In this document: piece after piece, positions 1 to 64,000 of the stretch | How the letters are laid out: every line of letters begins with the position of its first letter | Numbering within the stretch: the first letter of the stretch is position 1 | Origin: Armatimonadota bacterium | GTDB taxonomy: Bacteria; Armatimonadota; Fimbriimonadia; Fimbriimonadales; Fimbriimonadaceae | Direction of reading: 5' to 3' | Length of the DNA: 64,000 nt | NCBI GenBank assembly: GCA_018268255.1 | Contig: JAFDWX010000001.1 | Location: 1-64,000 of the forward strand | Notes under the pieces: generated by a model | What the model saw: only the letters and a program-made list of their open reading frames with translations | Told to the model about the DNA's origin: nothing | Database searches by the model: none | Translations under genes and position numbers: made by a program

Positions 1-38
1 TTAGGACGGAGGCGCTCTATCCACTGAGCTACGGAGCC
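1..38 (-). tRNA. tRNA-Arg (anticodon CCT), 5' part only
   Basis: On the minus strand, bases 38 down to 1 fold as the first half of a tRNA: a seven-base acceptor strand (GGCTCCG), TA at positions 8-9, a D arm GCTC/GAGC, then the anticodon stem strand CCTCC and the loop GTCCTAA. Reading the loop as standard gives anticodon CCT (bases 5-3), which decodes AGG arginine. The anticodon 3' stem, T arm and 3' acceptor lie beyond the window edge. Confidence 0.85.
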
Positions 39-80
39 GCGTGCCCCAACAGGATACCTCTCGCCGAGCCGTGCTCCCCC

Positions 81-1217
81 TTACTGGGGATCGGGAGTTT
101 CGGCCGGCACCGGGACCAGAGTCTGCTTGCCAGCCATGACATATTCGAGGACGCGTATCGTAGACCGCTTATCTGAATCACTGCATTCAATGGTTTCAAG
201 GTGCTCCACGAACTCTTCGGCGAGATCCTCGGCTCCTTCTCTGCGACCCTTCGCCACCAATCTTGCCAATCGGACCCAGCTCTCGTAATGGGTGATTCCA
301 AACCGCGCCGCAGCACTCATGGCCTTCCGACTCAGTTCCAGATCCGCCATGCCTCTTACCGCAAACCATGTCATTGCCCAAACGCCTTGTCGGGCACCCA
401 AGGACCAAGTTGGCTCTTTGAGTGCCAAATCGAAGGCACGCTGGGCGTGAATCTTGGCTTCCTGTTCCTCACGGAGCCCTATCGCTCGGACGAACCGCAT
501 ATAGTGAATTGCCGCGCATTTTTCGGAAAGGCACGAGTTGTAGTGCGCGAATTCCTCGTCCGACATCTCCCAAGAGCACCGGTCGGCATACATTCGAGCT
601 AGACTCACCAATCGTGTTTGCTCGATGAGCACCGGCGTGCTGTCGACAAGCCGTGCCAGTTGCCAAAAGTCGCTGCCTTCCCAATTTCCAGCATTTCCGA
701 AGATCCCAGCGACCAAGGCAACGATGACAAAGGTAAAGGCAGCGATGCCCACATATCCACTCCAGATTGTGTTTCCAAAAATCTGCATCCGAGAAAGCTG
801 GACTATGGCGATGCTCCCAAGCAAGGAGGCAAGCGGCCCGAAACCGATAACGACCCATAGCTGGCCAGCGGTTGCCTTTGGAGCAAGGAACGCCACGTAG
901 TTTGAGAACTTCTTTGCAGCGGGTTCCGCTTTGTTCCGACCAAAAAGGGTCTTCCCCACAACGACCACCTGGTAGAGCTTCAGTCCGCAAACCCACACAC
1001 CGATCACGTGGCCCAGTTCGTGTACGGCAAAGCTCAGCATCACGCCGATGCCACCAGCCACAAAAACGCCGACAAGGCCTGAAAACAGCAACAGACTTCG
1101 CTCTAGGGTTGAACCGCCTAGATCCAGCGCAAATACGAATCCCCACGATAAGGCGAATAACCCGATCAGTACCCACAGGGCCAGATTTTTACTGGATTTC
1201 GACACGGATGTGCCCAT
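81..1217 (-). CDS. M50-like membrane zinc metallopeptidase
   Basis: This 378-residue protein begins with a transmembrane segment (about 12-32), followed by a second hydrophobic stretch (41-64) that runs into HELGH at 66-70. That is the HExxH zinc site of site-2-protease (M50) peptidases, which sits inside the membrane. A later hydrophobic block contains GFGPL, placed like the second conserved M50 region, but the usual NPDG-type ligand is not obvious. The C-terminal half (about 190-370) is hydrophilic, helical and TPR-like. A PDZ domain is not seen, so a classic RseP role is unlikely. The upstream gene is co-directional but separated by a strong hairpin, so this one is probably transcribed separately. 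Activity is inferred from HELGH; the substrate is unknown. Confidence 0.7.
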   Translation of the reverse strand: MGTSVSKSSKNLALWVLIGLFALSWGFVFALDLGGSTLERSLLLFSGLVGVFVAGGIGVMLSFAVHELGHVIGVWVCGLKLYQVVVVGKTLFGRNKAEPAAKKFSNYVAFLAPKATAGQLWVVIGFGPLASLLGSIAIVQLSRMQIFGNTIWSGYVGIAAFTFVIVALVAGIFGNAGNWEGSDFWQLARLVDSTPVLIEQTRLVSLARMYADRCSWEMSDEEFAHYNSCLSEKCAAIHYMRFVRAIGLREEQEAKIHAQRAFDLALKEPTWSLGARQGVWAMTWFAVRGMADLELSRKAMSAAARFGITHYESWVRLARLVAKGRREGAEDLAEEFVEHLETIECSDSDKRSTIRVLEYVMAGKQTLVPVPAETPDPQ

Positions 1218-1247
1218 TATGGCGATTCTCAGACGTTATGCAAAGAC

Positions 1248-1276
1248 GGACCTTCCATCAACCGGATGGAAGGTCC
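1248..1276 (-). terminator. Intrinsic terminator-like hairpin
   Basis: A perfect 12-bp stem (1248-1259 with 1265-1276) closes a five-base loop. It sits 28 bases past the stop of the GYF-domain gene. On the minus strand it is followed by GTCTTTGC, a weak U tract. It most likely ends that transcript and insulates the M50-like gene. Confidence 0.7.
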
Positions 1277-1303
1277 CTTCTCGTAATTCGCTCCAGCAAC
1301 ACA

Positions 1304-2035
1304 CTATTTGTGCATTTTGGCTGCTGGCGATGGAATGACCTCTCGCTTGTAGGTCTTCTTGGATTTGCCACTCTGCTTCGTTGCGGTCACCGGGCCACTC
1401 ATCAACGCCATCACAATCGACAATGCAACAAGTGCGAGGGTTGCCAGCAAGAAGATTCCCGCCCAAAGCGACCACTTCTTTTGGACAGCAATGCACTGCT
1501 CCGCAGTTTGGAACTTCCCGGATTGCCATGCCAGCTTATAGCCGCTAAATCCGATGAACAGCGATGCAACCAACGGCACAATGCCACCAAACGGAATGAT
1601 TCCCAATACGATGCTGCCGAAGAACAGCGCAAGACCGAGCCCAACTTTTCCGTGAAAACAAAGCCAAAGCCAGCTGAACCAAAAAGCCCCGAAGTTGAAC
1701 TTTTTGCTTGCGATTTCGTGCGGCAAAACGTCAAGCGAGGTCCCCTCGCTTCTCGGATACGGTGTTTCACCGTATGCATTCACCGATTGCGGAAAGGCAG
1801 CGGCACTCCCGGCAAAGTTCCCGGCAGCTGCCAATGCTCCTGGTGAGATCGCTCCCGGAGCCGGCATGGGCGGTCCAAAAGTTACCACTTGGTCGGCCGC
1901 ACAGCGTCTGCCATCCATATACTCCAAAATCGAATCGGGTCCGATTCGGTCCTCCAAGGCCCATCGAGCCAGTAGGCCAGCATCGGCAGGTCCATACTTC
2001 TGCCCATCATCGGCCACCACGTAAAACTGCTCCAT
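1304..2035 (-). CDS. GYF_2 domain / DUF2628-like membrane protein
   Basis: Residues 3-45 look like a GYF_2 (DUF4339) domain: YVVADDGQKYGP, then a helix and ILEYMDGR, a module thought to bind peptides in bacterial membrane proteins. After an Ala/Pro-rich linker, residues about 105-180 hold a Phe/Trp-rich membrane core (KKFNFGAFWFSWLWLCF) resembling DUF2628. A further transmembrane helix lies near 200-222 and the tail is basic. I start at the ATG at 2035 because MEQFYVV begins the domain exactly and GGGGAG lies upstream; an earlier in-frame start would only add 12 unrelated residues. No specific function can be given. The DegT gene is divergent, 100 bases away, and the shared gap holds a small GGGAG/CTCCC hairpin. 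Confidence 0.65.
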   Translation of the reverse strand: MEQFYVVADDGQKYGPADAGLLARWALEDRIGPDSILEYMDGRRCAADQVVTFGPPMPAPGAISPGALAAAGNFAGSAAAFPQSVNAYGETPYPRSEGTSLDVLPHEIASKKFNFGAFWFSWLWLCFHGKVGLGLALFFGSIVLGIIPFGGIVPLVASLFIGFSGYKLAWQSGKFQTAEQCIAVQKKWSLWAGIFLLATLALVALSIVMALMSGPVTATKQSGKSKKTYKREVIPSPAAKMHK

Positions 2036-2135
2036 CCTCTTAACTCCCCAAAATGCCCGCCGCAGACGCACGTATGCGCCCGTCCTAAGCTACACTTTCC
2101 ATATAGGGAGCGATTTCTCCCATAGGGACGAAAAA

Positions 2136-3248
2136 TTGCGAGTACCTTTCTTAGATATCGTCGCTCAACATTTGGAGGTCAAAACAGAACTTGAGGCTTC
2201 CGTGCTGGAAATCCTCAATACTGGCGCCTATGTTCTCGGTAAGTACAACAAGGCTTTAGAACAAGATGTCGCTGTACTCCATGGTGTTGATCATGGGATT
2301 GCCGTTAACAGTGGAACGGACGCCCTTCGAATCATGCTGCAAGCCGCCGGAATCGGTCCGGGGGACGAGGTCATTACGACAGCCTTTACGTTCGTTGCGA
2401 CCGTCGAAGTGATCCTACAACTGGGTGCAACCCCAGTTTTTGTGGACATCGAGCCTGTCACGTACCAAATCGACCCGAATCTTATCGAAGGAGCGATTAC
2501 TCCACGGACGAAAGCGATTATGCCGGTCCACTTGTTCGGGCAACTCTGCCCGATGGCTCACATTCAAGAGATAGCCAAGAACCATAACTTGATCATTCTC
2601 GAAGATGCTGCACAGGCCATCCTCTCCCACCAAGATGGAGTGATGGCGGGCAACTTCGGAATCGCAGCCGGCCTCAGCTTTTACGTCACCAAGAATCTCG
2701 GTGCCGCAGGAGATGGTGGAATGATCCTGACGAACGATGCCGAATATGCCGATCGGTGCAAATCGCTCCGGGTGCACGGAATGGGACGCCAGCGCTATTA
2801 CTATGACGATATCGGCTATACGAGCCGTATGGCTGAACTCCAAGCCGCCGTCCTGCACCATAAGGTCTCGAAGCTCGAAACTTGGACCGCTGCGCGTCAA
2901 CAGGTCGCTACGCGCTATAGCGAAGCTCTCGCAGGGTCGTCAGTCATCCCACCGGCAATATTGGAAGGCAATAATCACACCTGGCACCAGTACACGGTCC
3001 GTTCGTCGATGCGCGATCATCTTCAGGCGTTCCTTAAGGAACGAGAGATCGACTCGATGATCTACTACCCGGTGCCGATTCACTTCCACGATCCTTACCG
3101 CCATTTGGCCAATGGCCCGGGCAGTCTGCCGGTCACTGAACAGGTGTCGCTCGAAGTGTTAAGCTTGCCAGTACACCAACACATGCCAGACGACCATGTT
3201 TCATGGGTTATCGAAAGCGTTTTGGCATTTGGTAAGGTTCACGCGTAA
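2136..3248 (+). CDS. DegT/DnrJ/EryC1 family PLP-dependent sugar aminotransferase
   Basis: A 370-residue fold-type I aminotransferase of the kind that transfers an amino group to nucleotide-linked keto-sugars during surface glycan synthesis. Visible motifs are the substrate-loop SGTDAL (59-64), EDAAQ (156-160; Asp157 pairs with the cofactor nitrogen) and SFYVTKNLGA, where Lys186 is the expected Schiff-base lysine. RVHGM and the C-terminal YYPVPIH region are also typical. The start is a TTG at 2136 preceded by AGGGACG; the protein then begins VPFLDI, which matches the family N-terminus. The gene is 17 bases upstream of the next gene, so co-transcription is likely. The exact sugar cannot be read from sequence. 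Confidence 0.9.
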   Translation: MRVPFLDIVAQHLEVKTELEASVLEILNTGAYVLGKYNKALEQDVAVLHGVDHGIAVNSGTDALRIMLQAAGIGPGDEVITTAFTFVATVEVILQLGATPVFVDIEPVTYQIDPNLIEGAITPRTKAIMPVHLFGQLCPMAHIQEIAKNHNLIILEDAAQAILSHQDGVMAGNFGIAAGLSFYVTKNLGAAGDGGMILTNDAEYADRCKSLRVHGMGRQRYYYDDIGYTSRMAELQAAVLHHKVSKLETWTAARQQVATRYSEALAGSSVIPPAILEGNNHTWHQYTVRSSMRDHLQAFLKEREIDSMIYYPVPIHFHDPYRHLANGPGSLPVTEQVSLEVLSLPVHQHMPDDHVSWVIESVLAFGKVHA

Positions 3249-3265
3249 ATCAGCCAAAATCAGCC

Positions 3266-4183
3266 ATGGCGCGAACATTGCTGGCTGGGCATCCGCAGTG
3301 CAACTGGTCGGAATGGATCCAGGATGAGCTGGGTTCGCGGCAATTCGTTTCTCTTGCCGTCAACAGCCCCCAGCCGAATTCTTTGGCTCGAGTAGCGCTC
3401 CACGAGGGAGACAAGACGCTTGCCTATCGGTTCGTAGGTTCGACCGATCCCCTGCGGAACCCGATCGCGATTCTTTCGGGCTTGCACGAGTTGCTCCAGA
3501 TGGCCGAGGACGACACACCTGTACTGTCCTTTGAATATCGGCCCCAACCGGTTCTCCGGCAACTTTTGGAAGGAGTCGTCACGCTCTGCCAGCCCACCAA
3601 AATCCTCATTCCGGAGTCAGTTGACTACGGATACGATCTCTGGCCAATAGGACCCGAAGAAATTGCACTTCCTCAGGCTTTTCCTGATCTGGTCAGGACT
3701 GCCCAGCGTCGTGCACGCTGGATCGAGCTCCTGGAGAATTCGACCGATCACGAGCTCGACCTTTCGCAGGTCAAGCTGACCGGCGCACGGATAGGATCCG
3801 GAAAGGTCATCGCAGTATCGGGTCTTTCGCAGCTTGGATTTGAAGATATTCTGTGGGCGGAAGTGCTGGGCGGCATCGGACTAGTTGTCATCCGCAAGCC
3901 GATCGACGAGGAGCGTATCTCCGAACTCTTGAACTACCTCCATGTGTCCAGAGTGCAGTTTGTGGAGCCCAACGCGTATTCGGGGCGACTTTGCAGCTTC
4001 GCTCGAGCCGATGGAGAGGATTTTGCGATGGGTGTCATTGAGGAAATGGACTTCAAGCGACAGATCATCAAGATTCGCGCGCAGGCGATTGCGCCGGCGC
4101 CCGCCAAAGTGCTCAAACTGGGGCTGACGACCATCGACTCCTCGGGACGAGAACTCCACGAACCTCAGCCTTGGGCGGTATAA
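3266..4183 (+). CDS. Conserved hypothetical protein, C-terminus Clp1-like
   Basis: A 305-residue soluble protein with no signal peptide. I do not recognise the N-terminal two thirds. Residues about 245-300 (GRLCSF, then MGVIEEMDFKRQIIKI, VLKLG and GRELHE) follow the pattern of the C-terminal beta domain of Clp1/Nol9 polynucleotide kinase-like proteins (COG1341). I see no convincing P-loop: GARIGSGKV near 170 is only a partial match and lies far too late. A kinase function is therefore not supported. The start at ATG 3266 lacks a clear Shine-Dalgarno sequence. It lies between the aminotransferase and the histidine phosphatase on the same strand. Confidence 0.6.
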   Translation: MARTLLAGHPQCNWSEWIQDELGSRQFVSLAVNSPQPNSLARVALHEGDKTLAYRFVGSTDPLRNPIAILSGLHELLQMAEDDTPVLSFEYRPQPVLRQLLEGVVTLCQPTKILIPESVDYGYDLWPIGPEEIALPQAFPDLVRTAQRRARWIELLENSTDHELDLSQVKLTGARIGSGKVIAVSGLSQLGFEDILWAEVLGGIGLVVIRKPIDEERISELLNYLHVSRVQFVEPNAYSGRLCSFARADGEDFAMGVIEEMDFKRQIIKIRAQAIAPAPAKVLKLGLTTIDSSGRELHEPQPWAV

Positions 4184-4191
4184 CCCACAGT

Positions 4192-4830
4192 GTGCGTCGA
4201 ATCGTGCTCATCCGCCATGGTCAAACAGCTTGGAACCTGGAGGGGAGGGCTCAAGGCCACACGGATACTCCTCTCGACGAGATTGGAGAGCGCCAAGCTC
4301 AACAGCTCGCGCTAGCACTCCGAGGAGAGCCCTTCGACGAGATCTGGTCGACTGATCTTCAGCGCGGATTGGCAACGGCCCAAGCTATCCACAAACAGAT
4401 GCCTGTTCCGCTCAAAATTTTCCCAGCCCTTCGAGAACGAAGCTTCGGATCTGGAGAAGGCCGTCCCTTTGCGGAAATTCGCGACGAAATCCAGTTCAAA
4501 ATCGCGAAAGGGGCAAATCCGGATCAAGTGCGGACCGACAAGGGCGAGTCAACAGCGCAGGTCGCAAAGAGGCTGGCTACAATGGTGACGCTAATCAATA
4601 GCAGCCCAAAGAACCTTGTTGTCGTGAGCCACGGAGGAACGAGCTCGCTTCTGCTGGCGCTCTTGCTCCGATGTCCGAACGACGTCGCTCAGTCATTCCG
4701 ATTCGATAATGCTGCCATCACCGAACTGGAATCTCGTCCAAATGGAGTCTGGGTTCTGAGACGATACAATGACACCAGCTTCCTGGATACGACCAGGACG
4801 CCCATGGTGGATTTAGCGCATGGTTGTTAA
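4192..4830 (+). CDS. Histidine phosphatase (phosphoglycerate mutase-like) family protein
   Basis: The protein starts with RRIVLIRHGQTAWN, containing the RHG motif whose histidine is phosphorylated during catalysis in this superfamily. It continues with SDLQR-type TDLQRGLATAQ, ALRERSFGSGEGRP with the acid region, and VVSHGG carrying the second catalytic histidine. Length (about 212 residues) and motif order fit cobalamin phosphatase CobC or broad-specificity phosphatases such as PhoE/GpmB; no cobalamin genes are nearby, so CobC is not favoured. I place the start at GTG 4192; an in-frame TTG at 4171 would add seven residues and overlap the previous gene. Neither has a good ribosome-binding site. 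The 3' end overlaps lnt by 11 bases, implying translational coupling. Confidence 0.85.
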   Translation: MRRIVLIRHGQTAWNLEGRAQGHTDTPLDEIGERQAQQLALALRGEPFDEIWSTDLQRGLATAQAIHKQMPVPLKIFPALRERSFGSGEGRPFAEIRDEIQFKIAKGANPDQVRTDKGESTAQVAKRLATMVTLINSSPKNLVVVSHGGTSSLLLALLLRCPNDVAQSFRFDNAAITELESRPNGVWVLRRYNDTSFLDTTRTPMVDLAHGC

Positions 4831-6265
4831 GAACCCGTACGTTCGCGTTTTGGCGACCGTAGTTTTGCTGGCCCTAGCCTTCCCGCCATTCAATGCGTTC
4901 TTTCTTGTCTTCGTTGCGCTCGTCCCTTGGCTCACAACACTCCAAAACAGCACACCAAAACAGGCTGTTCGTCTCGGATGGGTGTTTGGAACTCTGTTCT
5001 GGCTTCACCAGATGGTATGGATGGTTCCCTTTGTCGGAAAGTGGACGGGATCGTATGCCCTCGCTCTGGTTCCCTATTTGCTGGTCCTCCTTGCGGTCGT
5101 TTGGTATTTCCCCCTCCTTGCGTGGCTGACCCACCGAGCTTGGACTAATGGCTACCGCTGGGCGGTTCCGCTCATCTGGGCGAGCGTAGAAGCACTGAGG
5201 TCAGGCATTCCTTCGATTGGGTTCCCGTGGGGGCAGCTTGCGGTTCCGTTATACAGCCAACCGATGCTGATGCAACTCTCGGCATTTGGACAGATTTTCC
5301 TGGTCTCTGCGTGGGTGGTCTGCGGAAACATTCTAGTATTCGAGCTTCTTGAGGTTGCCAATGCGCGCAAAACCAGCAGATGGCTCGTGGTTTTCATCGC
5401 TGGCTTCGTCCTTTCCGGCGCCCGGTATATGCGCCCGGTCGAGGGTAAACCGCACGTTGTCACGGTCGGACAGCTGGGCGTGGAAATGGCCTTCAGCAGC
5501 CCGGCTCAGCAGGAGATCCATGCACTGCGATCCGCCCAAGAGCTCCTTGACTCGGCCGCAGCCAATGGGTCGGAGCTCTTAATTCTGCCAGAAGATGTCG
5601 TCCCGAGCTTCCAGAAGCTCCGTCCGGAGGTTCCTGTTTCCGTGCTGTACGGAGGCAACCGTTCAGTTGGCCAAAGGTATTTCAGGTCGGCGTACCTTGA
5701 TGACGGAAAGTCGATCCAAGTTGCCGATAAAACCCGACTTGTGATTTTTGGAGAGTATGTACCGTTTCGAAACAGCCTCCCATTCCTGAATTCTTTCAAC
5801 CTTCCGACGGGCGATCTCCAGGCTGGCGATCATCCGTCAACGATGAATTCAACCGTTGGGAAAGTTGGGCCGCTTATCTGTTTTGAAGCTCTGTTCCCAG
5901 ACGTTGCGCTTGCGATGGCAGACCAAGGTGCTCAGTCGCTTGCGGTCATGGCTATCGACGATTGGTACGCCGGAACACCCGCGATGGAACAGTTATTGGC
6001 CCAATCGGCGTGGCGAAGTGCTGAGAACGGTCTGCCAGTGTTTCGCTCTGGCTCGATGGGCATATCGGCCGTTTTCGATGCACGCGGGAATATGGTTGCG
6101 CGAGCCCCATACGGACGTCAGGTGCAAATCCGTGAGGAAGTAAAGATCCCAGGCCAATCAGATGCACTCAAGGGACGCGGCTACTTCCAATGGATTGCGT
6201 CACTTGGGCCTATTTTCGTTCTTGTTGCCCCCTGGCTCAAAAACAAGAAGGCCCGAACCTCGTAG
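4820..6265 (+). CDS. lnt: Apolipoprotein N-acyltransferase
   Basis: Lnt adds the third acyl chain to the N-terminal cysteine of lipoproteins at the periplasmic face of the inner membrane. The first 205 residues are hydrophobic with about six or seven membrane helices, followed by a nitrilase-like domain (about 212-450) and a last helix near 462-474. The Glu-Lys-Cys triad is visible: Glu258 in LPEDVVP, Lys304 in ADKTRLV and Cys354 in LICFEALFP. GEYVPFR after the lysine is also typical. Length (481) is normal. The lipoproteins in this window are expected substrates. The gene overlaps the phosphatase by 11 bases, and its stop codon falls within the loop of the hairpin at 6250-6276. Confidence 0.95.
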   Translation: MVVKNPYVRVLATVVLLALAFPPFNAFFLVFVALVPWLTTLQNSTPKQAVRLGWVFGTLFWLHQMVWMVPFVGKWTGSYALALVPYLLVLLAVVWYFPLLAWLTHRAWTNGYRWAVPLIWASVEALRSGIPSIGFPWGQLAVPLYSQPMLMQLSAFGQIFLVSAWVVCGNILVFELLEVANARKTSRWLVVFIAGFVLSGARYMRPVEGKPHVVTVGQLGVEMAFSSPAQQEIHALRSAQELLDSAAANGSELLILPEDVVPSFQKLRPEVPVSVLYGGNRSVGQRYFRSAYLDDGKSIQVADKTRLVIFGEYVPFRNSLPFLNSFNLPTGDLQAGDHPSTMNSTVGKVGPLICFEALFPDVALAMADQGAQSLAVMAIDDWYAGTPAMEQLLAQSAWRSAENGLPVFRSGSMGISAVFDARGNMVARAPYGRQVQIREEVKIPGQSDALKGRGYFQWIASLGPIFVLVAPWLKNKKARTS

Positions 6266-6276
6266 AGATTCGGGCC
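6250..6276 (-). terminator. Terminator hairpin overlapping the lnt stop codon
   Basis: An eight-base perfect stem (6250-6257 GGCCCGAA with 6269-6276) encloses an 11-base loop that contains the lnt TAG. On the minus strand the hairpin is followed by TTCTTGTTTTTGAG, a usable U tract, so it should terminate the subtilase transcript 24 bases past its stop. On the plus strand no U tract follows, so it would be weak for lnt. Confidence 0.75.
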
Positions 6277-6299
6277 CAGCTTGCAACAGGATGCTTCCG

Positions 6300-8945
6300 C
6301 TACGGATTTACCGCTACGGCGGTGCTCTTGGTAACGCCGAGTCTTTCGGCTGTGATGGTCACAGACTTCGCATCGGTTACCTCAGTGGTCGCCACGGTGA
6401 ATCGAATCGTCCTCTGACCCTTTTTGATCGTGACGGTCGAGGGCACAGGGAAGACACTCGGGTTGCTGCTGGTCAGCTTGACCACAGCCTGGCCGCTGGA
6501 CAGGCCATCCAGTGACACGGTCACTCGGACCGTGGCACCACCCTTCACAGCAGTTGGCGTTGCGGACACCGATGCGAGAGACGGCGGCGTCACGAGCAGA
6601 TCGGTGGACATTTCAGAACCAAGTCGATTGGCCGTGACCGATAGGAACTTGGTATCCGTCACAGCGCTCGTTCGGACCTTGAAGGTGCCCTGCGTTCGAC
6701 CTTCTGGAATGTAAATCCAGTTTCGAAGCGGACGCGCCACGTTGAGGTTCGAAGTGTAGATCCGAACCGTCGCACCGTTTCTCGGAGCAGGATTGCTGAG
6801 CGTTACCACCCCATCCACGACTTGGCCACCGGATACCTCATCACTAGTGAGCGAAATGGCACTTACACCAATTGGTAGGAGATCGAGACTTGCGCTCTTC
6901 GATCCCTTTGAACCAGCAACGGTGATGGAAGCGCGAACCCGATCATCACCCAGTCGTGGGCGAGCTGTTCTGGTCTGAACGGTGAACGAAACAGAATCTT
7001 CACCCGCTGGCACAACTACGCTCGAAGGAACCGTAGTCACGCGTGGGTTACTGGTGATAACGTTGAACGTTGCAGCCTCAGTCGTTGGCTCAGCCAATCG
7101 TAGTGTTGCAACGGTGTTCTGCACGCCGCCGACAACCTGGCCTGGGTCGAGTCCAAGCTCTCGAACTCCACCTGGGCGAGTTGCCGTCGTCACAACGCTC
7201 ACCATCTGGGAACCGCTTCTTAGGGATCCCTTATGGCTGATCACAATGTTGTACAGGCCAGCCTCGGGTGCAGCAATGTAGACCTGCTCTTCTGGGTCAA
7301 CAACATTGTCGCCCCGTGTCGCCGCGTCTGACGGGTTGTTCACGTCGAGAATCCATGGATAGTAGGTTTGTCCCGTGAGGACGTTCACCAATCGAAGATC
7401 AACGTCATTCACTAGAACGGGTGTCCGACTATCAAAGGCGTTGGTGGCGGTCCCAGCCGGATCGGTCCAGCAGATGGTGACCTTGAATGGTGTACCGCTA
7501 TCGACCGTTACCGGAAGGGTTACTGTCTGCCCATTCATCAGTTCGACGTCCTGCAACACCGTTGCGTCGAAGGCCGACTGCGTGACAACGTTGACAGCAT
7601 CGACGGCGTTGAGAAGCCCAAAGCCGTAAGCATAGTCCGGTCCATCAAAGGGGCCGCACTCTCGGGCTGTATGCATAACGAGACCCTTCATCATCGAAGC
7701 GCGCATGGGCGTGCCGTGGAGCGTTCGATAATGCTGTTCGAGCAATCCCAGCGTTCCACATACGTTGGGACCGGACATGGACGTTCCGCTGAATGCAGCG
7801 TACTGGTCGTAATTAACCGAGGAAATCACGTCCACGCCGACACCGGAGATCTCCGGTTTGATTCGTCCGTCGTCTGCGGGTCCCCAGCTCGAGAAGCTCG
7901 CCATCCGGACGCTCGAGGGTCCAGTGTAAGGTCCAGACAAAGCACTCACGGCGGCTACCGTAAGAGTGTTCTTAGCAATTTGTGGACCAAAGCAGATGGT
8001 GTCGTAGGTGCTTTGGTCGTCCCGTGCTGCTGTCACCAACTCCCATTGGCCAGATGTCGCGTTCCAAACGTAGTGCTCAAAGGCTCCAGATGGCACTCCC
8101 GGATTTCTCTCATTACCAGCGCTCACACAGGGGAGATAGTAGGGTGAGTTATAGGTTATGTCGTCCCAAACTCGGGTTAGTCCGTCATACCGCCCGAACC
8201 TGGAGTCTTCGGTCGCGCTCAGAGCCGTATCGCCCATCCAGACCCAGTGAGTACCGTCAATTGCTCCAAAGATCCAACCACCGTAAAAGCCATAGGAGTG
8301 GTTTGAAAGATTCAATCCTCCCGCTGCTTCAAACGCACATTCGGAGTCGTCATTATTCGCGTTGTAGGCACTAAGAGAGCCTTCGTACGACATGCCTTTC
8401 GCGCTGGGGAGGAGACCAGTGGCGATCATAATGCCCGCGACGTGGGTTGCGTGATCAGAGTAGGTGTAGTCCCCATCCTTGATGAAGACCCGACCCTTGA
8501 ATTCGCGATGGACATCATAGGGGTTTCCGCCGGCTTCCCAAATGCCCAGCCGAACGGACGAACCGGTGAGGGATAATCCCAAACTTCCACCAGGCCACAA
8601 CTGATCGGCTCCGACAGAAAACGCGTCGGCCGCACCGTTCGTGATCTTGAATAATGGTGCACCGTTCTCCCATCCGTCCAAAACCAAAATACGCCCGTTA
8701 GGCAGGACCTTTTTGGTCGGAAAGCCCGTTTTGGCTGCCCAGGCATTGGCTTTCTTCATGGATGCGAGATTGTTGAGGTTCTCAACCTTACTGATTTTGA
8801 GTAGGGTTGTTTTGTCAAACACTTGAGCATTGGCAGAAATCGAGCCCAGCGCCAGTGCTGCAAGCCCAGCCATCCGCGTAAGACTGCGAAGCGGACCTCC
8901 CCGCGTCCCACCGGTTCGAATCGGATTGAATCGTTGCATTATCAA
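6300..8945 (-). CDS. Secreted subtilisin-like (S8) serine peptidase with Ig-like C-terminal repeats
   Basis: An 881-residue exported protein: a basic start and hydrophobic helix end in ISANA-Q near residue 40. The peptidase domain shows the histidine block DHATHVAG (His165), the oxyanion block SAGN (Asn278) and the serine block GTSMSGPN (Ser389). The block where the catalytic aspartate should sit reads RLGIWEAGG, with Glu137 instead of Asp. After the peptidase and a P-domain-like region (about 465-590) come three Ig-like repeats (about 610-700, 701-790, 791-881), each with SNP/SNL, a V-P-x-G turn and FTV/FKV strands. Two starts are possible: TTG 8945 with AGGA five bases upstream, or ATG 8939. 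It probably degrades extracellular protein. Confidence 0.9.
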   Translation of the reverse strand: MIMQRFNPIRTGGTRGGPLRSLTRMAGLAALALGSISANAQVFDKTTLLKISKVENLNNLASMKKANAWAAKTGFPTKKVLPNGRILVLDGWENGAPLFKITNGAADAFSVGADQLWPGGSLGLSLTGSSVRLGIWEAGGNPYDVHREFKGRVFIKDGDYTYSDHATHVAGIMIATGLLPSAKGMSYEGSLSAYNANNDDSECAFEAAGGLNLSNHSYGFYGGWIFGAIDGTHWVWMGDTALSATEDSRFGRYDGLTRVWDDITYNSPYYLPCVSAGNERNPGVPSGAFEHYVWNATSGQWELVTAARDDQSTYDTICFGPQIAKNTLTVAAVSALSGPYTGPSSVRMASFSSWGPADDGRIKPEISGVGVDVISSVNYDQYAAFSGTSMSGPNVCGTLGLLEQHYRTLHGTPMRASMMKGLVMHTARECGPFDGPDYAYGFGLLNAVDAVNVVTQSAFDATVLQDVELMNGQTVTLPVTVDSGTPFKVTICWTDPAGTATNAFDSRTPVLVNDVDLRLVNVLTGQTYYPWILDVNNPSDAATRGDNVVDPEEQVYIAAPEAGLYNIVISHKGSLRSGSQMVSVVTTATRPGGVRELGLDPGQVVGGVQNTVATLRLAEPTTEAATFNVITSNPRVTTVPSSVVVPAGEDSVSFTVQTRTARPRLGDDRVRASITVAGSKGSKSASLDLLPIGVSAISLTSDEVSGGQVVDGVVTLSNPAPRNGATVRIYTSNLNVARPLRNWIYIPEGRTQGTFKVRTSAVTDTKFLSVTANRLGSEMSTDLLVTPPSLASVSATPTAVKGGATVRVTVSLDGLSSGQAVVKLTSSNPSVFPVPSTVTIKKGQRTIRFTVATTEVTDAKSVTITAERLGVTKSTAVAVNP

Positions 8946-9119
8946 TTAGTTCCTGTTACAAGGCATCCCCCATCCTCACGAACGGGATTGGTTCCTCTCC
9001 ATCTTACTAGGTTTCAGGCTGGAATCCAAGCCCACCGCGCGCGAAAGAAAGCCAATTCTGTCGGAACCGGAATTGCACCAACACTTCCCAAACTGCTCTT
9101 AATCCCCTTCCGTCGGATT

Positions 9120-9135
9120 CATTGCAGTTGCAATG
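9120..9135. promoter_or_regulatory. 16-bp palindrome, candidate MarR operator
   Basis: CATTGCAGTTGCAATG is a perfect palindrome with seven-base arms around a central GT. It lies 39 bases before the TATAAT box at 9174 and 72 bases before the marR-like start codon, in the space shared with the divergent subtilase gene. MarR proteins bind 16-20 bp palindromes of this sort, commonly next to their own gene; that this regulator binds here is inference. Confidence 0.55.
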
Positions 9136-9173
9136 TATGCACTTTTTGAGGCACAGCACTACTGCGAATAGCA

Positions 9174-9179
9174 TATAAT
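9174..9179 (+). promoter_or_regulatory. Candidate -10 box for the MarR-family gene
   Basis: A perfect TATAAT lies 28 bases before the start codon. No good -35 hexamer sits 16-18 bases upstream, so activity may depend on an activator or an extended element. Confidence 0.45.
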
Positions 9180-9207
9180 AAGCACAAAGGTTCAACCGAC
9201 AGCAAGA

Positions 9208-9678
9208 ATGGCTAAGTCCCCCCTGACCAAGTTTCACCGTAATGCGTGGACCGCGTTACTCCTGTCGCGTGCGTGCCTCAGCAAGCAGATCAACCGACGG
9301 CTCGAGGCGCAGAATTACCCTACAATTGACGTTTTCGACGTGTTGGCCGCGCTTAATTGTGCTCCAGGGAAAAAGATGCGAATGTCTGAACTTGCAACGA
9401 AGGTTGTGTTCAGCCCAAGCGGATTGACTCGCGTTGTCGATCGGCTGGAAAGTCAGGGATATGTAAAACGGGAGGTGCATCCTTCCGATCGGAGAAGTTA
9501 TCTGGCCAGTCTCACGGATAAAGGTGATGAGTTTCGGCAAGCCATCTGGCCTGTGTATCAAGAAGCCCTCATTGAATACTGGGCCTCACAAATTTCGGAG
9601 TCCCAGGCTCAAGCACTTGCCGAAATCCTTGCTCCCACGATTGTTTGCACTCAGGATGACAGCACCTCGACTGAGTAA
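9208..9678 (+). CDS. MarR family winged-helix transcriptional regulator
   Basis: A 156-residue protein with the MarR layout: N-terminal dimerisation helices, then helix-turn-helix MSELATKVVFSPSGLTRVVD (about 58-77), DRLESQGYVKRE, and the wing HPSDRRSYLASLTDKG (about 90-105), followed by C-terminal dimerisation helices. The DRR/S in the wing is the family hallmark. Such regulators are usually dimeric repressors released by small ligands or oxidation; the ligand cannot be predicted. Regulation by itself through the palindrome at 9120-9135 is plausible. The next gene on the strand has its own promoter. No clear Shine-Dalgarno sequence is visible. Confidence 0.9.
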   Translation: MAKSPLTKFHRNAWTALLLSRACLSKQINRRLEAQNYPTIDVFDVLAALNCAPGKKMRMSELATKVVFSPSGLTRVVDRLESQGYVKREVHPSDRRSYLASLTDKGDEFRQAIWPVYQEALIEYWASQISESQAQALAEILAPTIVCTQDDSTSTE

Positions 9679-9695
9679 ATAAGGGAGGGTATACT
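9667..9695 (+). promoter_or_regulatory. Sigma-70-type promoter for the Lys/Ala-rich small protein
   Basis: TCGACT (9667-9672, four of six matches to TTGACA) and TATACT (9690-9695, five of six to TATAAT) are separated by exactly 17 bases. The start codon follows 38 bases after the -10 box. The -35 box lies inside the end of the marR coding region. Confidence 0.6.
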
Positions 9696-9733
9696 TTCGG
9701 CTTCAATCTCGCCTGGAATGTGTAGGACCGAAA

Positions 9734-10048
9734 ATGCGAATTCGAAATAAAGAACTGCGTCAGCGATGGCATCGCAAAGAACAGAGAATCAAGGAACTGA
9801 TCGCCGAAGCAAAGGCCGGCGGCGGAAAGCCCAAGACTGCAAAAGCGAAGCCCGCGGCGCCCGTGAAGAAAGTAGCCGAGCCTGTCGAGCCAAAGGCGGA
9901 AGTTAAGAATCTGGAAGCCGTGGCCGTGGAAGCGAAGCCAGCACCGAAGAAGAAGGCTCCAGCCAAAGCAGAATCCGCAGAACCCAAGCCCAAGAAGGCA
10001 AAGGCTCCGAAGGCCGAAGCACCTGCAGAAGAAACCCCAGCCGAGTAA
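9734..10048 (+). CDS. Lys/Ala/Pro-rich small basic protein
   Basis: The 104-residue protein has two parts. Residues 1-27 (MRIRNKELRQRWHRKEQRIK and on) form a strongly basic predicted helix. The rest is a low-complexity tail of Lys, Ala, Pro and Glu with repeated KPKKAKAP- and PAPKKKAP-like units, resembling histone H1-like or HU-tail sequences in bacteria. Such tails usually bind nucleic acid or rRNA nonspecifically; a role here is not proven. AGGA precedes the ATG at a good distance and a 17-bp-spaced promoter lies upstream, so the gene is probably well expressed. Its stop codon abuts that of the convergent MFS gene. Confidence 0.75.
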   Translation: MRIRNKELRQRWHRKEQRIKELIAEAKAGGGKPKTAKAKPAAPVKKVAEPVEPKAEVKNLEAVAVEAKPAPKKKAPAKAESAEPKPKKAKAPKAEAPAEETPAE

Positions 10049-10059
10049 CTAACCGGGGT
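10034..10059. terminator. Possible bidirectional terminator over two convergent stop codons
   Basis: ACCCC (10034-10038) pairs with GGGGT (10055-10059) across 16 bases holding both stop codons. CTGTTTTCAC follows on the plus strand. The stem is only five pairs, so this is tentative. Confidence 0.35.
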
Positions 10060-11341
10060 CTGTTTTCACACCAAGGGAGTCCTGTGCCGAATCGGCAGAG
10101 GGCTCTTCTGTTGTTTCCGGCATCCGAATGTTACGGAAGCTCGAGGAGAGAGCGGCGAGGAGGCACACGCCGAGCATGCCTCCACCCATGACCCAAAACA
10201 TACCGAAGGCCTTGATCGATGCAAGGCCATAACCCGCCATCAGAGCTCCAATCGGCTGCGGCGCTTGCCCTGCAATAGCGAACAAACTCTGGATCCTCCC
10301 GCGAAAGCGATCTTCCGTAGCCACAAGCAGGTAGTTGGAGATGGGAAGGCTGGCCAATGGCACACCAATTCCACAGAGGAGGTTGAACAGCAAAAAGAGC
10401 CCGAAGCTCTTGCTGTACGCCATCAGGATCACAAACAGCCCGATCGAACCGCAACCGAGGAGATACGTGATGCCGGGTCTCGCGAATCTACGCCGACCCA
10501 TCCACAAGCTGGTAACAAGCATCATCCCAATGAATCCGCCCTCGAATGCAGCAAGAGTCCAGAAGTGCCCGCCAAACCACTCCTTATTGACGTCGACATA
10601 CACGACCATGAACGGCGATACAAAGAGCGAAAAGAAGAAGCTCAGGATGAGAACGACCTTGATGACAGGGTGCTTCCAAGCAATTTGGACCCCTTCCACC
10701 ATCTCCCGAATCGGATGCTGAATCTCGTGGTGCTCCCGTTCCGGGGTGATGGGCTCAAGGAGGCGAATGTACGCCGCTGAGACAAGAAAGCTCAGCATAT
10801 TGGTGACGATGGCTGTTTCGAAAAACACCTTAGGCATGGCGGCCTCAATCGCGCCAAGGACACCACCAGACAATCCCAACCCAATAAGTGGCATGAGGCT
10901 TTGCGTGGCCATGCTCAGCGATGTTGCCTCCATCAGCCTCTCGGTCGGCACTAGTCGAGGAATGGCTGCAGACTTGGCTGGGAGAAACAGGACATTGACA
11001 CTCGAAAGTAGCGCGCCCATCACGACCAAACTCCAGGCTGGTGGCGTTGAATCAAAAAACACCCAAATGCCAAAAAGCGCAAGCAAGGCAGCGGACGCGA
11101 CATCGCACCCCAGCATGATCTTTCGGCGGTCCATTCGGTCAGCCAAAGCTCCCGCATAGGGAGCCAGCAATAGGAACGGGAGAGCCTGGGCAGCACCGAC
11201 CATTCCCACCACCTCTGACTTACCCGTAATTTTCTGGGCCATGAACAAAAAGGTGAGAAAGTAAAGCGAGTCTCCAAGTTGGGAAATGGCCTGGCCAAGC
11301 CACAAATTTCGAAACGGCCGGATGTCAAGAATTCTCAACAC
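10049..11341 (-). CDS. MFS transporter, drug/siderophore-export type
   Basis: A 430-residue protein with about 12 membrane helices. After helix 2 comes GALADRMDRRK (about 60-70), the cytoplasmic loop motif A of the major facilitator superfamily, and the second half has a similar helix-loop pattern with RFRGRIQSL (about 338-346). The opening IRPFRNLWLGQAISQLGDS is common in the EntS/MdtH-like MFS_3 group of exporters. The start is GTG 11341 with GGAGG seven bases upstream. The substrate is unknown. It is divergent from the pilus operon. Confidence 0.85.
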   Translation of the reverse strand: MLRILDIRPFRNLWLGQAISQLGDSLYFLTFLFMAQKITGKSEVVGMVGAAQALPFLLLAPYAGALADRMDRRKIMLGCDVASAALLALFGIWVFFDSTPPAWSLVVMGALLSSVNVLFLPAKSAAIPRLVPTERLMEATSLSMATQSLMPLIGLGLSGGVLGAIEAAMPKVFFETAIVTNMLSFLVSAAYIRLLEPITPEREHHEIQHPIREMVEGVQIAWKHPVIKVVLILSFFFSLFVSPFMVVYVDVNKEWFGGHFWTLAAFEGGFIGMMLVTSLWMGRRRFARPGITYLLGCGSIGLFVILMAYSKSFGLFLLFNLLCGIGVPLASLPISNYLLVATEDRFRGRIQSLFAIAGQAPQPIGALMAGYGLASIKAFGMFWVMGGGMLGVCLLAALSSSFRNIRMPETTEEPSADSAQDSLGVKTDPG

Positions 11342-11426
11342 GAGCGATCCTCCTTCACTCGAAATCTCACGGGTTAAGCGTGAGCACTGGCATAAATGAA
11401 CGTTCTGGCGATCGGTCTATCGTGGC

Positions 11427-11511
11427 AGGTTTTATCGGTGAATGGCTACCAGCCTCGGCGTCATCGCTCAACCCACCTATGAGGTTTTGAGCCAAGCGTC
11501 CCGATAAACCT
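11427..11511 (+). promoter_or_regulatory. Structured 5' leader of the pilus operon (candidate cis-regulatory RNA)
   Basis: AGGTTTTATCGG (11427-11438) pairs with CCGATAAACCT (11501-11511): 11 base pairs with one bulged U, closing a 62-base region. Inside lie two smaller hairpins: GGCT/AGCC (11444-11447 with 11451-11454) and GCTCAA/TTGAGC (11466-11471 with 11487-11492). The whole is a three-way-junction-like fold ending 29 bases before the ATG. It does not show the conserved core of the c-di-GMP-I (GEMM) riboswitch. Function is inferred from the fold and position only. Confidence 0.45.
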
Positions 11512-11540
11512 ACTGGGCTATTGAACCGGAGTGAGAACGA

Positions 11541-12356
11541 ATGTACGAAGCATATTGGGGCTTAAGCGAACCAGCATTTAGTTTGACACCAGATCCGCGA
11601 TTTCTCTACATGAGCCGCGCTCACGAAGACGCGCTGATGATGATGCAATACGCGATCCAACGCAATAAGGGCGCCGCGATGCTCTTCGGGGACATCGGTT
11701 TGGGAAAAACGACGATCAGCCGAAAGCTCATCGAAGATCTCGACAGCCGCACCTATCGACTCGTATTGGTGGTCAATCCTGTTCTCTCGCCACTACAGAT
11801 GCTGCAAGAAATCCTGACGCAGCTCAATGTGGAATTTAAGGCCCGCACCAGACAGCAACTCATCCAGCAACTCCATCAATCTTTGTTGGAGTGCTACTCC
11901 CGGGGAGAGAAGGTGGTCGTCATCATCGACGAAGCTCATCTCATCCGGCAGACCAATACGCTGGAAGAACTACGGCTGCTGCTCAATTGCCAGATGAACG
12001 ACCAGTTCTTGCTGACGCTCATCTTGCTCGGGCAGATCGAACTCAAGGAAAAGCTCGCTAAGGTTCCGGCACTGGAGCAGAGACTCGCTGTCAAGGCGAT
12101 TATCGAGCCAATGGACGTTGTGGATACCGGCGAGATGGTCCTTCACCGGATGCGTGTCGCCGGATTTACGGGCGAAAGGAATGTGTTTACACCCGACGCT
12201 GTCTATCAGCTCCACAAAGCCAGCCACGGGTCGCCCCGAATGATCAGCACCTTGGCAGACCAGGCCTTGATGGTCGGAATGGCTCAGGGTGTGAAACTGA
12301 TCGACGCCTACCTAATGCACGAAGTTTGCACCCAGCACCTAGGAGCCGCAGCATGA
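11541..12356 (+). CDS. ExeA/GspA-like AAA ATPase of the pilus operon
   Basis: A 271-residue cytoplasmic ATPase. It begins YEAYWGLSEPAFSLTPDPRF, the signature opening of ExeA/GspA-type proteins that help assemble the secretin or its peptidoglycan passage. Walker A is GDIGLGKTT (50-58) and Walker B VVVIIDEAH (125-133), followed by a sensor-like LLTLILLGQ and a C-terminal helical lid. The related transposition protein TniB shares this fold, but the operon position before pilM-Q supports a secretin-assembly role. The peptidoglycan-binding C-terminus of full ExeA is missing, which is common in non-proteobacteria. GGAGTGAG precedes the ATG. It overlaps the next gene by four bases. Confidence 0.85.
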   Translation: MYEAYWGLSEPAFSLTPDPRFLYMSRAHEDALMMMQYAIQRNKGAAMLFGDIGLGKTTISRKLIEDLDSRTYRLVLVVNPVLSPLQMLQEILTQLNVEFKARTRQQLIQQLHQSLLECYSRGEKVVVIIDEAHLIRQTNTLEELRLLLNCQMNDQFLLTLILLGQIELKEKLAKVPALEQRLAVKAIIEPMDVVDTGEMVLHRMRVAGFTGERNVFTPDAVYQLHKASHGSPRMISTLADQALMVGMAQGVKLIDAYLMHEVCTQHLGAAA

Positions 12357-12868
12357 ATCTCATCGATGCGATTCGACGAGCAGCCGCACAAGAGGACCCC
12401 ATGGCTATGTCACCAGAATCCGGTTTGACAACGACTTCGACGCCCAGCGCAGTTTGGACTCCCGAACTCACTCCGGCGCCTCAGATCCCTGTGACGACGC
12501 CTCCTGCAGAGAGTGCGCCGGCACCTCAGCAGGCGATGGCCGAAACTCATGACGACGGTCCGTTGCAAGAGACGATCGCTCACATGATCGGTGGAATGAA
12601 TTTGGTTCGGCTCGAGGTCTTTATGACTCCAGAGCAGACCCAAGCACTCATGCGTACAGTCCTCACGGGCAACAAGACAGTCTGGACGTCTCGCGAAGTC
12701 GCCCAGTACTTACGTCTTACGGCTCCCGCGGTGGAGAAGATGGCCTTTGAAGGCAACCTTCCCGGCTTTAAAGTCGGTGAATCCTGGCGGTTTCTCAAAT
12801 CCTCGATCGATGATTGGATGCACGCCCAAGGCTTGCATAGCGAGTCAGGTTCAGACGAGGTGGCATAA
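12353..12868 (+). CDS. Pilus-operon protein with excisionase-type HTH (HTH_17) domain
   Basis: The 171-residue product starts at ATG 12353 (AGGAG upstream, ATGA overlap with the ATPase gene). Residues 1-65 are Pro/Thr/Ala-rich and probably disordered; 66-105 look helical. Residues 109-157 (VWTSREVAQYL, AVEKMAFEGNLPGFKV, SWRFLKSSIDDWM) match the MerR/excisionase-like HTH_17 fold that binds DNA. It has no integrase neighbour and no phage context. Placed between the ATPase and pilM, it may regulate this operon, or the fold may serve protein contacts; that is inference. Confidence 0.75.
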   Translation: MNLIDAIRRAAAQEDPMAMSPESGLTTTSTPSAVWTPELTPAPQIPVTTPPAESAPAPQQAMAETHDDGPLQETIAHMIGGMNLVRLEVFMTPEQTQALMRTVLTGNKTVWTSREVAQYLRLTAPAVEKMAFEGNLPGFKVGESWRFLKSSIDDWMHAQGLHSESGSDEVA

Positions 12869-12870
12869 CG

Positions 12871-13947
12871 ATGTTGGCAAAGAAGAATTTCATTGGACTC
12901 GACCTTGGTCACTATGCGATAAAGCTGGTTTCCTTGGAGCGCATTGCTTCCGGCTGGAAGATCAACAAGGCCGACGCGGTCATGACTCCTCCGGGCTCCA
13001 TCCGCGATGGCTTAGTAGCCGAACCCGCGCAAGTTGCCGAAGCGATCAAGTTTCTTGTAAAGCGGTCTGGGATCAAGGCTAACGCCGCGCACGTCTCGGT
13101 TGCTGGCGGAAGCGTGATGGTCCGCACGGCCAAGGTTCCTCAGATGACCGAGGCCACCCTTCGAAAATCAATTAAGTTCGAAGCGGGACGATATGTTCCG
13201 AACAGCCCGGAAGACAGCTATATAGAATTCGAGATCTTGGGCAACACCGACGATGGTCAGATGGATGTTCTGATCGTCGCCGCCCCTCGACAAACCGTGG
13301 ACAGCCGCGTGCAAGCTTGCACGATGGCGGGCATCGAAGTCGAATCGGTCGACCTGGAAACCTTTGCCGCCTATCGCTCTCTTGTCGAAGCCAATCAAGG
13401 AATCGATCTGAGCAACGATACGATGGTCCTTCTGGACATTGGTGCATCGACCACCCACGTCAGCGTGGTTCATCAAGGTCGCTTTGCCATGACCCGAACC
13501 ATCAACCACGGTGGAACCAACCTCACCGACGCTCTGATGCGCTACTTCAAGCTTTCGTTTGAAGATGCGGAAGAGGGCAAGCTCCAACTCGACGTACGTC
13601 AGCTTTTGGACGATTCCAAGCCGACCGAAAATCCGCCTCTCCGGGTCATTCAGCCCCAGCTCGATGATCTGGTGCGAGAGATTCGAAGATCATTGAATTA
13701 CTACCAATCGCAGCATCCGGACCAAGGCGGTGGTGGACAGCTGACTTGGATGCTTGTGACCGGAGGAGCCGCCCAGCTTGTCGGTCTGAGCGAGTACCTG
13801 GCCGCAAAGCTCAGCTTGCGAGTCTACAGCGCCAGCATTTTTGACAACCCTCGGTTTGCCTATGCGGGCGCACCGATCACAGGACACGGTGCCGAGCTTT
13901 CTGTTGCATCCGGGCTCGCCATGCGAGCATACGCGAAGGCCGCATAA
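12871..13947 (+). CDS. pilM: Type IV pilus assembly protein PilM
   Basis: PilM is an actin-like (FtsA-fold) cytoplasmic ATP-binding protein that recruits the N-terminus of PilN to the inner-membrane pilus platform. The 358-residue protein shows phosphate-1 FIGLDLGHYAIKLV (5-18), the phosphate-2 block VLLDIGASTTHVSVV (about 187-201) and the adenosine block WMLVTGGAAQLVGL (about 296-309). The length is normal for PilM. GAGGTGG precedes the ATG, and only two bases separate it from the HTH gene. pilN follows after 18 bases. Confidence 0.95.
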   Translation: MLAKKNFIGLDLGHYAIKLVSLERIASGWKINKADAVMTPPGSIRDGLVAEPAQVAEAIKFLVKRSGIKANAAHVSVAGGSVMVRTAKVPQMTEATLRKSIKFEAGRYVPNSPEDSYIEFEILGNTDDGQMDVLIVAAPRQTVDSRVQACTMAGIEVESVDLETFAAYRSLVEANQGIDLSNDTMVLLDIGASTTHVSVVHQGRFAMTRTINHGGTNLTDALMRYFKLSFEDAEEGKLQLDVRQLLDDSKPTENPPLRVIQPQLDDLVREIRRSLNYYQSQHPDQGGGGQLTWMLVTGGAAQLVGLSEYLAAKLSLRVYSASIFDNPRFAYAGAPITGHGAELSVASGLAMRAYAKAA

Positions 13948-13965
13948 CCACTCGGAGACGGACAC

Positions 13966-14598
13966 ATGCCATACATCAATCTCATCCACGAACAACTTGA
14001 ATTGCGAAAGGTATCCAACCAGAAGACCCGATTGGGCTTGGTAGGATTGGTTGCCGCATCGGTTATCTCTGTGGGCACTTTTGGCACAGCATTCGTGGGG
14101 AACGAACTGCTCAAAGGTGCGACATCCGAAGTCAAGAGCAAGGTGGTCAAAATCCAACCTTCAATCGACGAATTGGATGAAGCAGAGAAGGCTTTGAAAG
14201 ACCTTGGACCACGCCTAACTACACTAGAAGCAGCACAGGTTTCCACTGAGAAATGGTCTCGCATTTTGGACCATGTCGCCAAGAATGCTCCAAGTTCCGT
14301 GTGGCTCAATCAGGTGAGAAGCCAGGAAAATAAGACGACTAAAGAAGTCACCGTTGCATTCATGGGGATGAGCTTGGATCAAGACGGTGTCGCAGAGTTC
14401 ATGTTACGCCTTAAGAATTGCGAGCACCTGAGCAAGGTGGATCTCAAATTCACACAGGGTGAAGTTCAGCAAGATAAGACATTCATTAAGTTCGAGGTAA
14501 ACGCAAGCGTTGCTGGTACCGGCGAACAGGTGGATGAAAAGAAGCCGAAGAAGGGGACGTTCTCCGATCAGCGAGCATCGCTGAAGGAGGCAAGCTAA
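13966..14598 (+). CDS. pilN: Type IV pilus assembly protein PilN
   Basis: A 210-residue bitopic inner-membrane protein. It starts MPYINLIHEQLE, matching the INLLP-like motif by which PilN binds PilM, then a transmembrane helix (about 25-48), a coiled coil (about 55-90) and a periplasmic ferredoxin-like domain. The C-terminus is Lys-rich. PilN pairs with PilO to form the alignment subcomplex. The stop codon overlaps the pilO start (TAATG), consistent with coupled, equal synthesis. Confidence 0.9.
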   Translation: MPYINLIHEQLELRKVSNQKTRLGLVGLVAASVISVGTFGTAFVGNELLKGATSEVKSKVVKIQPSIDELDEAEKALKDLGPRLTTLEAAQVSTEKWSRILDHVAKNAPSSVWLNQVRSQENKTTKEVTVAFMGMSLDQDGVAEFMLRLKNCEHLSKVDLKFTQGEVQQDKTFIKFEVNASVAGTGEQVDEKKPKKGTFSDQRASLKEAS

Positions 14599-15254
14599 TG
14601 GATAGACTCAGGATCTACATTTTTGGATCGGTTGGCATGCTGGCTCTTGGCGCAGGAGGATACTTCTGGCAATCAAGCGTCCGCGGTGATCTGGAAAAAG
14701 AGTACAAAAAGTACGCTTCCCAGGTTCGCGACGAGGGAGAGGTGACCAAGCAGCTCTTGGAAGCCAAAGCCAAGGTGCAGGAATCCTCCACAAAGATCGA
14801 GCACCTTGAGGCGGGAGTTCCCGCATCGGCCTATATTCCCACGCTCCTTCAGGAACTGGAAACGCTGGGTAAGGAAAAGGGTCTCCAGATTACGGGTATT
14901 CGGCCGCAGCCTCCTGAGAAGAAGAAGGAAAAGCCTGCCGCAAAAGACGGTCAAGACGACAAAGCCAAAAAGAAAAAAGCGGAGCCCGTTAAGGCTTATC
15001 AGGAATGGATCATCGAAGTTAAAGGAAGGGGTTCATATCAGAGCGTGCTTTCCTTTGTTTCGGCTTTGGAATCATTCCCGAAGATCATTGGAGTGATGGC
15101 TTGCGACCTTCAACCGGTGAACAAGAACAAACGTGATCTGGAAAATGATAATCGACTGGATATGACAGTCGATCTTAAGGCTTACGTATTCCCAATCAAA
15201 GAAGATACAGGTTTAACAGCGAACGATAAGGAGCGCACTCATGATGAAGGATAG
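14598..15254 (+). CDS. pilO: Type IV pilus assembly protein PilO
   Basis: A 218-residue protein with one transmembrane helix (about 5-23), a coiled coil (28-75), then a periplasmic domain with PTLLQELETLGKEKGLQITG, the typical start of the PilO core. A Lys-rich insertion (about 112-135) separates it from SYQSVLSFVSALESFPKIIG, also typical. It forms the PilN-PilO heterodimer that links the motor platform with PilP and the secretin. It overlaps pilN by one base and the next gene by 14. Confidence 0.9.
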   Translation: MDRLRIYIFGSVGMLALGAGGYFWQSSVRGDLEKEYKKYASQVRDEGEVTKQLLEAKAKVQESSTKIEHLEAGVPASAYIPTLLQELETLGKEKGLQITGIRPQPPEKKKEKPAAKDGQDDKAKKKKAEPVKAYQEWIIEVKGRGSYQSVLSFVSALESFPKIIGVMACDLQPVNKNKRDLENDNRLDMTVDLKAYVFPIKEDTGLTANDKERTHDEG

Positions 15255-16182
15255 CAAGAGCAAAAAGATGCTCGTGCTCGGCGCGCTCGGTCTGGTCCTA
15301 GTTGGGGTCGGCGCTTTCCAGGTGATCGGTGGTGGTTCACCAGCGGCACCCAAGAAAGCGAAAAATCCGAAAGAGAGCCGGGCTGCAAAGGAATCGAAGA
15401 AAAAGGCTGACCTCGATCATCAGACCAATGAGATCACCGTAACGGAAGCCGGTCCTGATGGAATTGAGAAAGTTGTACGGAAAGTCGACGAATCCGGCAA
15501 CGTCGTGCAGGAGACGCGAGTATCCGATGATGGAAAGGTTCAGTCGGTAACAGAGCCCGAGACACCGAGTGATGGGGAGACCAAATTGACTCGTGACGTG
15601 GACAACCACGAAGCGACTTCCAAGGAAGGCGATCCGTCCTTAACACACGTGACTTCGAATGGCCCAGCCCCCCTGGCAGTTCGAGATCCGTTTGCCGCCC
15701 CATCGGTCTATTTACAGACTTTGGGCAAAAAGAACGGCTCGAAAGCACCATCCGTTAGGTCCACCGGATCCGGCGGACATTCTGGAGGTGCTGCTGCTCC
15801 TAACACCAGCGGCGTTGCTCCCCTGCCACCGATGGGTTTGGGTGGAGTCGCGGTGGGAGGTACTGCTCCAACGCCGGTTGGCAGCTCAGTTCCCTCGGTC
15901 GCAACTAATCAGCCCGCTGGCTCAGGCGATGGCAAAATCGGCCTTCGCCCTGGCAAGCCGCTGATTAAGGACGAGGAGTATGGACACACAGTTTCTGGAG
16001 TGGTGACCGGTGGAAAACCGGCCGTCATTCTTCAGGATGCATCTGGCAAACAGACAATGGCTACAGTGGGCCAAACGGTGGATGGAGGCAAGGTTGTCGA
16101 AGTCACCCGAGGCTACGTCGTTGTCGAATACAAAGGTAAACGGACAAGGCTAAAAGTAGGAGGCGGTTCTGGAAAATCGTAA
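15241..16182 (+). CDS. PilP-like pilus assembly protein
   Basis: A 313-residue protein with an N-terminal membrane helix (about 10-28, MLVLGALGLVLVGVGAFQV), a charged then Gly/Ser/Pro-rich linker (30-230) and a C-terminal domain from about 245 (GVVTGGKPAVILQ, TVGQTVDGGKVVEVTRGYV). That domain follows the pattern of PilP/GspC homology-region domains that contact the secretin N-domains. PilP is usually a lipoprotein of about 175 residues; this one has no lipobox and is longer, so it may stay anchored by its helix like GspC. Position between pilO and pilQ supports the call. Confidence 0.75.
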   Translation: MMKDSKSKKMLVLGALGLVLVGVGAFQVIGGGSPAAPKKAKNPKESRAAKESKKKADLDHQTNEITVTEAGPDGIEKVVRKVDESGNVVQETRVSDDGKVQSVTEPETPSDGETKLTRDVDNHEATSKEGDPSLTHVTSNGPAPLAVRDPFAAPSVYLQTLGKKNGSKAPSVRSTGSGGHSGGAAAPNTSGVAPLPPMGLGGVAVGGTAPTPVGSSVPSVATNQPAGSGDGKIGLRPGKPLIKDEEYGHTVSGVVTGGKPAVILQDASGKQTMATVGQTVDGGKVVEVTRGYVVVEYKGKRTRLKVGGGSGKS

Positions 16183-18847
16183 TTTACACCGAAGTTTGGC
16201 GCTGCTCGCGCTTGCGCTTACGAGCTCGGCCTTTGCCGCGCCGACCTTGGAAAATGTGACTTTCCAGAAGGTTGGTGATGGCGTCGAGGTCGTCGTAGCA
16301 GGTCGAGGGCTTTCAAAGCCAACAGAGTTGTGGCAGAAGGAAATCGGGAGTTACACGCTCGAATTCGACGCAACTCTGGGCCCGCGCGCAAAAAATCTCA
16401 ACGTCAGTGTTGCCGGCGTCTCGTCGGTCACCACCGCTTGGCACACCGTGCGCCCTCCGAAGGTTCGCGTTGTCTTTAAGGTGACCCCTGAAGCCAAGCC
16501 CGTCTTGTTCCAGGCCGAAGGCGGCTGGGTCGTTGCATTCAACACGACCTCGTTTATTCGGACCACTGATACGCGCTCGGAGCTTCTTGAGAAACCGGCT
16601 CCCGTAAAAAAGGCGGAGCTGAGCGACCCAACTAAGCCCGCACCAAAACCGGAAACCAAGCCCGTAACGAATCTTCCTGTCAAGGATCCCATTCAGGACA
16701 TCCTCGATCGGCCGCAGGTTCAGCAACCCTTGGATACGGTGGCTTCGAATACGAAGTCCAAACCGAAATCGGAAGACACCAAGCAGCCTCTCGCTCTGGC
16801 TAAACCGAAAGCACGGGTCAGCTTGGATTTTGTCAACGCGGACGTAACTCAGATTCTCAAAGCAGTGGCCCTTCAGGCCGACGCCAATATCGTCACGGCA
16901 CCAGATCTCAAGGGACAAATCACCCTCAAGCTCGACAACGTGACCGTTGAGGAAGCACTGGATCTCGTCACAGCTCTCTCGGGCCTGCGCTACGCCAACG
17001 TGAACAACACATACGTGGTTGCGCCGAAGGACAAGTTCGCGGAGGTCGTACGAGCGCTCAACAAATCCGAGAGCCGTGCTGCGGAAACTCGCGTCGTCCC
17101 TATCTATAGCGGCGAAGGCGAGCAGATCCGTGCAGCTGTCACCCGGGCCTATCCGACAGATAGCGGCAAGGGCACCTTCGAAATCATTTTGCCAACCGAA
17201 TCGGGCGTAACCGTCGAAAAAGTTGACGGAAATACCGAGGAAGCCGGCGAAGGATCAAAGAAGGCTCCCCCGACGAAACCGGAGGCAGGAACACCTGTCG
17301 GTAGCCAGTTCTACCTGATGCTGGTTGGCAATCCTGCGGCTCTCGATGTGGCAGAGGAACTGGTCAAGAACGTCGACCATCTACTTTGCAATGCGAATGG
17401 AATCCAGATTCCAGACACCAGCGTATTGGAGCAGGACGTGTACTTCATCCAATCCGAGGACATGAGTGCCAAATCACTGATGGATGCGGTGGTGACGTAC
17501 GGCGGCAAGCAATTCCGAAACGTTCAGTTCATTCCGACGCCCGGAACCTCCGACCGACAGGCGATCTATCTCATTGGTCGAGCCAATGACGTCACTCGAG
17601 CGAAAGACATGCTGGCGAAATTCGACGGATCTCAGGACATCGTGTACGCCTATGACGTGCACTTTGGGGACCCGAGAAGCCTGCGCGATGAACTTATGGC
17701 AAACGTACCGGGCCTGCGGGTGACTATTCCCGCCGGATCGGCTCTGAATCCACGAGTCTACGAGGCGCCTAAGGTTAAGAAAGGCGGCTCGGGAGATACC
17801 GGCGGTTCCGGAGCGGATTCCGGTTCCGGCGGCGGTGGTGCTACTGGATCGAGCAACGTGAACATCAAGGGCGAAACGGCTGAAGCTGAGGGCTTGACCC
17901 AACCGTTCAGCGACCTTGAGAAGATTTCGAAACCGATGCGACTCGTTTTGCGGGGCACACCAGACCAAATCGAGAAGGCAAAGAGCTATCTCGGGCAGGT
18001 CGACGTTGCTCCCAAACAGGTGGCCATCGACTTGCGAGTCGTGGAGATGAGTCGTGAAGACGCTCTGCGAATCGGCTTGGACTGGAGCCTGTTCACGGGC
18101 GGAGTCGTGCGGTTGATCCGAGTTAACCAAGGTCTTGGCGATACTGCCGCGACTGCGGGCACCATCAATCGACCAGAGAATTCGACTGCCACGACGCCGA
18201 GTGGTCGTGACTCCTCGAGCATTCTCGGCACTCTCGACCAGATCGCTAACTCGCGAAAACTGGTTGCACGACCGAACTTCTTAGCGATCGACGGTCGCGA
18301 GTCCGAGTTCTTCGTTGGCGACGTCGTTCGATACATCGAGTCGATCCAGTCGACGCAGAACGGTATCACCGTCACCACGAACTCTGTACGGGTGGGTGTG
18401 CGATGCGCAGTCCATGTCCGGGTTGGTGCCGAGAAGAGCATCATGATGGACCTGCGACCTGTCGTAAGCTATCTCCGCGGGTTCACTGCGGTTCCTGGAG
18501 GCGGCCAACTTCCGCAGACCAGCGAACGGATCGCTCAGAACTCTCTCGTGATGAACAGCGGTGAAACCCTTGCGATCGGTGGATTGATCCGAGATGAAGA
18601 TCGAAAGATCGTCAGCGGCATCCCCATTCTCAAGGATCTCCCAATCGTGGGCAAATTGTTCTCGCGAACGGATAATCTCCGCACCCGAACGGAAATCGTT
18701 ATCTTCCTTACCGCCAAGGTTGTGGATGCCAACGATCGGATGGAGGCGGCAGTTCCGCGAGCCAACGCTCAGCGAGACACCTATGATCCAACGACTAAGT
18801 ACCCCGATCCGACAGAAAAGCCCAAGAAGGCGAAAACCGACAAATAG
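16169..18847 (+). CDS. pilQ: Type IV pilus secretin PilQ
   Basis: PilQ forms the outer-membrane channel for the pilus. Order of parts: signal peptide ending SSAFAA-P, an AMIN-like domain, a Pro/Lys linker, a secretin/TonB short N-terminal domain (VSLDFVNADVTQILKAVALQ), N1-type domains with a Gly/Ser insertion, and the beta-barrel secretin core ending with SLVMNSGETLAIGGLI and GIPILKDLPIVGKLFS, the family signature. I start at CTG 16169: AGGAGG lies five bases before it, and it restores a basic n-region (ENRNLHR). The first ordinary start, TTG 16196, has no ribosome-binding site and would give a signal peptide without positive charge. From CTG it overlaps the PilP-like gene by 14 bases. Confidence 0.9.
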   Translation: MENRNLHRSLALLALALTSSAFAAPTLENVTFQKVGDGVEVVVAGRGLSKPTELWQKEIGSYTLEFDATLGPRAKNLNVSVAGVSSVTTAWHTVRPPKVRVVFKVTPEAKPVLFQAEGGWVVAFNTTSFIRTTDTRSELLEKPAPVKKAELSDPTKPAPKPETKPVTNLPVKDPIQDILDRPQVQQPLDTVASNTKSKPKSEDTKQPLALAKPKARVSLDFVNADVTQILKAVALQADANIVTAPDLKGQITLKLDNVTVEEALDLVTALSGLRYANVNNTYVVAPKDKFAEVVRALNKSESRAAETRVVPIYSGEGEQIRAAVTRAYPTDSGKGTFEIILPTESGVTVEKVDGNTEEAGEGSKKAPPTKPEAGTPVGSQFYLMLVGNPAALDVAEELVKNVDHLLCNANGIQIPDTSVLEQDVYFIQSEDMSAKSLMDAVVTYGGKQFRNVQFIPTPGTSDRQAIYLIGRANDVTRAKDMLAKFDGSQDIVYAYDVHFGDPRSLRDELMANVPGLRVTIPAGSALNPRVYEAPKVKKGGSGDTGGSGADSGSGGGGATGSSNVNIKGETAEAEGLTQPFSDLEKISKPMRLVLRGTPDQIEKAKSYLGQVDVAPKQVAIDLRVVEMSREDALRIGLDWSLFTGGVVRLIRVNQGLGDTAATAGTINRPENSTATTPSGRDSSSILGTLDQIANSRKLVARPNFLAIDGRESEFFVGDVVRYIESIQSTQNGITVTTNSVRVGVRCAVHVRVGAEKSIMMDLRPVVSYLRGFTAVPGGGQLPQTSERIAQNSLVMNSGETLAIGGLIRDEDRKIVSGIPILKDLPIVGKLFSRTDNLRTRTEIVIFLTAKVVDANDRMEAAVPRANAQRDTYDPTTKYPDPTEKPKKAKTDK

Positions 18848-18872
18848 GCTTTCGGTCGATCGTTAATTCCAA

Positions 18873-18901
18873 GGCTCCTGTGCAGGAAATGCACGGGAGC
18901 C
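18873..18901. terminator. Hairpin between convergent pilQ and GH2 genes
   Basis: A 12-pair stem with one G-T pair (18873-18884 with 18890-18901) and a five-base loop lies 26 bases after the pilQ stop and 22 bases after the GH2 stop. No strong T tract follows on either strand. It probably serves both transcripts. Confidence 0.55.
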
Positions 18902-18923
18902 CTTCATTTGCCATCTAACGGGT

Positions 18924-20957
18924 CTACGGCGAGTAGGACCAGACGACCTCGTCCTTTTTGTCTCCGCGCGAGGCGATTACCACATTGCCACCAGGTTTGA
19001 GCATCACGCCTTTGAAGATCCAATGACGATCGGTTCGGCCAGGGATTGGCGGCAACAGTTTGATATCGTTGAGGATGAGATCAGGCTTTCCAACGTTACT
19101 GAAGACCTCCACGTCCATCCGTCGCTCTCTGCGGGGGTTTACACGCCTACCTACAATGTGGAGAACGGTTTCTCTCGACCAGTGCGCCTTGTACCAGTAA
19201 AAGGCATCCTTCTTTGTTTTGCGGTCATACGTGACCAAGCCCTTCATATTCCGAGCATCCACTCCACCTCGCTTCCACCCCGGAACGGTGAAGTCGAACA
19301 TGTTCCACACGTACGATGCCCACAACTCGGGGTGCTTTTCAATCACTGGCCATTGGAGTTCGTGGAAGTAGGTCTCAAAGTTCTCAGGAAAGAACTGCCC
19401 GTTGACCGCGTTGAAATCGAATCGGAGCGTTTCTGACTGCTGATCCACGTTGCCCTCGGCGCCGTATTCTGCCAAGGCAACCTTCATCCCTGGACGAGTT
19501 GCCAGAGTCTTGCTTGCCCAAGTCTCTAAATCGTCAAACTTGCCGTAGTACCACCCGTAGTAGCGGTTGATCCCTTGAAGGTCGGCCATCCCGTTTTCGG
19601 AACGGAGCGGCCCGCCATCACCATTCGTTGCCACAGTAAATCGGTCCGGATCCTCCAACTTGGCGATCTCGTGCAGTTGCCTAGTCACGCGAGGCACCTG
19701 GTCAACATAGTTCTTCCCATAGACTTCGTTGTGGAGCCCCCAAAACACGATGGATGGGTGGTTGAAATTCTGCCGGACCAACTCCGTAATCTGCTGCTTC
19801 GCATTCTCCTCTTCTTGACCCGAGACGGCGTTCACGAACGGGATTTCTGCCCAGACCACGATTCCGGCCTCATCGCACAGCTGGTAAAAGTAGTCGCTCT
19901 GTTGATAGTGGGCGAGCCGAATTGAGGTCGCACCGATCTCCTTGATCAACGCGATGTCCTGCTCGTGCTGGGCCTTGGAAACGGCGCTCCCCGTACCCTG
20001 CCAATCTTCATGTCGGCAGACCCCATAGAGCCGGTACGAGCGGCCATTGAGAAAGAAACCCCGCTTGGCATCGATGGAGTAGGAACGGATCCCCAGCGGC
20101 TGAATCACCACGTCGCTCTCGCCAAACTTATCGATGAGCTCCACCTTGACTTGGTAAAGATAAGGATCGCGGAGACCATCCCACAAATGGGGCTTCCGGA
20201 TTCTGATGGGAATGGTTACGGCTGTGGTTGGACTGCTCGCGAGAGTGGTCGAGACCTCTCCTCGGGCTTTTACCTCGCCGTTTCGTTCGAAAATGGTCGC
20301 TCTGAGCAGCACAGCCTGGTAATCCGGAGTGAGGTTTTGGACCTTTGCCGTGACCGCAAGTTCAGCAGAGGAACGCGATACATTGGATTGCCTCAACTTC
20401 ACTCCCGACGACGCATAGTCGTCGGGCACAATATTGACCTTTGGAGTCACGATCAGTTCGCTTCCCCGTGAAAGGCCTCCGAACATCGGAAACAATCCAT
20501 GGTTGATCGGGATCACGTCGGGCCTTGCGTGATTGTCGACCCGAACCGCCACGGAGTTTGTTCCGCGCTTCAGAAATGGCGTGACCTCAAAGCAGAATGC
20601 CGAGTAGGCACCACGATGCTCGCCCGCTCTTGCCCCATTCACAAACACCTGAGCAACCGAGCCAGCTGCGCCAAACCGTAGGAAAATCCGCCGTTGCCTA
20701 AGCCATTCCGGCGGCACCCGGAGCGACTTGCGGTACCAACCCACAGCCTCAAAATCCTTGGAGCCACTTTGGATATCCTGGCTGTTCCACGTATGGGGCA
20801 AGGTCACCGGAGTGAAGTCCGGCATGCTCTGGAATACTGGAGTTTGCGCCTCGGCCTTCGCAAACTCCCATCCATCATTGAACGGTTGCCGAATGCGTTC
20901 AGCGAATCCAGACGATGCCACAACCAGGCTAAGAACAAGGCCAAAAAGCCACTTCAT
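18924..20957 (-). CDS. Exported glycoside hydrolase family 2 enzyme (beta-galactosidase/glucuronidase type)
   Basis: A 677-residue protein with signal peptide MKWLFGLVLSLVVASSGFA. A jelly-roll sugar-binding domain (about 22-175, with HTWNSQD and WYRKSLRVP), an immunoglobulin-like sandwich (190-292) and a TIM barrel (295-600) follow in GH2 order. The acid/base is Glu411 in GLHNEV and the nucleophile Glu497 in LAEYGAEGN. GVCRHEDWQGTG and SIRLAHYQQSDYFYQLCDE are also GH2 signatures. The length lacks the C-terminal LacZ domain 5. The specific sugar is unclear. A CRP-type palindrome centred 47 bases upstream of the start suggests catabolite control. Confidence 0.92.
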   Translation of the reverse strand: MKWLFGLVLSLVVASSGFAERIRQPFNDGWEFAKAEAQTPVFQSMPDFTPVTLPHTWNSQDIQSGSKDFEAVGWYRKSLRVPPEWLRQRRIFLRFGAAGSVAQVFVNGARAGEHRGAYSAFCFEVTPFLKRGTNSVAVRVDNHARPDVIPINHGLFPMFGGLSRGSELIVTPKVNIVPDDYASSGVKLRQSNVSRSSAELAVTAKVQNLTPDYQAVLLRATIFERNGEVKARGEVSTTLASSPTTAVTIPIRIRKPHLWDGLRDPYLYQVKVELIDKFGESDVVIQPLGIRSYSIDAKRGFFLNGRSYRLYGVCRHEDWQGTGSAVSKAQHEQDIALIKEIGATSIRLAHYQQSDYFYQLCDEAGIVVWAEIPFVNAVSGQEEENAKQQITELVRQNFNHPSIVFWGLHNEVYGKNYVDQVPRVTRQLHEIAKLEDPDRFTVATNGDGGPLRSENGMADLQGINRYYGWYYGKFDDLETWASKTLATRPGMKVALAEYGAEGNVDQQSETLRFDFNAVNGQFFPENFETYFHELQWPVIEKHPELWASYVWNMFDFTVPGWKRGGVDARNMKGLVTYDRKTKKDAFYWYKAHWSRETVLHIVGRRVNPRRERRMDVEVFSNVGKPDLILNDIKLLPPIPGRTDRHWIFKGVMLKPGGNVVIASRGDKKDEVVWSYSP

Positions 20958-20996
20958 TGAACCTCACTGTACTCAAATCCGCCGAATTTGCACAGA

Positions 20997-21012
20997 TGTG
21001 ATCCAGATCACA
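20997..21012. promoter_or_regulatory. CRP/FNR-family palindrome TGTGATCCAGATCACA
   Basis: A perfect seven-base inverted repeat around CA. It fits TGTGA-N6-TCACA and is nearly the Escherichia coli CRP consensus. It lies between the divergent GH2 and ClpP-fold genes. A TATAAC box at 21057-21062 would put the site about 64 bases upstream of a plus-strand start, close to class I CRP spacing. Confidence 0.65.
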
Positions 21013-21113
21013 TTCATGGCGTCTCCACGGTCACAAGCCACTGCAGAAACGGAGCATATAACTTAGTCATGCCCGCAAGCAAAGCGGGAGAAAGGAAAAC
21101 AGAGGGAAACACA

Positions 21114-21716
21114 ATGAAGGGCATCAACAACACCATCGCACAATTCAACAACTTCGCTCGACGAGCACTGACCATCACCGCATTAGTGGGAGCATTCGCT
21201 GCAGCGCAAGCTGGAACGTTTACCAGCCTGGGAGCGACCGACGAAGGAATCGAAATGTACAAATACTCCGGTGAAATGAAGCTGGATGACGCCAAGGAGT
21301 ATGCAAAGCTGCTGGATAAGCCGGAGCACATCGGCATCCTGATCGACAGCCCGGGAGGACAATTTGTCGCCGGATTGGTGATGGGCGAACTCACCGCCAA
21401 GTTCCGAGACGAAGTGACGCTGGTTGTGGACCACGCCTACTCTGCAGCAGGACTGTGGGCCCTGGCCGACGACGACATGATCTTCTTGAATGATAAGTCG
21501 GAACTCGGACTGCACTTGCCTTACGCCTACGGCGAAGTGATGACCGAAGCACAAGCGCAGCGCATTGGCCACTTGATGGGCAAGTATCTGGATGATCGAA
21601 TGGGCGACGAGGCGGGCGAAGCCATCATGGAAAAGCTCGCTGACATCCGAGATCAGTACGGGAAGTTCGCCATGCTGGTGATCAACGGCGCTGGCGACGT
21701 TAAGATCAAGAAGTAA
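21114..21716 (+). CDS. Exported ClpP/crotonase-fold putative serine protease (COG3904-like)
   Basis: A 200-residue protein starting at ATG 21114 (GAGGG upstream). Residues 15-33 form a signal peptide or anchor ending AAAQA. The rest has the ClpP/SppA fold order: GILIDSPGGQFVAG (oxyanion SPGG at 79-82), then VVDHAYSAAGLWALADDD, with Ser110 as the likely nucleophile, and LGLHLPY with His134, as in periplasmic COG3904 proteins (usual pattern SAC..., G.H). These are predicted proteases of unknown substrate. It may be co-regulated with the GH2 gene through the CRP-type site. Monocistronic: a terminator follows directly. Confidence 0.7.
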   Translation: MKGINNTIAQFNNFARRALTITALVGAFAAAQAGTFTSLGATDEGIEMYKYSGEMKLDDAKEYAKLLDKPEHIGILIDSPGGQFVAGLVMGELTAKFRDEVTLVVDHAYSAAGLWALADDDMIFLNDKSELGLHLPYAYGEVMTEAQAQRIGHLMGKYLDDRMGDEAGEAIMEKLADIRDQYGKFAMLVINGAGDVKIKK

Positions 21717-21737
21717 ATCCTCACTCCAACAGGCAAA

Positions 21738-21776
21738 GAGGTCGGTTTCCACCACGAGGGCGGTGGAGCCGGCCTC
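21738..21776. terminator. Bidirectional terminator hairpin
   Basis: GAGGTCGG (21738-21745) pairs with CCGGCCTC (21769-21776) with one wobble, and CCACC pairs with GGTGG inside. It lies 21 bases after the ClpP-fold gene and 5 bases from the convergent stop, and CTCATTTATC follows on the plus strand. Confidence 0.65.
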
Positions 21777-21781
21777 CTCAT

Positions 21782-23164
21782 TTATCGGAGTGGAGGCTTT
21801 TGGTCGGGCGGAGGCGGGCCAGTTTCTTCGTTCTCCTCATCCTCGCTCATACCAAACTCGCCCTCCATCGCCCCATTTTCAAACGTGTCGTCATCTTCCT
21901 TGGTCGAAGTGAGGATCCACTCGGTACGGAAATCGTCTCCGTTCGAAGCTTTGTAACGAACGCCTTTTTCTCCAGCGGGACCGACGAGTCGAAGCGTCTC
22001 CTTTTCGCCATCGTAGTGCCCCTCTTTGGACCAAACTTGGCGCCACACATCAGGTTGTAAGTCTTGCCTTGCTTGCAGATTGCCCGTTAGCACGGCGTGA
22101 CGCTCGCCTTTCCGATACCAATATTCGATCCGTTCGCAAAGCACCCGGGTCGGGTATTTGCGGCGGGATTTCGGATCTCGGAGTTCCTCATCGATCTTCT
22201 TTTGGTCGCTGTCTGGAGCTTGGGGACGCCCGGCGGCAATCGATTCAGGCACGATGGGCCGGAGAGGCGGAACTTCACTGATCTCGAGCTTCTGATCCTC
22301 TTTGGCCTTGACGAGCATGGTCACGTTCCCTTCCAACACAGCCCGTCGTTCGCGGCGATAGATAGTGGCTTTGTCGCAAACGACATTGCTCTCGCGGGAA
22401 AAATACTCGACACGCCCGGTCGCCACCAACACTTCTGTTTTGGTGTTGCGCTCCATCAAAGGTGCGCGGACAATGATATCGCCGTCGGTCGCTTCCCCGT
22501 TGCGAACAATCTGCTTCTCGCCCTGCTGCCGACTGGATTCACCGCGAATCTTCCAAATCGTGGATTTCTTGGCAGGAGCACTACCCTCCTGCAATGCCAA
22601 CGGTCCCTCCCAGTAGATAGGACCTATCTCGAAGTCGCCTGTGGGGAGATGGTATTTGAGACCACGCGCATTAAGTGTTCCGCCGCTGAACTTCCCTTTC
22701 ACGTCGCCCGAAACGAGCATCACGCTGCTCCGTGCCTGGAACACGACCTTTTCTGTCTTCAGGTCCAGCTCTGTGCCAGTCAAGTGAACGGTGTTACTAG
22801 CTTGGAAGGTCTTTCCGACCTCGTTCCAGACGCCCAAGGCAGCGGTGAATCCGATCTTCTGCTTTTGATCGTAATAGACGCCGTTATGAATGTTCGTGAG
22901 GTTGGCGGTCTGACGATCTCGCGTGATGTCAACTTTCCCAACGGTGGCTTCGGCCACCAACCGAGCCCCGTCGTAGTACTTCACGTTGGCGTCACTCATT
23001 GACACCGCGATTTCCTTGCGTGCGTTGCTCGACGCTCGGTCGCGATACTGTGCCAACGGGTCTCGTTTGACCACCTCGGCAATATACTGATACAGCCAGA
23101 CCCCGGAAATAATACCGAGGGCTCCAGCCAAGGTCAGTATCACCCAGCGAAGTGCATTCCGCAT
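21782..23164 (-). CDS. LptC/LptA-like (OstA-family) lipopolysaccharide transport protein
   Basis: A 460-residue protein with one N-terminal membrane helix (about 7-27, as in LptC) and a long periplasmic part rich in beta strands. It contains repeated OstA/LptA-like units: KYYDGARLVAEATVGKVDI, VHLTGTELDLKTEKVVFQ, GTLNARGLKYHLPTGDFEI, VEYFSRESNVVCDKATIY and YWYRKGERHAVLTGNLQARQ. These suit a beta-jellyroll that shields lipid A crossing the periplasm. The length suggests LptC and LptA modules in one chain. The C-terminus is acidic and Pro-rich. The other lpt genes are not adjacent, so the call rests on sequence pattern. Confidence 0.65.
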   Translation of the reverse strand: MRNALRWVILTLAGALGIISGVWLYQYIAEVVKRDPLAQYRDRASSNARKEIAVSMSDANVKYYDGARLVAEATVGKVDITRDRQTANLTNIHNGVYYDQKQKIGFTAALGVWNEVGKTFQASNTVHLTGTELDLKTEKVVFQARSSVMLVSGDVKGKFSGGTLNARGLKYHLPTGDFEIGPIYWEGPLALQEGSAPAKKSTIWKIRGESSRQQGEKQIVRNGEATDGDIIVRAPLMERNTKTEVLVATGRVEYFSRESNVVCDKATIYRRERRAVLEGNVTMLVKAKEDQKLEISEVPPLRPIVPESIAAGRPQAPDSDQKKIDEELRDPKSRRKYPTRVLCERIEYWYRKGERHAVLTGNLQARQDLQPDVWRQVWSKEGHYDGEKETLRLVGPAGEKGVRYKASNGDDFRTEWILTSTKEDDDTFENGAMEGEFGMSEDEENEETGPPPPDQKPPLR

Positions 23165-23175
23165 CGACTCCTATC

Positions 23176-24063
23176 CTACTGTAAAGCCGCGTCTCGGCGT
23201 ACCTGGTCGGAGGTTGTGTTCAATGTCACCGACTGGTCCGGTGCGGATTTTCCATTTGTGGGGTTGTTGAACTTCAGCGTGTACGTGCCTGGATCAACCC
23301 AGAAGCCGTATTGCTGGCTGCTTCCGACTCGAACCTGTCGCACCAGAGTCGCACCCTGGTAGAGCTGCACCACAGTGCCATCTGCATCTGCTGGCGGGGT
23401 GATCGTTCCGTAGATCGTGTAGGGGTTATCTGGAGGGGTCACGCCCGAATCCGCTGTCAGTGAGATGTTGCCCACATCCGCTGCTCCCGCAGCAGGCAAG
23501 CTCGGAGGGCTGAAGAGTGTATTGAAAAATCCAGTTGCCGAAACTCTTCCCTCCAGTCCCAAAAAGGTCCCAGGAAGGCTTGAATTGTAAGCAACGTCGG
23601 CAATCGAAAAACTCCCCGATATGCTCGTGGTTGTTTCGTGACCAGCCAAGGTCACGGTGGCATTCGGAATGCCGGATGCATCGGCCTGGTTTACAACTTT
23701 CCCGGTCACCGTCGCCTTCTCCGGCCCAACGTACAAAGTCCCAAGATCTAGGTCGTCCGAACCTGCCGCAAATGCGTATCGGAATGTCACGGGAGAAGCG
23801 GTAATTGGGGTGTAAACGACCAGAATTTCACCGGATCCCGACCCAGCCTCAATGGTAAATGTCCCATCTCCGGTATCTGATGTTGTCGTGTTGGAGTCGA
23901 GTTGCACGGTCGCTCCCGGATTGGGAGGACCCCCGGTACCGACCTCGATGATCGTTCCCGTGATTGTTCTGGAGGTCGATCCTCCTCCGGTACCTCCACC
24001 GCCACCACCACAGCCGGAAAGCAGTAGCACGACTGCGCTCAAAAGTAACCAAATCTGCTTCAT
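23176..24063 (-). CDS. Lipoprotein with carboxypeptidase-regulatory-like beta-sandwich domains
   Basis: A 295-residue lipoprotein: signal peptide with lipobox LLSGC (Cys18) followed directly by a Gly tract. Residues about 32-105, 112-190 and 215-295 look like three carboxypeptidase-regulatory-like (transthyretin/Ig-like) domains with ITGTIIEV, VTGKVVNQADASGIPNATV and IYGTITPPADADG openings. Such folds are structural or binding modules. It overlaps the upstream gene by ATGA and is the last of a three-gene operon that encodes two lipoproteins and one large exported protein. No enzymatic motif is seen. Confidence 0.75.
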   Translation of the reverse strand: MKQIWLLLSAVVLLLSGCGGGGGGTGGGSTSRTITGTIIEVGTGGPPNPGATVQLDSNTTTSDTGDGTFTIEAGSGSGEILVVYTPITASPVTFRYAFAAGSDDLDLGTLYVGPEKATVTGKVVNQADASGIPNATVTLAGHETTTSISGSFSIADVAYNSSLPGTFLGLEGRVSATGFFNTLFSPPSLPAAGAADVGNISLTADSGVTPPDNPYTIYGTITPPADADGTVVQLYQGATLVRQVRVGSSQQYGFWVDPGTYTLKFNNPTNGKSAPDQSVTLNTTSDQVRRDAALQ

Positions 24064-26765
24064 CGAGAAGACCTCGCTGCTGTTACCCGAATCTGACCGG
24101 AACTCTGCCGGGCGATGAACTCGAAATTGGCGCTTCGGGTTTTTGCCACCTTGATGCCGTTTGGCAAACGAACTGAATATCCCATCAGGCTTCCTTGAGT
24201 CACTTGAATTTCGAGGCGATACTTCGCGCCGGGCACTGCGTTGGCCATTTGAATGAGGAATGTCTCGGGGGCAAGCCCAGACCGAACGTCGCGATACAAG
24301 CGGCTGTTCCCTCCAAGAGAAAGTTCTAGTCCACCCATGCTGGGTGGCAATTCGCTATCGATCCCCGGCTGTATCTTGGAGTTTCCATCCAGGCGCCCGA
24401 CCATCATCGCTTGTGCCATGCCGTTTGGCCCATAGAGTCGTGCACGAAGTTCGTATCGCACCCCGGGGCCTGTCGAGCGGCCCGAGCTTTGATATTCCCG
24501 GGTTGGAAAGAGAATCAGGACTCCTTCGGGTACCAGTACCTTGACGAATACACCTTGACCAGGCTCGATAACCGAATTCCCAACCAAAGATCCGGTCTCG
24601 GCGAAACCTGTTGCTGGGTCAGAAGACCCTTTCAAGAAGGTGAACATGTCCGGCGCGATCAGTCCCGCGGCCGCCGCATCTTGATAGCTCCGTGCAAAGT
24701 CTGTAGCTCGCACTACCACCAATTGAGTGACATCGACCGCTTCGTTCAGGGGGTTGACGACAAGATTCCAACCTTGATTGCATGCCGCGGGCAAAGGCGT
24801 TTTTCCTGGAAGCAGTCCATCGTAAGTCACAGCTTGGTTTGCATTCGAGCGGATGAAAAACCCTTGCCCTAATCCAGCATTGCCGAAAGACGGATAGAAC
24901 TGGTAACGGCCAGCTGCGTGGTTCCACCGAGCTGCCAACACGTTGGACTGAACCACTTGTCGCACATCACTCGAATAGGGCTCTCCGACAAATCCTCGTA
25001 AATCCACGCCTCCCTGGAGGCCCCCCGGCCAGACGATGTCGCCCTCCCCCTCGATATGTAGATTGAGCGCAAGGGAGCCCGGCCCTTTGTTGACCCATCG
25101 AGTCGCGATCACGTCACCATTTCGGAGCACCATGACCTTGATTCGTCGCTGACTGCGACGGAAATTCTCGTCAGTGATGGTCGCGCCAAACGCCGAATGA
25201 GTAACTGGCAAAGTTTGCGTGACCAAACCAGAAGCCCAGGTGAGGGCAACCTGATAAGCAGCAGTGTCGCTCGGGCTGTTGCCGGTGATCACACCGTAGA
25301 CATCGTTCGGATTAGGGTTCGTTGCGGTCGCGATGGCACCGGCGGGCAAATAGCTTCGGCTGACGCGATCATTGACAGGAACGTCAACGGCGACTCGGTA
25401 AGCCTCGCCACCAAAACTCGTGGCTGGAAAGTTGGGCGCTACGGCACCATAGCCCGCGCCGATGGATACTTTGTCATCTTGGCCCGCTGTGAAAAACCTG
25501 GTGTAAGAGGGCGACCAGAAAACAGGATAGGATGTGCCGGTGAGCAGTGTTTCGTTGCCACTCGCATCGGTCCGAAAATAGTGGACCTGAATGCCGAAAA
25601 CTCCAAAATCAGTGCCTCCCAGATTGCTCGTGATGGGAAACGGCTGAACCTGGAGTTTCTCTCCCGGGATGAGAGTGCCATCCAAGATCCGCTGCCGATT
25701 CATCCATCGCCCAAAGGTCAGGCCCTCGACCGTCGAACCGGAGCCCCCAAGGGTATCGAGAGAAGCCTGCGCCAAGCTTGCGATCTGTGATGGGATAGGA
25801 TTGGCGTACCACCGGCTGAGAAATTCCGCCGCAAAGCCTGGATATTCGACCAAGACCTTCTGCATCGCCGAGCCCGCCATCTGATATCGCAGCAGATACA
25901 ACCCACCGGTCGAGCCTCCGATCGGAAGAGGCAAGTCTCGCAGATTGGGAGCAATGAAAGCGGGTCCAGCTAACGCAGATTGATTTTGCCACTCGTACGT
26001 GGGGCCAATGTCATAGGTGCTCTCAAGCTGCTGTTCGATCACGTCTTGATCCAACCCAGCTGGCAGTGCACCAGGCGTTCGGGAGACCTGCATCACAGCA
26101 GACCGAACAAGACCCTCTTGCCACCCATCGTTGGGAAGGTTCTTCGGACCGATGTAAGCCAAAAGCAAGCAGTGGACGAAGTTCACCGCGGCAGATTCGA
26201 GCTTGTATCCCGCGATGTCGGCATAGATCGGGAATCGGATTTCTTGGACGTTGTTAGCCCAATCGGCAACATATGCTCCACCGGCCACCGCATCACGCTC
26301 TCCGATATCAGCATCGAAATTCGACACCAGCACGTTTCCGCCTAGTGCAGGTTGCCCGAAAACCGCGTCGAGTCTCGGCTTGACCGTCGAGTAAATCGAC
26401 TGCAAAAATGCCTGGTAATCAGTGGGAAAGGCACGAATGCCGGTCCCCCAACTCAAAGAAATCGAGGTGTCTCTACCTCTTGAAGTTGGAGGCGGAACTT
26501 CTCGCCCACTCCGTTTCAGCACCACGGTGACCGGCATGGAGAGAATCGATGTGTCTCGCTTGGCCTGTCGCTCACGTCGCGTGAGTTCGGCCATGTTACG
26601 ACCAAAAACCCGTACCGCAGCATCGACTTGAGCATCGATCTGATCAAGACTGCGGGTGGACGCAACCTCGACCGGAATGACCGTTGCCCTCGCTGAAGAT
26701 GCAACGAAGGCAACGGTCAGAGCGGACCAGGCGTTAGCCCAGCGAAACTTGGGGGATTTGCTCAT
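24060..26765 (-). CDS. Large exported protein with degenerate metallopeptidase-like core
   Basis: A 901-residue protein starting at ATG 26765, which overlaps the preceding stop (TGATG). Residues 8-28 are a signal peptide ending SSARA. Residues about 120-270 resemble a gluzincin-type peptidase: AAVNFVHCLLLAYIG then GWQEGLVRSA. The expected HExxH reads His198-Cys199-x-x-Leu202, while the downstream glutamate (Glu217) remains, so catalysis is unlikely. The rest (about 300-900) is beta-rich, with a C-terminal domain about 790-900. No family name can be given with certainty. It sits between two lipoprotein genes with four-base or shorter overlaps, so the three products probably act together at the cell surface. 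Confidence 0.7.
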   Translation of the reverse strand: MSKSPKFRWANAWSALTVAFVASSARATVIPVEVASTRSLDQIDAQVDAAVRVFGRNMAELTRRERQAKRDTSILSMPVTVVLKRSGREVPPPTSRGRDTSISLSWGTGIRAFPTDYQAFLQSIYSTVKPRLDAVFGQPALGGNVLVSNFDADIGERDAVAGGAYVADWANNVQEIRFPIYADIAGYKLESAAVNFVHCLLLAYIGPKNLPNDGWQEGLVRSAVMQVSRTPGALPAGLDQDVIEQQLESTYDIGPTYEWQNQSALAGPAFIAPNLRDLPLPIGGSTGGLYLLRYQMAGSAMQKVLVEYPGFAAEFLSRWYANPIPSQIASLAQASLDTLGGSGSTVEGLTFGRWMNRQRILDGTLIPGEKLQVQPFPITSNLGGTDFGVFGIQVHYFRTDASGNETLLTGTSYPVFWSPSYTRFFTAGQDDKVSIGAGYGAVAPNFPATSFGGEAYRVAVDVPVNDRVSRSYLPAGAIATATNPNPNDVYGVITGNSPSDTAAYQVALTWASGLVTQTLPVTHSAFGATITDENFRRSQRRIKVMVLRNGDVIATRWVNKGPGSLALNLHIEGEGDIVWPGGLQGGVDLRGFVGEPYSSDVRQVVQSNVLAARWNHAAGRYQFYPSFGNAGLGQGFFIRSNANQAVTYDGLLPGKTPLPAACNQGWNLVVNPLNEAVDVTQLVVVRATDFARSYQDAAAAGLIAPDMFTFLKGSSDPATGFAETGSLVGNSVIEPGQGVFVKVLVPEGVLILFPTREYQSSGRSTGPGVRYELRARLYGPNGMAQAMMVGRLDGNSKIQPGIDSELPPSMGGLELSLGGNSRLYRDVRSGLAPETFLIQMANAVPGAKYRLEIQVTQGSLMGYSVRLPNGIKVAKTRSANFEFIARQSSGQIRVTAARSSR

Positions 26766-28078
26766 CAATCTTGATAAACAAACGAACCAATCTCGCTGAG
26801 GGTGCGGCTGATTTGATCGGATGTGGTCCCGATCACGATAAAGTAGTAGGTTCTGCCATTTTGCAGCGCGACATTTCCGTTGTACTGCAGTTCGACTCCG
26901 GTCACAGCCTGGGTATTGCTCCAAATTTTCTCGACTCCGTCGCCAGGATACCGGTCGAAGAGATACACGTAGTAGCCGTCAGCCGACGTAACGGAATTCC
27001 ATCGGAACGTGAGTGGATTCGTAAGGGTTTGCCGCAAAACGAGGTCGTTGAGCGGCGTCGCAGTAACTGGATCACTCTGGGGACCCTCAGTGTCATCGTA
27101 GTATGGGTAGTCCGGGGAGGTCGCAGCCACTTTGTAGCTATAGGCGATCCCTGGTGTCAAGCCCGTGTCGGAGTCGATGTAAACGCTTCCCAACGGCTCT
27201 CGGAAGAAATCGTAGCTTCGATAGTTGGTGCTGTTCGCGGCCCGATAAATGTCATATCCAAGGAGATCCACCGTTGGGATGGGATCCCACTCGATTTCCA
27301 TTTCAACTGGATTACCCAATGAACTTAGCCTGGTAGCAGGAAGCGATGCCCGTCGCGGACTGAGCATGCGCTTGATTGCTTCGAGTCCACTGATCATCTT
27401 CTGGTCTCTCGTCACAGGCGAGGTCCACGCGATGATGCCAACGTTTTTGGGCTGTGGAAGTGTTTCGACCAAGGTCGAACCCATCGTAAAGTCCAGCCTT
27501 ACCTTTTCGTTGGCGTGCAGGGTCACGAAATCCGTATCGGATCGATATCCCCCTGTGTTAGCCTGAACCGTGTAAGGGATTCCCGCCATGAGCCTGTCGA
27601 TCTTGAAATAGCCGTTCTTATCGGTCACCACCTTTGAGCTTCCGATGTAGCCATCACCAAACGCGAACACTTCGGCAAGCTCCAGCACGGCTCCTTGCCT
27701 ATCGAAAACGTAACCTTCGACCGATGCAGTCTGATCTTCGGGCACCATCACGATATTGATGTTTTGATCCTGTTCGCCTTCGTAGGTGCGAGCCAGATTC
27801 GATCCCACGTAATCCGTTCCACCTTCGCTGTACGTCGCGGTCACCAGTTGGTCCGAAGCCCGGACATTTTCGATGACGTAGGCTCCGTTTGTTCCCGATA
27901 CGGCGGAGTTGTCGCGCATTTTCACCGTCGCACCGCGAACAGGCAGCCCGTCAACGAACGTAACCCGGCCCGAAACGATCGCGGTGTTCTTGGTGGTGTC
28001 GCCGCCACATCCAGCAATGAGGAGCATCATTGTCAGGGCAGCTCCAAACCCGCTCCAGTTCTTTCGCAACGTAAACAT
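26765..28078 (-). CDS. Lipoprotein with carboxypeptidase-regulatory-like and fibronectin type III domains
   Basis: A 437-residue lipoprotein, first gene of the operon. Lipobox LIAGC (Cys24) follows the signal helix. Residues about 35-110 (VSGRVTFVDGLPVRGATVKM) and 120-200 (VEGYVFDRQGAVLELAEVFA) are carboxypeptidase-regulatory-like domains. Residues about 245-340 and 345-437 are fibronectin type III-like (DLLGYDIYRA, YSYKVAATSPDYPYYDD, then a second repeat). It is likely a surface scaffold or adhesion component on the periplasmic or outer face. The upstream gap of 76 bases is shared with a divergent gene and includes a CTCCC/GGGAG palindrome. Confidence 0.78.
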   Translation of the reverse strand: MFTLRKNWSGFGAALTMMLLIAGCGGDTTKNTAIVSGRVTFVDGLPVRGATVKMRDNSAVSGTNGAYVIENVRASDQLVTATYSEGGTDYVGSNLARTYEGEQDQNINIVMVPEDQTASVEGYVFDRQGAVLELAEVFAFGDGYIGSSKVVTDKNGYFKIDRLMAGIPYTVQANTGGYRSDTDFVTLHANEKVRLDFTMGSTLVETLPQPKNVGIIAWTSPVTRDQKMISGLEAIKRMLSPRRASLPATRLSSLGNPVEMEIEWDPIPTVDLLGYDIYRAANSTNYRSYDFFREPLGSVYIDSDTGLTPGIAYSYKVAATSPDYPYYDDTEGPQSDPVTATPLNDLVLRQTLTNPLTFRWNSVTSADGYYVYLFDRYPGDGVEKIWSNTQAVTGVELQYNGNVALQNGRTYYFIVIGTTSDQISRTLSEIGSFVYQD

Positions 28079-28154
28079 ATTCCCTGTCTCGTCAAACGAT
28101 TATTGCGCGACTGGATGTCATACCCTCTCCCCCGGGAGTAATCTGGAACTGGGC

Positions 28155-28874
28155 ATGGAATCCGAGGAAAAGAATGATAATTTGGTGGTCAAGACTCACC
28201 ATCAGGGCCACGAAGCGGAACTGACACCGGGAGATCAGGCGATGATCGAGCTGGATCCCGTGGGTGTGACCATTACACGGGGCCTGGTGAACCAGTTCCC
28301 TGGCCCAAAGGACCCTGATGCTGCCCATCTGCTGGAACAAATTTTCTTGGCCCATCGGGAGAGCGACGGCCCCACGATCTTGGAGCTTGCCGGGCGGTTC
28401 CGGGAGAGGTACGGCTGGCATCCCAGGGTTGAGTGGTTCCGAGTTTTGGCGATGAAAATCGTCAACCAACCCGACCTCATTGCCGCCCAGCGGGCCCTTC
28501 TCGAGTCATACGAGCGGGCCGCAGCGGGTTATCCGCCCACACCAAGCTCACCTCTGCAATTCGAAATCCCCAACGAGACGTGGGACTGGGCCATCGGTGC
28601 CAACTATTTGAACCTTATGGAGTGGCTATGGGATGCTGGCAAATATGCAGAAGCCATCCAGGCATTTGGACCTAGTTTGCAGGGCCTGACGCAAAACGAT
28701 GATAAGGGACGGTGGGTCGAGCGTTTACTCTATAAAGCTTCGAGCTACGCTCGAAACGGCCAGAAGGATGAGGCCAGAGCCACGTTCGAAGAAGCAAAAT
28801 CGATCGACAAAACAGAATTTTCTCGTCTTTGGGAGCTTATGTCCCCTAAAATGAGTGAGTTGGAGCAACTATGA
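28155..28874 (+). CDS. Cytoplasmic TPR-like helical protein, function unknown
   Basis: A 239-residue protein from ATG 28155; upstream in-frame codons are out of character and would overlap the divergent promoter region. No signal peptide or membrane helix. It is helix-rich throughout; residues about 165-235 (YLNLMEWLWDAGKYAEAIQAF, LLYKASSYARNGQKDEARATFEEAKSID) have the tetratricopeptide spacing of small and large residues. The N-terminal 60 residues are acidic. It overlaps the next small gene by ATGA and that gene is followed by a sigma factor gene, so a regulatory role is a fair guess, not shown. Confidence 0.7.
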   Translation: MESEEKNDNLVVKTHHQGHEAELTPGDQAMIELDPVGVTITRGLVNQFPGPKDPDAAHLLEQIFLAHRESDGPTILELAGRFRERYGWHPRVEWFRVLAMKIVNQPDLIAAQRALLESYERAAAGYPPTPSSPLQFEIPNETWDWAIGANYLNLMEWLWDAGKYAEAIQAFGPSLQGLTQNDDKGRWVERLLYKASSYARNGQKDEARATFEEAKSIDKTEFSRLWELMSPKMSELEQL

Positions 28875-29014
28875 AGCGCACAATGTTATTCCGAATCAGC
28901 TTTCTCTTGGCCGTCTTGGCCACTCTCCAGATCGTGGCTCCGGTAAGCAGCACCGCGAATGCTGCCGTGGCACCCGAAATCACCAAGAAGAACGACGCTG
29001 AATCTCCCGGCTAG
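28871..29014 (+). CDS. 47-residue exported peptide
   Basis: This small gene starts at an ATG that overlaps the previous stop (ATGA), with GGAG five bases upstream. The product is a basic start (MKRTMLFR), a hydrophobic helix (about 9-24, SFLLAVLATLQIVAPV), an SSTANAA-A type cleavage region near 32, and a polar tail VAPEITKKNDAESPG. So nearly the entire protein is a signal peptide plus about 15 residues. It ends 36 bases before the sigma-factor gene. No family recognised. It may be a secreted signalling peptide or a small membrane-associated partner of its neighbours. Confidence 0.7.
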   Translation: MKRTMLFRISFLLAVLATLQIVAPVSSTANAAVAPEITKKNDAESPG

Positions 29015-29050
29015 AACCAGACCGCACCTATTCGACCGAGGAGAAGGACC

Positions 29051-29725
29051 ATGGCTAACACCGAAGACACCTTTGAGGTAGATCGCATCATCCACCGGCT
29101 CAAAGCTGGGGATGAATCGGCGCTTGATCTTTTGCGCAAGCATCTGTACCGCAGAATGCTCAGATCAGCGCTCGATGTTACAGGACAAATGCCCCAAGCC
29201 GAAGATGCGGTCGCTGTGACACTTGCGAAAGTATGGCGAAAACGAGACCTTCTCCCGGAAACATGGACTGAAGCCTCGCGGTACGTCATTGCGATGGCTC
29301 ACACCGCTGCCATCGACATCATCCGAATTCGAGAAGAGCAGGCGACTAAAGTTCCATTGGACGAAGCTCGCAAATTGGTTGCCGAAGAAATCCCTGTTGA
29401 GGGCATCGACGAAGAGCTTGAAGAAGCACTGTGCAAGGTGGAATCTCTCCTGATTCCCCAGTTGAGTGCTCGGCACCTCAAAGTCCTCACTCCGGTTGCG
29501 GCGATGATCCAGCAGACCGAAGAGCAGAACATGCAGGATGTTTACCGACAGGTTGCAACCGAAAAGGGCATGAATGCGGGTTCGGTTCGAAACTCGTGGT
29601 GCGACGCTGGCAAAATCCTCCAGAATGTTCTCTGCAGTCTGGGATGGGGTGATTGCGGCGATTCCGATGTTCGGTTCGTCCTCGGGCGGATCGGCAGTCG
29701 CTTGGGATCGGCTTCCGCCCTTTAG
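29051..29725 (+). CDS. ECF-type RNA polymerase sigma factor
   Basis: A 224-residue protein with a clear region 2: IIHRLKAGDESALDLLRKHLY (about 13-33), then QAEDAVAVTLAKVWRKRDLLP (47-67) and ASRYVIAMAHTAAIDIIRIRE (about 74-94), matching the promoter-melting helices of extracytoplasmic-function sigma factors. Region 4 is poorly matched: residues 140-190 are helical with DVYRQVATEKGMNAGSVRNS, where a HTH would lie. The C-terminus is a short Gly/Ser tail. GAGGAGAAGG gives a strong ribosome-binding site. The gene follows the TPR-like gene and the 47-residue peptide, with no anti-sigma factor in sight. It converges on the barrel gene with a four-base overlap. Confidence 0.75.
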   Translation: MANTEDTFEVDRIIHRLKAGDESALDLLRKHLYRRMLRSALDVTGQMPQAEDAVAVTLAKVWRKRDLLPETWTEASRYVIAMAHTAAIDIIRIREEQATKVPLDEARKLVAEEIPVEGIDEELEEALCKVESLLIPQLSARHLKVLTPVAAMIQQTEEQNMQDVYRQVATEKGMNAGSVRNSWCDAGKILQNVLCSLGWGDCGDSDVRFVLGRIGSRLGSASAL

Positions 29726-32313
29726 CGGCCGAAGAAGTTGAACGCAAGTTCGAAATCTAGCCCGGAAGATCGATAGGCTCCGCTCTGGACGAACGGATCA
29801 CGATTCGAAGTTCGACGGTGTCGATAGCTCGCATTCAGCGCCAGAGATTCCCAAATTCGGTACTGGTACGTCACTCCCCAGTCAAAATTCTCTTGACCGA
29901 GATATCCCGTCGATCGCCCGGAGTTATAGTCCAGCAGCAAGCTATGCCTTGGCGCCATCTGGTAGCTGATGTTGCCCACGAACGTTGAGCTGTCTTGCCG
30001 GAACGTGCTGTTCCCCATGCTGTCGAACACGCTCCATCCCAGCGTGTAGCTCCATCGACCCCGTCCTCCGGAAAAGTCGAGCGACACCGATTGCACGCCT
30101 GACTTGAGCGGCGAATCACGATAGGTAGTGTTGCTCCGATCGTATTGAAGCGAAAGCTGGTGGTAGTTGTCAAAGCCGTAAGTCAACCCAAGCCCTGTCG
30201 AGTTGGTGCGCGAATTGCTTGTGACCGATCCGAAAGACTGCTGCTGGCGATATGTCCCGGTAATCGCTAACCGCTCGAAAGGCAGATAGCTCAGGCTGGT
30301 GGTCCAAAGCCGCAGGTTCGTTCCACCGGCGATTGTTGTGCCGCCCGTTCCACCGCTGAATCCGTTGCCGCCGTAGCCCAGACCATAGCCTCCGGTGTAC
30401 CGGTTGAGCGTTGCCAATGCTCCGGAGTCGCTAACGTCGTACCGGGTGCTGAACTTGAGCTGGTCGCTGGGCAGCACCGATGCTCCGATCTCGATATCCC
30501 GTCCCGTGCCAGTGGTTCCCTCAGCTGTGATTCGCTGCAAAGCGTAATTCGCGCTGACGCTGGCAAGAGTCCTTCGCTCTGCTTGAACATCCTTATCTTT
30601 CGACTTTGGGCGCCATGGAAGACTGTATACGGCTCCGATCTTGGACCCCAGAAGATTGAACTGGCTCACACCGGTCGTGCTTCCTCGGTATGCGCCATCT
30701 TGCTGGTTGACCCCAAGAGTCCAAGTGAGGTTTTGGCTATCGCGGCGGAACAGCGTCAGTTCGCTAGTGTTCAACTTGGTTTGGCCCGTCGCGGTGATGG
30801 TCCGTGTTCGGCGATGGTTGAGTTCAACACGATCGTTCGTATTGGCTCGGTAGGCGACTCCACCTGTCAGCGTGGTGAATCTTGACATCGTCCCCGTTGA
30901 AGTCAGCGATGACTTCTGGCTGATGCTCGAATTGGACCGCATGAGTTGAGCGGACCAGCGATCGGACGGCAGGTATTGGATGGTCTGATCGTTCACGACC
31001 TCGTTACGATTGAAGCCTCTCGTCTCCACCGAAACGTATCCGTTCGGGACTTTTCGCACATTGGCCGAAAGGAGGTAATCGCCAGCCTTGTAGGTCAGAC
31101 TTGCTCCACGAGCCAATCCGCTGGTAGGAGTCGGAGTTCGCATCAATCGCCCTGCTGCTTGGTAGAGCTTGAGTTCTCCGGCTCGACCTTCCTTGCCCAA
31201 TGGCAGGGAGTAATCGAGTCCGACGACCTCCCGATCACCATCGACCGTATTGGTAGGCTTGGGAGTGTAGACGACGTCGATCTCGTCGGTCGCCTGCATA
31301 AATCGGGTGAAGTAGAACACCGCTGCATTGTCGGGATCGAAGTAGTAGTCGATACCTTCCCGCTGGATAACACCGTTGACCCGAATGATCAGGTCCGCAC
31401 TGGGCAGCGGTTCAAATTGCAGAAAATAAGGGGTGGAGGGTGCGCCGAAGCCCTCGAATTTTTCCAGTCTGGTACTGACGCCACCGCGATTTCTGGAGAT
31501 TTGACGCATGAGCGTGACTCCCAGCTTTCCGACACGACCGATGTCATAGCTCATTCCGAAGCCCTGCACGCTTCCACGACTGTCGTTAAATCCGAGTGCC
31601 TCGAAGCTCACCAAAATGGTGCTGGTCACGGCTACCGTTCTCGAGAGAAAGGTGATCGATCCCGCCTCATAGTTGATGATGTAATCGGTGCCAAGCGTCA
31701 TCGGCACATCATCCACGCGAACAGACTCCGAGCCGTAGATGATTTGCGAAGTTTGCAGATAGTACGGTCCAGCCGAGTTATTGCCTTGAATAGCAATAGT
31801 CTTCGGGCTGCCTTTAACCTCCGAAAGCACCGATTTCGCCGCGAATCGTCCTTGCTTGTATCCCGCGGTGATGCCCCGAAGCGATTTGTTCATACTCGCA
31901 AATCGGTTGGTGTTCAACAGGGAGCCTTGGATATCTCCCGCGCTGATTGCGAAACCGTTCTTGTCGTAGTCAACGCTGAAATGCTGGCCCTGAGGGTCGT
32001 TGAGGCGAGTATCCAGGATCGTGCCTTGGAAATTAAGTACACCCAGGACTTTTCGACCCGTGATGTTGATTTGGCCGATATCAGTAAACCGCTTTTGCCC
32101 CTCGCCGTAGTAGTTAAGCGAATTGAAGGCGTCCCGGTCGCCCTGGACTTTTTGAAGGTGCATCCCCAAGCGGCGGTATCCCGAGATCTGGATTCGATCC
32201 ACCAAATTAGCCTTCCACCACTTGGCCCATTTGGGCACATTGCTGGGCGTCTGGGCACCCACTGATCCAGTTAGGAGCAGCAGCAGTACCCCTGCTAAGA
32301 GCGACCGATGCAC
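29722..32313 (-). CDS. Outer-membrane beta-barrel protein
   Basis: The 863-residue protein starts at GTG 32313, giving signal peptide MHRSLLAGVLLLLLTGSVGA-Q. An N-terminal periplasmic part (about 40-340) contains repeats of the form YYLQTSQIIYGSESVRVDD and TDYIINYEAGSITFL, a pattern shared with SprA-like and related surface proteins. From about 350 on, alternating hydrophobic strands with aromatic girdles (GLTYGFDNYHQLSLQYD, ALNASYRHRRTSN) continue to the last strand LDFELAFNFFGR, typical of a large beta-barrel. No TonB box or plug was seen. The start overlaps csaB by 19 bases, so the two are translationally linked. Confidence 0.8.
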   Translation of the reverse strand: MHRSLLAGVLLLLLTGSVGAQTPSNVPKWAKWWKANLVDRIQISGYRRLGMHLQKVQGDRDAFNSLNYYGEGQKRFTDIGQINITGRKVLGVLNFQGTILDTRLNDPQGQHFSVDYDKNGFAISAGDIQGSLLNTNRFASMNKSLRGITAGYKQGRFAAKSVLSEVKGSPKTIAIQGNNSAGPYYLQTSQIIYGSESVRVDDVPMTLGTDYIINYEAGSITFLSRTVAVTSTILVSFEALGFNDSRGSVQGFGMSYDIGRVGKLGVTLMRQISRNRGGVSTRLEKFEGFGAPSTPYFLQFEPLPSADLIIRVNGVIQREGIDYYFDPDNAAVFYFTRFMQATDEIDVVYTPKPTNTVDGDREVVGLDYSLPLGKEGRAGELKLYQAAGRLMRTPTPTSGLARGASLTYKAGDYLLSANVRKVPNGYVSVETRGFNRNEVVNDQTIQYLPSDRWSAQLMRSNSSISQKSSLTSTGTMSRFTTLTGGVAYRANTNDRVELNHRRTRTITATGQTKLNTSELTLFRRDSQNLTWTLGVNQQDGAYRGSTTGVSQFNLLGSKIGAVYSLPWRPKSKDKDVQAERRTLASVSANYALQRITAEGTTGTGRDIEIGASVLPSDQLKFSTRYDVSDSGALATLNRYTGGYGLGYGGNGFSGGTGGTTIAGGTNLRLWTTSLSYLPFERLAITGTYRQQQSFGSVTSNSRTNSTGLGLTYGFDNYHQLSLQYDRSNTTYRDSPLKSGVQSVSLDFSGGRGRWSYTLGWSVFDSMGNSTFRQDSSTFVGNISYQMAPRHSLLLDYNSGRSTGYLGQENFDWGVTYQYRIWESLALNASYRHRRTSNRDPFVQSGAYRSSGLDFELAFNFFGR

Positions 32314-33365
32314 CCGAGAAGAACCTCGATATTCCCTTCCGCCTGGGAACGCAGTTCGCCCACTTTCTTTTCGATCTGAGCCTTGAGACGATCGCGATCG
32401 CGATGCATCGCCATGTAACCTTCGACAATCTGAGTCGGGTTGGCCTTGAGTGCGTCCACAGCGGTGGGCAGCCCCATCAGTTGGCTGAATGCAGAAACTT
32501 TTGGATCGTAACTGAGCATCAGTGGGGGCAATCCCATTGCCGAGGCGAGAATTCCACCATGCAGCCTCATCGAAATCACTCCGTCCAATCGCACAAATTG
32601 CTGCATCATCTGCATGGGAGTGTTGAAGTTCTTGATGGTCGGAATTTTTCCACCTTGACGTTTCTCGATCTCCATAATCAACGGCCGATCGTCCTCCCGG
32701 TCCATTTCGACCAGCATCGGCATCATACGGAGCTTCATGAGTTGGGCGCACAGTTCTGAAAAAAAGTTGGCGATTTGAGGTCCTTTGCCATGGGGACGAG
32801 GGATTACGGCAACACCGGTCATACCGCCTAACTGATACGATTCGACGCTTGGATCCACGGTCGGTTTCGGTAACAAGAAGGCGAGATCGGCGGTGACCCT
32901 TGGCGTCCCCTTGTAGCCCACATCCTTGAGGGCCTTTACGGATTGCGGATCGCGCACGCAGATCGCGTCGCACGAGTTGAAAGCGCCTTTCGCCAGCTGT
33001 TTCCCGAAAAGACTATTGAGCGGTCCAATGCCTTGACCGAGCAGCACCACCTTTTTGTTCGACTTCTTTGCGACCCGTACCAAATTGGAGTAATAAGCGA
33101 CGCTCTTTACGCTGGTCACGTCCTGGAAAATGCTGCCTCCAGCAAAGACAAGCGCGTCGCAGCTCGCGATGGCCTGACCAAATTCAGACATATCACGCCG
33201 GTTTATGGTCTGGACGCCATACATCCGACGGGTCTCCTCTGGGTTGCCGCTCATCACCGTGACATCCACGTTTTTGCCCTGCATCCCCTGGAGAAAGCCC
33301 AGAAGAATCGCATCATCCCCCACGTTGCCACAACCGTAATATCCGGCGACGAGAACCTTGCTCAC
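32295..33365 (-). CDS. csaB: Polysaccharide pyruvyl transferase CsaB
   Basis: CsaB adds ketal-linked pyruvate to cell-wall polysaccharide, which serves as the ligand for SLH-domain proteins. The 356-residue protein starts at GTG 33365 with GGAGGAG eight bases upstream and a GTGA overlap with the DUF5693 gene. It opens SKVLVAGYYGCGNVGDDAIL, the family N-terminal nucleotide-binding motif. FAGGSIFQDVTS, VLLGQGIGPL and ISMRLHGGILASAMGLPP are further CsaB/WcaK signatures; His in RLHG is the usual catalytic-site residue. csaB beside DUF5693 is a known arrangement in diderm and monoderm SLH-bearing bacteria. No SLH protein is encoded in the window. Confidence 0.9.
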   Translation of the reverse strand: MSKVLVAGYYGCGNVGDDAILLGFLQGMQGKNVDVTVMSGNPEETRRMYGVQTINRRDMSEFGQAIASCDALVFAGGSIFQDVTSVKSVAYYSNLVRVAKKSNKKVVLLGQGIGPLNSLFGKQLAKGAFNSCDAICVRDPQSVKALKDVGYKGTPRVTADLAFLLPKPTVDPSVESYQLGGMTGVAVIPRPHGKGPQIANFFSELCAQLMKLRMMPMLVEMDREDDRPLIMEIEKRQGGKIPTIKNFNTPMQMMQQFVRLDGVISMRLHGGILASAMGLPPLMLSYDPKVSAFSQLMGLPTAVDALKANPTQIVEGYMAMHRDRDRLKAQIEKKVGELRSQAEGNIEVLLGCIGRS

Positions 33366-35185
33366 GCTGGCTGCTCCTCCGCCGTTCTCGTCAGGAGTGG
33401 TTTCAAGGCAAACCAAGCCAGTGTTCCCAATACTCCTCCAATAATCCAGCCGATCGAGATCCGAGCCAGGCTCAGGAGAACAGGCATGTGGAGATGGCAC
33501 AGAGTGTTCACGACACTGGTCTGGCCGATCGCGCCAAGGCAGATCAATCCCAGAGCAACGTATCTCAGTTTGCGGTTGGGATGAGCCACGCTGGCCCCGT
33601 AAGCCCAGAGTCCAAAGATCAGCGCAGGATGCCCCATCAGAAACTCCTTGGTCCGTGGGCGCGTGAAGAGCAGCCAATCCAGAAGGGCACGCATTCTGAG
33701 TTCAAAATCACTCACGCCAGCCGGGTTGTCGTTCCCCGTGCGCATCAGCATAAAGCCGAGCACCGCCAACAGCAAGAATCCACCGAGCATGCCGGCCCAG
33801 GTAATCGGCGTCTTGAAGATATCTTTGAGAGGCCGTTCCCGCGATAGGAGAAGGAGCGAGATGACGACGATGGGAAGGAAATGGGCAACCTTGACGGCCT
33901 CAAATTGGCGGATTTTGACGAAGTAGTCCAGACCGTTCAGCATGCCAGCGACGCTCAGGCCGCCAATCAGGCTCACAAAAGTCATGACGAAGTACGACAC
34001 GAGCGGATGCATCTTGTCGCGGTCCATCCACAGCAAGTAGGCTCCGACGGGAAAAGTCATTGCCCCCACCAGAGCCGTTATCGGTCTGAGCGATTGCACT
34101 GCCGCACCTGCTAGACATGCAGCCACAGCGATGATGCTCAGCAGGTACATCGCTCTGTTTTGCTTGAACAGCTCCTGGGCAACTCCGAGTGCAGAGCCGG
34201 CGATTCCGGCCGCCAAGACGATTAACAACCATTGGGGAACGCCCGAATCCTCAAACGGCTTTGCCCTACCCAGGGGTACCCCTTCTTTTTCTAATCCCAG
34301 CTTTACCCGCGCGATCGAACCCAGGAACGCGTCCAGTTGGTTCTCTGCCGCATTGGTGAGAGGCCTGAGAAGGAGAATTCTGATGTTACGCTCACGGGCC
34401 GCCTTAACAAATCGCTCTACGTACTCGGCCGGAGTGAGCTTATCAACCTCCGCCGACTGAATCGCGTGGAGCCTGATCAGATCGGTCTTCATGGCCTCGG
34501 CCATGCGCGCATCTCCGGCGATCTTGGCGAACTCCGGCTGGATGTAGGCCATCTTGATCCTCTCCATGACGCGGGCCGTTGAGGGCACGAGTTCTCGCTG
34601 TCCCAACACCTGTTCTCCCAATGGAAGGTATCCGTCGGCTCCTGCCGATTTGCTGTTGGCAAGCGTGTAGTCGATCGAGGTTAGGGTTTCTCCGGGAGTG
34701 TTGATGTGCCGACAAATGATTTGAAGTCCGGCTTTCTTTGCCGCAGCGACTTCGCCTGGCTCCAATCCCAGAGACAGGTCTCGCGGGAGTTCTTTGACAA
34801 GAACAGGGCCGTCGGGCACAAGGCTGTACTCCAGCTCGTTTTGGTCCAGCGCGTCCTGAAATCGCCTCTGGTCTATTCCACTGACCCCTAGATATTCAGG
34901 CTCTTCACCATAGGCTCTGACTTGGAGATGCCCTTTTGAAATCGATTCCGTTACCAGGGTCTCTTGGAGAACCACGGTCACCAGCCCCACACCTTTGGCC
35001 ATCCCCATGGCTTTCTCCAGAGGGATATGGGCTCGTCTTGCGGCATCGTCAATGATGCTTGCCTCCACTGCTAGTGCGGTTGCCTGGTTACGGGATTCCA
35101 CCGAAATTCGGTAGCGAACAGAAAGGCAAGCAGCCACCAGCGTGATTGCAGCGCAAATTTTGAAGAGCGTGAGTCCCCTATCCAT
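33362..35185 (-). CDS. DUF5693 family membrane protein
   Basis: A 607-residue membrane protein. Residues 8-27 form a signal-anchor helix; an extracytoplasmic domain (about 30-320) follows with RIEKAMGMA-like and LGLEPGEVAAAKKAGLQIICR and RILLLRPLTN segments typical of the family; from about 325 to 600 there are about eight membrane helices. The combination with csaB is recurrent and suggests a role in exporting or anchoring the pyruvylated polymer; no enzymatic function is known. I start at ATG 35185 because MDRGLTLF gives a compact signal anchor; upstream ATGs at 35197 and 35200 are alternatives. Confidence 0.8.
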   Translation of the reverse strand: MDRGLTLFKICAAITLVAACLSVRYRISVESRNQATALAVEASIIDDAARRAHIPLEKAMGMAKGVGLVTVVLQETLVTESISKGHLQVRAYGEEPEYLGVSGIDQRRFQDALDQNELEYSLVPDGPVLVKELPRDLSLGLEPGEVAAAKKAGLQIICRHINTPGETLTSIDYTLANSKSAGADGYLPLGEQVLGQRELVPSTARVMERIKMAYIQPEFAKIAGDARMAEAMKTDLIRLHAIQSAEVDKLTPAEYVERFVKAARERNIRILLLRPLTNAAENQLDAFLGSIARVKLGLEKEGVPLGRAKPFEDSGVPQWLLIVLAAGIAGSALGVAQELFKQNRAMYLLSIIAVAACLAGAAVQSLRPITALVGAMTFPVGAYLLWMDRDKMHPLVSYFVMTFVSLIGGLSVAGMLNGLDYFVKIRQFEAVKVAHFLPIVVISLLLLSRERPLKDIFKTPITWAGMLGGFLLLAVLGFMLMRTGNDNPAGVSDFELRMRALLDWLLFTRPRTKEFLMGHPALIFGLWAYGASVAHPNRKLRYVALGLICLGAIGQTSVVNTLCHLHMPVLLSLARISIGWIIGGVLGTLAWFALKPLLTRTAEEQPA

Positions 35186-35858
35186 GAATCCAGTCATCAC
35201 CGTCGAACAAGCGCCCCTTGAGAATTTGTGCTCGACCGCCGGCGATCAGAACGGTGAGCATGCCTGCCAAAAATCCGCCTACGTGCGCCCAGTTGGCGAC
35301 GCCTGCTTGAGGAAAGAAAATTTGATAGCAGAACCAGAATCCGAGCATCACCCAAGCGGCGACCTCAAACGGGATCAAGATTGGGTAGACCACTATCGTG
35401 ATTCGGTGCCCTGGAAAGAGCAACAGATAACTGCCCAATACGCCCCCGATCGCGCCGCTTGCCCCCAATGTTGGCACCAAAGACCCGGACATGACGAAGA
35501 CGTGAGCCACGCAGGCGACGATGCCCCAAAACAGATAGTAAAGCGTGTATCGGACCGGGCCATAGGCGTGCTCCACGTTGTCGCCAAACGTGATGAGAAA
35601 TACCAGATTGGCGATGAGGTGGAGCAGATTTCCGTGAAGGAACAAACTCGTAAAAATGGTCACCAGGGCCTTGGGGTCGCCTCCACTGAGGGCCGAAGTG
35701 ACGTCTCTCGGCACCATGGCGAGGTCGGTGAAGTTGATGCTGGCCCCGAACGGGTTCCAATTTCGATCCCACAGGTAGATGAGAACGTTCAGTGCGACGA
35801 TCGTGTATGTAACGACCGGAGTTTGCCTGGATTCGCTTTCATCACGGATCGGAAACAT
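35178..35858 (-). CDS. Rhomboid family intramembrane serine protease
   Basis: A 226-residue protein with six membrane helices. The nucleophile is Ser134 in TLGASGAIGG and the partner His192 in NWAHVGGFLAG. HGNLLHLIANLVFL (helix 2, with the HxxxN hallmark) and the N-terminal TPVVTYTIVALNVLIYLW are typical. The protein cleaves membrane-anchored substrates within the bilayer. It precedes the DUF5693 and csaB genes with a short overlap, so it is likely part of that operon, and a role in releasing or sorting surface proteins is possible. Confidence 0.92.
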   Translation of the reverse strand: MFPIRDESESRQTPVVTYTIVALNVLIYLWDRNWNPFGASINFTDLAMVPRDVTSALSGGDPKALVTIFTSLFLHGNLLHLIANLVFLITFGDNVEHAYGPVRYTLYYLFWGIVACVAHVFVMSGSLVPTLGASGAIGGVLGSYLLLFPGHRITIVVYPILIPFEVAAWVMLGFWFCYQIFFPQAGVANWAHVGGFLAGMLTVLIAGGRAQILKGRLFDGDDWIHG

Positions 35859-35903
35859 AGTGCGCTGGCAGTGTACCGCTCCTGCTTCCGATCCCGACGA
35901 ATG

Positions 35904-36344
35904 CTAGGGTGATGCGGGCTGTTGGCCCACGTCTTGAGCTTCTGGATTCTCGTCCAGATCCTTGAATCGAGGCAGAGCCGTGCTTGCGTCGCGCTCCCAG
36001 CCCTTGATCGGCTCCCACTGACGGGTGCCGTAGTCCAAGAACATGAAGTACATCGTGGTGAACCAACCAAAGCCACCGATGATGAACATCTTGGAGAGGT
36101 TGCTCGCCCACTTCGCACCCATGAAGTAGGAGATGACGAGCAACGCCTTGGTGACTGCAATCCCCAACGCGAGCAGATTCGCAAAGACGCTGAAGTACCA
36201 AGCATCGCCAAGGTGCCAAGTCGATGCGAACACCGTGGCGGCCATCAGGACGATCAACAGAATGAAGGTTGTGATGAGCTTCGAAATCGGCACTACGTGA
36301 TGCGAGTAGTCCCCGTCGTGTGTTTCCAAATGATCGTGCGACAT
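35904..36344 (-). CDS. Cytochrome c oxidase subunit IV (caa3 type)
   Basis: A 146-residue protein with a His-rich N-terminus (MSHDHLETHDGDYSHH), then three membrane helices (about 23-42, 47-72, 83-103). KLITTFILLIVLMAATVFAS, NLLALGIAVTKALLVISYFMG and GFGWFTTMYFMFLDY match the prokaryotic subunit IV (CtaF/CyoD-like) family. It is an accessory subunit of the oxidase. The tail of about 40 residues is soluble and acidic. Four bases separate it from ctaE, the last core gene of this operon. Confidence 0.85.
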   Translation of the reverse strand: MSHDHLETHDGDYSHHVVPISKLITTFILLIVLMAATVFASTWHLGDAWYFSVFANLLALGIAVTKALLVISYFMGAKWASNLSKMFIIGGFGWFTTMYFMFLDYGTRQWEPIKGWERDASTALPRFKDLDENPEAQDVGQQPASP

Positions 36345-36348
36345 TGAG

Positions 36349-37023
36349 TTACCTTGGGATGAGATAGAACAGTGGGAACAGGAAGATCCAGACCAAATCG
36401 ACGAAGTGCCAGTACAACCCGATGAGCTCCGTGGGGATGTAATCCCCTTTGACCATCACGTTGTCTTTGGCAACCAGGATTGCGAGAACGGAGATGACGA
36501 TAATGCCGACGACAACGTGGACTCCATGAAGCCCTGTCATGGCAAAGTACAGGCTGAAGAATAGCTGCGCCACATTTGGCGGAACGGTTGCCTCAGTCCA
36601 GTGGAAGTTCGGCCCAGGGATATGATGGTGCTCCCATTTTGCACTCCACTCAATACCCTTGACTACAAGAAATCCGAAGGCGCACAGAACGGTCGTACCG
36701 AGGCACATCAACTGCTTGGTTTTCTGCGTGCGCTGAGCGAAGTGTACTGCCAAAGCCATGGAAAAGGAACTTGCCAGCAGGATAGTCGTGTTGAGAGCTC
36801 CCAACCTCCAATCCAGCTCGTGGTGTACTTCCCAAAAGTACGGTTGATACTTCCAGCGATAGATTGAGTACATCAGGAAGAGCGCACCGAAGAACATGAC
36901 CTCGGTGACCAGGAACGCCCACATTCCCACGACGTAGGAGTCGTTCTGCTGGTGGATATCTTCGTACTGCTCGAAGACGGCTCCCGGCTCGCCCAGCGGA
37001 ATTTTCTTGGCTACATGAGCCAT
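36349..37023 (-). CDS. ctaE: Cytochrome c oxidase subunit III
   Basis: A 224-residue protein with about five helices and a His-containing N-terminal soluble part. VGMWAFLVTEVMFFGALFLMY, LGALNTTILLASSFSMALAVH and MTGLHGVHVVVGIIVISVLA, plus the last EYWHFVDLVWIFLFPLFYL-like segment (YWHFVDLVWIFLFPL here), are signature features of subunit III. It stabilises proton uptake in the catalytic subunit. The start codon shares one base with the ctaD stop (TAATG). Confidence 0.95.
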   Translation of the reverse strand: MAHVAKKIPLGEPGAVFEQYEDIHQQNDSYVVGMWAFLVTEVMFFGALFLMYSIYRWKYQPYFWEVHHELDWRLGALNTTILLASSFSMALAVHFAQRTQKTKQLMCLGTTVLCAFGFLVVKGIEWSAKWEHHHIPGPNFHWTEATVPPNVAQLFFSLYFAMTGLHGVHVVVGIIVISVLAILVAKDNVMVKGDYIPTELIGLYWHFVDLVWIFLFPLFYLIPR

Positions 37024-38705
37024 TAGTGCTGACCTCCGCGGGTGACATGCTCCATTTCGCGTTCCTCTTCTTCCCAGGCAGCTTCGTCAGCTTCCGAGTT
37101 GTAATCGTAGACCAAACCTGTAACCACGGGAATTTCGTGGAAGTTGTGCTTGGTTGGCGGCGACTCTACCTCCCACTCTAATCCCGTAGCGCCCCATGGA
37201 TTCGGCCCAGCCGGCGCCCCGCTCTTGAGGGATTTGGTTAAGTAGATCACGGGGAGCAGGAAGCCGAGCGCAAGAACGGTCGATCCGAACGAACTTGCGA
37301 TGTTCCAAATCTGGAAATCTGGGTTGAGATAGTAATAGTGGTATCGACGAGGCATTCCCAGATAGCCAACAATGAATTGCGGGAAGAACGTAACGTTGAA
37401 GCCGATGAACACCAAGACTGCTGAGACCTTGGCCATCGACTCGTTGTACATCTTGCCAAACATCTTAGGCCACCAGAAGTGCAACGCGGCTAAGAAGCCC
37501 ATGACCGTTCCGCCGACCATAACGTAGTGGAAGTGCGCAACGATGAAGTACGTGCCCGTTAGGTGGACGTCGGTTCCGATGGAACCCAAGTACACACCGG
37601 TAAGGCCGCCGATGACAAAGAGCCCCATAAAACCGAGCGCAAAGATCATCGGCGAGGCAAGCCACACCGACCCTTTGTACATGGTAAGGGACCAGTTGAA
37701 AACCTTAACAGCCGACGGAACCGCGATCAAGAAGGTGATCAAGGAGAACACCAAGCCTTGGTACATCGATTGGCTGGAAATGAACATGTGGTGTCCCCAC
37801 ACGAAGAATCCCAACAGCGCGATGGCCATCGAAGACATCGCAACGAACTTGTAGCCAAAGATCGAGTTCCGCGAGAAACAGGCGATCACTTCACTCACAA
37901 CTCCCATGGCTGGAAGGATCATGATGTAGACCGCCGGGTGGCTATAGAACCAAAAGAGGTGCTGGAACAGCACAGGGTCTCCGCCAAGTTCTGGACTGAA
38001 CACGCCCAGATGGAACACCCGCTCCAAGACAACCAGCAATAGGGTAATCGCCACGACTGGCGTGCCCAAGATGATAATGATCGAGGTTGCGTAGTGGCTC
38101 CAAATGTACAACGGAAGCCGGAACCAAGTCATCCCGGGCGCACGCATCTTGTGGATGGTTACGATGAAGTTCACGCCCGTAGCGATGGATGAGAACCCGA
38201 GGATAAATGCTCCGACGAGAACCAGAGCAACCTGAGAGTTCGAGTACATCGAGCTGTAAGGGGTGTAGAACGTCCAGCCTGTATCGACACCGCCAAAAAT
38301 AAGAGCCAGGAGTGCGAACGCCGCACCCGTGAAGAATAGGTACAGGCTAACCAGGTTTAGGCGCGGGAATGCAAGATCCTTCGCACCGATCATTAACGGC
38401 ACCAGGAAGTTGCCAAAAACGGCTGGAATACCGACCAGCAAGAACAGGAAGATCATAATGACGCCGTGGGCCGTAAAGGTACGGTTGTATGCGTCGTTTG
38501 TGAGGAACGCGCCTCGAGGAGAAACCAATTCCAGGCGGATCATGCCTGCAGCGATGGATCCCGCCAAGAAGAAGATGCTGATGGCGACCAAGTACATCAC
38601 TGCGATGCGCTTGTGGTCTTTCGTCAGCAGCCACGACTTGATCGTGTTCTCATCGTTAAGATAGTTTTTCTCCTGGTGGGAAACTTGGGTGGCGACAGCG
38701 CTCAT
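37023..38705 (-). CDS. ctaD: Cytochrome c oxidase subunit I (A2-type heme-copper oxidase)
   Basis: The 560-residue catalytic subunit, with 12 or more membrane helices, reduces oxygen to water and pumps protons. His80 (FTAHG) is a low-spin heme ligand. Helix VI reads [15 protein letters not shown]: His256 binds CuB and Tyr260 is the His-Tyr crosslink position. The residue before VY is Ala rather than Glu and it is preceded by Tyr-Ser (254-255), which marks the A2 or 'YS' subgroup, lacking the D-channel glutamate. GHHMF (CuB histidines) and [12 protein letters not shown] (heme ligands) follow. The protein ends with an acidic tail. It shares overlaps with both neighbours. Confidence 0.97.
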
Positions 38706-39712
38706 CAGCTCTGACCTCCCGCAGCATTCCCCCTAGCAGTCGGTGCAGGCGTCGTCACAGGCGCGGGCGCCGATCCTAATGTCTTTATGTATTCCAGTAA
38801 CATGCGAATCTGCTCTTCTGAGATTTGCTTCTTGTACTCATAGATGGGCATCTGATTGCCGTATCCTGCGTTAAGTCGATTGTACGGATTGACGATCGAC
38901 TCTCGGATATAGTTCTCATCTGCCTCGACAACGGTACCGTCCGTCATCTTTCTCTTGGATTGGAAAATGCCGTAGAGAGAAGGAGCTCTCGGATTGTCCT
39001 TCTCCATGTGGCAGTTGTTGCAGAGCAGCTCTTCGTAAAGCTGCTTGCCCGCATCTGCCAAGTTCTTCGGTCGCTCCTTAAATCGGTTGCCGCCCGTAGC
39101 TTGCCATTCGGCAAAATCCTTAGGCTCCATGGCGTAAACGTAGCCGCCCATTTCTGAGTGCTGGGTGCCACAGTGGATCGTGCAAAAGAGGTTGAACTTT
39201 CCAGGCTTGGTTGGGGTGAACCACAGTTGAGTGTATCGACCCGGTACGACTTGGTATTGCACCCGATAGTCCGGAATGAAGAAGCCATGGATGACATCCT
39301 GGCTGATCATCGTCAACTTGACCGGTTGCCCCACGGGAACATGCAGTTCGTTGTTTTCTCGGATTCCATTGGGATGCTGCAGATGCCACATCCACTGCTT
39401 GCCGATGACGAAAACTTCGTACGAATTCTTAGGCGGAGTTCGCATATCCACAAACAGCTTTGCGGAGAACACAAACATCGTCAATGCGATAATCGTTGGC
39501 ACTCCCATAAAGATCGCCTCTAACAGCGAGTTGTGGTGGATGGGATTTGCACGGTTTGCCTTCTTGCCTCGACGGTACTTGGTAACAAAGGTGACCACCA
39601 TGACGAAAACTGCAATGGTGAAGAACACCGCAAATGCCGAAAAAGTGTAGAACAAAGCGTCATACTGGCCGGCAAAATTGGAAGCTCTATCAGGCGCTAA
39701 TTGAAAATTCAT
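38705..39712 (-). CDS. ctaC: Cytochrome c oxidase subunit II with fused cytochrome c (caa3 type)
   Basis: A 335-residue protein. Two membrane helices (about 22-46 and 66-88) precede a cupredoxin domain that holds the dinuclear CuA site: His142, Cys177, Cys181, His185 and Met188 in [17 protein letters not shown]-terminal cytochrome c domain carries CNNCH (231-235). The heme c domain takes electrons from the quinol oxidoreductase or a soluble carrier and passes them to CuA. The order, fused domain and length fit caa3. A Pro/Thr/Ala tail ends the protein. It overlaps sco by ATGA. Confidence 0.96.
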
Positions 39713-40590
39713 TCAGCTTTACCTCTCGGCTTCTTTGGGATTGCTTGATATCGATATCGCATAGACATATACGCAAGGCTAGCAAACACGAGAACTGCGA
39801 AGGATGTGCCGACCACTTTGATCGTGCGGTCGACAACCAATACGTACTTCGATCGGGTTGGATCGTAAGCTAAACAGCCAAGAAGGATGGTCTGAGCTTT
39901 GGGTCCGATACGGTTTTTTCCTGCTTCGGCAAGAGCTGTCGCAACGACTTTGGGCGTGTATTCCGCACCATAGAAATATCGACTTACGACTCCGTCTGGA
40001 GTGATAATCATCACCCCCGCCGGGTGCGTTACCTGATTCTTCTTCCAGTCGTAGAAGTACCGGAATCCGATGGTATCGGTCACCTTATGGATATTCTCTT
40101 CGGTACCCGTGAGGAAGTGCCAACCTTGCTCGGCTTCGCGATTGGGGCCTAGCTTTCGCATGGCTTCCAGCGCTTTCATAACTTCGCGACGCTTCAATTT
40201 GGCATCGATCGGCGTTTCCTGTGGGTTAATTCCAACTACGACGATATCGAAGTCCTTTCCGAGCTGCGGTTTCTCAAAATTCTTCACGCAGTCCATCACG
40301 CCATTAAATACAAGCGTGCATGCACTCTGGCAGTTATAGAAGATGGGCATGAGTAGGACAGGCTTATCCTTGATGTAGTCTCGCAGGATTACGTCCCTTC
40401 CCTCTTCGTCCTTGAACTTCGTCGCGAGTGGGATCACAGCGCCACGCTTATCATCAATGCCAATCTGCTTGACAACTTGAGCGTTATCGATGATTTCTGG
40501 GCGTGGTGCGCCCGCCATGTTCTGGGCCCAGGCACCTGCAACGACGACAGCCGCACAAAACACCAGGAATGGTCGCACCAAAAAGATCAC
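39709..40590 (-). CDS. SCO1/SenC family copper chaperone
   Basis: A 293-residue exported protein that delivers copper to the CuA site. The signal peptide ends near residue 22 (AWA-Q). The thioredoxin-fold domain has LMPIFYNCQSACTLV, with Cys87 and Cys91 of the CxxxC copper site, and His188 (VTHPAGVMIITPDG) as the third ligand. A C-terminal membrane helix lies at about 263-283, unusual for a soluble Sco but seen in homologs of this operon type. It overlaps ctaC and the next upstream gene by four bases each. Confidence 0.92.
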   Translation of the reverse strand: MIFLVRPFLVFCAAVVVAGAWAQNMAGAPRPEIIDNAQVVKQIGIDDKRGAVIPLATKFKDEEGRDVILRDYIKDKPVLLMPIFYNCQSACTLVFNGVMDCVKNFEKPQLGKDFDIVVVGINPQETPIDAKLKRREVMKALEAMRKLGPNREAEQGWHFLTGTEENIHKVTDTIGFRYFYDWKKNQVTHPAGVMIITPDGVVSRYFYGAEYTPKVVATALAEAGKNRIGPKAQTILLGCLAYDPTRSKYVLVVDRTIKVVGTSFAVLVFASLAYMSMRYRYQAIPKKPRGKAE

Positions 40591-41084
40591 CGACTTACTC
40601 CTCCCGTCGTCGAGGCACCGGACCCTTGATCGAGGGTGCCACTCGGAGCCGACTCGCCAATGGTCGTCGGGACGCCTTCTTCAGCAATGTGGTCCATTGC
40701 TCGACTAACTGGGACTCGAATGATGCCCTTGCCAGGATCAACAAATCCGTAGGTGGTCAATTGCTTCTGCTCAGCCTTTCGCAAGTCAGCAATATCCCTC
40801 TTAGTGGTGATATTGGACTGGAGCAACGGTCCCGGCGGTAGTTCGTTGCGAGCTGGGCTCGTGTTTTCAGATCTCGACGTTGGGTTCTGTTTGAACTCGA
40901 AGAAGTCGATGGCCCAAAACATGCCGAATGCCATGATGCAGAAGCCAAACACAGCGAGGGTCAGAAGGATTCCTGAATTTCCCGTCGTTTTGAAATTGAC
41001 ATCCCGGTGCTCGTACCCAAGCCTGATCGAGCGTTCAAGCTCTACAGGATCTTCAGGCGATTCGCGTTCTTCATGCGTGGCCAT
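40587..41084 (-). CDS. Small membrane protein of the act-cta operon, function unknown
   Basis: A 165-residue protein with one membrane helix (about 38-63, SGILLTLAVFGFCIMAFGMFW). The N-terminus is cytoplasmic and acidic; the outside part has TYGFVDPGKGIIRVPVSRAMDHI, a motif-like stretch seen in small proteins encoded between actF and sco in many alternative complex III operons, likely an assembly or stabilising subunit. A Gly/Ser/Thr tail follows. It overlaps actF by 14 bases and sco by four. No cofactor-binding motif is visible. Confidence 0.75.
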   Translation of the reverse strand: MATHEERESPEDPVELERSIRLGYEHRDVNFKTTGNSGILLTLAVFGFCIMAFGMFWAIDFFEFKQNPTSRSENTSPARNELPPGPLLQSNITTKRDIADLRKAEQKQLTTYGFVDPGKGIIRVPVSRAMDHIAEEGVPTTIGESAPSGTLDQGSGASTTGGVSR

Positions 41085-42255
41085 GTGCTGCCTCCATTTG
41101 AGTCATTTCTTCCAGTCGTTGGTCGTGTCGAACAAGGAGCGATGCTTGCGAAGCCGTTTTTCCGAATGCAAAGAGCCAAAGCCCACCGAATCCGATCAGT
41201 GCGACTGCATCCGTCCACTGAGGCGTCGCGTGGAAAAACGGAACGACGTTGTAAATCCAGTCGACGAACCGAAATACCAAGATCACAAGCGCTACATTGA
41301 AGAGCATGCTCGGCTTGGCTTTCACTCGCGGACTGAGGAGCCAAAACCAGGGCACAAAGAAGCTTCCGAGGACGTTGACGGCGCCCCACAGAGTCCAGAA
41401 CTGCGTCCCTCGGTTTACATAGAACCGGTTGAACTCAGGCAGGTTGCCGCTCCAGATGATCAGGTACTGGCTCAGGGTGAAATATGCCCAAAGCATCGTG
41501 CACGTGAACATCAGGTTGCCGAGATCTTTGGTCAGGCTTCCATTCAGAACCCGGTTGAAAGGGGCTGCCTTGCCGAAGTAGCAGAGGATCATCGTTGAGA
41601 TGGAGAACGCGCCGAGTGCCCCGCAGACCGCCACCCAGACTCCCATGATGGTTGTGAACCAGTGAGGATCGAGCGACATGACCAGGTCGGTTACCATCAA
41701 GGTTGCGACGATGAAGTAGATCACGAGTCCCACAGCACCCAGTTCACTTCGCTTCTTTCCAAGGTTGGCGTCCAGAGTCTCGTCTTCCTTTACGGTCGAC
41801 TGCCGGAACTTATAGGCGATCGCAATCCAGATTGCGAAGTAGATTGCAAATCGAATGCTGTAGGCCGCCGGAGTCAGCATCGATGCTTTGAGCCCATGGA
41901 GTTCGTGCTCGCCAGGACCAGCCCAAGCCTCGTAAATCGAAGGCAGGCCCAGAGCAGCCATCACAGCAAAAGCAACGCCGAAAACAGCAAAAGCCATCAC
42001 GCCTCCACCCGCTTCGACGAGCCTGAGAATTCCCAATCCCCAAGACCCCCGCACTGCGTGATGGAGAGTTTGGAGACCGAGGCATCCCAAGACCACAACG
42101 AGCCAGAAGCCGAATCCCACGAAGTAGGACTGCCAGGTGGATTTCAGGCCGACTGAACCGGGTCCTGCGGCGAATAGCGCCACCAGTCCGACGATACCTA
42201 TCAAGGCTCCCGCGTTGGCCCATCTGGCCGGGTTAAAAGATCGTTGGTCGCTCAT
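41071..42255 (-). CDS. actF: Alternative complex III subunit ActF (quinone-binding subunit 2)
   Basis: A 394-residue integral membrane protein with about ten helices, the second polytopic subunit of the quinol:cytochrome c oxidoreductase. GVWVAVCGALGAFSISTMIL, LTKDLGNLMFTCTMLWAYFT and SGNLPEFN with W, and FFVPWFWLLSPRVKAK, match ActF. It is related to ActC but lacks the iron-sulfur contacts. Overlaps ActE gene by four bases. The ActC/ActF pair forms the membrane half of the complex, where menaquinol is oxidised in ActC. Confidence 0.93.
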   Translation of the reverse strand: MSDQRSFNPARWANAGALIGIVGLVALFAAGPGSVGLKSTWQSYFVGFGFWLVVVLGCLGLQTLHHAVRGSWGLGILRLVEAGGGVMAFAVFGVAFAVMAALGLPSIYEAWAGPGEHELHGLKASMLTPAAYSIRFAIYFAIWIAIAYKFRQSTVKEDETLDANLGKKRSELGAVGLVIYFIVATLMVTDLVMSLDPHWFTTIMGVWVAVCGALGAFSISTMILCYFGKAAPFNRVLNGSLTKDLGNLMFTCTMLWAYFTLSQYLIIWSGNLPEFNRFYVNRGTQFWTLWGAVNVLGSFFVPWFWLLSPRVKAKPSMLFNVALVILVFRFVDWIYNVVPFFHATPQWTDAVALIGFGGLWLFAFGKTASQASLLVRHDQRLEEMTQMEAAHGHA

Positions 42256-42923
42256 AGTTGTGGCTTGTTCAACTCCCTATTCGCTTCACGCTGTGTCTTT
42301 TCCGCGACATCCCATTCGTTCTTTTCTTCAGCCGTAAGCTTGGATTGGTCCATATACTGGCTCATCTGAAGTGCCCGGATGTAGGCTGCAATCGCCCACC
42401 GGTCTCCAACCGTGGTACGGGGAGCTTGGGCGTACATAATTCCGTAGCCGTTGGTCATGACATCGAAGAAGTGGCCGATCGGCATTTTCCGGAGTCTATC
42501 CGTATGATAGTTTCCTGGTGGTCGCTTAAGGGCTAGGCCGCGCTGAGCGATCATCCCTTTTCCATCACCGAGTTCGCCGTGGCAGTGGCTGCAAATTGCG
42601 TTAAACCTCTCTTGGCCCCAGTTCAGGATTTTTCGTAGGTCCTTGCGGGTGTTCACCTTCTCGCCGTCGATCTCAATTTCCGCTGGGATCTCGGTTACGA
42701 GCTTTCCGCCCGTTCGGCCCGTGTACAGCGCTTCGTCGGTTTTCGGCTTTCCGTAGGCTACGGTGCCATCCGGAGTCGGACGTGACGAGTTGCCGTCGGT
42801 GAAAAGAGTGGTTTCAGAATAGGGGTGGTGATACTTTGGCTGCACCCACATATCCGTGTGGCATCCGGCAGCAAAAACTGATACGGAACCCAAAAGCAAC
42901 AGAATTCTCGATGACTTCGTCAT
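42252..42923 (-). CDS. actE: Alternative complex III cytochrome c subunit ActE
   Basis: A 223-residue lipoprotein with signal peptide and lipobox FAAGC (Cys21). The heme c site is CSHCH (about 112-116) in RFNAICSHCHGELGDGKG, with the distal methionine probably in the following domain (MPIGHFFDVMTNGYGIMY). It carries a single heme c, as ActE does, and transfers electrons to the acceptor. Overlaps actD by one base at its start and actF by four at its end. Confidence 0.92.
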   Translation of the reverse strand: MTKSSRILLLLGSVSVFAAGCHTDMWVQPKYHHPYSETTLFTDGNSSRPTPDGTVAYGKPKTDEALYTGRTGGKLVTEIPAEIEIDGEKVNTRKDLRKILNWGQERFNAICSHCHGELGDGKGMIAQRGLALKRPPGNYHTDRLRKMPIGHFFDVMTNGYGIMYAQAPRTTVGDRWAIAAYIRALQMSQYMDQSKLTAEEKNEWDVAEKTQREANRELNKPQL

Positions 42924-43498
42924 TAGTGGCCCTCCGGTTCGTCACCGAACACATCGGATACCTGCACGGGACTCAGGCTCTCCAGCAGCTTTTTGACTTC
43001 GGCGTGATCGAAATTCGGATCGGTGCCTTCGACGCAAAGGAAGAAGCTTGTCTGAGTCGCGAGTTCAAATCGTGGAGCGTTAAAGATCGGATGATTGGGC
43101 CGAGGGAGACCGTTAAAGGCCAACATAGCAAGCGCAGCTGCTAATCCCGCGAACAGGATGGTGCATTCATAGGCCACCGGAATGAACTGGGGCCACGAAA
43201 GCTTGGGACGACCACCCACGTTCAGCGGATAGTCGATCGAATTCACGTACACCTGGAGCCCAAATCCGACTGCGAATCCCAGAAGACCGGCGATGAAGAT
43301 TGTCCACTGCACTTTGGTGTCTTTGAATCCGATAGCATCGTCCAGATGGTGGACGGGCATCGGGGTGTAAGCATCAAGGTGTGTGTAACCCGCAGCCCGC
43401 ACCTTCCGGGCTGCAGCCAAAATATCGTCCGGGTCCGTGAACTCCGCGATCATCCCGTGGTAAGCGGGGCTCGTGGAATCCATTGCAACAGCAGCCAT
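42923..43498 (-). CDS. actD: Alternative complex III subunit ActD (DUF3341)
   Basis: A 191-residue protein with two membrane helices (about 67-88 and 108-130) and short cytoplasmic regions. GMIAEFTDPDDILAAARKV, YTHLDAYTPMPVHHLDDAIG and GRPKLSWPQFIPVAYECTIL are typical of DUF3341. It is a membrane-bound structural subunit. Overlaps actC and actE by one base each. Confidence 0.93.
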   Translation of the reverse strand: MAAVAMDSTSPAYHGMIAEFTDPDDILAAARKVRAAGYTHLDAYTPMPVHHLDDAIGFKDTKVQWTIFIAGLLGFAVGFGLQVYVNSIDYPLNVGGRPKLSWPQFIPVAYECTILFAGLAAALAMLAFNGLPRPNHPIFNAPRFELATQTSFFLCVEGTDPNFDHAEVKKLLESLSPVQVSDVFGDEPEGH

Positions 43499-44934
43499 TA
43501 TTCGCCACCTCCCACAGCCACCGGCGAAGCATCAGCCTCGCTGTGGTGCTCTTCATGGCGGAGCTTGAGAAGCAGGTCCTTGATTTCGAAGATGTTGATC
43601 ATAGGAAGGAACCGAATGAACAGGAACATCATGAAGATGAAGAATCCGATTGTTCCGAAGAACATGCCGAAGTCAACCACCGTTGGGTAGTACATGCCCC
43701 AGCTGGAAGGCAGATAGTCGCGGTGCAGGCTCATCGGGATGATGACGAAGCGCTCAAGCCACATTCCAACGCTCACGAACTGAGAAATGATCATCAAGGC
43801 AACGAGGTTCTTTCGCACCTTGGGAGACCACAGGAACAATGGTGCAAGACCGTTACAGATCCACAGACTCCAGTAGAGAACCGAGTACGGGCCACCCATT
43901 CGGTTGTGAATAAGGTACTGCTCCCATCGGCTTCCGCTATAGAAGGCGTAGAAGACTTCGCAAAGGTATCCGTAGGCAACAATGGTTCCTGTCGCGAGCA
44001 TGATTTTCGCCATCCAGTCCAAGTGCTTCATGGTGATCACTTCTTCCAGGTGGTAAAGCTTGCGAATCGGGATTGCGAACGTGATAACCATCGCAAACCC
44101 AGCGAAAACCGCGCCGGCGACAAAGTAAGGGGGAAAGAGTGTGACGTTCCAACCAGGCACAATTGAGACCGCAAAGTCGAAGGACACGATCGAGTGCACG
44201 GAAAGAACGAGCGGCGTCGAAAGACCTGCCAGGATCAGGTAGGCAGCTTCATAGCGGTGCCAGTGCTTGACCGAACCGCGCCATCCCATTGCGAGAAGAC
44301 CCCAAATCTTCTTCACCGCAGGTTGCACTGTCCTGTCTCGCATCGTGGCAAAGTCTGGGATCAAGCCAACAAACCAGAAAACGATCGAGATTGTGAAATA
44401 GGTTGAAACCGCGAAAACGTCCCAAATCAACGGACTGCGGAATTGGGGCCACATGCCCAGCACGTTCGGGTAGGGAAAGAGCCAATACGCGACCCAAGGT
44501 CTTCCGGTGTGCAGCAACGGATACATACCGGCACACATAACCGCAAACAGCGTCATGGCCTCGGCAAACCGGTTGATAGAGTTACGCCAGTTCTGCCGAA
44601 GCAAGAGCAGAATGGCTGAAATCAACGTGCCCGCGTGACCGATACCGATCCACCAGACGAAGTTAATGATGTCAAATCCCCAGGAGACCGGCTGGTTGTT
44701 ACCCCAGACTCCGATTCCTTGGTAAACAAGCCAAGCTATGCTCGCGACAAGTACGTTGACAAACAAAAAGCCAAAGCCCAGCCATTTGAACCAAACCTTG
44801 CCGTGGCTGGTCTGGTCCAAGACGATATTGCCGAGCAGTTCGTCGATTGATTTGTAGCTGTGGTTTCCAAGCAGGAACTCTTTGTTCGAGCTTGGTAACA
44901 ACGCTACTGGTTCTTCCTTCTCTACTGCCGCCAT
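43498..44934 (-). CDS. actC: Alternative complex III subunit ActC (NrfD-type quinol-oxidising subunit)
   Basis: A 478-residue NrfD/PsrC-family membrane protein with about ten helices. VWWIGIGHAGTLISAILLLLR, NRFAEAMTLFAVMCAGMYP and SVHSIVSFDFAVSIVPGWN are hallmarks of ActC; the acidic and His residues near the outer ends line the quinol site. Electrons then pass to the iron-sulfur clusters of ActB. Adjacent to the ActB gene without a gap, and overlapping actD by one base. Confidence 0.95.
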   Translation of the reverse strand: MAAVEKEEPVALLPSSNKEFLLGNHSYKSIDELLGNIVLDQTSHGKVWFKWLGFGFLFVNVLVASIAWLVYQGIGVWGNNQPVSWGFDIINFVWWIGIGHAGTLISAILLLLRQNWRNSINRFAEAMTLFAVMCAGMYPLLHTGRPWVAYWLFPYPNVLGMWPQFRSPLIWDVFAVSTYFTISIVFWFVGLIPDFATMRDRTVQPAVKKIWGLLAMGWRGSVKHWHRYEAAYLILAGLSTPLVLSVHSIVSFDFAVSIVPGWNVTLFPPYFVAGAVFAGFAMVITFAIPIRKLYHLEEVITMKHLDWMAKIMLATGTIVAYGYLCEVFYAFYSGSRWEQYLIHNRMGGPYSVLYWSLWICNGLAPLFLWSPKVRKNLVALMIISQFVSVGMWLERFVIIPMSLHRDYLPSSWGMYYPTVVDFGMFFGTIGFFIFMMFLFIRFLPMINIFEIKDLLLKLRHEEHHSEADASPVAVGGGE

Positions 44935-47900
44935 TTATGCGTTCTCCAGCTTCGGATTTGGATTTCGAAGTCGTGCCATATAGGTCGTTCGATTGATCGT
45001 ATTCAATTCCGGTAACAAACTGTAGGTTCGTGGATCGCGCTTGAGCTTCCCGACTTGGCTTGCCTTATCTTGGATGTTTCCAAAGACGATGGCACCGGTT
45101 GGACATGCTTGAGCACATGCTGTGATGATCTCCCCGTCCTGAATCTCGCGGTTCTGCTTTTTCGCCTCGATTCGGACTTGGTTGATGCGATGGACGCAGT
45201 AGGTGCATTTCTCCATAACACCTCGTCCTCGGACGGTAACCCTCGAGTTGTTGAGCATCTTCAACAGTGATCGCCCGTTCGTTTTCTCGTGCGACACCAC
45301 ACCGTTGAGAATCTCCGTGCGCTCCATGAACTGCGCTTGGTTGTCGGTGTAGTTCAGATAGTTGAACCGCCTGACTTTATAAGGACAGTTGTTGGAGCAG
45401 TACCGGGTTCCGACGCACCGGTTATAAATCATCTGGTTCAGCCCTTCATGGTTATGAACCGTTGCCGCAACCGGACAAACTGGCTCGCACGGGGCCTTTT
45501 CGCAGTGCATACAGGCAACTGGCGAGAAAACTGTCTCAATGTTGTTGCTGTCCAGAACATCCTTGTTCGTTCGATCGGCATCGATCGGATCGGAGTGGGT
45601 TGAGGCAACACGGTAGTACCGATCAATGCGGATCCAATGCATCTCACGTCCCTTCATGACCTGATCCTTACCGACCACCGGGATGTTATTTTCGGCTTGG
45701 CACGCGGTAACGCACGCGTGGCATCCGATACAAACATTGAGGTCGATGCTGAGACCCCATTGCGGGGCATCGGACGGAAACTCGGTTTGGTTCTCCGGCC
45801 AAAGGCTCTTTCCTTCCTCGGCGATGGTGTCGCTTTCTCCCTTGAGTTCGGGATTTTGGACGAACTCAGCTACCGAGGCGAACTTGATCAGGTCGCGCCC
45901 TTCCATCGAGTTGTGAGTCTGTGTTAAAGCGAGACGAGTGCTCCCAGCCGCACGGGTGACGTTTGCGCCGAAAACGTGGAAATCTGTCGCTGACTTTCGG
46001 ATGGGCCCAACATCTGTTCCCGTGTTAGTGCCGACATTGCCGACAACTTTGCGACCGTAGCCCATGTGGACCGTGACGCAGTCGTCTGGATGGCCGACCA
46101 TCATCAGCGCCGGCATGGTAATGGTGCTTCCGCCTGATTCAATTTGCACGTGCTCGCCTTGGCGCACGCCCAGACGTTCTGCCATGGATGGGCTCACCAG
46201 TGCAGCGTTATCCCACGTAAGCGTGGTGAGGACTTTGGGAAGCTCCTGCAACCAGCCGTTGTTGGCGTGGCGGCCGTCCCAGACCGTCGGATCGGGCCGG
46301 AAAAGAACGGTGGTCCCGCTTGCTTTCGGCGAGGGGCCAACGTTGAGGTCCGAAACAACAGATGGTGTCGCAGCAGTGACCGGGATCTGCATGACGCCCT
46401 TTGCGAGCCACTCTTTCCAGGAATTGTCATCCGGAAGATGAGTCTTGGCTGTAGCCCGAACGAGGTCGTGTCCCGACGACGGGTCATTTAGGATGGATGC
46501 CAGGAATTCGATCTGCGATTTAGTGTCGCGGATGGGGCTGATCAGCGGTTGCACGATTCCATACTCTCCGGAAGCCGAGAGCTGATCTCCCCAGCTTTCC
46601 AAGAAATGAGAATCGCCCGTGACCCAAGTGCACTCTTCGCTCGTTTCGTTGGCCCACAGCGTGTGATGGACGCTGATGATAGCCTTGTTCAGGTTGTCCT
46701 TGATTCCGAGCGCCAAGGGCGTATCGTATGCGGGGTTTCCGCCCAATACAAATAGCAGACCGACCTTACCCGCGTTAAGATCCTTGGCGAAGTCCTCAAG
46801 CGATTGCCGCTGCCCCTCAAAGGGGTCAATATCCTGAAGGTGGAACTGAACCAGGTTCTTGGACACCGCGCCGATTTTCTCGTTAATCGCATGACAGAGC
46901 GCATTAACGGCGGGTGTTGCGTATTGGCCAGGAACAACAACAACATTCGTTCCACTCTGGAGTTCTTCCATGATGGCATCCACCCACTTAGCGGGTACGG
47001 TGCTGGACTCCGGTACATCCAGAACCTGGACGCCGAGGTTGGATGCAACCTTGCGAACGAGTGCTTCCAATGTTGCTGGATCGGTGGTGAACCGATGATC
47101 CGCCATCGAACCAGTCACGGTGGGAGAAGTCTCAACCATATACAGCCGGTTCATCCCGCTGACGTTCGTTCCCTCGACGTGTCGACGGGACATAAAGTCG
47201 CCGGCCATTCGTACGGAATCGGGCATCGAGAAAAGGAAATCTCCATCGAAGCTCACGACGACATTGGCGGTGGACAGATTGTAGCTTGCGGTGCCAGGTT
47301 TGCCGAATGCAATTCGACAACCTTCCATCTCAGAATTCCGCCCGGCAGATTCGTACTCGACGATTCGAGCATTCGGAAGAGGTTTAAGTGCCCTCTGTAA
47401 CTGCGCCAATAAAGTCGGAGAAGTCACCGTCGGTGTGACAATTCGGAACTGCACTCCACCAACACGACCGGCCGTTTCTGCATAGCTGTCGCGCATGGCC
47501 TTCAGGCACAAATCCCACGTGGAGAGCTGGCCTTCTTTGGTGACACCCGCAACCCGGTCGGGATCATAAAGATCGATCATCGCAGCTTGGGCGAAGTAGT
47601 CTGTCTTGCCACCGCTTGCCTTGCTGAGGGGATTGCCTTCGACCTTCACGGGCCGACCCATGTCGCTGCTGACTACGATTCCAAGTGGTTGGCCATTGTG
47701 GACTGTCGTGGTCGCAAAGTACATGCGGGTGCCAGGAACCATGTCCTCTGGCATCTTGACGTAAGGAACAATCTTTTCCGAAGGAAGAAACAGCGAGCGG
47801 CAGCCTCCAAGCCCGGCGAACATCAGCGATGCTCCCATAAACTTCAGAAGGGAGCGCCTATCGATTTCAGCGATCGTCGAGCGATTGGGAAACTCATCTT

Positions 47901-48030
47901 CGACCCACGCTGTGAATTCCTCAGTTTCTGCGACCTCGTCCAAGCTGCGCCAGAACTCTCGCCCGTGCTTGTTCTCAAGCTTGTGTCGGACCGTGTCCAG
48001 ATTGATCATTTCCGGTGTTTTTGTCTCCAT
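44935..48030 (-). CDS. actB: Alternative complex III ActB, molybdopterin-type protein fused to a 4Fe-4S ferredoxin
   Basis: A 1031-residue protein. Residues about 50-75 include an RR signal (Arg58-Arg59, LLKFMGASLMFAGLGGC), so it is likely exported by Tat and lipidated at Cys77. Residues 80-720 have the molybdopterin oxidoreductase fold, expected to lack the cofactor as in other ActB. Residues about 770-1000 form a ferredoxin domain: CIGCHACVTACQ, CMHCEKAPCEPVCP, CVGTRYCSNNCP and a later CTYCVHR with CAQACPTGA. These are the cysteine sets of the NrfC-like domain. It transfers electrons between ActC and the cytochrome subunits. actA lies 16 bases upstream. Confidence 0.95.
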   Translation of the reverse strand: METKTPEMINLDTVRHKLENKHGREFWRSLDEVAETEEFTAWVEDEFPNRSTIAEIDRRSLLKFMGASLMFAGLGGCRSLFLPSEKIVPYVKMPEDMVPGTRMYFATTTVHNGQPLGIVVSSDMGRPVKVEGNPLSKASGGKTDYFAQAAMIDLYDPDRVAGVTKEGQLSTWDLCLKAMRDSYAETAGRVGGVQFRIVTPTVTSPTLLAQLQRALKPLPNARIVEYESAGRNSEMEGCRIAFGKPGTASYNLSTANVVVSFDGDFLFSMPDSVRMAGDFMSRRHVEGTNVSGMNRLYMVETSPTVTGSMADHRFTTDPATLEALVRKVASNLGVQVLDVPESSTVPAKWVDAIMEELQSGTNVVVVPGQYATPAVNALCHAINEKIGAVSKNLVQFHLQDIDPFEGQRQSLEDFAKDLNAGKVGLLFVLGGNPAYDTPLALGIKDNLNKAIISVHHTLWANETSEECTWVTGDSHFLESWGDQLSASGEYGIVQPLISPIRDTKSQIEFLASILNDPSSGHDLVRATAKTHLPDDNSWKEWLAKGVMQIPVTAATPSVVSDLNVGPSPKASGTTVLFRPDPTVWDGRHANNGWLQELPKVLTTLTWDNAALVSPSMAERLGVRQGEHVQIESGGSTITMPALMMVGHPDDCVTVHMGYGRKVVGNVGTNTGTDVGPIRKSATDFHVFGANVTRAAGSTRLALTQTHNSMEGRDLIKFASVAEFVQNPELKGESDTIAEEGKSLWPENQTEFPSDAPQWGLSIDLNVCIGCHACVTACQAENNIPVVGKDQVMKGREMHWIRIDRYYRVASTHSDPIDADRTNKDVLDSNNIETVFSPVACMHCEKAPCEPVCPVAATVHNHEGLNQMIYNRCVGTRYCSNNCPYKVRRFNYLNYTDNQAQFMERTEILNGVVSHEKTNGRSLLKMLNNSRVTVRGRGVMEKCTYCVHRINQVRIEAKKQNREIQDGEIITACAQACPTGAIVFGNIQDKASQVGKLKRDPRTYSLLPELNTINRTTYMARLRNPNPKLENA

Positions 48031-48046
48031 CTATGCCAAATCTCTC

Positions 48047-48805
48047 CTAGTGGTGGCACACCGTGCAGTCGGTGAGTTCTTGCTTGCGGACTCCTCGATC
48101 CTTGAGAAGCTGGTTGCCCCTCTCAATCAGCGCTTTGACGTTGGTCTTCTGCTCGTTGCCAAAGATGAGCGACTTTTCTTGCGGGTTCATCTCATCGCCC
48201 AGCGGGTCTGACTGATACTTCAGGTACAGGTTGAAAACTTGCTGGCGAGGGCTCATCTGAGGATTCTTCTCGTCCGTGAAAAGATATTTCTCGGGTTCGC
48301 GGTGACATTCCAGGCACCAAGACATAAATAGTGCGCGACCCTTTTGAGTGATCTGCATCTGCTGAACCTGTCCGTGGCAGTTGTTGCAGTTGACGCCCCG
48401 ATTAACGTGGATACTGTGGTTGAAGTAGACAAACTCAGGAACCTTGTTGACCTCGGTCCATTTGAGAGGTTGGCCCGTGGCGAAGCTCTGTCGAACTGGC
48501 TCCAGCAAAGGGCTGTCTTGCCAGATCTGGCTATGGCACGTCATACAAGTCTCGGTCTGCGGGATTCCAGCGTAAGAGGACTTCTCAACCGAGGTGTGGC
48601 AGTACCGGCAGTCGATCCCCAGCTCGTAAGCGTGATGCTTGTGGCTGAACGGAACTGGCTGGTCAAGATGGTTCATGACGCCCGTGTTGGCCGAGGAGCG
48701 ACTTACTCCAGAGCCCACCGTGATCAATAGAACCGGAAGCGCAGCGGACAAAGCCAAGCTGAGCTTCGCATACGCGTTTGCTGAAGGCCGGAACAGATTA
48801 GGCAT
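48047..48805 (-). CDS. actA: Alternative complex III pentaheme cytochrome c ActA
   Basis: A 252-residue cytochrome with an N-terminal membrane anchor (about 13-33). Five CxxCH sites are visible: CRYCH, CMTCH, CNNCH, CLECH and CTVCH, the last just before the end. Spacing and the FSHKHH and FNHSIH histidines (distal ligands) fit ActA, the electron outlet of the complex. GGAGGG precedes the ATG at eight bases. First gene of the act-cta operon; a TATAAT box lies 70 bases upstream. Confidence 0.95.
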   Translation of the reverse strand: MPNLFRPSANAYAKLSLALSAALPVLLITVGSGVSRSSANTGVMNHLDQPVPFSHKHHAYELGIDCRYCHTSVEKSSYAGIPQTETCMTCHSQIWQDSPLLEPVRQSFATGQPLKWTEVNKVPEFVYFNHSIHVNRGVNCNNCHGQVQQMQITQKGRALFMSWCLECHREPEKYLFTDEKNPQMSPRQQVFNLYLKYQSDPLGDEMNPQEKSLIFGNEQKTNVKALIERGNQLLKDRGVRKQELTDCTVCHH

Positions 48806-48874
48806 TTATAAGACCCTCCACGCGAGGCCGACCGAAGCACACACGGACCGGGGACCTCCCGACAATAAGTTGCG

Positions 48875-48880
48875 ATTATA
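48875..48880 (-). promoter_or_regulatory. Candidate -10 box of the act-cta operon
   Basis: On the minus strand a perfect TATAAT lies 70 bases before the actA start, downstream of the ctaAB stop. No good -35 hexamer is present at 16-18 bases, so an activator or another sigma factor may help. Confidence 0.5.
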
Positions 48881-48893
48881 GCTGTATCTCATC

Positions 48894-50921
48894 TTAGAAA
48901 ATTCTCGCCCGATCAACCGCGATCATCAAAAAGAGCAAGGCCAAATAGACCATGGAATACTTGAAGAGCACCCTTGCCTCTGTCCTTTCTGGCCGTACAT
49001 AGAGTTGATAGGTCCGAACGAACAGCACGGCGTTCAAGATAACGGCACCGATAAGATAAGGAATTCCTGCTTCACCTTGAAAAAGGGGCAGCACTGAGAC
49101 CGCCACCGTCAAGATGGTGTAAAGCATGATCTGGACGACCGTTGCTCGTTCTCCCCGCACGACAGGGAGCATCGGAATTCCAGCATCACGGTAATCGTCT
49201 TTAATCAGCAGAGCCAAAGCCCAAAAATGGACCGGCGTCCACAGGAAGATGATGCCGAACAGAACCCACGCCAGAGGACTGAGGACGCCCGTCACCCCGG
49301 CATAGCCAACGAGGGGAGGGAATGCTCCTGCCGCGCCTCCGATCACGATGTTATGCCAAGTTCGTCGCTTAAGCGCCATCGTGTACACGAGCACATAGAA
49401 CAACAGTCCCGCCAGGGCCAGAACTGCCGTGAGTAAATTTGCGACCGATGTCAGAACCGCAAAACTGATCGCTTCCAGGACAAACGCAAAAATGAGCGCG
49501 TGACTTGAGGGAATCTGTTGAGTCACGGTTGGCCGGGTAGCCGTCCGCGCCATTCGGATATCGATGTCACGGTCGTACACCATGTTGATCGCGTTGGCCG
49601 CGCCAGCCGCAAAGTAGCCGCCGATCGTGAGCGCCAGCATCAGCCATCCTCCCGGCCATCCTCGAGCGGCGATAAAGGCAGCGGCGTAGGTCGTAAAGAG
49701 CAAGAGGCTGATCACGCGCGGCTTTGTGAGCGCGATGTAGGCTTTCCACAGAGGGACAGCTGCCTCTGTGGGGCTCGCCGCCGTAACATTGGTGTGTTTG
49801 GGTATCTCGGCCACTGCTTCCCCGGCGGTCACTCCCACTGGGATCGGGTCAGATAGGGCCTGATAGAAGGCCCACAGCAGTGCTACCCACAATACGTCCG
49901 CGATGAGGAGGTGGCCCAACTGCATCCAGATCGGAGCTTTCATCACGAGATTCAGCACTCCGAAGCCCATCTGGAATGCATACAAACCGATAACAACCTT
50001 GGCGTATTTTCCAAGCGCAGCAGATTGGCGAGCTTTGCTCAGGTAGTTCATCAAGAAGAGCAGAAACACGCCGACACTGGTCGCCGTAAGAGGATGTGCA
50101 GCTCTCAAGCGAACCAAGAAGTGCGAGGCTGGATTCAAATCATCCTGTAAGCCACGGATCAACGATTCGGAAGGATAGAGCATGTTGCCCAGTGCCGCAA
50201 CCGCTCCGGTGATCCCCATCAACACCGTGAGAATGGCTCCAAAGGAGATCGCCCAACCCAAAGCGCCTTGCCCAGTCATGCGGATCGGCCGACGCCCGGA
50301 ACTAAGCCAGACCACAAGCGCCAGGGAACCAAGGAGCATGAACGTATTCGTCAGGTGGATTCCCATCCATACCGCTCGCTGCACGCTCGGATCGGTAGCT
50401 ACCCATCCCTTGAGCACCAGCTTCGCCCCCACCGCAGATTCGGTGATCGTAAAGAAGAGCGTGGCAAATGCGGCCTTTCTTAGTTGCGTGCCTTTTGGAG
50501 CCGCTCGGAAACAGAGGACCAGAAGCGCCACGATGAGCGGCCCGATAATTCCGCTACTGACTCGGTGGAAGTATTCGAACCAAGTTTGGAGAGGTGCCCC
50601 CTTCGGCAGGAGCGTCCCATGGCAGTCCGGCCAGTGATTTCCACATCCATCGCCACTAAAACTCGCTCGAACAAAGGCGCCCCAAAGGATAACGGGCACC
50701 ATATAGAGAAGATTAAAGAAAGCGAATTTATAGAGTTTGGATTGTGGTCCGAGGGCTCGCCAACCCAATGTTGACGAATTTGTCAACAATCCCGTGGAAG
50801 TAGTTTCTGCGGCGACCGAGTCTGGTACTGGCTCGGTTGGGTTCGATGGGTTGTTATTGAGCGAATCGTTCAGCGAACTCCGTGGACCTTCTGGCACGAT
50901 TTGACTACTGTACCGCGACAA
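48894..50921 (-). CDS. ctaAB: Fused heme A synthase (CtaA) and heme O synthase (CtaB)
   Basis: A 675-residue membrane protein that makes heme A from heme B in two steps. After a Ser/Asn/Pro-rich leader (1-60), residues about 65-370 are CtaA-like: CGNHWPDCHG (disulfide pair) and YFHRVSSGIIG, MGIHLTNTF and RAAHPLTA with heme-ligating histidines. Residues about 395-675 are CtaB-like: ALTKPRVISLLLFTTYAAAF, NMVYDRDIDIRMARTATRP (prenyl-diphosphate binding) and LLIKDDYRDAGIPMLPVVRG (second Asp-rich motif). The start is TTG 50921 with AAGGGG upstream. Fusions of these enzymes are known in some bacteria; the N-to-C order A then B is seen here. It supplies heme A to the oxidase of the operon downstream. 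Confidence 0.93.
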   Translation of the reverse strand: MSRYSSQIVPEGPRSSLNDSLNNNPSNPTEPVPDSVAAETTSTGLLTNSSTLGWRALGPQSKLYKFAFFNLLYMVPVILWGAFVRASFSGDGCGNHWPDCHGTLLPKGAPLQTWFEYFHRVSSGIIGPLIVALLVLCFRAAPKGTQLRKAAFATLFFTITESAVGAKLVLKGWVATDPSVQRAVWMGIHLTNTFMLLGSLALVVWLSSGRRPIRMTGQGALGWAISFGAILTVLMGITGAVAALGNMLYPSESLIRGLQDDLNPASHFLVRLRAAHPLTATSVGVFLLFLMNYLSKARQSAALGKYAKVVIGLYAFQMGFGVLNLVMKAPIWMQLGHLLIADVLWVALLWAFYQALSDPIPVGVTAGEAVAEIPKHTNVTAASPTEAAVPLWKAYIALTKPRVISLLLFTTYAAAFIAARGWPGGWLMLALTIGGYFAAGAANAINMVYDRDIDIRMARTATRPTVTQQIPSSHALIFAFVLEAISFAVLTSVANLLTAVLALAGLLFYVLVYTMALKRRTWHNIVIGGAAGAFPPLVGYAGVTGVLSPLAWVLFGIIFLWTPVHFWALALLIKDDYRDAGIPMLPVVRGERATVVQIMLYTILTVAVSVLPLFQGEAGIPYLIGAVILNAVLFVRTYQLYVRPERTEARVLFKYSMVYLALLFLMIAVDRARIF

Positions 50922-51035
50922 CGACCCCTTGTCTAGCGGTTCAGGTGCTTTTTTTTACTCTAGATGCTCAGAACACCGCAGAAAGTTCCGAGCCCTTCCT
51001 ATTTTCCGGGCGACTTGGCGTATAGTGTTTTTCTG

Positions 51036-51053
51036 CGCGAGCATTGGCTCGCG
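51036..51053 (+). promoter_or_regulatory. Hairpin in the leader of the phosphodiester glycosidase gene
   Basis: CGCGAGC (51036-51042) pairs perfectly with GCTCGCG (51047-51053) around a four-base loop. It begins 10 bases after a TATAGT box (51021-51026), so it would form the very 5' end of the transcript or act as an operator. No clear -35 box. Promoter and hairpin are tentative. Confidence 0.35.
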
Positions 51054-51096
51054 ATTTGCAAGATCAGTTCTCCACTGGTCGAGGGATCAGAAAACA

Positions 51097-51873
51097 ATGA
51101 GGAAAATCGCGTTTGTATTGCTAGGAATTGCGACTGCGATCGGAGCCGTAGCTCAGGTTACCAAGCCGATCCGCTACGACTCATTTAAGTTTGGCAAGGC
51201 CTACTATCACATCGCGATCGCTGACCTCTCCACCCAACAGGTCAGCATCGAAACCGTCCTTTCCCGAAAACTCACCCCGGCTGCACAGCTCGCACGAGAA
51301 AACGAAACGACGGTTGCTCTTACGGGCACGTTCTTTGATCCCTCCACTGGCTATCCCGTGGGAGACGTCCTCGTCGATGGGAACCTCATGGCAAAAGGAC
51401 AGCGCGGATCGGTTTTGGCCATCAACTGGCAGGGCATTCCACATATTTTCGACTCGGGCTTTCAGTCGATGGTGGACTGGACTGATTATCGATTTGCCCT
51501 TCGAGGTGCGGTCCGAATCATTACCGCTGGCAAAGTTTCCCCCAATCCCAAAGCCCAGAAGTTCCGAGACAGCCGCATTTGGAGTCGTGCAAGCCGTACC
51601 GCAGCAGGCATCACCGAGGATGGCCGGCTCATACTCGCCGCGACAAAGGGAAATGTGACCCTCAGCGAACTCGGGAAGGCTTTGCGAACCCGTACCGTAG
51701 TGGACGCGATCAGTCTGGACGGTGGAGGATCGACGTTCTTTATGTATCGAGGAAAGACTCTTATCCAGCCCAACCGACGGTTGTCGAATCTGCTCGTGCT
51801 CAAGGAATCGAGCGATACGATGGCTGGATTGCCGGGATGGGTTCAAGTTAGCGGTTGGGTGGCTCGCAGGTAG
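51097..51873 (+). CDS. Exported phosphodiester glycosidase family protein (NAGPA/DUF2233)
   Basis: A 258-residue protein with signal peptide MRKIAFVLLGIATAIGAVA-Q. The start at ATG 51097 is chosen because it yields this signal peptide and GAGGGA lies upstream. The domain includes ALTGTFFDPSTGYPVGDVLVDG, RTAAGITEDGRLILAATKG and ISLDGGGSTFFMYRG; DGGGS is the hallmark of the NAGPA fold. Related proteins cleave GlcNAc-1-phosphodiester or similar linkages. It probably acts on a phosphodiester-linked sugar outside the inner membrane. The glycosyltransferase gene begins 12 bases later. Confidence 0.85.
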   Translation: MRKIAFVLLGIATAIGAVAQVTKPIRYDSFKFGKAYYHIAIADLSTQQVSIETVLSRKLTPAAQLARENETTVALTGTFFDPSTGYPVGDVLVDGNLMAKGQRGSVLAINWQGIPHIFDSGFQSMVDWTDYRFALRGAVRIITAGKVSPNPKAQKFRDSRIWSRASRTAAGITEDGRLILAATKGNVTLSELGKALRTRTVVDAISLDGGGSTFFMYRGKTLIQPNRRLSNLLVLKESSDTMAGLPGWVQVSGWVARR

Positions 51874-51885
51874 ACTCCGCGCACG

Positions 51886-52632
51886 GTGAGCGTCCCGAAA
51901 CTCAATATTGTCATCCCAGCCTATAACGAAGAGTCTCGGCTTCCATCGACACTTGCCCGGATCGTGGAGTACCTCCAAACCCAGCCCTATCAATGGGCGA
52001 TCACTGTTGTGGATGATGGATCGACGGATGGAACAGCTGAGTTGGTCCGATCCCAGCCCGACTCAAGAATCTCACTGCTCGGTTATCCAGGCAACAAAGG
52101 AAAAGGTCACGCAGTTCGATACGGAATGCTGCGAGCCGAGGGCGAATTCCTACTCTTGAGCGATGCCGATTTGGCTACGCCGATTGAAGAGGTGGAGAAG
52201 CTGTTTCCAGCGGCGGAGACTGGGTGTCCCGTGGTCATCGGCAGTCGACCACTCAAGGACAGCAAGCTCGAAATCCGGCAGCCGAAGTATCGGGAATATG
52301 GGGGGCGCGCGCTCAATAAGCTGATTCAGTCTTTGGGTGGCCTTGGCGGGATCAGCGACACGCAATGTGGCTTCAAGCTTTTCTCGCATCATGCCGCCCG
52401 GGAGATTTTCTCCAGGTGTGCGCTGAACAACTTCAGCTACGACTTCGAATCCCTGATGGTCGCGCGAGATTTGGGACTGGAGATTTCGGAGGTTGGCGTG
52501 CGATGGAGACACATCGAAGGGTCGAAACTCCGACCGTTCCGAGATGGAATCAATGCCGTCCGCGACCTCATCAAACTACGAATGATGGGTAAATCGCGGA
52601 GGTTGGAGAGGAAGGAGCCAATTGGAAATTGA
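51886..52632 (+). CDS. Family 2 glycosyltransferase (polyprenyl-phosphate sugar type)
   Basis: A 248-residue cytoplasmic enzyme from GTG 51886. LNIVIPAYNEESRLPSTL, VDDGSTDGTAE, GNKGKGHAVRYGMLRA and SDADLATPIEEVEK are the signatures of the Alg5/DPM1-like group that load a sugar onto a polyprenyl phosphate. CGFKLFSHHAA and a C-terminal VGVRWRHIEGSKLRPFRDG also fit. No membrane helix follows, so it is the soluble type. It overlaps the methyltransferase by 11 bases. Confidence 0.88.
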   Translation: MSVPKLNIVIPAYNEESRLPSTLARIVEYLQTQPYQWAITVVDDGSTDGTAELVRSQPDSRISLLGYPGNKGKGHAVRYGMLRAEGEFLLLSDADLATPIEEVEKLFPAAETGCPVVIGSRPLKDSKLEIRQPKYREYGGRALNKLIQSLGGLGGISDTQCGFKLFSHHAAREIFSRCALNNFSYDFESLMVARDLGLEISEVGVRWRHIEGSKLRPFRDGINAVRDLIKLRMMGKSRRLERKEPIGN

Positions 52633-53377
52633 GGAGTACAGTCGCATGTACTCCCTGGAGGACCGCTACTGGTGGTTCGTCGGGCGACGCACCTTGGCTC
52701 TGGGATTGCTCAAGCGATACCAAACCTCTCCCAAGCTAATCCTCGATGTTGGCGCAGGTACGGGAGTCGTGTCCAAAGCCATCGCTGAACAATGCCCGAC
52801 CGTGTCGCTGGATTTCAGCCCAGAAGCCCTCAAGTTTGCGGCTAAAAGAGGCCTTGCGAAGTGCCTCCTGGCCGATGCCAGCCGTATCCCGCTCGTCGGT
52901 TCTACGTTCTCCGCTGCAGTAGGGCTCGACATTTTCGAGCATGTCGAGCATGACTCTGCAGCTCTCGCAGAAGCCTTCAGGACCCTTGAACCAGGTGGCG
53001 TGTTAGTTCTGAGCGTTCCTGCGTTCCGATCCCTGTGGGGACCGCATGACATCGCCCTCCATCATTTCAGGCGGTATCGCAGAAGTGAGGTACAGGAAAG
53101 GCTGACTCGGGTGGGATTTTCCGTCGAGCGCTGTTCCCACGCCGTCTTCTTCTTGTTTCCACTCGTTATCCTCTCGCGAGTCATCGAGAAGTTCAGATTC
53201 GGACCGCCGAAGGCCTCGCTGCCGCTCTTCCCAGAGTGGCTCAATCGGATGCTGATCGCACTCCAGTCCTTTGAAGCCCGACTGATCTATGATCGTGGTT
53301 TCAATCTGCCTTGGGGCAGCAGTATCGTGGCGGTTGCGAGAAAGCCGTCTATCGTAGAAGAAGTGAGATCGTCATGA
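52622..53377 (+). CDS. Class I SAM-dependent methyltransferase
   Basis: A 251-residue protein from TTG 52622 (AAGGAG upstream). The Rossmann motif is LILDVGAGTGVVSKAI (about 38-53), the acidic SAM-ribose region SLDFSPEAL, and then LDIFEHVEHD (motif II) and LEPGGVLVLSVPAF (motif III). The YWWF motif near the N-terminus is typical of methyltransferases found with surface glycan or lipid enzymes. Target unknown, probably a polyprenyl-linked glycan given the GT2 neighbour. A hydrophobic stretch about 177-193 could lie on the membrane. Overlaps mqnA by four bases (ATGA). Confidence 0.88.
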   Translation: MEIEEYSRMYSLEDRYWWFVGRRTLALGLLKRYQTSPKLILDVGAGTGVVSKAIAEQCPTVSLDFSPEALKFAAKRGLAKCLLADASRIPLVGSTFSAAVGLDIFEHVEHDSAALAEAFRTLEPGGVLVLSVPAFRSLWGPHDIALHHFRRYRRSEVQERLTRVGFSVERCSHAVFFLFPLVILSRVIEKFRFGPPKASLPLFPEWLNRMLIALQSFEARLIYDRGFNLPWGSSIVAVARKPSIVEEVRSS

Positions 53378-54171
53378 AATACCGAGTCGGCAGTGTTCCC
53401 TATCTCAATGCCAAGCCCATGCTCTGGTCGCTCCCCAACGATGTGGAGGTGCTCTACGATGTTCCATCGCGACTTCCGGAGCTACTGGAAACCGGTGACG
53501 CTTCCGCGATTCTTGTTTCGAGCATCGAGTCCTTGCGGATGCCCGGTGCCAGAGTTGCGCAAACGTCCATCTCTTCCCTTGGTGCCGTTGAGAGCGTCCG
53601 CCTTTTTTCGAAGGTTGAGTTCGACAAGATCAAGCTTCTCGCCTTGGATCAAAGCTCGATGACCAGCAACGCTCTCGCCATCATCCTGCTTTCTGAACTC
53701 TATGGATGCCGAGCCGATACTGAACTGATGGCTCCTGATCTGGAGACGATGCTCGCCTCTCGGGATGCAGGGTTGCTGATAGGCGACAAGGGCATGGCTC
53801 AGTCGGACGATTCCTATTTTGTGTTGGATCTAGGTGAGGCGTGGGCGCGATTGACCGGTTTGCCGTTCGTTTGGGCCATGTGGACCGGATATGAGGAGTT
53901 CAGCCCCGAACTCGCATCGATTCTTACACGCGCGTCAGCTGAAGGGATGGAAAACCGAGGCGAAATGTGGTCTTGGGTGGAATCAACGTTCGGCCCCCAG
54001 CCACCCCTCCACAAGAGGTACCTCTTTAACGTGATGGACTACCACTTAACGGAGGAACATTGGCGCGGATTGACGGCTTTTGGCGAGTATCTCCTCAAGT
54101 ACCAGCTCATCGATGGTCTATCGCTTCCAACTCGGATTGGCGAATCCATCGCAACCGCTGCTGCTCGCTAA
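53374..54171 (+). CDS. mqnA: Chorismate dehydratase MqnA (futalosine pathway)
   Basis: MqnA converts chorismate to 3-enolpyruvyl benzoate, the first committed step of the futalosine route to menaquinone. The 265-residue protein starts at ATG 53374, beginning KYRVGSVPYLNAKPMLW, the family hallmark. A periplasmic-binding-like fold follows with SAILVSSIESLRMPGAR, LLALDQSSMTSNALAIILL, GDKGMA and WARLTGLPFVWAMWTG, all typical. It links the cluster to quinone supply for alternative complex III. The other mqn genes are not in the window. Confidence 0.92.
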   Translation: MKYRVGSVPYLNAKPMLWSLPNDVEVLYDVPSRLPELLETGDASAILVSSIESLRMPGARVAQTSISSLGAVESVRLFSKVEFDKIKLLALDQSSMTSNALAIILLSELYGCRADTELMAPDLETMLASRDAGLLIGDKGMAQSDDSYFVLDLGEAWARLTGLPFVWAMWTGYEEFSPELASILTRASAEGMENRGEMWSWVESTFGPQPPLHKRYLFNVMDYHLTEEHWRGLTAFGEYLLKYQLIDGLSLPTRIGESIATAAAR

Positions 54172-54178
54172 ATCCAAT

Positions 54179-54207
54179 GGCCTGACCCCCACAATTGGGG
54201 TCAGGCC
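54179..54207. terminator. Bidirectional terminator hairpin after mqnA
   Basis: A perfect 11-bp stem (GGCCTGACCCC at 54179-54189 with 54197-54207) and a seven-base loop lies seven bases after the mqnA stop and 23 bases past the convergent TolB-like stop. Neither flank has a long T tract, but the stem is strong. Confidence 0.7.
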
Positions 54208-54230
54208 TCGCTCCAAGGAGAAGAAAACTG

Positions 54231-55361
54231 TTACCGCAACCAGTCAGCGACGAAGATGTTGGTTTCGCCGCGGACTAAGCCATTTCTGTTACTCGCCCAA
54301 ACGAGCTTGGTGCCATCCTTGGTGAACATAGGAAACCCATCGAATTCAGGCGTGTGGGTGAGCCTCCGAACATTGGTTCCGTCGATGTTGACCATGAATA
54401 GGTCGAATTCGCGTCCCTTGGGATCACCGTAGTTGCTCGTAAAGATGATGCTTTTGCCGTCGGGCGTGATGAACGGCGCAAACGAAGCGGCCCCCAGTTT
54501 GGTCACCTGCTTCATGTTGCTTCCGTCTGCATCCATGATCCAAATCTCGAGCTTGCTGGGACGGACCATGTCCGACTTCAAGAGCGATTGATAGTCAGAT
54601 AACTCCGTATCAGATTCGATCAGGTCCCGTCGAAAAGCGATTTTGCTTCCATCCCAACTTACAAACGGTCCGCCGTCATAGCCGGGATTATTCGTGAGGC
54701 GGATGATGTTCTTTCCATTCAGATCTGAGCGATAGATTTCTAGGTCGCCATCCACCGTGCTTGTGAAGGTCATGTATTTGCCGTTGGGCGAAATGGTGGT
54801 CTCGGCAACGTAGTGATCGTTGTCCAGAATTTTCGTGATCTTGCCTGTCGCAAGCGTGCGCTTGTAGAGAGCGAACTGGGGATTGACCTTCCAAACATAG
54901 CCCTTTGACATGTCAACTGGTGTCTGGGGACCTTTGTTTTTCTCGAATGTCGAGCTGAAGTAGATAGCCTTTCCGTCTGGAGTGAAATAGCTGCAAGTGC
55001 ACCGTCCCTCTCCGGTGCTGATCAACCGCTTGTTGGATCCATCGGCTTTCATTGTAAAAATCTGCTCGTCGGGGTAGCCGGGATAGTGGGCCTGAAATGT
55101 GATCGAATCACCCGCGACATTCCAGTAGGCTTCGGCATTCTGGCCACCAAACGTCAGCTGCTTCAGGTTCTTGAAGTGCCTTTCTTCCGGGCTCAGCTTG
55201 GGTGCGCCATATTTCCCTTTGTCAGCATCCGGATTCCCTGGCTTAGGACCCGTGACGGGCTCGCCGAGGCTTGCCAAAACGGAGTGGGCAAAGCACTCAG
55301 AAGTCGGTTGCGGAAGGACAAAAGCTGGTTGCGAGATTAAGAGGAGAGCGGACAACAACAT
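54231..55361 (-). CDS. Exported TolB-like beta-propeller (PD40 repeats) protein
   Basis: A 376-residue protein with signal peptide (MLLSALLLISQPAFV...). From about residue 65 it has five or six PD40/WD40-like blades: GDSITFQAHYPGYPDEQIFTM, DGKAIYFSSTFEKN, NGKYMTFTSTVDGDLEIYR, DGSKIAFRRD, DGKSIIFTSNYGD and DGTKLVWASNRNG. The repeated DG-x-x-I-x-F-x-S pattern and 'G-T-N-x-R-x-L-T' strands are those of TolB-type propellers. Function unknown; could be a periplasmic or secreted binding or hydrolytic scaffold. Two palindromes lie upstream (55382-55406 and 55450-55479). Confidence 0.8.
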   Translation of the reverse strand: MLLSALLLISQPAFVLPQPTSECFAHSVLASLGEPVTGPKPGNPDADKGKYGAPKLSPEERHFKNLKQLTFGGQNAEAYWNVAGDSITFQAHYPGYPDEQIFTMKADGSNKRLISTGEGRCTCSYFTPDGKAIYFSSTFEKNKGPQTPVDMSKGYVWKVNPQFALYKRTLATGKITKILDNDHYVAETTISPNGKYMTFTSTVDGDLEIYRSDLNGKNIIRLTNNPGYDGGPFVSWDGSKIAFRRDLIESDTELSDYQSLLKSDMVRPSKLEIWIMDADGSNMKQVTKLGAASFAPFITPDGKSIIFTSNYGDPKGREFDLFMVNIDGTNVRRLTHTPEFDGFPMFTKDGTKLVWASNRNGLVRGETNIFVADWLR

Positions 55362-55381
55362 AGACTGGTCATTACATTACG

Positions 55382-55406
55382 GTCAAAGGGAACGCGAACC
55401 TTTGAC
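55382..55406. promoter_or_regulatory. GTCAAAGG inverted repeat upstream of the TolB-like gene
   Basis: GTCAAAGG (55382-55389) and CCTTTGAC (55399-55406) form an eight-base inverted repeat with a nine-base spacer, 21 bases before the start codon. A related half-site TTGACC lies about 20 bases further. It may be an operator or a leader hairpin. Confidence 0.4.
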
Positions 55407-55449
55407 TGTGGTGATTGTTGATCTTGACCTTTAACGAAAAGTTGTCACG

Positions 55450-55479
55450 GTGGCGCTGTGATCGGCATCACAGCGCCAC
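55450..55479 (-). terminator. 13-bp hairpin, terminator for the SPFH gene; contains TGTGA-N6-TCACA
   Basis: A perfect 13-bp stem (55450-55462 with 55467-55479) and a four-base loop CGGC lie 87 bases after the SPFH stop. On the minus strand CGTGACAACTTTTCG follows, including a short U run. The centre, 55457-55472, reads TGTGATCGGCATCACA, also fitting the CRP-type pattern, about 100 bases upstream of the TolB-like start. Either role, or both, is possible. Confidence 0.55.
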
Positions 55480-55565
55480 GGCCAATTTGTCTGAACAATG
55501 TTGCTATTCGGTGTTTGTGACCGAACGGGGCCGCGCAGATTTAAGGGCAATCTGCCGGCTCCTTC

Positions 55566-56549
55566 TTATGGCTGGAAGTCGTCGATTTTGGGTGGAGCCG
55601 CAACCTGGGGAATTTGCACGTTGCTGGTTTCTTGCGACTTAACCATACTATCGAACAGCTGCTCGCTGATATTGGCAATTGCATTGGGGGAACTCGGCAT
55701 AAACACAACCTTGGTCTTGTCCCCATGGGCGATGTCGCGGAGCGCGTCGAAGTACTGGTTCATAAGCACTAGCCGCATCAAATCGTTCGAATCAGCAGTT
55801 GGAATGGCCTTTCGGAGGCTGTCCACCGAGACTGCCAAGCCCTGAACAATAGCTTCGCGCTGCTTGGCGATACCTTCGCCCTGGAGCCGCTTGCTCTCGG
55901 CGTCCGCCTCAGCTTGGAGGACCATCCGCATCTTGTGAGCTTCGCCCTCGTTTCGCGCGGCGATTTTCGTATTCTCCGATGCCATGACTGCATTCATGGC
56001 CTGGACAACTCCCGCGGCCGGCTGAACCTCGTTGACGAGCGAGTTTTGGATTTCAAAACCGAATTCGGACATCCGCAAGGATAACTGACTATTCACGGCG
56101 TTGCCTATCGTGTCCTGATGCTCAAACACGTCCTTGAGCTCCATCCGAGCAACTTCGGTTCGAACAACGTTGAGAACAAAGGCTGCGATCTGCTGTTCAG
56201 GAGCAGCAAGGCGATAAAATGCGTCTGCGACCTTGCTCGGAATCACTGAATACTGAACCCGGATCATCATATCGACAAACACGTTGTCTTTCGTCTTGAA
56301 TTGGCCCGGAATGTCGAGTTCCTTGATCCGAAGATTCATGAATCCGGCGCGACTTTCGATAAATGGGATCTTGAAATTGAGCCCAGCATTTGCGAGTCGA
56401 TTGAACTTCCCGAGTCGCTGAATCACCACCACCGTTTGCTGCCCAACCGTGAAAGCGAAGCTGAAAATCACGACCAGAACCAAAATCACGGCCACCAGCA
56501 CGCCAACAAGATTTGACGAAGAGTTCGCTTGAGCTATTAACAAAGTCAT
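55566..56549 (-). CDS. SPFH/Band 7 domain membrane protein (stomatin/HflK-type)
   Basis: A 327-residue protein with one N-terminal membrane helix (about 12-36), then the SPFH domain: VVVIQRLGKFNRLANAGLNF, KIPFIESRAGFMNLRIKELD, TKDNVFVDMMIRVQYSVIP, and a coiled coil about 190-240 (ASENTKIAARNEGEAHKMRM, AEADAESKRLQGEG). The C-terminal region is helical, then a Pro-rich tail. Stomatins form oligomeric rings that scaffold membranes. No NfeD gene is adjacent. No clear Shine-Dalgarno sequence. Confidence 0.9.
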   Translation of the reverse strand: MTLLIAQANSSSNLVGVLVAVILVLVVIFSFAFTVGQQTVVVIQRLGKFNRLANAGLNFKIPFIESRAGFMNLRIKELDIPGQFKTKDNVFVDMMIRVQYSVIPSKVADAFYRLAAPEQQIAAFVLNVVRTEVARMELKDVFEHQDTIGNAVNSQLSLRMSEFGFEIQNSLVNEVQPAAGVVQAMNAVMASENTKIAARNEGEAHKMRMVLQAEADAESKRLQGEGIAKQREAIVQGLAVSVDSLRKAIPTADSNDLMRLVLMNQYFDALRDIAHGDKTKVVFMPSSPNAIANISEQLFDSMVKSQETSNVQIPQVAAPPKIDDFQP

Positions 56550-56684
56550 CTATGCACAAGGGACGTACTAACAGGCGGCAGGGTTGCGAGGCAACCACCT
56601 AGGTCCAAATTCCGGGCCCGCGGGTTAAGGAAATGGAGTCAAAAAGCCAATACAGAGAGAGAAGACTAACTGTTGACTGCTTAG

Positions 56685-57293
56685 ATGGACCTGAAGGAAC
56701 TCGCTGAATATCGGTTTTGGATGAAAGGACCACGATTGTCGGACCTGGTTACCGGCTGGGTCGTGGCTTCCGAAGATGAGGCAATTCTTCTTGAGATCAC
56801 AAACGGAGCAGTCGTCACGGTTGGAGACTCCTATATCTGTTCTGTCACAACCGGAAAAGGTCTCACCCAATTTAGAATCAGCATCACCGACGTGATGCCT
56901 CAGCATGTCCGTGGAATCATCGATTCAAGAATCAATTTGGTCATCACCAAAGAGATTCCTCGCAAACGATTCCGGGGCACCCACACACTCACTTATCAGG
57001 GCGAGAGTCTGATGGTCGAGGTAATCGACATCTCCAGCAAAGGGGTTGGGATTATTACGCCCATTGAACTGCCGAGACGCGCTGAGGTAACGCTGGTGTT
57101 TATCCTGCCAAAGGGTGATTTGGATGTTCGAGGGAACATCCGCTATTCCGAAGCGATGGATGAAGGCGGGACGAGTTTCCGCACCGGGATCGAACTCCAA
57201 CAGATGGGGCGCATCGATCGCGCACGTTGGAACGTGCTGGTCAACGGCGGTGGAAAAGTCGCTGAGACTCAGCCAGTAGCAGAAGCCAGCTAA
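56685..57293 (+). CDS. PilZ domain protein (c-di-GMP binding, YcgR-like)
   Basis: A 202-residue protein. Residues 15-85 are a YcgR-type N-domain-like barrel. Residues 90-195 form the PilZ domain: R93-K-R-F-R97 is the RxxxR motif and Asp115-x-Ser117-x-x-Gly120 (IDISSKGVG) is the second c-di-GMP motif, so both ligand sites are intact. Such proteins sense cyclic di-GMP and may control motility or pili; the pilus operon in this window is one candidate target, but there is no direct link. The start lacks a good Shine-Dalgarno sequence. Confidence 0.85.
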   Translation: MDLKELAEYRFWMKGPRLSDLVTGWVVASEDEAILLEITNGAVVTVGDSYICSVTTGKGLTQFRISITDVMPQHVRGIIDSRINLVITKEIPRKRFRGTHTLTYQGESLMVEVIDISSKGVGIITPIELPRRAEVTLVFILPKGDLDVRGNIRYSEAMDEGGTSFRTGIELQQMGRIDRARWNVLVNGGGKVAETQPVAEAS

Positions 57294-57348
57294 TCTGCTT
57301 ACTCAAACCTATAGAAATCCGTTAGCTTTTCCAACTATTTGGATAAGT

Positions 57349-58263
57349 ATGGCGAAGTTCGCTCTAGAAACCCATGATCTCTGCGTTACCTATAAACGCA
57401 GAAGAGGTGGGCCATTGCTGGCGGTTGACAACCTTTCGATCTCGGTTGAGCCAGGTGAAATTGTGGGCTTTTTGGGGCCCAATGGTGCTGGCAAGAGTTC
57501 CACGCTTAAAGCATTAATGGGATTTGTTGAACCGTCGCATGGTAAAGCAGAAATCTACGGGCTCCCAGCAGGCAGCGTCCAGTCCCGAGCACTCATTGGA
57601 TATCTGCCCGAAGTGGCCATGTACTATCCCTATTTGACTCCTTTGGAGACTCTGCGACTTTACGGAAAGTTGCAGGGGCTCTCTGGTGCGAACCTGGAAG
57701 CCGAAATTCGAAACAGACTTACACAAGTGGGAATCAAGCATGCTTGGAATCGCCAAAACCGAACTTTATCTAAGGGGATGCTCCAAAGAGTCGGCATCGC
57801 CCAAGCGCTTTTGGGTGAACCCAAACTCCTGATTCTTGATGAGGTTACGAGTGGTCTCGACCCGATCGGACGACGAGAATTACGGGACCTCTTGCTGGAA
57901 ACCCGGGACCGAGGGTGCACATTATTCTTCTCTAGTCACGAGTTAGCAGAAGTGGAGATGCTCTGCGATCGCATTTTGCTCATCGACAAAGGAAATCTCA
58001 TTGAACAGCGCGATCTCACAACGCTGAAAGCAGAACTCAGAGAGTTTGAAGTGGTGTATCGAGGAGCGACTAACCTTCTGGATCTCACACGCGACATCAC
58101 AAGCAAGGATTGGGAAACCTATCACGCGAAGTTCCGCACCAAATCAGAACTGATGGAGGCCATTGCAAGAATCCACCGCTGTGAGGGCACAGTTGTAGAC
58201 CTAATCGCCAGGGAATCGACTTTGGAAGACTATTTCGTTGAGACAATTGGGAGGGCGGCATGA
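57349..58263 (+). CDS. ABC transporter ATP-binding protein
   Basis: A 304-residue ATPase. Walker A is GPNGAGKS (43-50), the signature LSKGMLQRVGIAQAL (about 139-153; LSKGM instead of LSGGQ), Walker B LLILDEVTSGLDP (about 159-171) and the H-loop FFSSHELAE. The C-terminal 90 residues carry a dimerisation domain typical of ABC-2/ABC-type exporters. It overlaps the permease gene by four bases and forms a unit with it. The exported molecule is unknown. Confidence 0.95.
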   Translation: MAKFALETHDLCVTYKRRRGGPLLAVDNLSISVEPGEIVGFLGPNGAGKSSTLKALMGFVEPSHGKAEIYGLPAGSVQSRALIGYLPEVAMYYPYLTPLETLRLYGKLQGLSGANLEAEIRNRLTQVGIKHAWNRQNRTLSKGMLQRVGIAQALLGEPKLLILDEVTSGLDPIGRRELRDLLLETRDRGCTLFFSSHELAEVEMLCDRILLIDKGNLIEQRDLTTLKAELREFEVVYRGATNLLDLTRDITSKDWETYHAKFRTKSELMEAIARIHRCEGTVVDLIARESTLEDYFVETIGRAA

Positions 58264-59036
58264 ACTTTCGCGCTATCCAAGCTTTGGCAGGAGGAGTAAT
58301 CCTTGAATCCATCCGCCGCAAAGACCTTTGGGTCGTTGCCATTCTGGGATTCCTCATTTTGTTGAGCGCCAGCGTTCTCGGTTTCTTCGGATTTCAGGGT
58401 CTGGAAGCCTTTGTCAAAGATTTGGCTGGAAGCGTCGTTGGATTGTTCAGCACGATCATTGCTATCCTGACCGCTTCAAGGCTGGTTCCCGAAGAAATCA
58501 AGAACCGGACGCTCTACCCCCTGATTTCACGGCCGATCAACAGGTTTGAGCTTCTGGCTGGCAAACTCTGGGGCGCGATTGTCGTTACGTGGATCGCCTT
58601 TCTTGTTCTATGCGGCCTTACTGCTTTAGCGCTCACCTTCTTCCACGTCCACTTCGAAGTCATCATGTTGCAGTACATTTTCTGCAAGATGCTAGGGCTT
58701 GCTGTTGTGTGCAGCATCAGCCTGCTCTTGAGTCTGCTGATGACGATCCAAGCCGCGGTCACGTTCAGCTTCATCGTGGCTTTTGGCACCTCGATGATCA
58801 CTCGCGCTATGACGATGGGGTACGACTCGGCATCGCCTCTGGTCCAGTCGATCTTCCGAGTGTTGAATGCCATCTTGCCTCAATACGATTTATTCGACTT
58901 GGGTAGCCGCGCCGCCAATTCCGGATGGGGCACAGTACCGCTTTGGGTGATCGGTGCTCTCGCTGCGTACGCGGTCGTGTACATTTCTGCCACGCTTGCA
59001 CTCAGCTGGGCCAAGTTCCGAAGGCAGGCTATTTAG
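58260..59036 (+). CDS. ABC-2-type permease
   Basis: A 258-residue protein with about six membrane helices (about 23-45, 59-79, 104-125, 137-163, 172-190 and 226-248). SRLVPEEIKNRTLYPLISRPINRFELLAGKLWGAIV is the coupling-helix region typical of ABC-2 permeases (NatB/ NosY-like). It forms the membrane part of the exporter with the ATPase encoded upstream. Three bases separate it from the next gene. Confidence 0.9.
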   Translation: MNFRAIQALAGGVILESIRRKDLWVVAILGFLILLSASVLGFFGFQGLEAFVKDLAGSVVGLFSTIIAILTASRLVPEEIKNRTLYPLISRPINRFELLAGKLWGAIVVTWIAFLVLCGLTALALTFFHVHFEVIMLQYIFCKMLGLAVVCSISLLLSLLMTIQAAVTFSFIVAFGTSMITRAMTMGYDSASPLVQSIFRVLNAILPQYDLFDLGSRAANSGWGTVPLWVIGALAAYAVVYISATLALSWAKFRRQAI

Positions 59037-59038
59037 GA

Positions 59039-60055
59039 ATGAAAAAGTCTGCTGCGACCACGGTCACCGGCTTCTCCACACTGGCTCTTGCGGGCCTGAT
59101 GGTGCAGCCGCTTAAGCCGACCATCGCACCGCCTGCACAGGTTTCTGGCCTCGATGCGCATGAATCCCATGCTTCGGCGTCGTTGCTCGGGCAGTTTCGC
59201 ACCAACATCTCTGCTTGGCTATGGCTGAGGACGGATCTCTATCTCCACAACGGTGTTACGCTTAGGCCACGCACTGAGTTCGAACGAGCGCAAGGTAAGC
59301 GCGCAGTCGGGTCGGGCGATGAACTCGGAAAGTACCAGGGCGACGATAACAACGTCACCGTCATTCCAAGCAAAGAGCACGACTTCAGAGGCTGGATCGG
59401 CGATCTGGAGCGAGCAACAGGTGCTTACAAAGATATGTCGGGCCACAAGCACAATAGCCCGCAGTCGACACTACCCCTCTTCCGCTTGATGACCTGGGCG
59501 GATCCTCAGTTTGTGAAAGGATGGACGACGGGTGCAACGGTCATTTGCTGGGGCAAACACGATCGTGAAAACAAGGCAAAGAAAGCACTTGAGTTCCTTA
59601 AGGAAGGGCTTCGCCAAAACCCAGACAACGTTTCGATCCTGGCCGAATATGGTGGGGTATATCAGCGAAGGCTTCACAAGAGCGCTTTGGCAATTCCGTA
59701 CTTCGATCATGCCATTTCGGTGGGGTCGCGGCAGTTTGACCATCTCAGTCCCGAAGAGCAGGAATCTTTGCAGGACGCCTACCGATGGTCGGTGATCATC
59801 CGTTTTGTCTCTGGCCTCACTCAGGAAAGCCGAGCAGTTGCGGCCCAAGGCCTGAAGTTCTTCAAGGACGACCGGGTGCTCTTTCGCGTCGTGGCAGCCC
59901 CGCCCATGCCATTAAGCGAGCGCAACTTTAAGGGACTACTGGACACTAGGATGGACGCGTTTGAGCGGCATGCCAAACCGGAAGCCGCGCACGAGGATCA
60001 TGACGAATATAGTGAGGATTCAGGCGACGACGAAGTCCACGATCATCCTCATTAG
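59039..60055 (+). CDS. Exported TPR-like protein with His/Asp/Glu-rich tail
   Basis: A 338-residue protein starting at ATG 59039 (TAGGA upstream). Residues 8-23 form a signal peptide or anchor. WLWLRTDLYLHNG at about 60-72 and a helical repeat region (about 150-270, including NKAKKALEFLKEGLRQNPDN and SILAEYGGVYQRRLHKSALA) resemble TPRs. The last 30 residues are extremely rich in His, Asp and Glu (AAHEDHDEYSEDSGDDEVHD), a likely metal-binding tail. Encoded directly after the ABC permease, so it probably works with that exporter. No known family recognised. Confidence 0.75.
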   Translation: MKKSAATTVTGFSTLALAGLMVQPLKPTIAPPAQVSGLDAHESHASASLLGQFRTNISAWLWLRTDLYLHNGVTLRPRTEFERAQGKRAVGSGDELGKYQGDDNNVTVIPSKEHDFRGWIGDLERATGAYKDMSGHKHNSPQSTLPLFRLMTWADPQFVKGWTTGATVICWGKHDRENKAKKALEFLKEGLRQNPDNVSILAEYGGVYQRRLHKSALAIPYFDHAISVGSRQFDHLSPEEQESLQDAYRWSVIIRFVSGLTQESRAVAAQGLKFFKDDRVLFRVVAAPPMPLSERNFKGLLDTRMDAFERHAKPEAAHEDHDEYSEDSGDDEVHDHPH

Positions 60056-61356
60056 CGGGCGCCACGAACATTCCGGAGCAGATAGGCTCCGAGCGCCAGG
60101 GCGAAAGCCGAAACCACAAAAACCGCAGCATATCCCTTAACGGTGTAGCTGTTAACCATCTCACCACCAACGTTCAGGATGTGGACACCGAAGGACTTTA
60201 CAAGAAGACCAGCCGGATAAGCCGCCATGGCTTGTGGCAGGGTCATCGAGATGTGCCAAACAGCCATGTCTTTTGCGGCGTCGTCTTTGCTCGGAAGGAC
60301 GTCGGTCCCGAGCGCCCAGTCGACGCTGATGTACGCGCCATAGCCTAACCCAAACAAAATGCCCGCACCGATGACCTGTTCAAGCGTTCTGCAAAAGATG
60401 AAGACTACGCACATGAACGCCATGAATCCGTTGGCCCAGTAAACAATCTTCTTCCGTCCGAGCCTGTCGCTGAGTTTGCCACCGAAATAGCCCGAAATAG
60501 CAGCGAACAAGATGACGCACACGCTGATGATCGCAGTCGCCTGCTCGGGGCTTTCGACCTTGATCACATCCGCCAAATAGTACTGAAGCAATGGGACAAA
60601 CGAGTAGAAGCCGTACATCACGAGCGCCCGAGTGATCCACACCCATCGAAAGTCCATGCTTCTGAAGGGATCAACCAGGCTGGGCATGTAGGTGGCCCAG
60701 TTGATGGGCTCGAGATTCGACGCCAAGCGACGCTCTTTGATGCCGATCATGCTCACCACAAGCCCCACGGTGAGGCCGAGCCCCAAGAAGAAGTAGGAAG
60801 CAAAGTAGGCGTTGGTCTTCGGGAGGAAGCTTGCAACGAGAATCCCGATCACCGTGCCGATCTGGGACATCACTGCCATGTATCCGCTGGCCTCACCTCG
60901 CTGCTCTTCCGGAACGAGGTCCGGAATCACGCCGCTAAATGCCGCCGTGGCAATGTTGTTTCCAACGGTCATCAGGAAATAAGACCCTAGGTAAGCATAG
61001 ATATTTCCGGCCAGACCCGAGAAGTAAATCATGGCGAGCCCCGCCAGATTGAGCGTGACTCCGACGAACATGTAGGGTCGCCTTCTGCCCAAACGATGAA
61101 TACACCGGTCGCTGAGCGGACCCACGATGAGCGGAATGAGGAGCGCCGCTATGGCTCCGACCCCCAGTGCCAGACCCATAACTGGGCCTTTGTTGGCCCC
61201 GACCATCTGCTCCACTTGCGCGGGGACAAGGATGATAATCAGAGCTCCCCAAACGAAGTTGCTAGCCGCCCAGAATGCGGAAAGTGCCAGTTGATCGACT
61301 ACGGACAGCCGCTTGGGAGGCTCCTGGCGTGGGTTGGGCGACTCGATTGCATCCAT
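60052..61356 (-). CDS. MFS transporter, GPH/SLC45-like
   Basis: A 434-residue protein with 12 predicted helices. The loop after helix 2 reads GPLSDRCIHRLGRRRPYMFVG, the strongly conserved motif A of sugar-symporter-like MFS proteins (RxGRRRPY as in SLC45/GPH), and the second half has GGKLSDRLGRKKIVYW. FSGVIPDLVPEEQRGEASGYMA is typical of helix 4-5 loops in this family. The substrate, likely a sugar or glycoside, is unknown. It converges with the TPR-like gene, overlapping by four bases. Confidence 0.85.
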   Translation of the reverse strand: MDAIESPNPRQEPPKRLSVVDQLALSAFWAASNFVWGALIIILVPAQVEQMVGANKGPVMGLALGVGAIAALLIPLIVGPLSDRCIHRLGRRRPYMFVGVTLNLAGLAMIYFSGLAGNIYAYLGSYFLMTVGNNIATAAFSGVIPDLVPEEQRGEASGYMAVMSQIGTVIGILVASFLPKTNAYFASYFFLGLGLTVGLVVSMIGIKERRLASNLEPINWATYMPSLVDPFRSMDFRWVWITRALVMYGFYSFVPLLQYYLADVIKVESPEQATAIISVCVILFAAISGYFGGKLSDRLGRKKIVYWANGFMAFMCVVFIFCRTLEQVIGAGILFGLGYGAYISVDWALGTDVLPSKDDAAKDMAVWHISMTLPQAMAAYPAGLLVKSFGVHILNVGGEMVNSYTVKGYAAVFVVSAFALALGAYLLRNVRGAR

Positions 61357-61598
61357 TCAGTGTTGCGATGTTACTCCAGTATCAACCAGGCCACCTTGGT
61401 AAGAGTTTCCTTCTTCGAGGCTCGGAACTTGGTTCGCATCCATGTCAGGCTGTACCAACCCAAATGGGGTGGCTTATGAGAGGGCATGGGGAGAAAGGAT
61501 CCTGGCGGGCAAGAATTTTTTCCGATTTCCGACGAGAAGTGGTACACAATCTGCCGTTCTGCTATATAGTAACGCTCATTGTGGGCAGCGTAACAAAA

Positions 61599-64000
61599 TT
61601 GAGGCGAACGCTTTCCGTGGTTGTGGCTGGAGTGATCTGTGCCAACACGTGGGGGCAATCTGGCACTTTACAGGAACCAAAGAGCAGTTGGGCAGTTTGG
61701 GAAGTCAGCGAATTCCTAAACCCATCACCAAAGCCATTCAGGAAACTTGGGGCTCGAGGCGTAATCCAAAAAACCAACGCGAAACCCGCAACGCCGTCGA
61801 TCGGGTCTAACGAGCGCGAAGAGTTCGAGTCAGAAGAGCATGAGTACGAGAACACAGAAATTCTGAAGGAACGGTGGGCCAATCGTCTGGCTCCGGACGC
61901 TTATGCGATGAGCGGCGATCTCTGGAACAAGAGCCCCATTAATATCGTTCCTGGAGATGGGATTTCTTCCTGGAAATCGCTTGGCAACTTTGTGGAAAAC
62001 CCTACGTCGACCAAAGCCTACGCGGGTCGTATGGAGTGCGTGACATTTGCCAACGATATCTCCCAAGGCGCCGTTGTGCCTTACATCGGAGCGGTGGGAG
62101 GTGGGATTTGGAAAAAGGTCGCGATCACAGGCTACTACGTTCCGGTCAACGATAACCTTCCAGCCTCCGCAAGCATCGGGGCGATGGCAATCGACCCCAA
62201 CGACAGCCGTAGGATGATTGTTGGAACAGGTACGGAAAATCGCTTCGGCGGATCCGGCGTCTACCGCACGACCAACGAAGGCGCAACTTGGAGTCGCCTC
62301 ACCATGCCGGGAGGGACCCAGCCGAACTACTGCACCCGAGCCGTGGTGGACCTCAACGCTGATGGAACCGGAAACACGGTCTTGCTCAGCACCGACCAGG
62401 GTATCTTCCGCACGACTAACTTTGGAAATACCTGGACACAAGTCCTGACAGGCGTGATCGATGATTTGGTCAAGGACCAGACTGCACCCAACTGGTGGTA
62501 CGCAACTCGGCAGGGCCAAGGCATCTATCTCTCTGCGAATTACGGTGTTACGTGGAATCGAGTTCTGGACACGACGAGCCTTGCGATCCCACGAATCCGC
62601 CTAGCCTATAGCGATGCAGATTCCGTCCATGTGTACGCACTGGCGTTTACGGCGGCGAACACTCTTAGCGCGATCTGGCACTCAAAAAACTATGGCCAGT
62701 CGTGGCTACCCGCGGACAACATCACGTTTGCTTCTGACCCGATCGGCGCCGGACAAGCATTTCACACCAACTTCTTATTTTGCGATCCTACGAATGCGGA
62801 CACTTTGTACTTCGGTGTAACGACGGTCGCAAAGATCACGAATGCGAGAACAGCCGTCGGTAATACATCGACCACGGCGTTTGACGGAGGGCATACGGAC
62901 TATAACGATTTCGTTTCTGACCCAACGAACTCTGACATCTGGATTCTCAACGATGGCGGTGCCTTTATCTACTGGAAGCAGTTTTCCACCTTGTTCGATA
63001 GCCCCAGTCGATTCGGGCTGTCGTGTCTTCAAACGGTGACAGACGATCAGGCCATGGCAGAAAGCCGAACCAATTTCAATCGTTTGATTGCCGGGAACCA
63101 GGACAACTACACGATGCGCATCGATACCGGCGCGAGTCAGCCGTTTCTGCGGATGGGCGGCGCTGACGGAGGACGGGTCGGCATCAATACCGACGACGGC
63201 AACTGGCTGTACTCGAGCTTTGGGCAGTATGGGGGCGCTGTCCCATTCCGCCAATTCTTCAGCACAAATGGAGGCACCAGCTTTACGGACATCACCGACT
63301 CCGGGCTCACTCAGTGGGCACAGGCCATGGTTCCCGATCCTTATCCTGGCTATGGAAAGATGGTGTACTCAGGGAACAACAGCAGAGTCCTTCGAATCGA
63401 TACAAGCACGGGCAGTCCTCCTTTCTGGACCGAATTCGCATCGGAAGTGGCCCAGACGACACCACGATCTGTTCGGACAACCGAAGTGAGTTACGACGGA
63501 ACCGAGGCCGCTTGGATCACTTTCAACGAAACATCCGACGTTGCGTTTGTGACTGCCGGCTCAAACCAGGCCCGCTTCTTCACGTGCCCGATCCCATGGG
63601 CATCTGCAAGTACACGACCTCTCGTCGACTCGGATCGGTGGCGAGCCTATTACGCCTATGCCTGTTCGGCTAACAATGGAGGAAACGCCCCACAGGTGTT
63701 TCGCACCACAGATTACGGCGCAACCTGGACCAATATCACCGGAAACATGGCATCCATTCTCGGGGTTGGTCGAGTCTTCCACGTTATCGCCCATCCCTAC
63801 TCGTCTAAAGTCCTTTTCGCTGCAACCGAATTTGGAGTTTTGCGCTCCGACAACAATGGTACGACCTGGTATCGCGACACGATCGGAATGCCAACCTCTA
63901 CTTACACGAACGGCCTTCGATTCAGTAAAGCGAGCGATGGCTATGTTTGGCTAAGGGTGTCGACATTCGGGCGGGGCTACTATGAGAAACGAATGGATGC
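61599..64000 (+). CDS. Exported Asp-box (BNR/sortilin-like) beta-propeller protein, 3' end missing
   Basis: The open frame runs from TTG 61599 to the window edge, giving at least 800 residues. It begins RRTLSVVVAGVICANTWGQ, a signal peptide. After a charged linker, WD40/YVTN/BNR-like blades follow. Asp-box motifs (S/T-x-N/D-x-G-x-T-W) are visible as RTTNEGATW, RTTNFGNTW, SANYGVTW, SKNYGQSW, STNGGTSF, RTTDYGATW and RSDNNGTTW. GAVGGGIWKK and GRGYYEK near the end match the start and last strand of two-propeller proteins such as GH74 xyloglucanases or VPS10 domains. I cannot identify catalytic acids with certainty. An alternative start is GTG 61581. A TATAGT box lies at 61565. Confidence 0.8.
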   Translation, partial: MRRTLSVVVAGVICANTWGQSGTLQEPKSSWAVWEVSEFLNPSPKPFRKLGARGVIQKTNAKPATPSIGSNEREEFESEEHEYENTEILKERWANRLAPDAYAMSGDLWNKSPINIVPGDGISSWKSLGNFVENPTSTKAYAGRMECVTFANDISQGAVVPYIGAVGGGIWKKVAITGYYVPVNDNLPASASIGAMAIDPNDSRRMIVGTGTENRFGGSGVYRTTNEGATWSRLTMPGGTQPNYCTRAVVDLNADGTGNTVLLSTDQGIFRTTNFGNTWTQVLTGVIDDLVKDQTAPNWWYATRQGQGIYLSANYGVTWNRVLDTTSLAIPRIRLAYSDADSVHVYALAFTAANTLSAIWHSKNYGQSWLPADNITFASDPIGAGQAFHTNFLFCDPTNADTLYFGVTTVAKITNARTAVGNTSTTAFDGGHTDYNDFVSDPTNSDIWILNDGGAFIYWKQFSTLFDSPSRFGLSCLQTVTDDQAMAESRTNFNRLIAGNQDNYTMRIDTGASQPFLRMGGADGGRVGINTDDGNWLYSSFGQYGGAVPFRQFFSTNGGTSFTDITDSGLTQWAQAMVPDPYPGYGKMVYSGNNSRVLRIDTSTGSPPFWTEFASEVAQTTPRSVRTTEVSYDGTEAAWITFNETSDVAFVTAGSNQARFFTCPIPWASASTRPLVDSDRWRAYYAYACSANNGGNAPQVFRTTDYGATWTNITGNMASILGVGRVFHVIAHPYSSKVLFAATEFGVLRSDNNGTTWYRDTIGMPTSTYTNGLRFSKASDGYVWLRVSTFGRGYYEKRMD

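Follow-up and report, generated by a model that had tools for sequence, protein, structure and literature searches.

A cassette encoding a TPR-like protein, a small exported peptide (39-71 codons), and an ECF-type sigma factor was found in Armatimonadota, with the same gene order at all eight TPR loci. The chances are about even that the cassette is a Rap/Phr-like peptide circuit, with an ECF sigma factor as its output and the TPR protein as a peptide-gated sigma regulator. No peptide signal that activates genes is known from this phylum. A stronger form of this proposal is advanced tentatively, as somewhat less than an even bet: the cassette may represent an undescribed peptide quorum-sensing family in diderm Armatimonadota, with the TPR protein as an anti-sigma factor gated by peptide, so that an extracellular peptide directly controls the ECF sigma factor. 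If this reading is true, the compact cassette would carry peptide communication into another phylum, one whose cell envelope is different, and would provide a case in which a TPR protein gates a sigma factor.

The overlapping three-gene arrangement was confirmed in the window, which is the whole 64,000-nucleotide stretch of DNA analysed. The features are collected in Table 1. The initial annotation had described a TPR-like gene, an ATGA-overlapping gene of 47 codons, and a sigma gene with its own ribosome-binding site; all three were recovered at the same positions. The ATGA overlap between the small gene and the TPR gene is present in four of the eight cassettes.

Table 1. Coordinates of the cassette features and neighbouring genes (window positions unless a contig is given).
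Feature	Position	Strand	Description
TPR-like gene	28155-28874	+	239 aa
Small exported peptide gene	28871-29014	+	47 aa, MKRTMLFRISFLLAVLATLQIVAPVSSTANA/AVAPEITKKNDAESPG; shares ATGA with the TPR gene
GGAG ribosome-binding site of the small gene	28862-28865	+	inside the TPR gene, 5 bases before the ATG of the small gene
Codons GCT GAA TCT CCC GGC TAG	28997-29014	+	AESPG and stop; conserved C-terminus of the small peptide
Ribosome-binding site of the sigma gene, GAGGAGAAGG-type	29039-29048 (approximate bounds)	+	
ECF-type sigma factor gene	29051-29725	+	224 aa; region 2 and divergent region 4 (GMNAGSVRNSWCDAGKILQ)
CarboxypepD_reg/fn3 lipoprotein gene	26765-28078	-	divergent from the cassette
Same lipoprotein place in G001	L095:1-389	-	
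DUF5693 block	29722-35200	-	
DUF5693 block in G001	L095:2653-8161	+	
Pseudopilin-like paralogs in G063	L099:5980-7940	-	three copies
Pseudopilin-like paralog in G050	L100:9260-9784	-	one copy

Protein searches of 41 genomes showed that close homologues of the TPR and sigma genes are adjacent only in G001 and G002 (53-56% identity), the remaining two genomes of the genus. A small exported ORF lies between the two genes in both. A profile of the three TPR proteins identified three further loci in other genera (G044, G070, and G063), each with the TPR gene, a small exported ORF, and the sigma gene in the same order. A second profile round added G050 and G027, the latter belonging to another family; a third round, covering 291 genomes of the phylum, identified no further cassettes. 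The cassette thus occurs in 8/113 genomes of the order and in 0/178 of the other phylum genomes searched, and the identity of the TPR proteins to the window protein falls as low as 20%. These eight cassettes include two from close relatives and three from one genus. The conserved gene order that had been anticipated from the window alone was borne out, and homologous loci without the small gene or its frame, which had been named as the case against the proposal, were looked for and did not occur. Weak TPR matches (E > 1e-5) were rejected as cassettes; they are generic TPR proteins, for example one beside dihydroorotase. The cassette TPR was absent from viral contigs in a short-pattern scan, and no relative of the cassette sigma factor was found in plasmids.

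The small genes encode MKRTMLFRISFLLAVLATLQIVAPVSSTANAAVAPEITKKNDAESPG (window), MKLTKWICLVLMTMLVLGASAQPLASVPVEATKKGNDAESPG (G001), MKSQFVWLGLVAIAIGSAISGFTVASDAGVRHLVKDAVVAVWMPLTSDEEAESPG (G002), MKCIRISVLLALLACAVIGQAYPVGRLLPFEPAKETPGS (G044), MIRKLMLIVVGLAFAVNLALLGMPNKASTQVMMASGQSNVDSHTVNPNKPDKGDEGPG (G027), MKLKLIVLLAFSAFVAVWANAQSDGATTTGTKSMMQSSPCQAAVATLGAGGDTGEQKEGGK (G070), MKKLATILATVLAVSMLSNAALNSVHIAHAPTAIVADSEGHGGGKGSRDSEGHGGGKGGHRFVVEARQISA (G063), and MRKIASTLFLSIAFAIAVMAMPGKAQTSTHNGPVMLADSEGHGGGRADSEGHGGGTGHHRVDQTTVYSA (G050). The 47-residue product of the window begins with basic residues, followed by a hydrophobic core and an ANA/A cleavage-like site. All eight peptides share the basic start and hydrophobic core together with AxA-like sites, as judged by a simple hydropathy test, not by SignalP. 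When the same code was run from the sigma side, a signal-peptide ORF ending less than 100 nt upstream of the sigma gene was found in all of the cassettes. The same test was positive at 1/24 of the other sigma loci of the own genome, where the hit is a membrane-like ORF of 82 aa, and at 0/27 of the ECF loci of relatives. The other ECF loci that most resemble the cassette sigma factor (L073-L094 and L004-L008) were considered as hidden cassettes, and were rejected because no small exported ORF is present upstream. The small ORF is short and has no database family, as would be expected of a chance reading frame in the gap between the TPR and sigma genes. However, its presence in every cassette, the restriction of motif changes to synonymous ones, and its low frequency in dinucleotide shuffles of each gap (signal-peptide ORFs in 0-0.9% of cases) leave this explanation with next to no probability.

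Comparison of the codons shows that the ends or repeats of the propeptides are under protein-level selection, because the residues are kept through silent changes only. The last five residues before the stop codon, AESPG, are identical in the window, G001, and G002. They are encoded by GCT GAA TCT CCC GGC, GCC GAA TCC CCT GGC, and GCC GAG TCG CCT GGC, with synonymous changes in four of the five codons. A pattern search of 113 genomes for [DE]AESPG followed by a stop found it in frame only in these three cassette genes; a fourth match, in G057, lies out of frame inside an ORF of 340 aa and was dismissed as chance. In G063 and G050, each peptide carries DSEGHGGG twice in tandem, with silent differences only. 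Other [ST]EGHGGG matches in 291 genomes were also chance occurrences in other frames or genes; small exported peptides with the motif were found only in G050 and G063. The initial annotation had expected a variable tail behind a conserved signal part. Within the genus the reverse was found, the signal part varying and AESPG being fixed, and between genera both parts differ. The genera differ in the C-terminal motif: four of the eight peptides end in ESPG or EGPG, the motif of G044 stands one residue from the end, G063 and G050 carry internal repeats instead, and G070 is without E-[STG]-[PH]-G. The latter pattern is common to 7/8 peptides, but it was noticed post hoc, and we do not count it as proof. 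Duplication of the pheromone segment within the gene has been documented for Phr/RRNPPA propeptides (PMC5199041, PMC11343458). A fixed tail or repeat is the normal pattern of Phr/PapR propeptides, which strengthens the peptide-signal idea.

The TPR motifs of the window protein agree with one another, though they are weak and stay under the Pfam cut-off (TPR_19, 5e-5; TPR_2, 8e-5). AlphaFold2 predicted a TPR superhelix for residues 52-239 (pLDDT 85), preceded by a low-confidence N-terminal extension of about 50 residues with short strands. No HTH was found in the protein using Pfam and NCBIfam, and it has no signal peptide. The initial TPR-like assignment agrees with the model, whose superhelix is shaped like the peptide-binding half of Rap/PlcR, although generic TPR proteins match equally well. 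The model gave Z scores of 13.5 with RapI, 12.8 with RapF, and 12.5 with PlcR-PapR, and up to 15.5 with unrelated TPR proteins; LGN and designed TPRs equal or exceed the Rap/PlcR scores. A specific Rap/PlcR likeness was dropped for this reason. The predicted fold allows peptide binding without proving it. Five residues are invariant in all eight TPR proteins: M1, D27, P49, N153, and R190. By our own repeat register, N153 would be position 6 of a TPR helix A, which we take to be the groove site that carries a peptide-contacting Asn in other TPR proteins. The N-terminal extension (window residues 8-50) lies outside the TPR fold, has loosely shared residues in all eight proteins, and is without a known match; it may be the part that contacts the sigma factor.

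The third protein is a bona fide two-domain ECF sigma factor. The Sigma70_r2 score of the window protein is 22.5 bits, just under the Pfam cut-off of 24, and its homologues in G044, G050, and G027 score 36-52 bits. Region 4 of the window protein was not found by Pfam. The family profile matched SigL in the PDB over both domains (E 8.5e-12), as well as SigW, SigH, and AlgU; with SigL, SigH, and AlgU the alignment extends through region 4, and a helical C-terminal domain is present in the AlphaFold2 model. The profile match and the model bear out the ECF assignment of the initial annotation. In most accounts, dedicated anti-sigma domains restrain ECF sigma factors. Among the neighbouring genes that were checked, by Pfam or by eye, none was recognised as belonging to a known anti-sigma family (ZAS/ASD or other), in line with the missing anti-sigma gene of the initial annotation; divergent anti-sigma factors can escape such models.

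In Bacillota, as well as in their phages and plasmids, TPR proteins are described as intracellular sensors of peptide pheromones (PMC10075063, PMC9765709). A full-text search of open-licence papers, which is weak evidence, gave no account of such a cassette in Armatimonadota, nor of an ECF/TPR pair through which peptide pheromones act. The cassette resembles the RRNPP(A) systems of Bacillota (Rap-Phr, PlcR-PapR, NprR-NprX, Rgg-SHP, and ComR-ComS) in several features. In both, a cytoplasmic TPR protein is encoded beside a small exported propeptide, and by the heuristic signal test the adjacent gene for a Sec-exported propeptide is present in every cassette. A short conserved segment, corresponding to the active segment of the propeptides, stands at the propeptide end (AESPG, three genomes) or is duplicated (DSEGHGGG, two genomes), and the candidate receptor has a predicted C-terminal TPR superhelix. 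The ComRS pathway also ends in a sigma factor, SigX. However, the cassette TPR proteins are shorter (214-267 aa), have no HTH or recognised Rap three-helix domain, and show no sequence relationship beyond generic TPR. The cassette also includes its own sigma gene, of the ECF type, its host is a diderm, and its candidate peptides are hydrophilic and rich in Gly, Pro, and Glu. The best reading is that the cassette works like RRNPP systems but is not a member, since one defining feature, the HTH or three-helix N-terminal domain, is lacking.

The cassette also shares features with known ECF systems. Like classical ECF operons with a membrane or soluble anti-sigma factor, it places a two-domain ECF sigma factor in a small operon with a presumed regulator; here, however, the presumed regulator is a TPR protein together with an exported peptide, with no recognised anti-sigma domain. 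The nearest ECF precedents are ECF42, with a C-terminal TPR extension, and ECF54, with a TPR-CHAT neighbourhood (PMC8999054), both of which tie TPR modules to ECF sigma activity. In the cassette, by contrast, the TPR protein is encoded by a separate upstream gene, a CHAT protease is absent, and the TPR and sigma genes are separated by one for an exported peptide.

The peptide circuit might operate as follows. The propeptide would be exported by Sec, and signal peptidase and periplasmic proteases would cut it down to a short peptide of hydrophilic character, for example AESPG. At about 460 Da, this peptide would be small enough to diffuse outward through porins, and might accumulate with cell density or export activity. 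It would then be re-imported through an oligopeptide ABC transporter and bind the groove of the TPR protein. One oligopeptide-binding SBP_bac_5 protein is present in the genome. The TPR protein would replace the classical anti-sigma factor and hold the ECF sigma factor inactive, and peptide binding would free the sigma factor; less likely, the TPR protein activates it. We infer processing, diffusion, re-import, TPR binding, and sigma release alike. A point against this circuit is that a re-imported peptide would have to cross two membranes in a diderm. The peptide-sensing circuit suggested by the initial annotation is upheld in its gene order, selected exported peptide, ECF sigma factor, and TPR fold, but not in its expected pattern of tail and signal. 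AESPG, ETPGS, EGPG, and DSEGHGGG are candidate ligands for synthesis.

Three other explanations have to be weighed against this circuit. One concerns the role of the TPR protein. It might simply be a soluble anti-sigma factor or sigma chaperone, with the small exported protein being no ligand but a product of the regulon whose gene sits in the same operon, such as an antimicrobial or periplasmic peptide. Most TPR proteins bind proteins rather than free peptides. Furthermore, coupling between TPR modules and sigma factors is already known, since a TPR extension has a regulatory role in ECF42 factors (PMC8999054). We nevertheless consider this rather unlikely, given the strictly middle position of the small gene, its ATGA overlap with the TPR gene in half of the cassettes, and a repeat duplication that is typical of signal propeptides. 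The same anatomy would also fit a cell-autonomous monitor of export or of the envelope, in which the small protein is secreted without serving as a signal between cells. When left unexported or unprocessed, it would bind the TPR protein in the cytoplasm, and the sigma factor would in this way be informed of the state of Sec or of the envelope. Envelope stress is a classical trigger of ECF factors (PMC8103513), and envelope genes (polysaccharide pyruvyl transferase and DUF5693) lie near the cassette in two genomes. The fixed C-terminal pentapeptide and the tandem octapeptide, however, point to a processed short ligand and not to a whole pre-protein, and within the genus it is the signal part that varies; such a monitor is accordingly judged unlikely.

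A translation-arrest leader appears quite improbable. In this case, a SecM/MifM-like nascent chain would stall the ribosome at the last codons (ESPG-stop) and control translation of the sigma gene. A signal sequence with a conserved C-terminal motif at the stop codon, directly upstream of another gene, does resemble the Sec monitoring substrates, which have a patchy distribution (PMC10987492, PMC7897499). SecM, MifM, VemP, and ApdA share with the cassette the small exported protein, its conserved C-terminal residues, and its position directly upstream of a regulated gene. The downstream gene of the cassette is a sigma factor, though, and the position of the motif is not fixed, being internal and duplicated in G063 and G050 and shifted by one residue in G044. 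RNA structure over the sigma start is also unremarkable (z -0.8 to +1.7) and lends no support to attenuation. These two observations weaken the arrest explanation. At a length of 39-47 residues, moreover, most of the signal sequence would still be inside the ribosome at the stop codon. The TPR gene, which is always present in the cassette, would be left unexplained.

The cassette gives the impression of a self-contained unit. The flanks differ between genera, and those of G050 and G063 are syntenic with each other. A lipoprotein gene (CarboxypepD_reg/fn3) is divergent from the cassette in the window and occupies the same place in G001. This conserved place and an intergenic region of only 76 bp in the window make it a candidate target or co-regulated gene. 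The genes for DUF5693, polysaccharide pyruvyl transferase, and a barrel-like protein adjoin the cassette in G000 (the genome of the window) and G001, and as a block they are inverted between these two genomes; in G001, a rhomboid gene lies between the cassette and this block. Small membrane-anchored, pseudopilin-like paralogs are divergent to the cassettes of G063 and G050. In three divergent cassettes (L042, L048, and L041; reverse strand), the hexamer CGTCTA precedes the TPR start by about 20-50 bases and could be the ECF -10 element of an autoregulated promoter.
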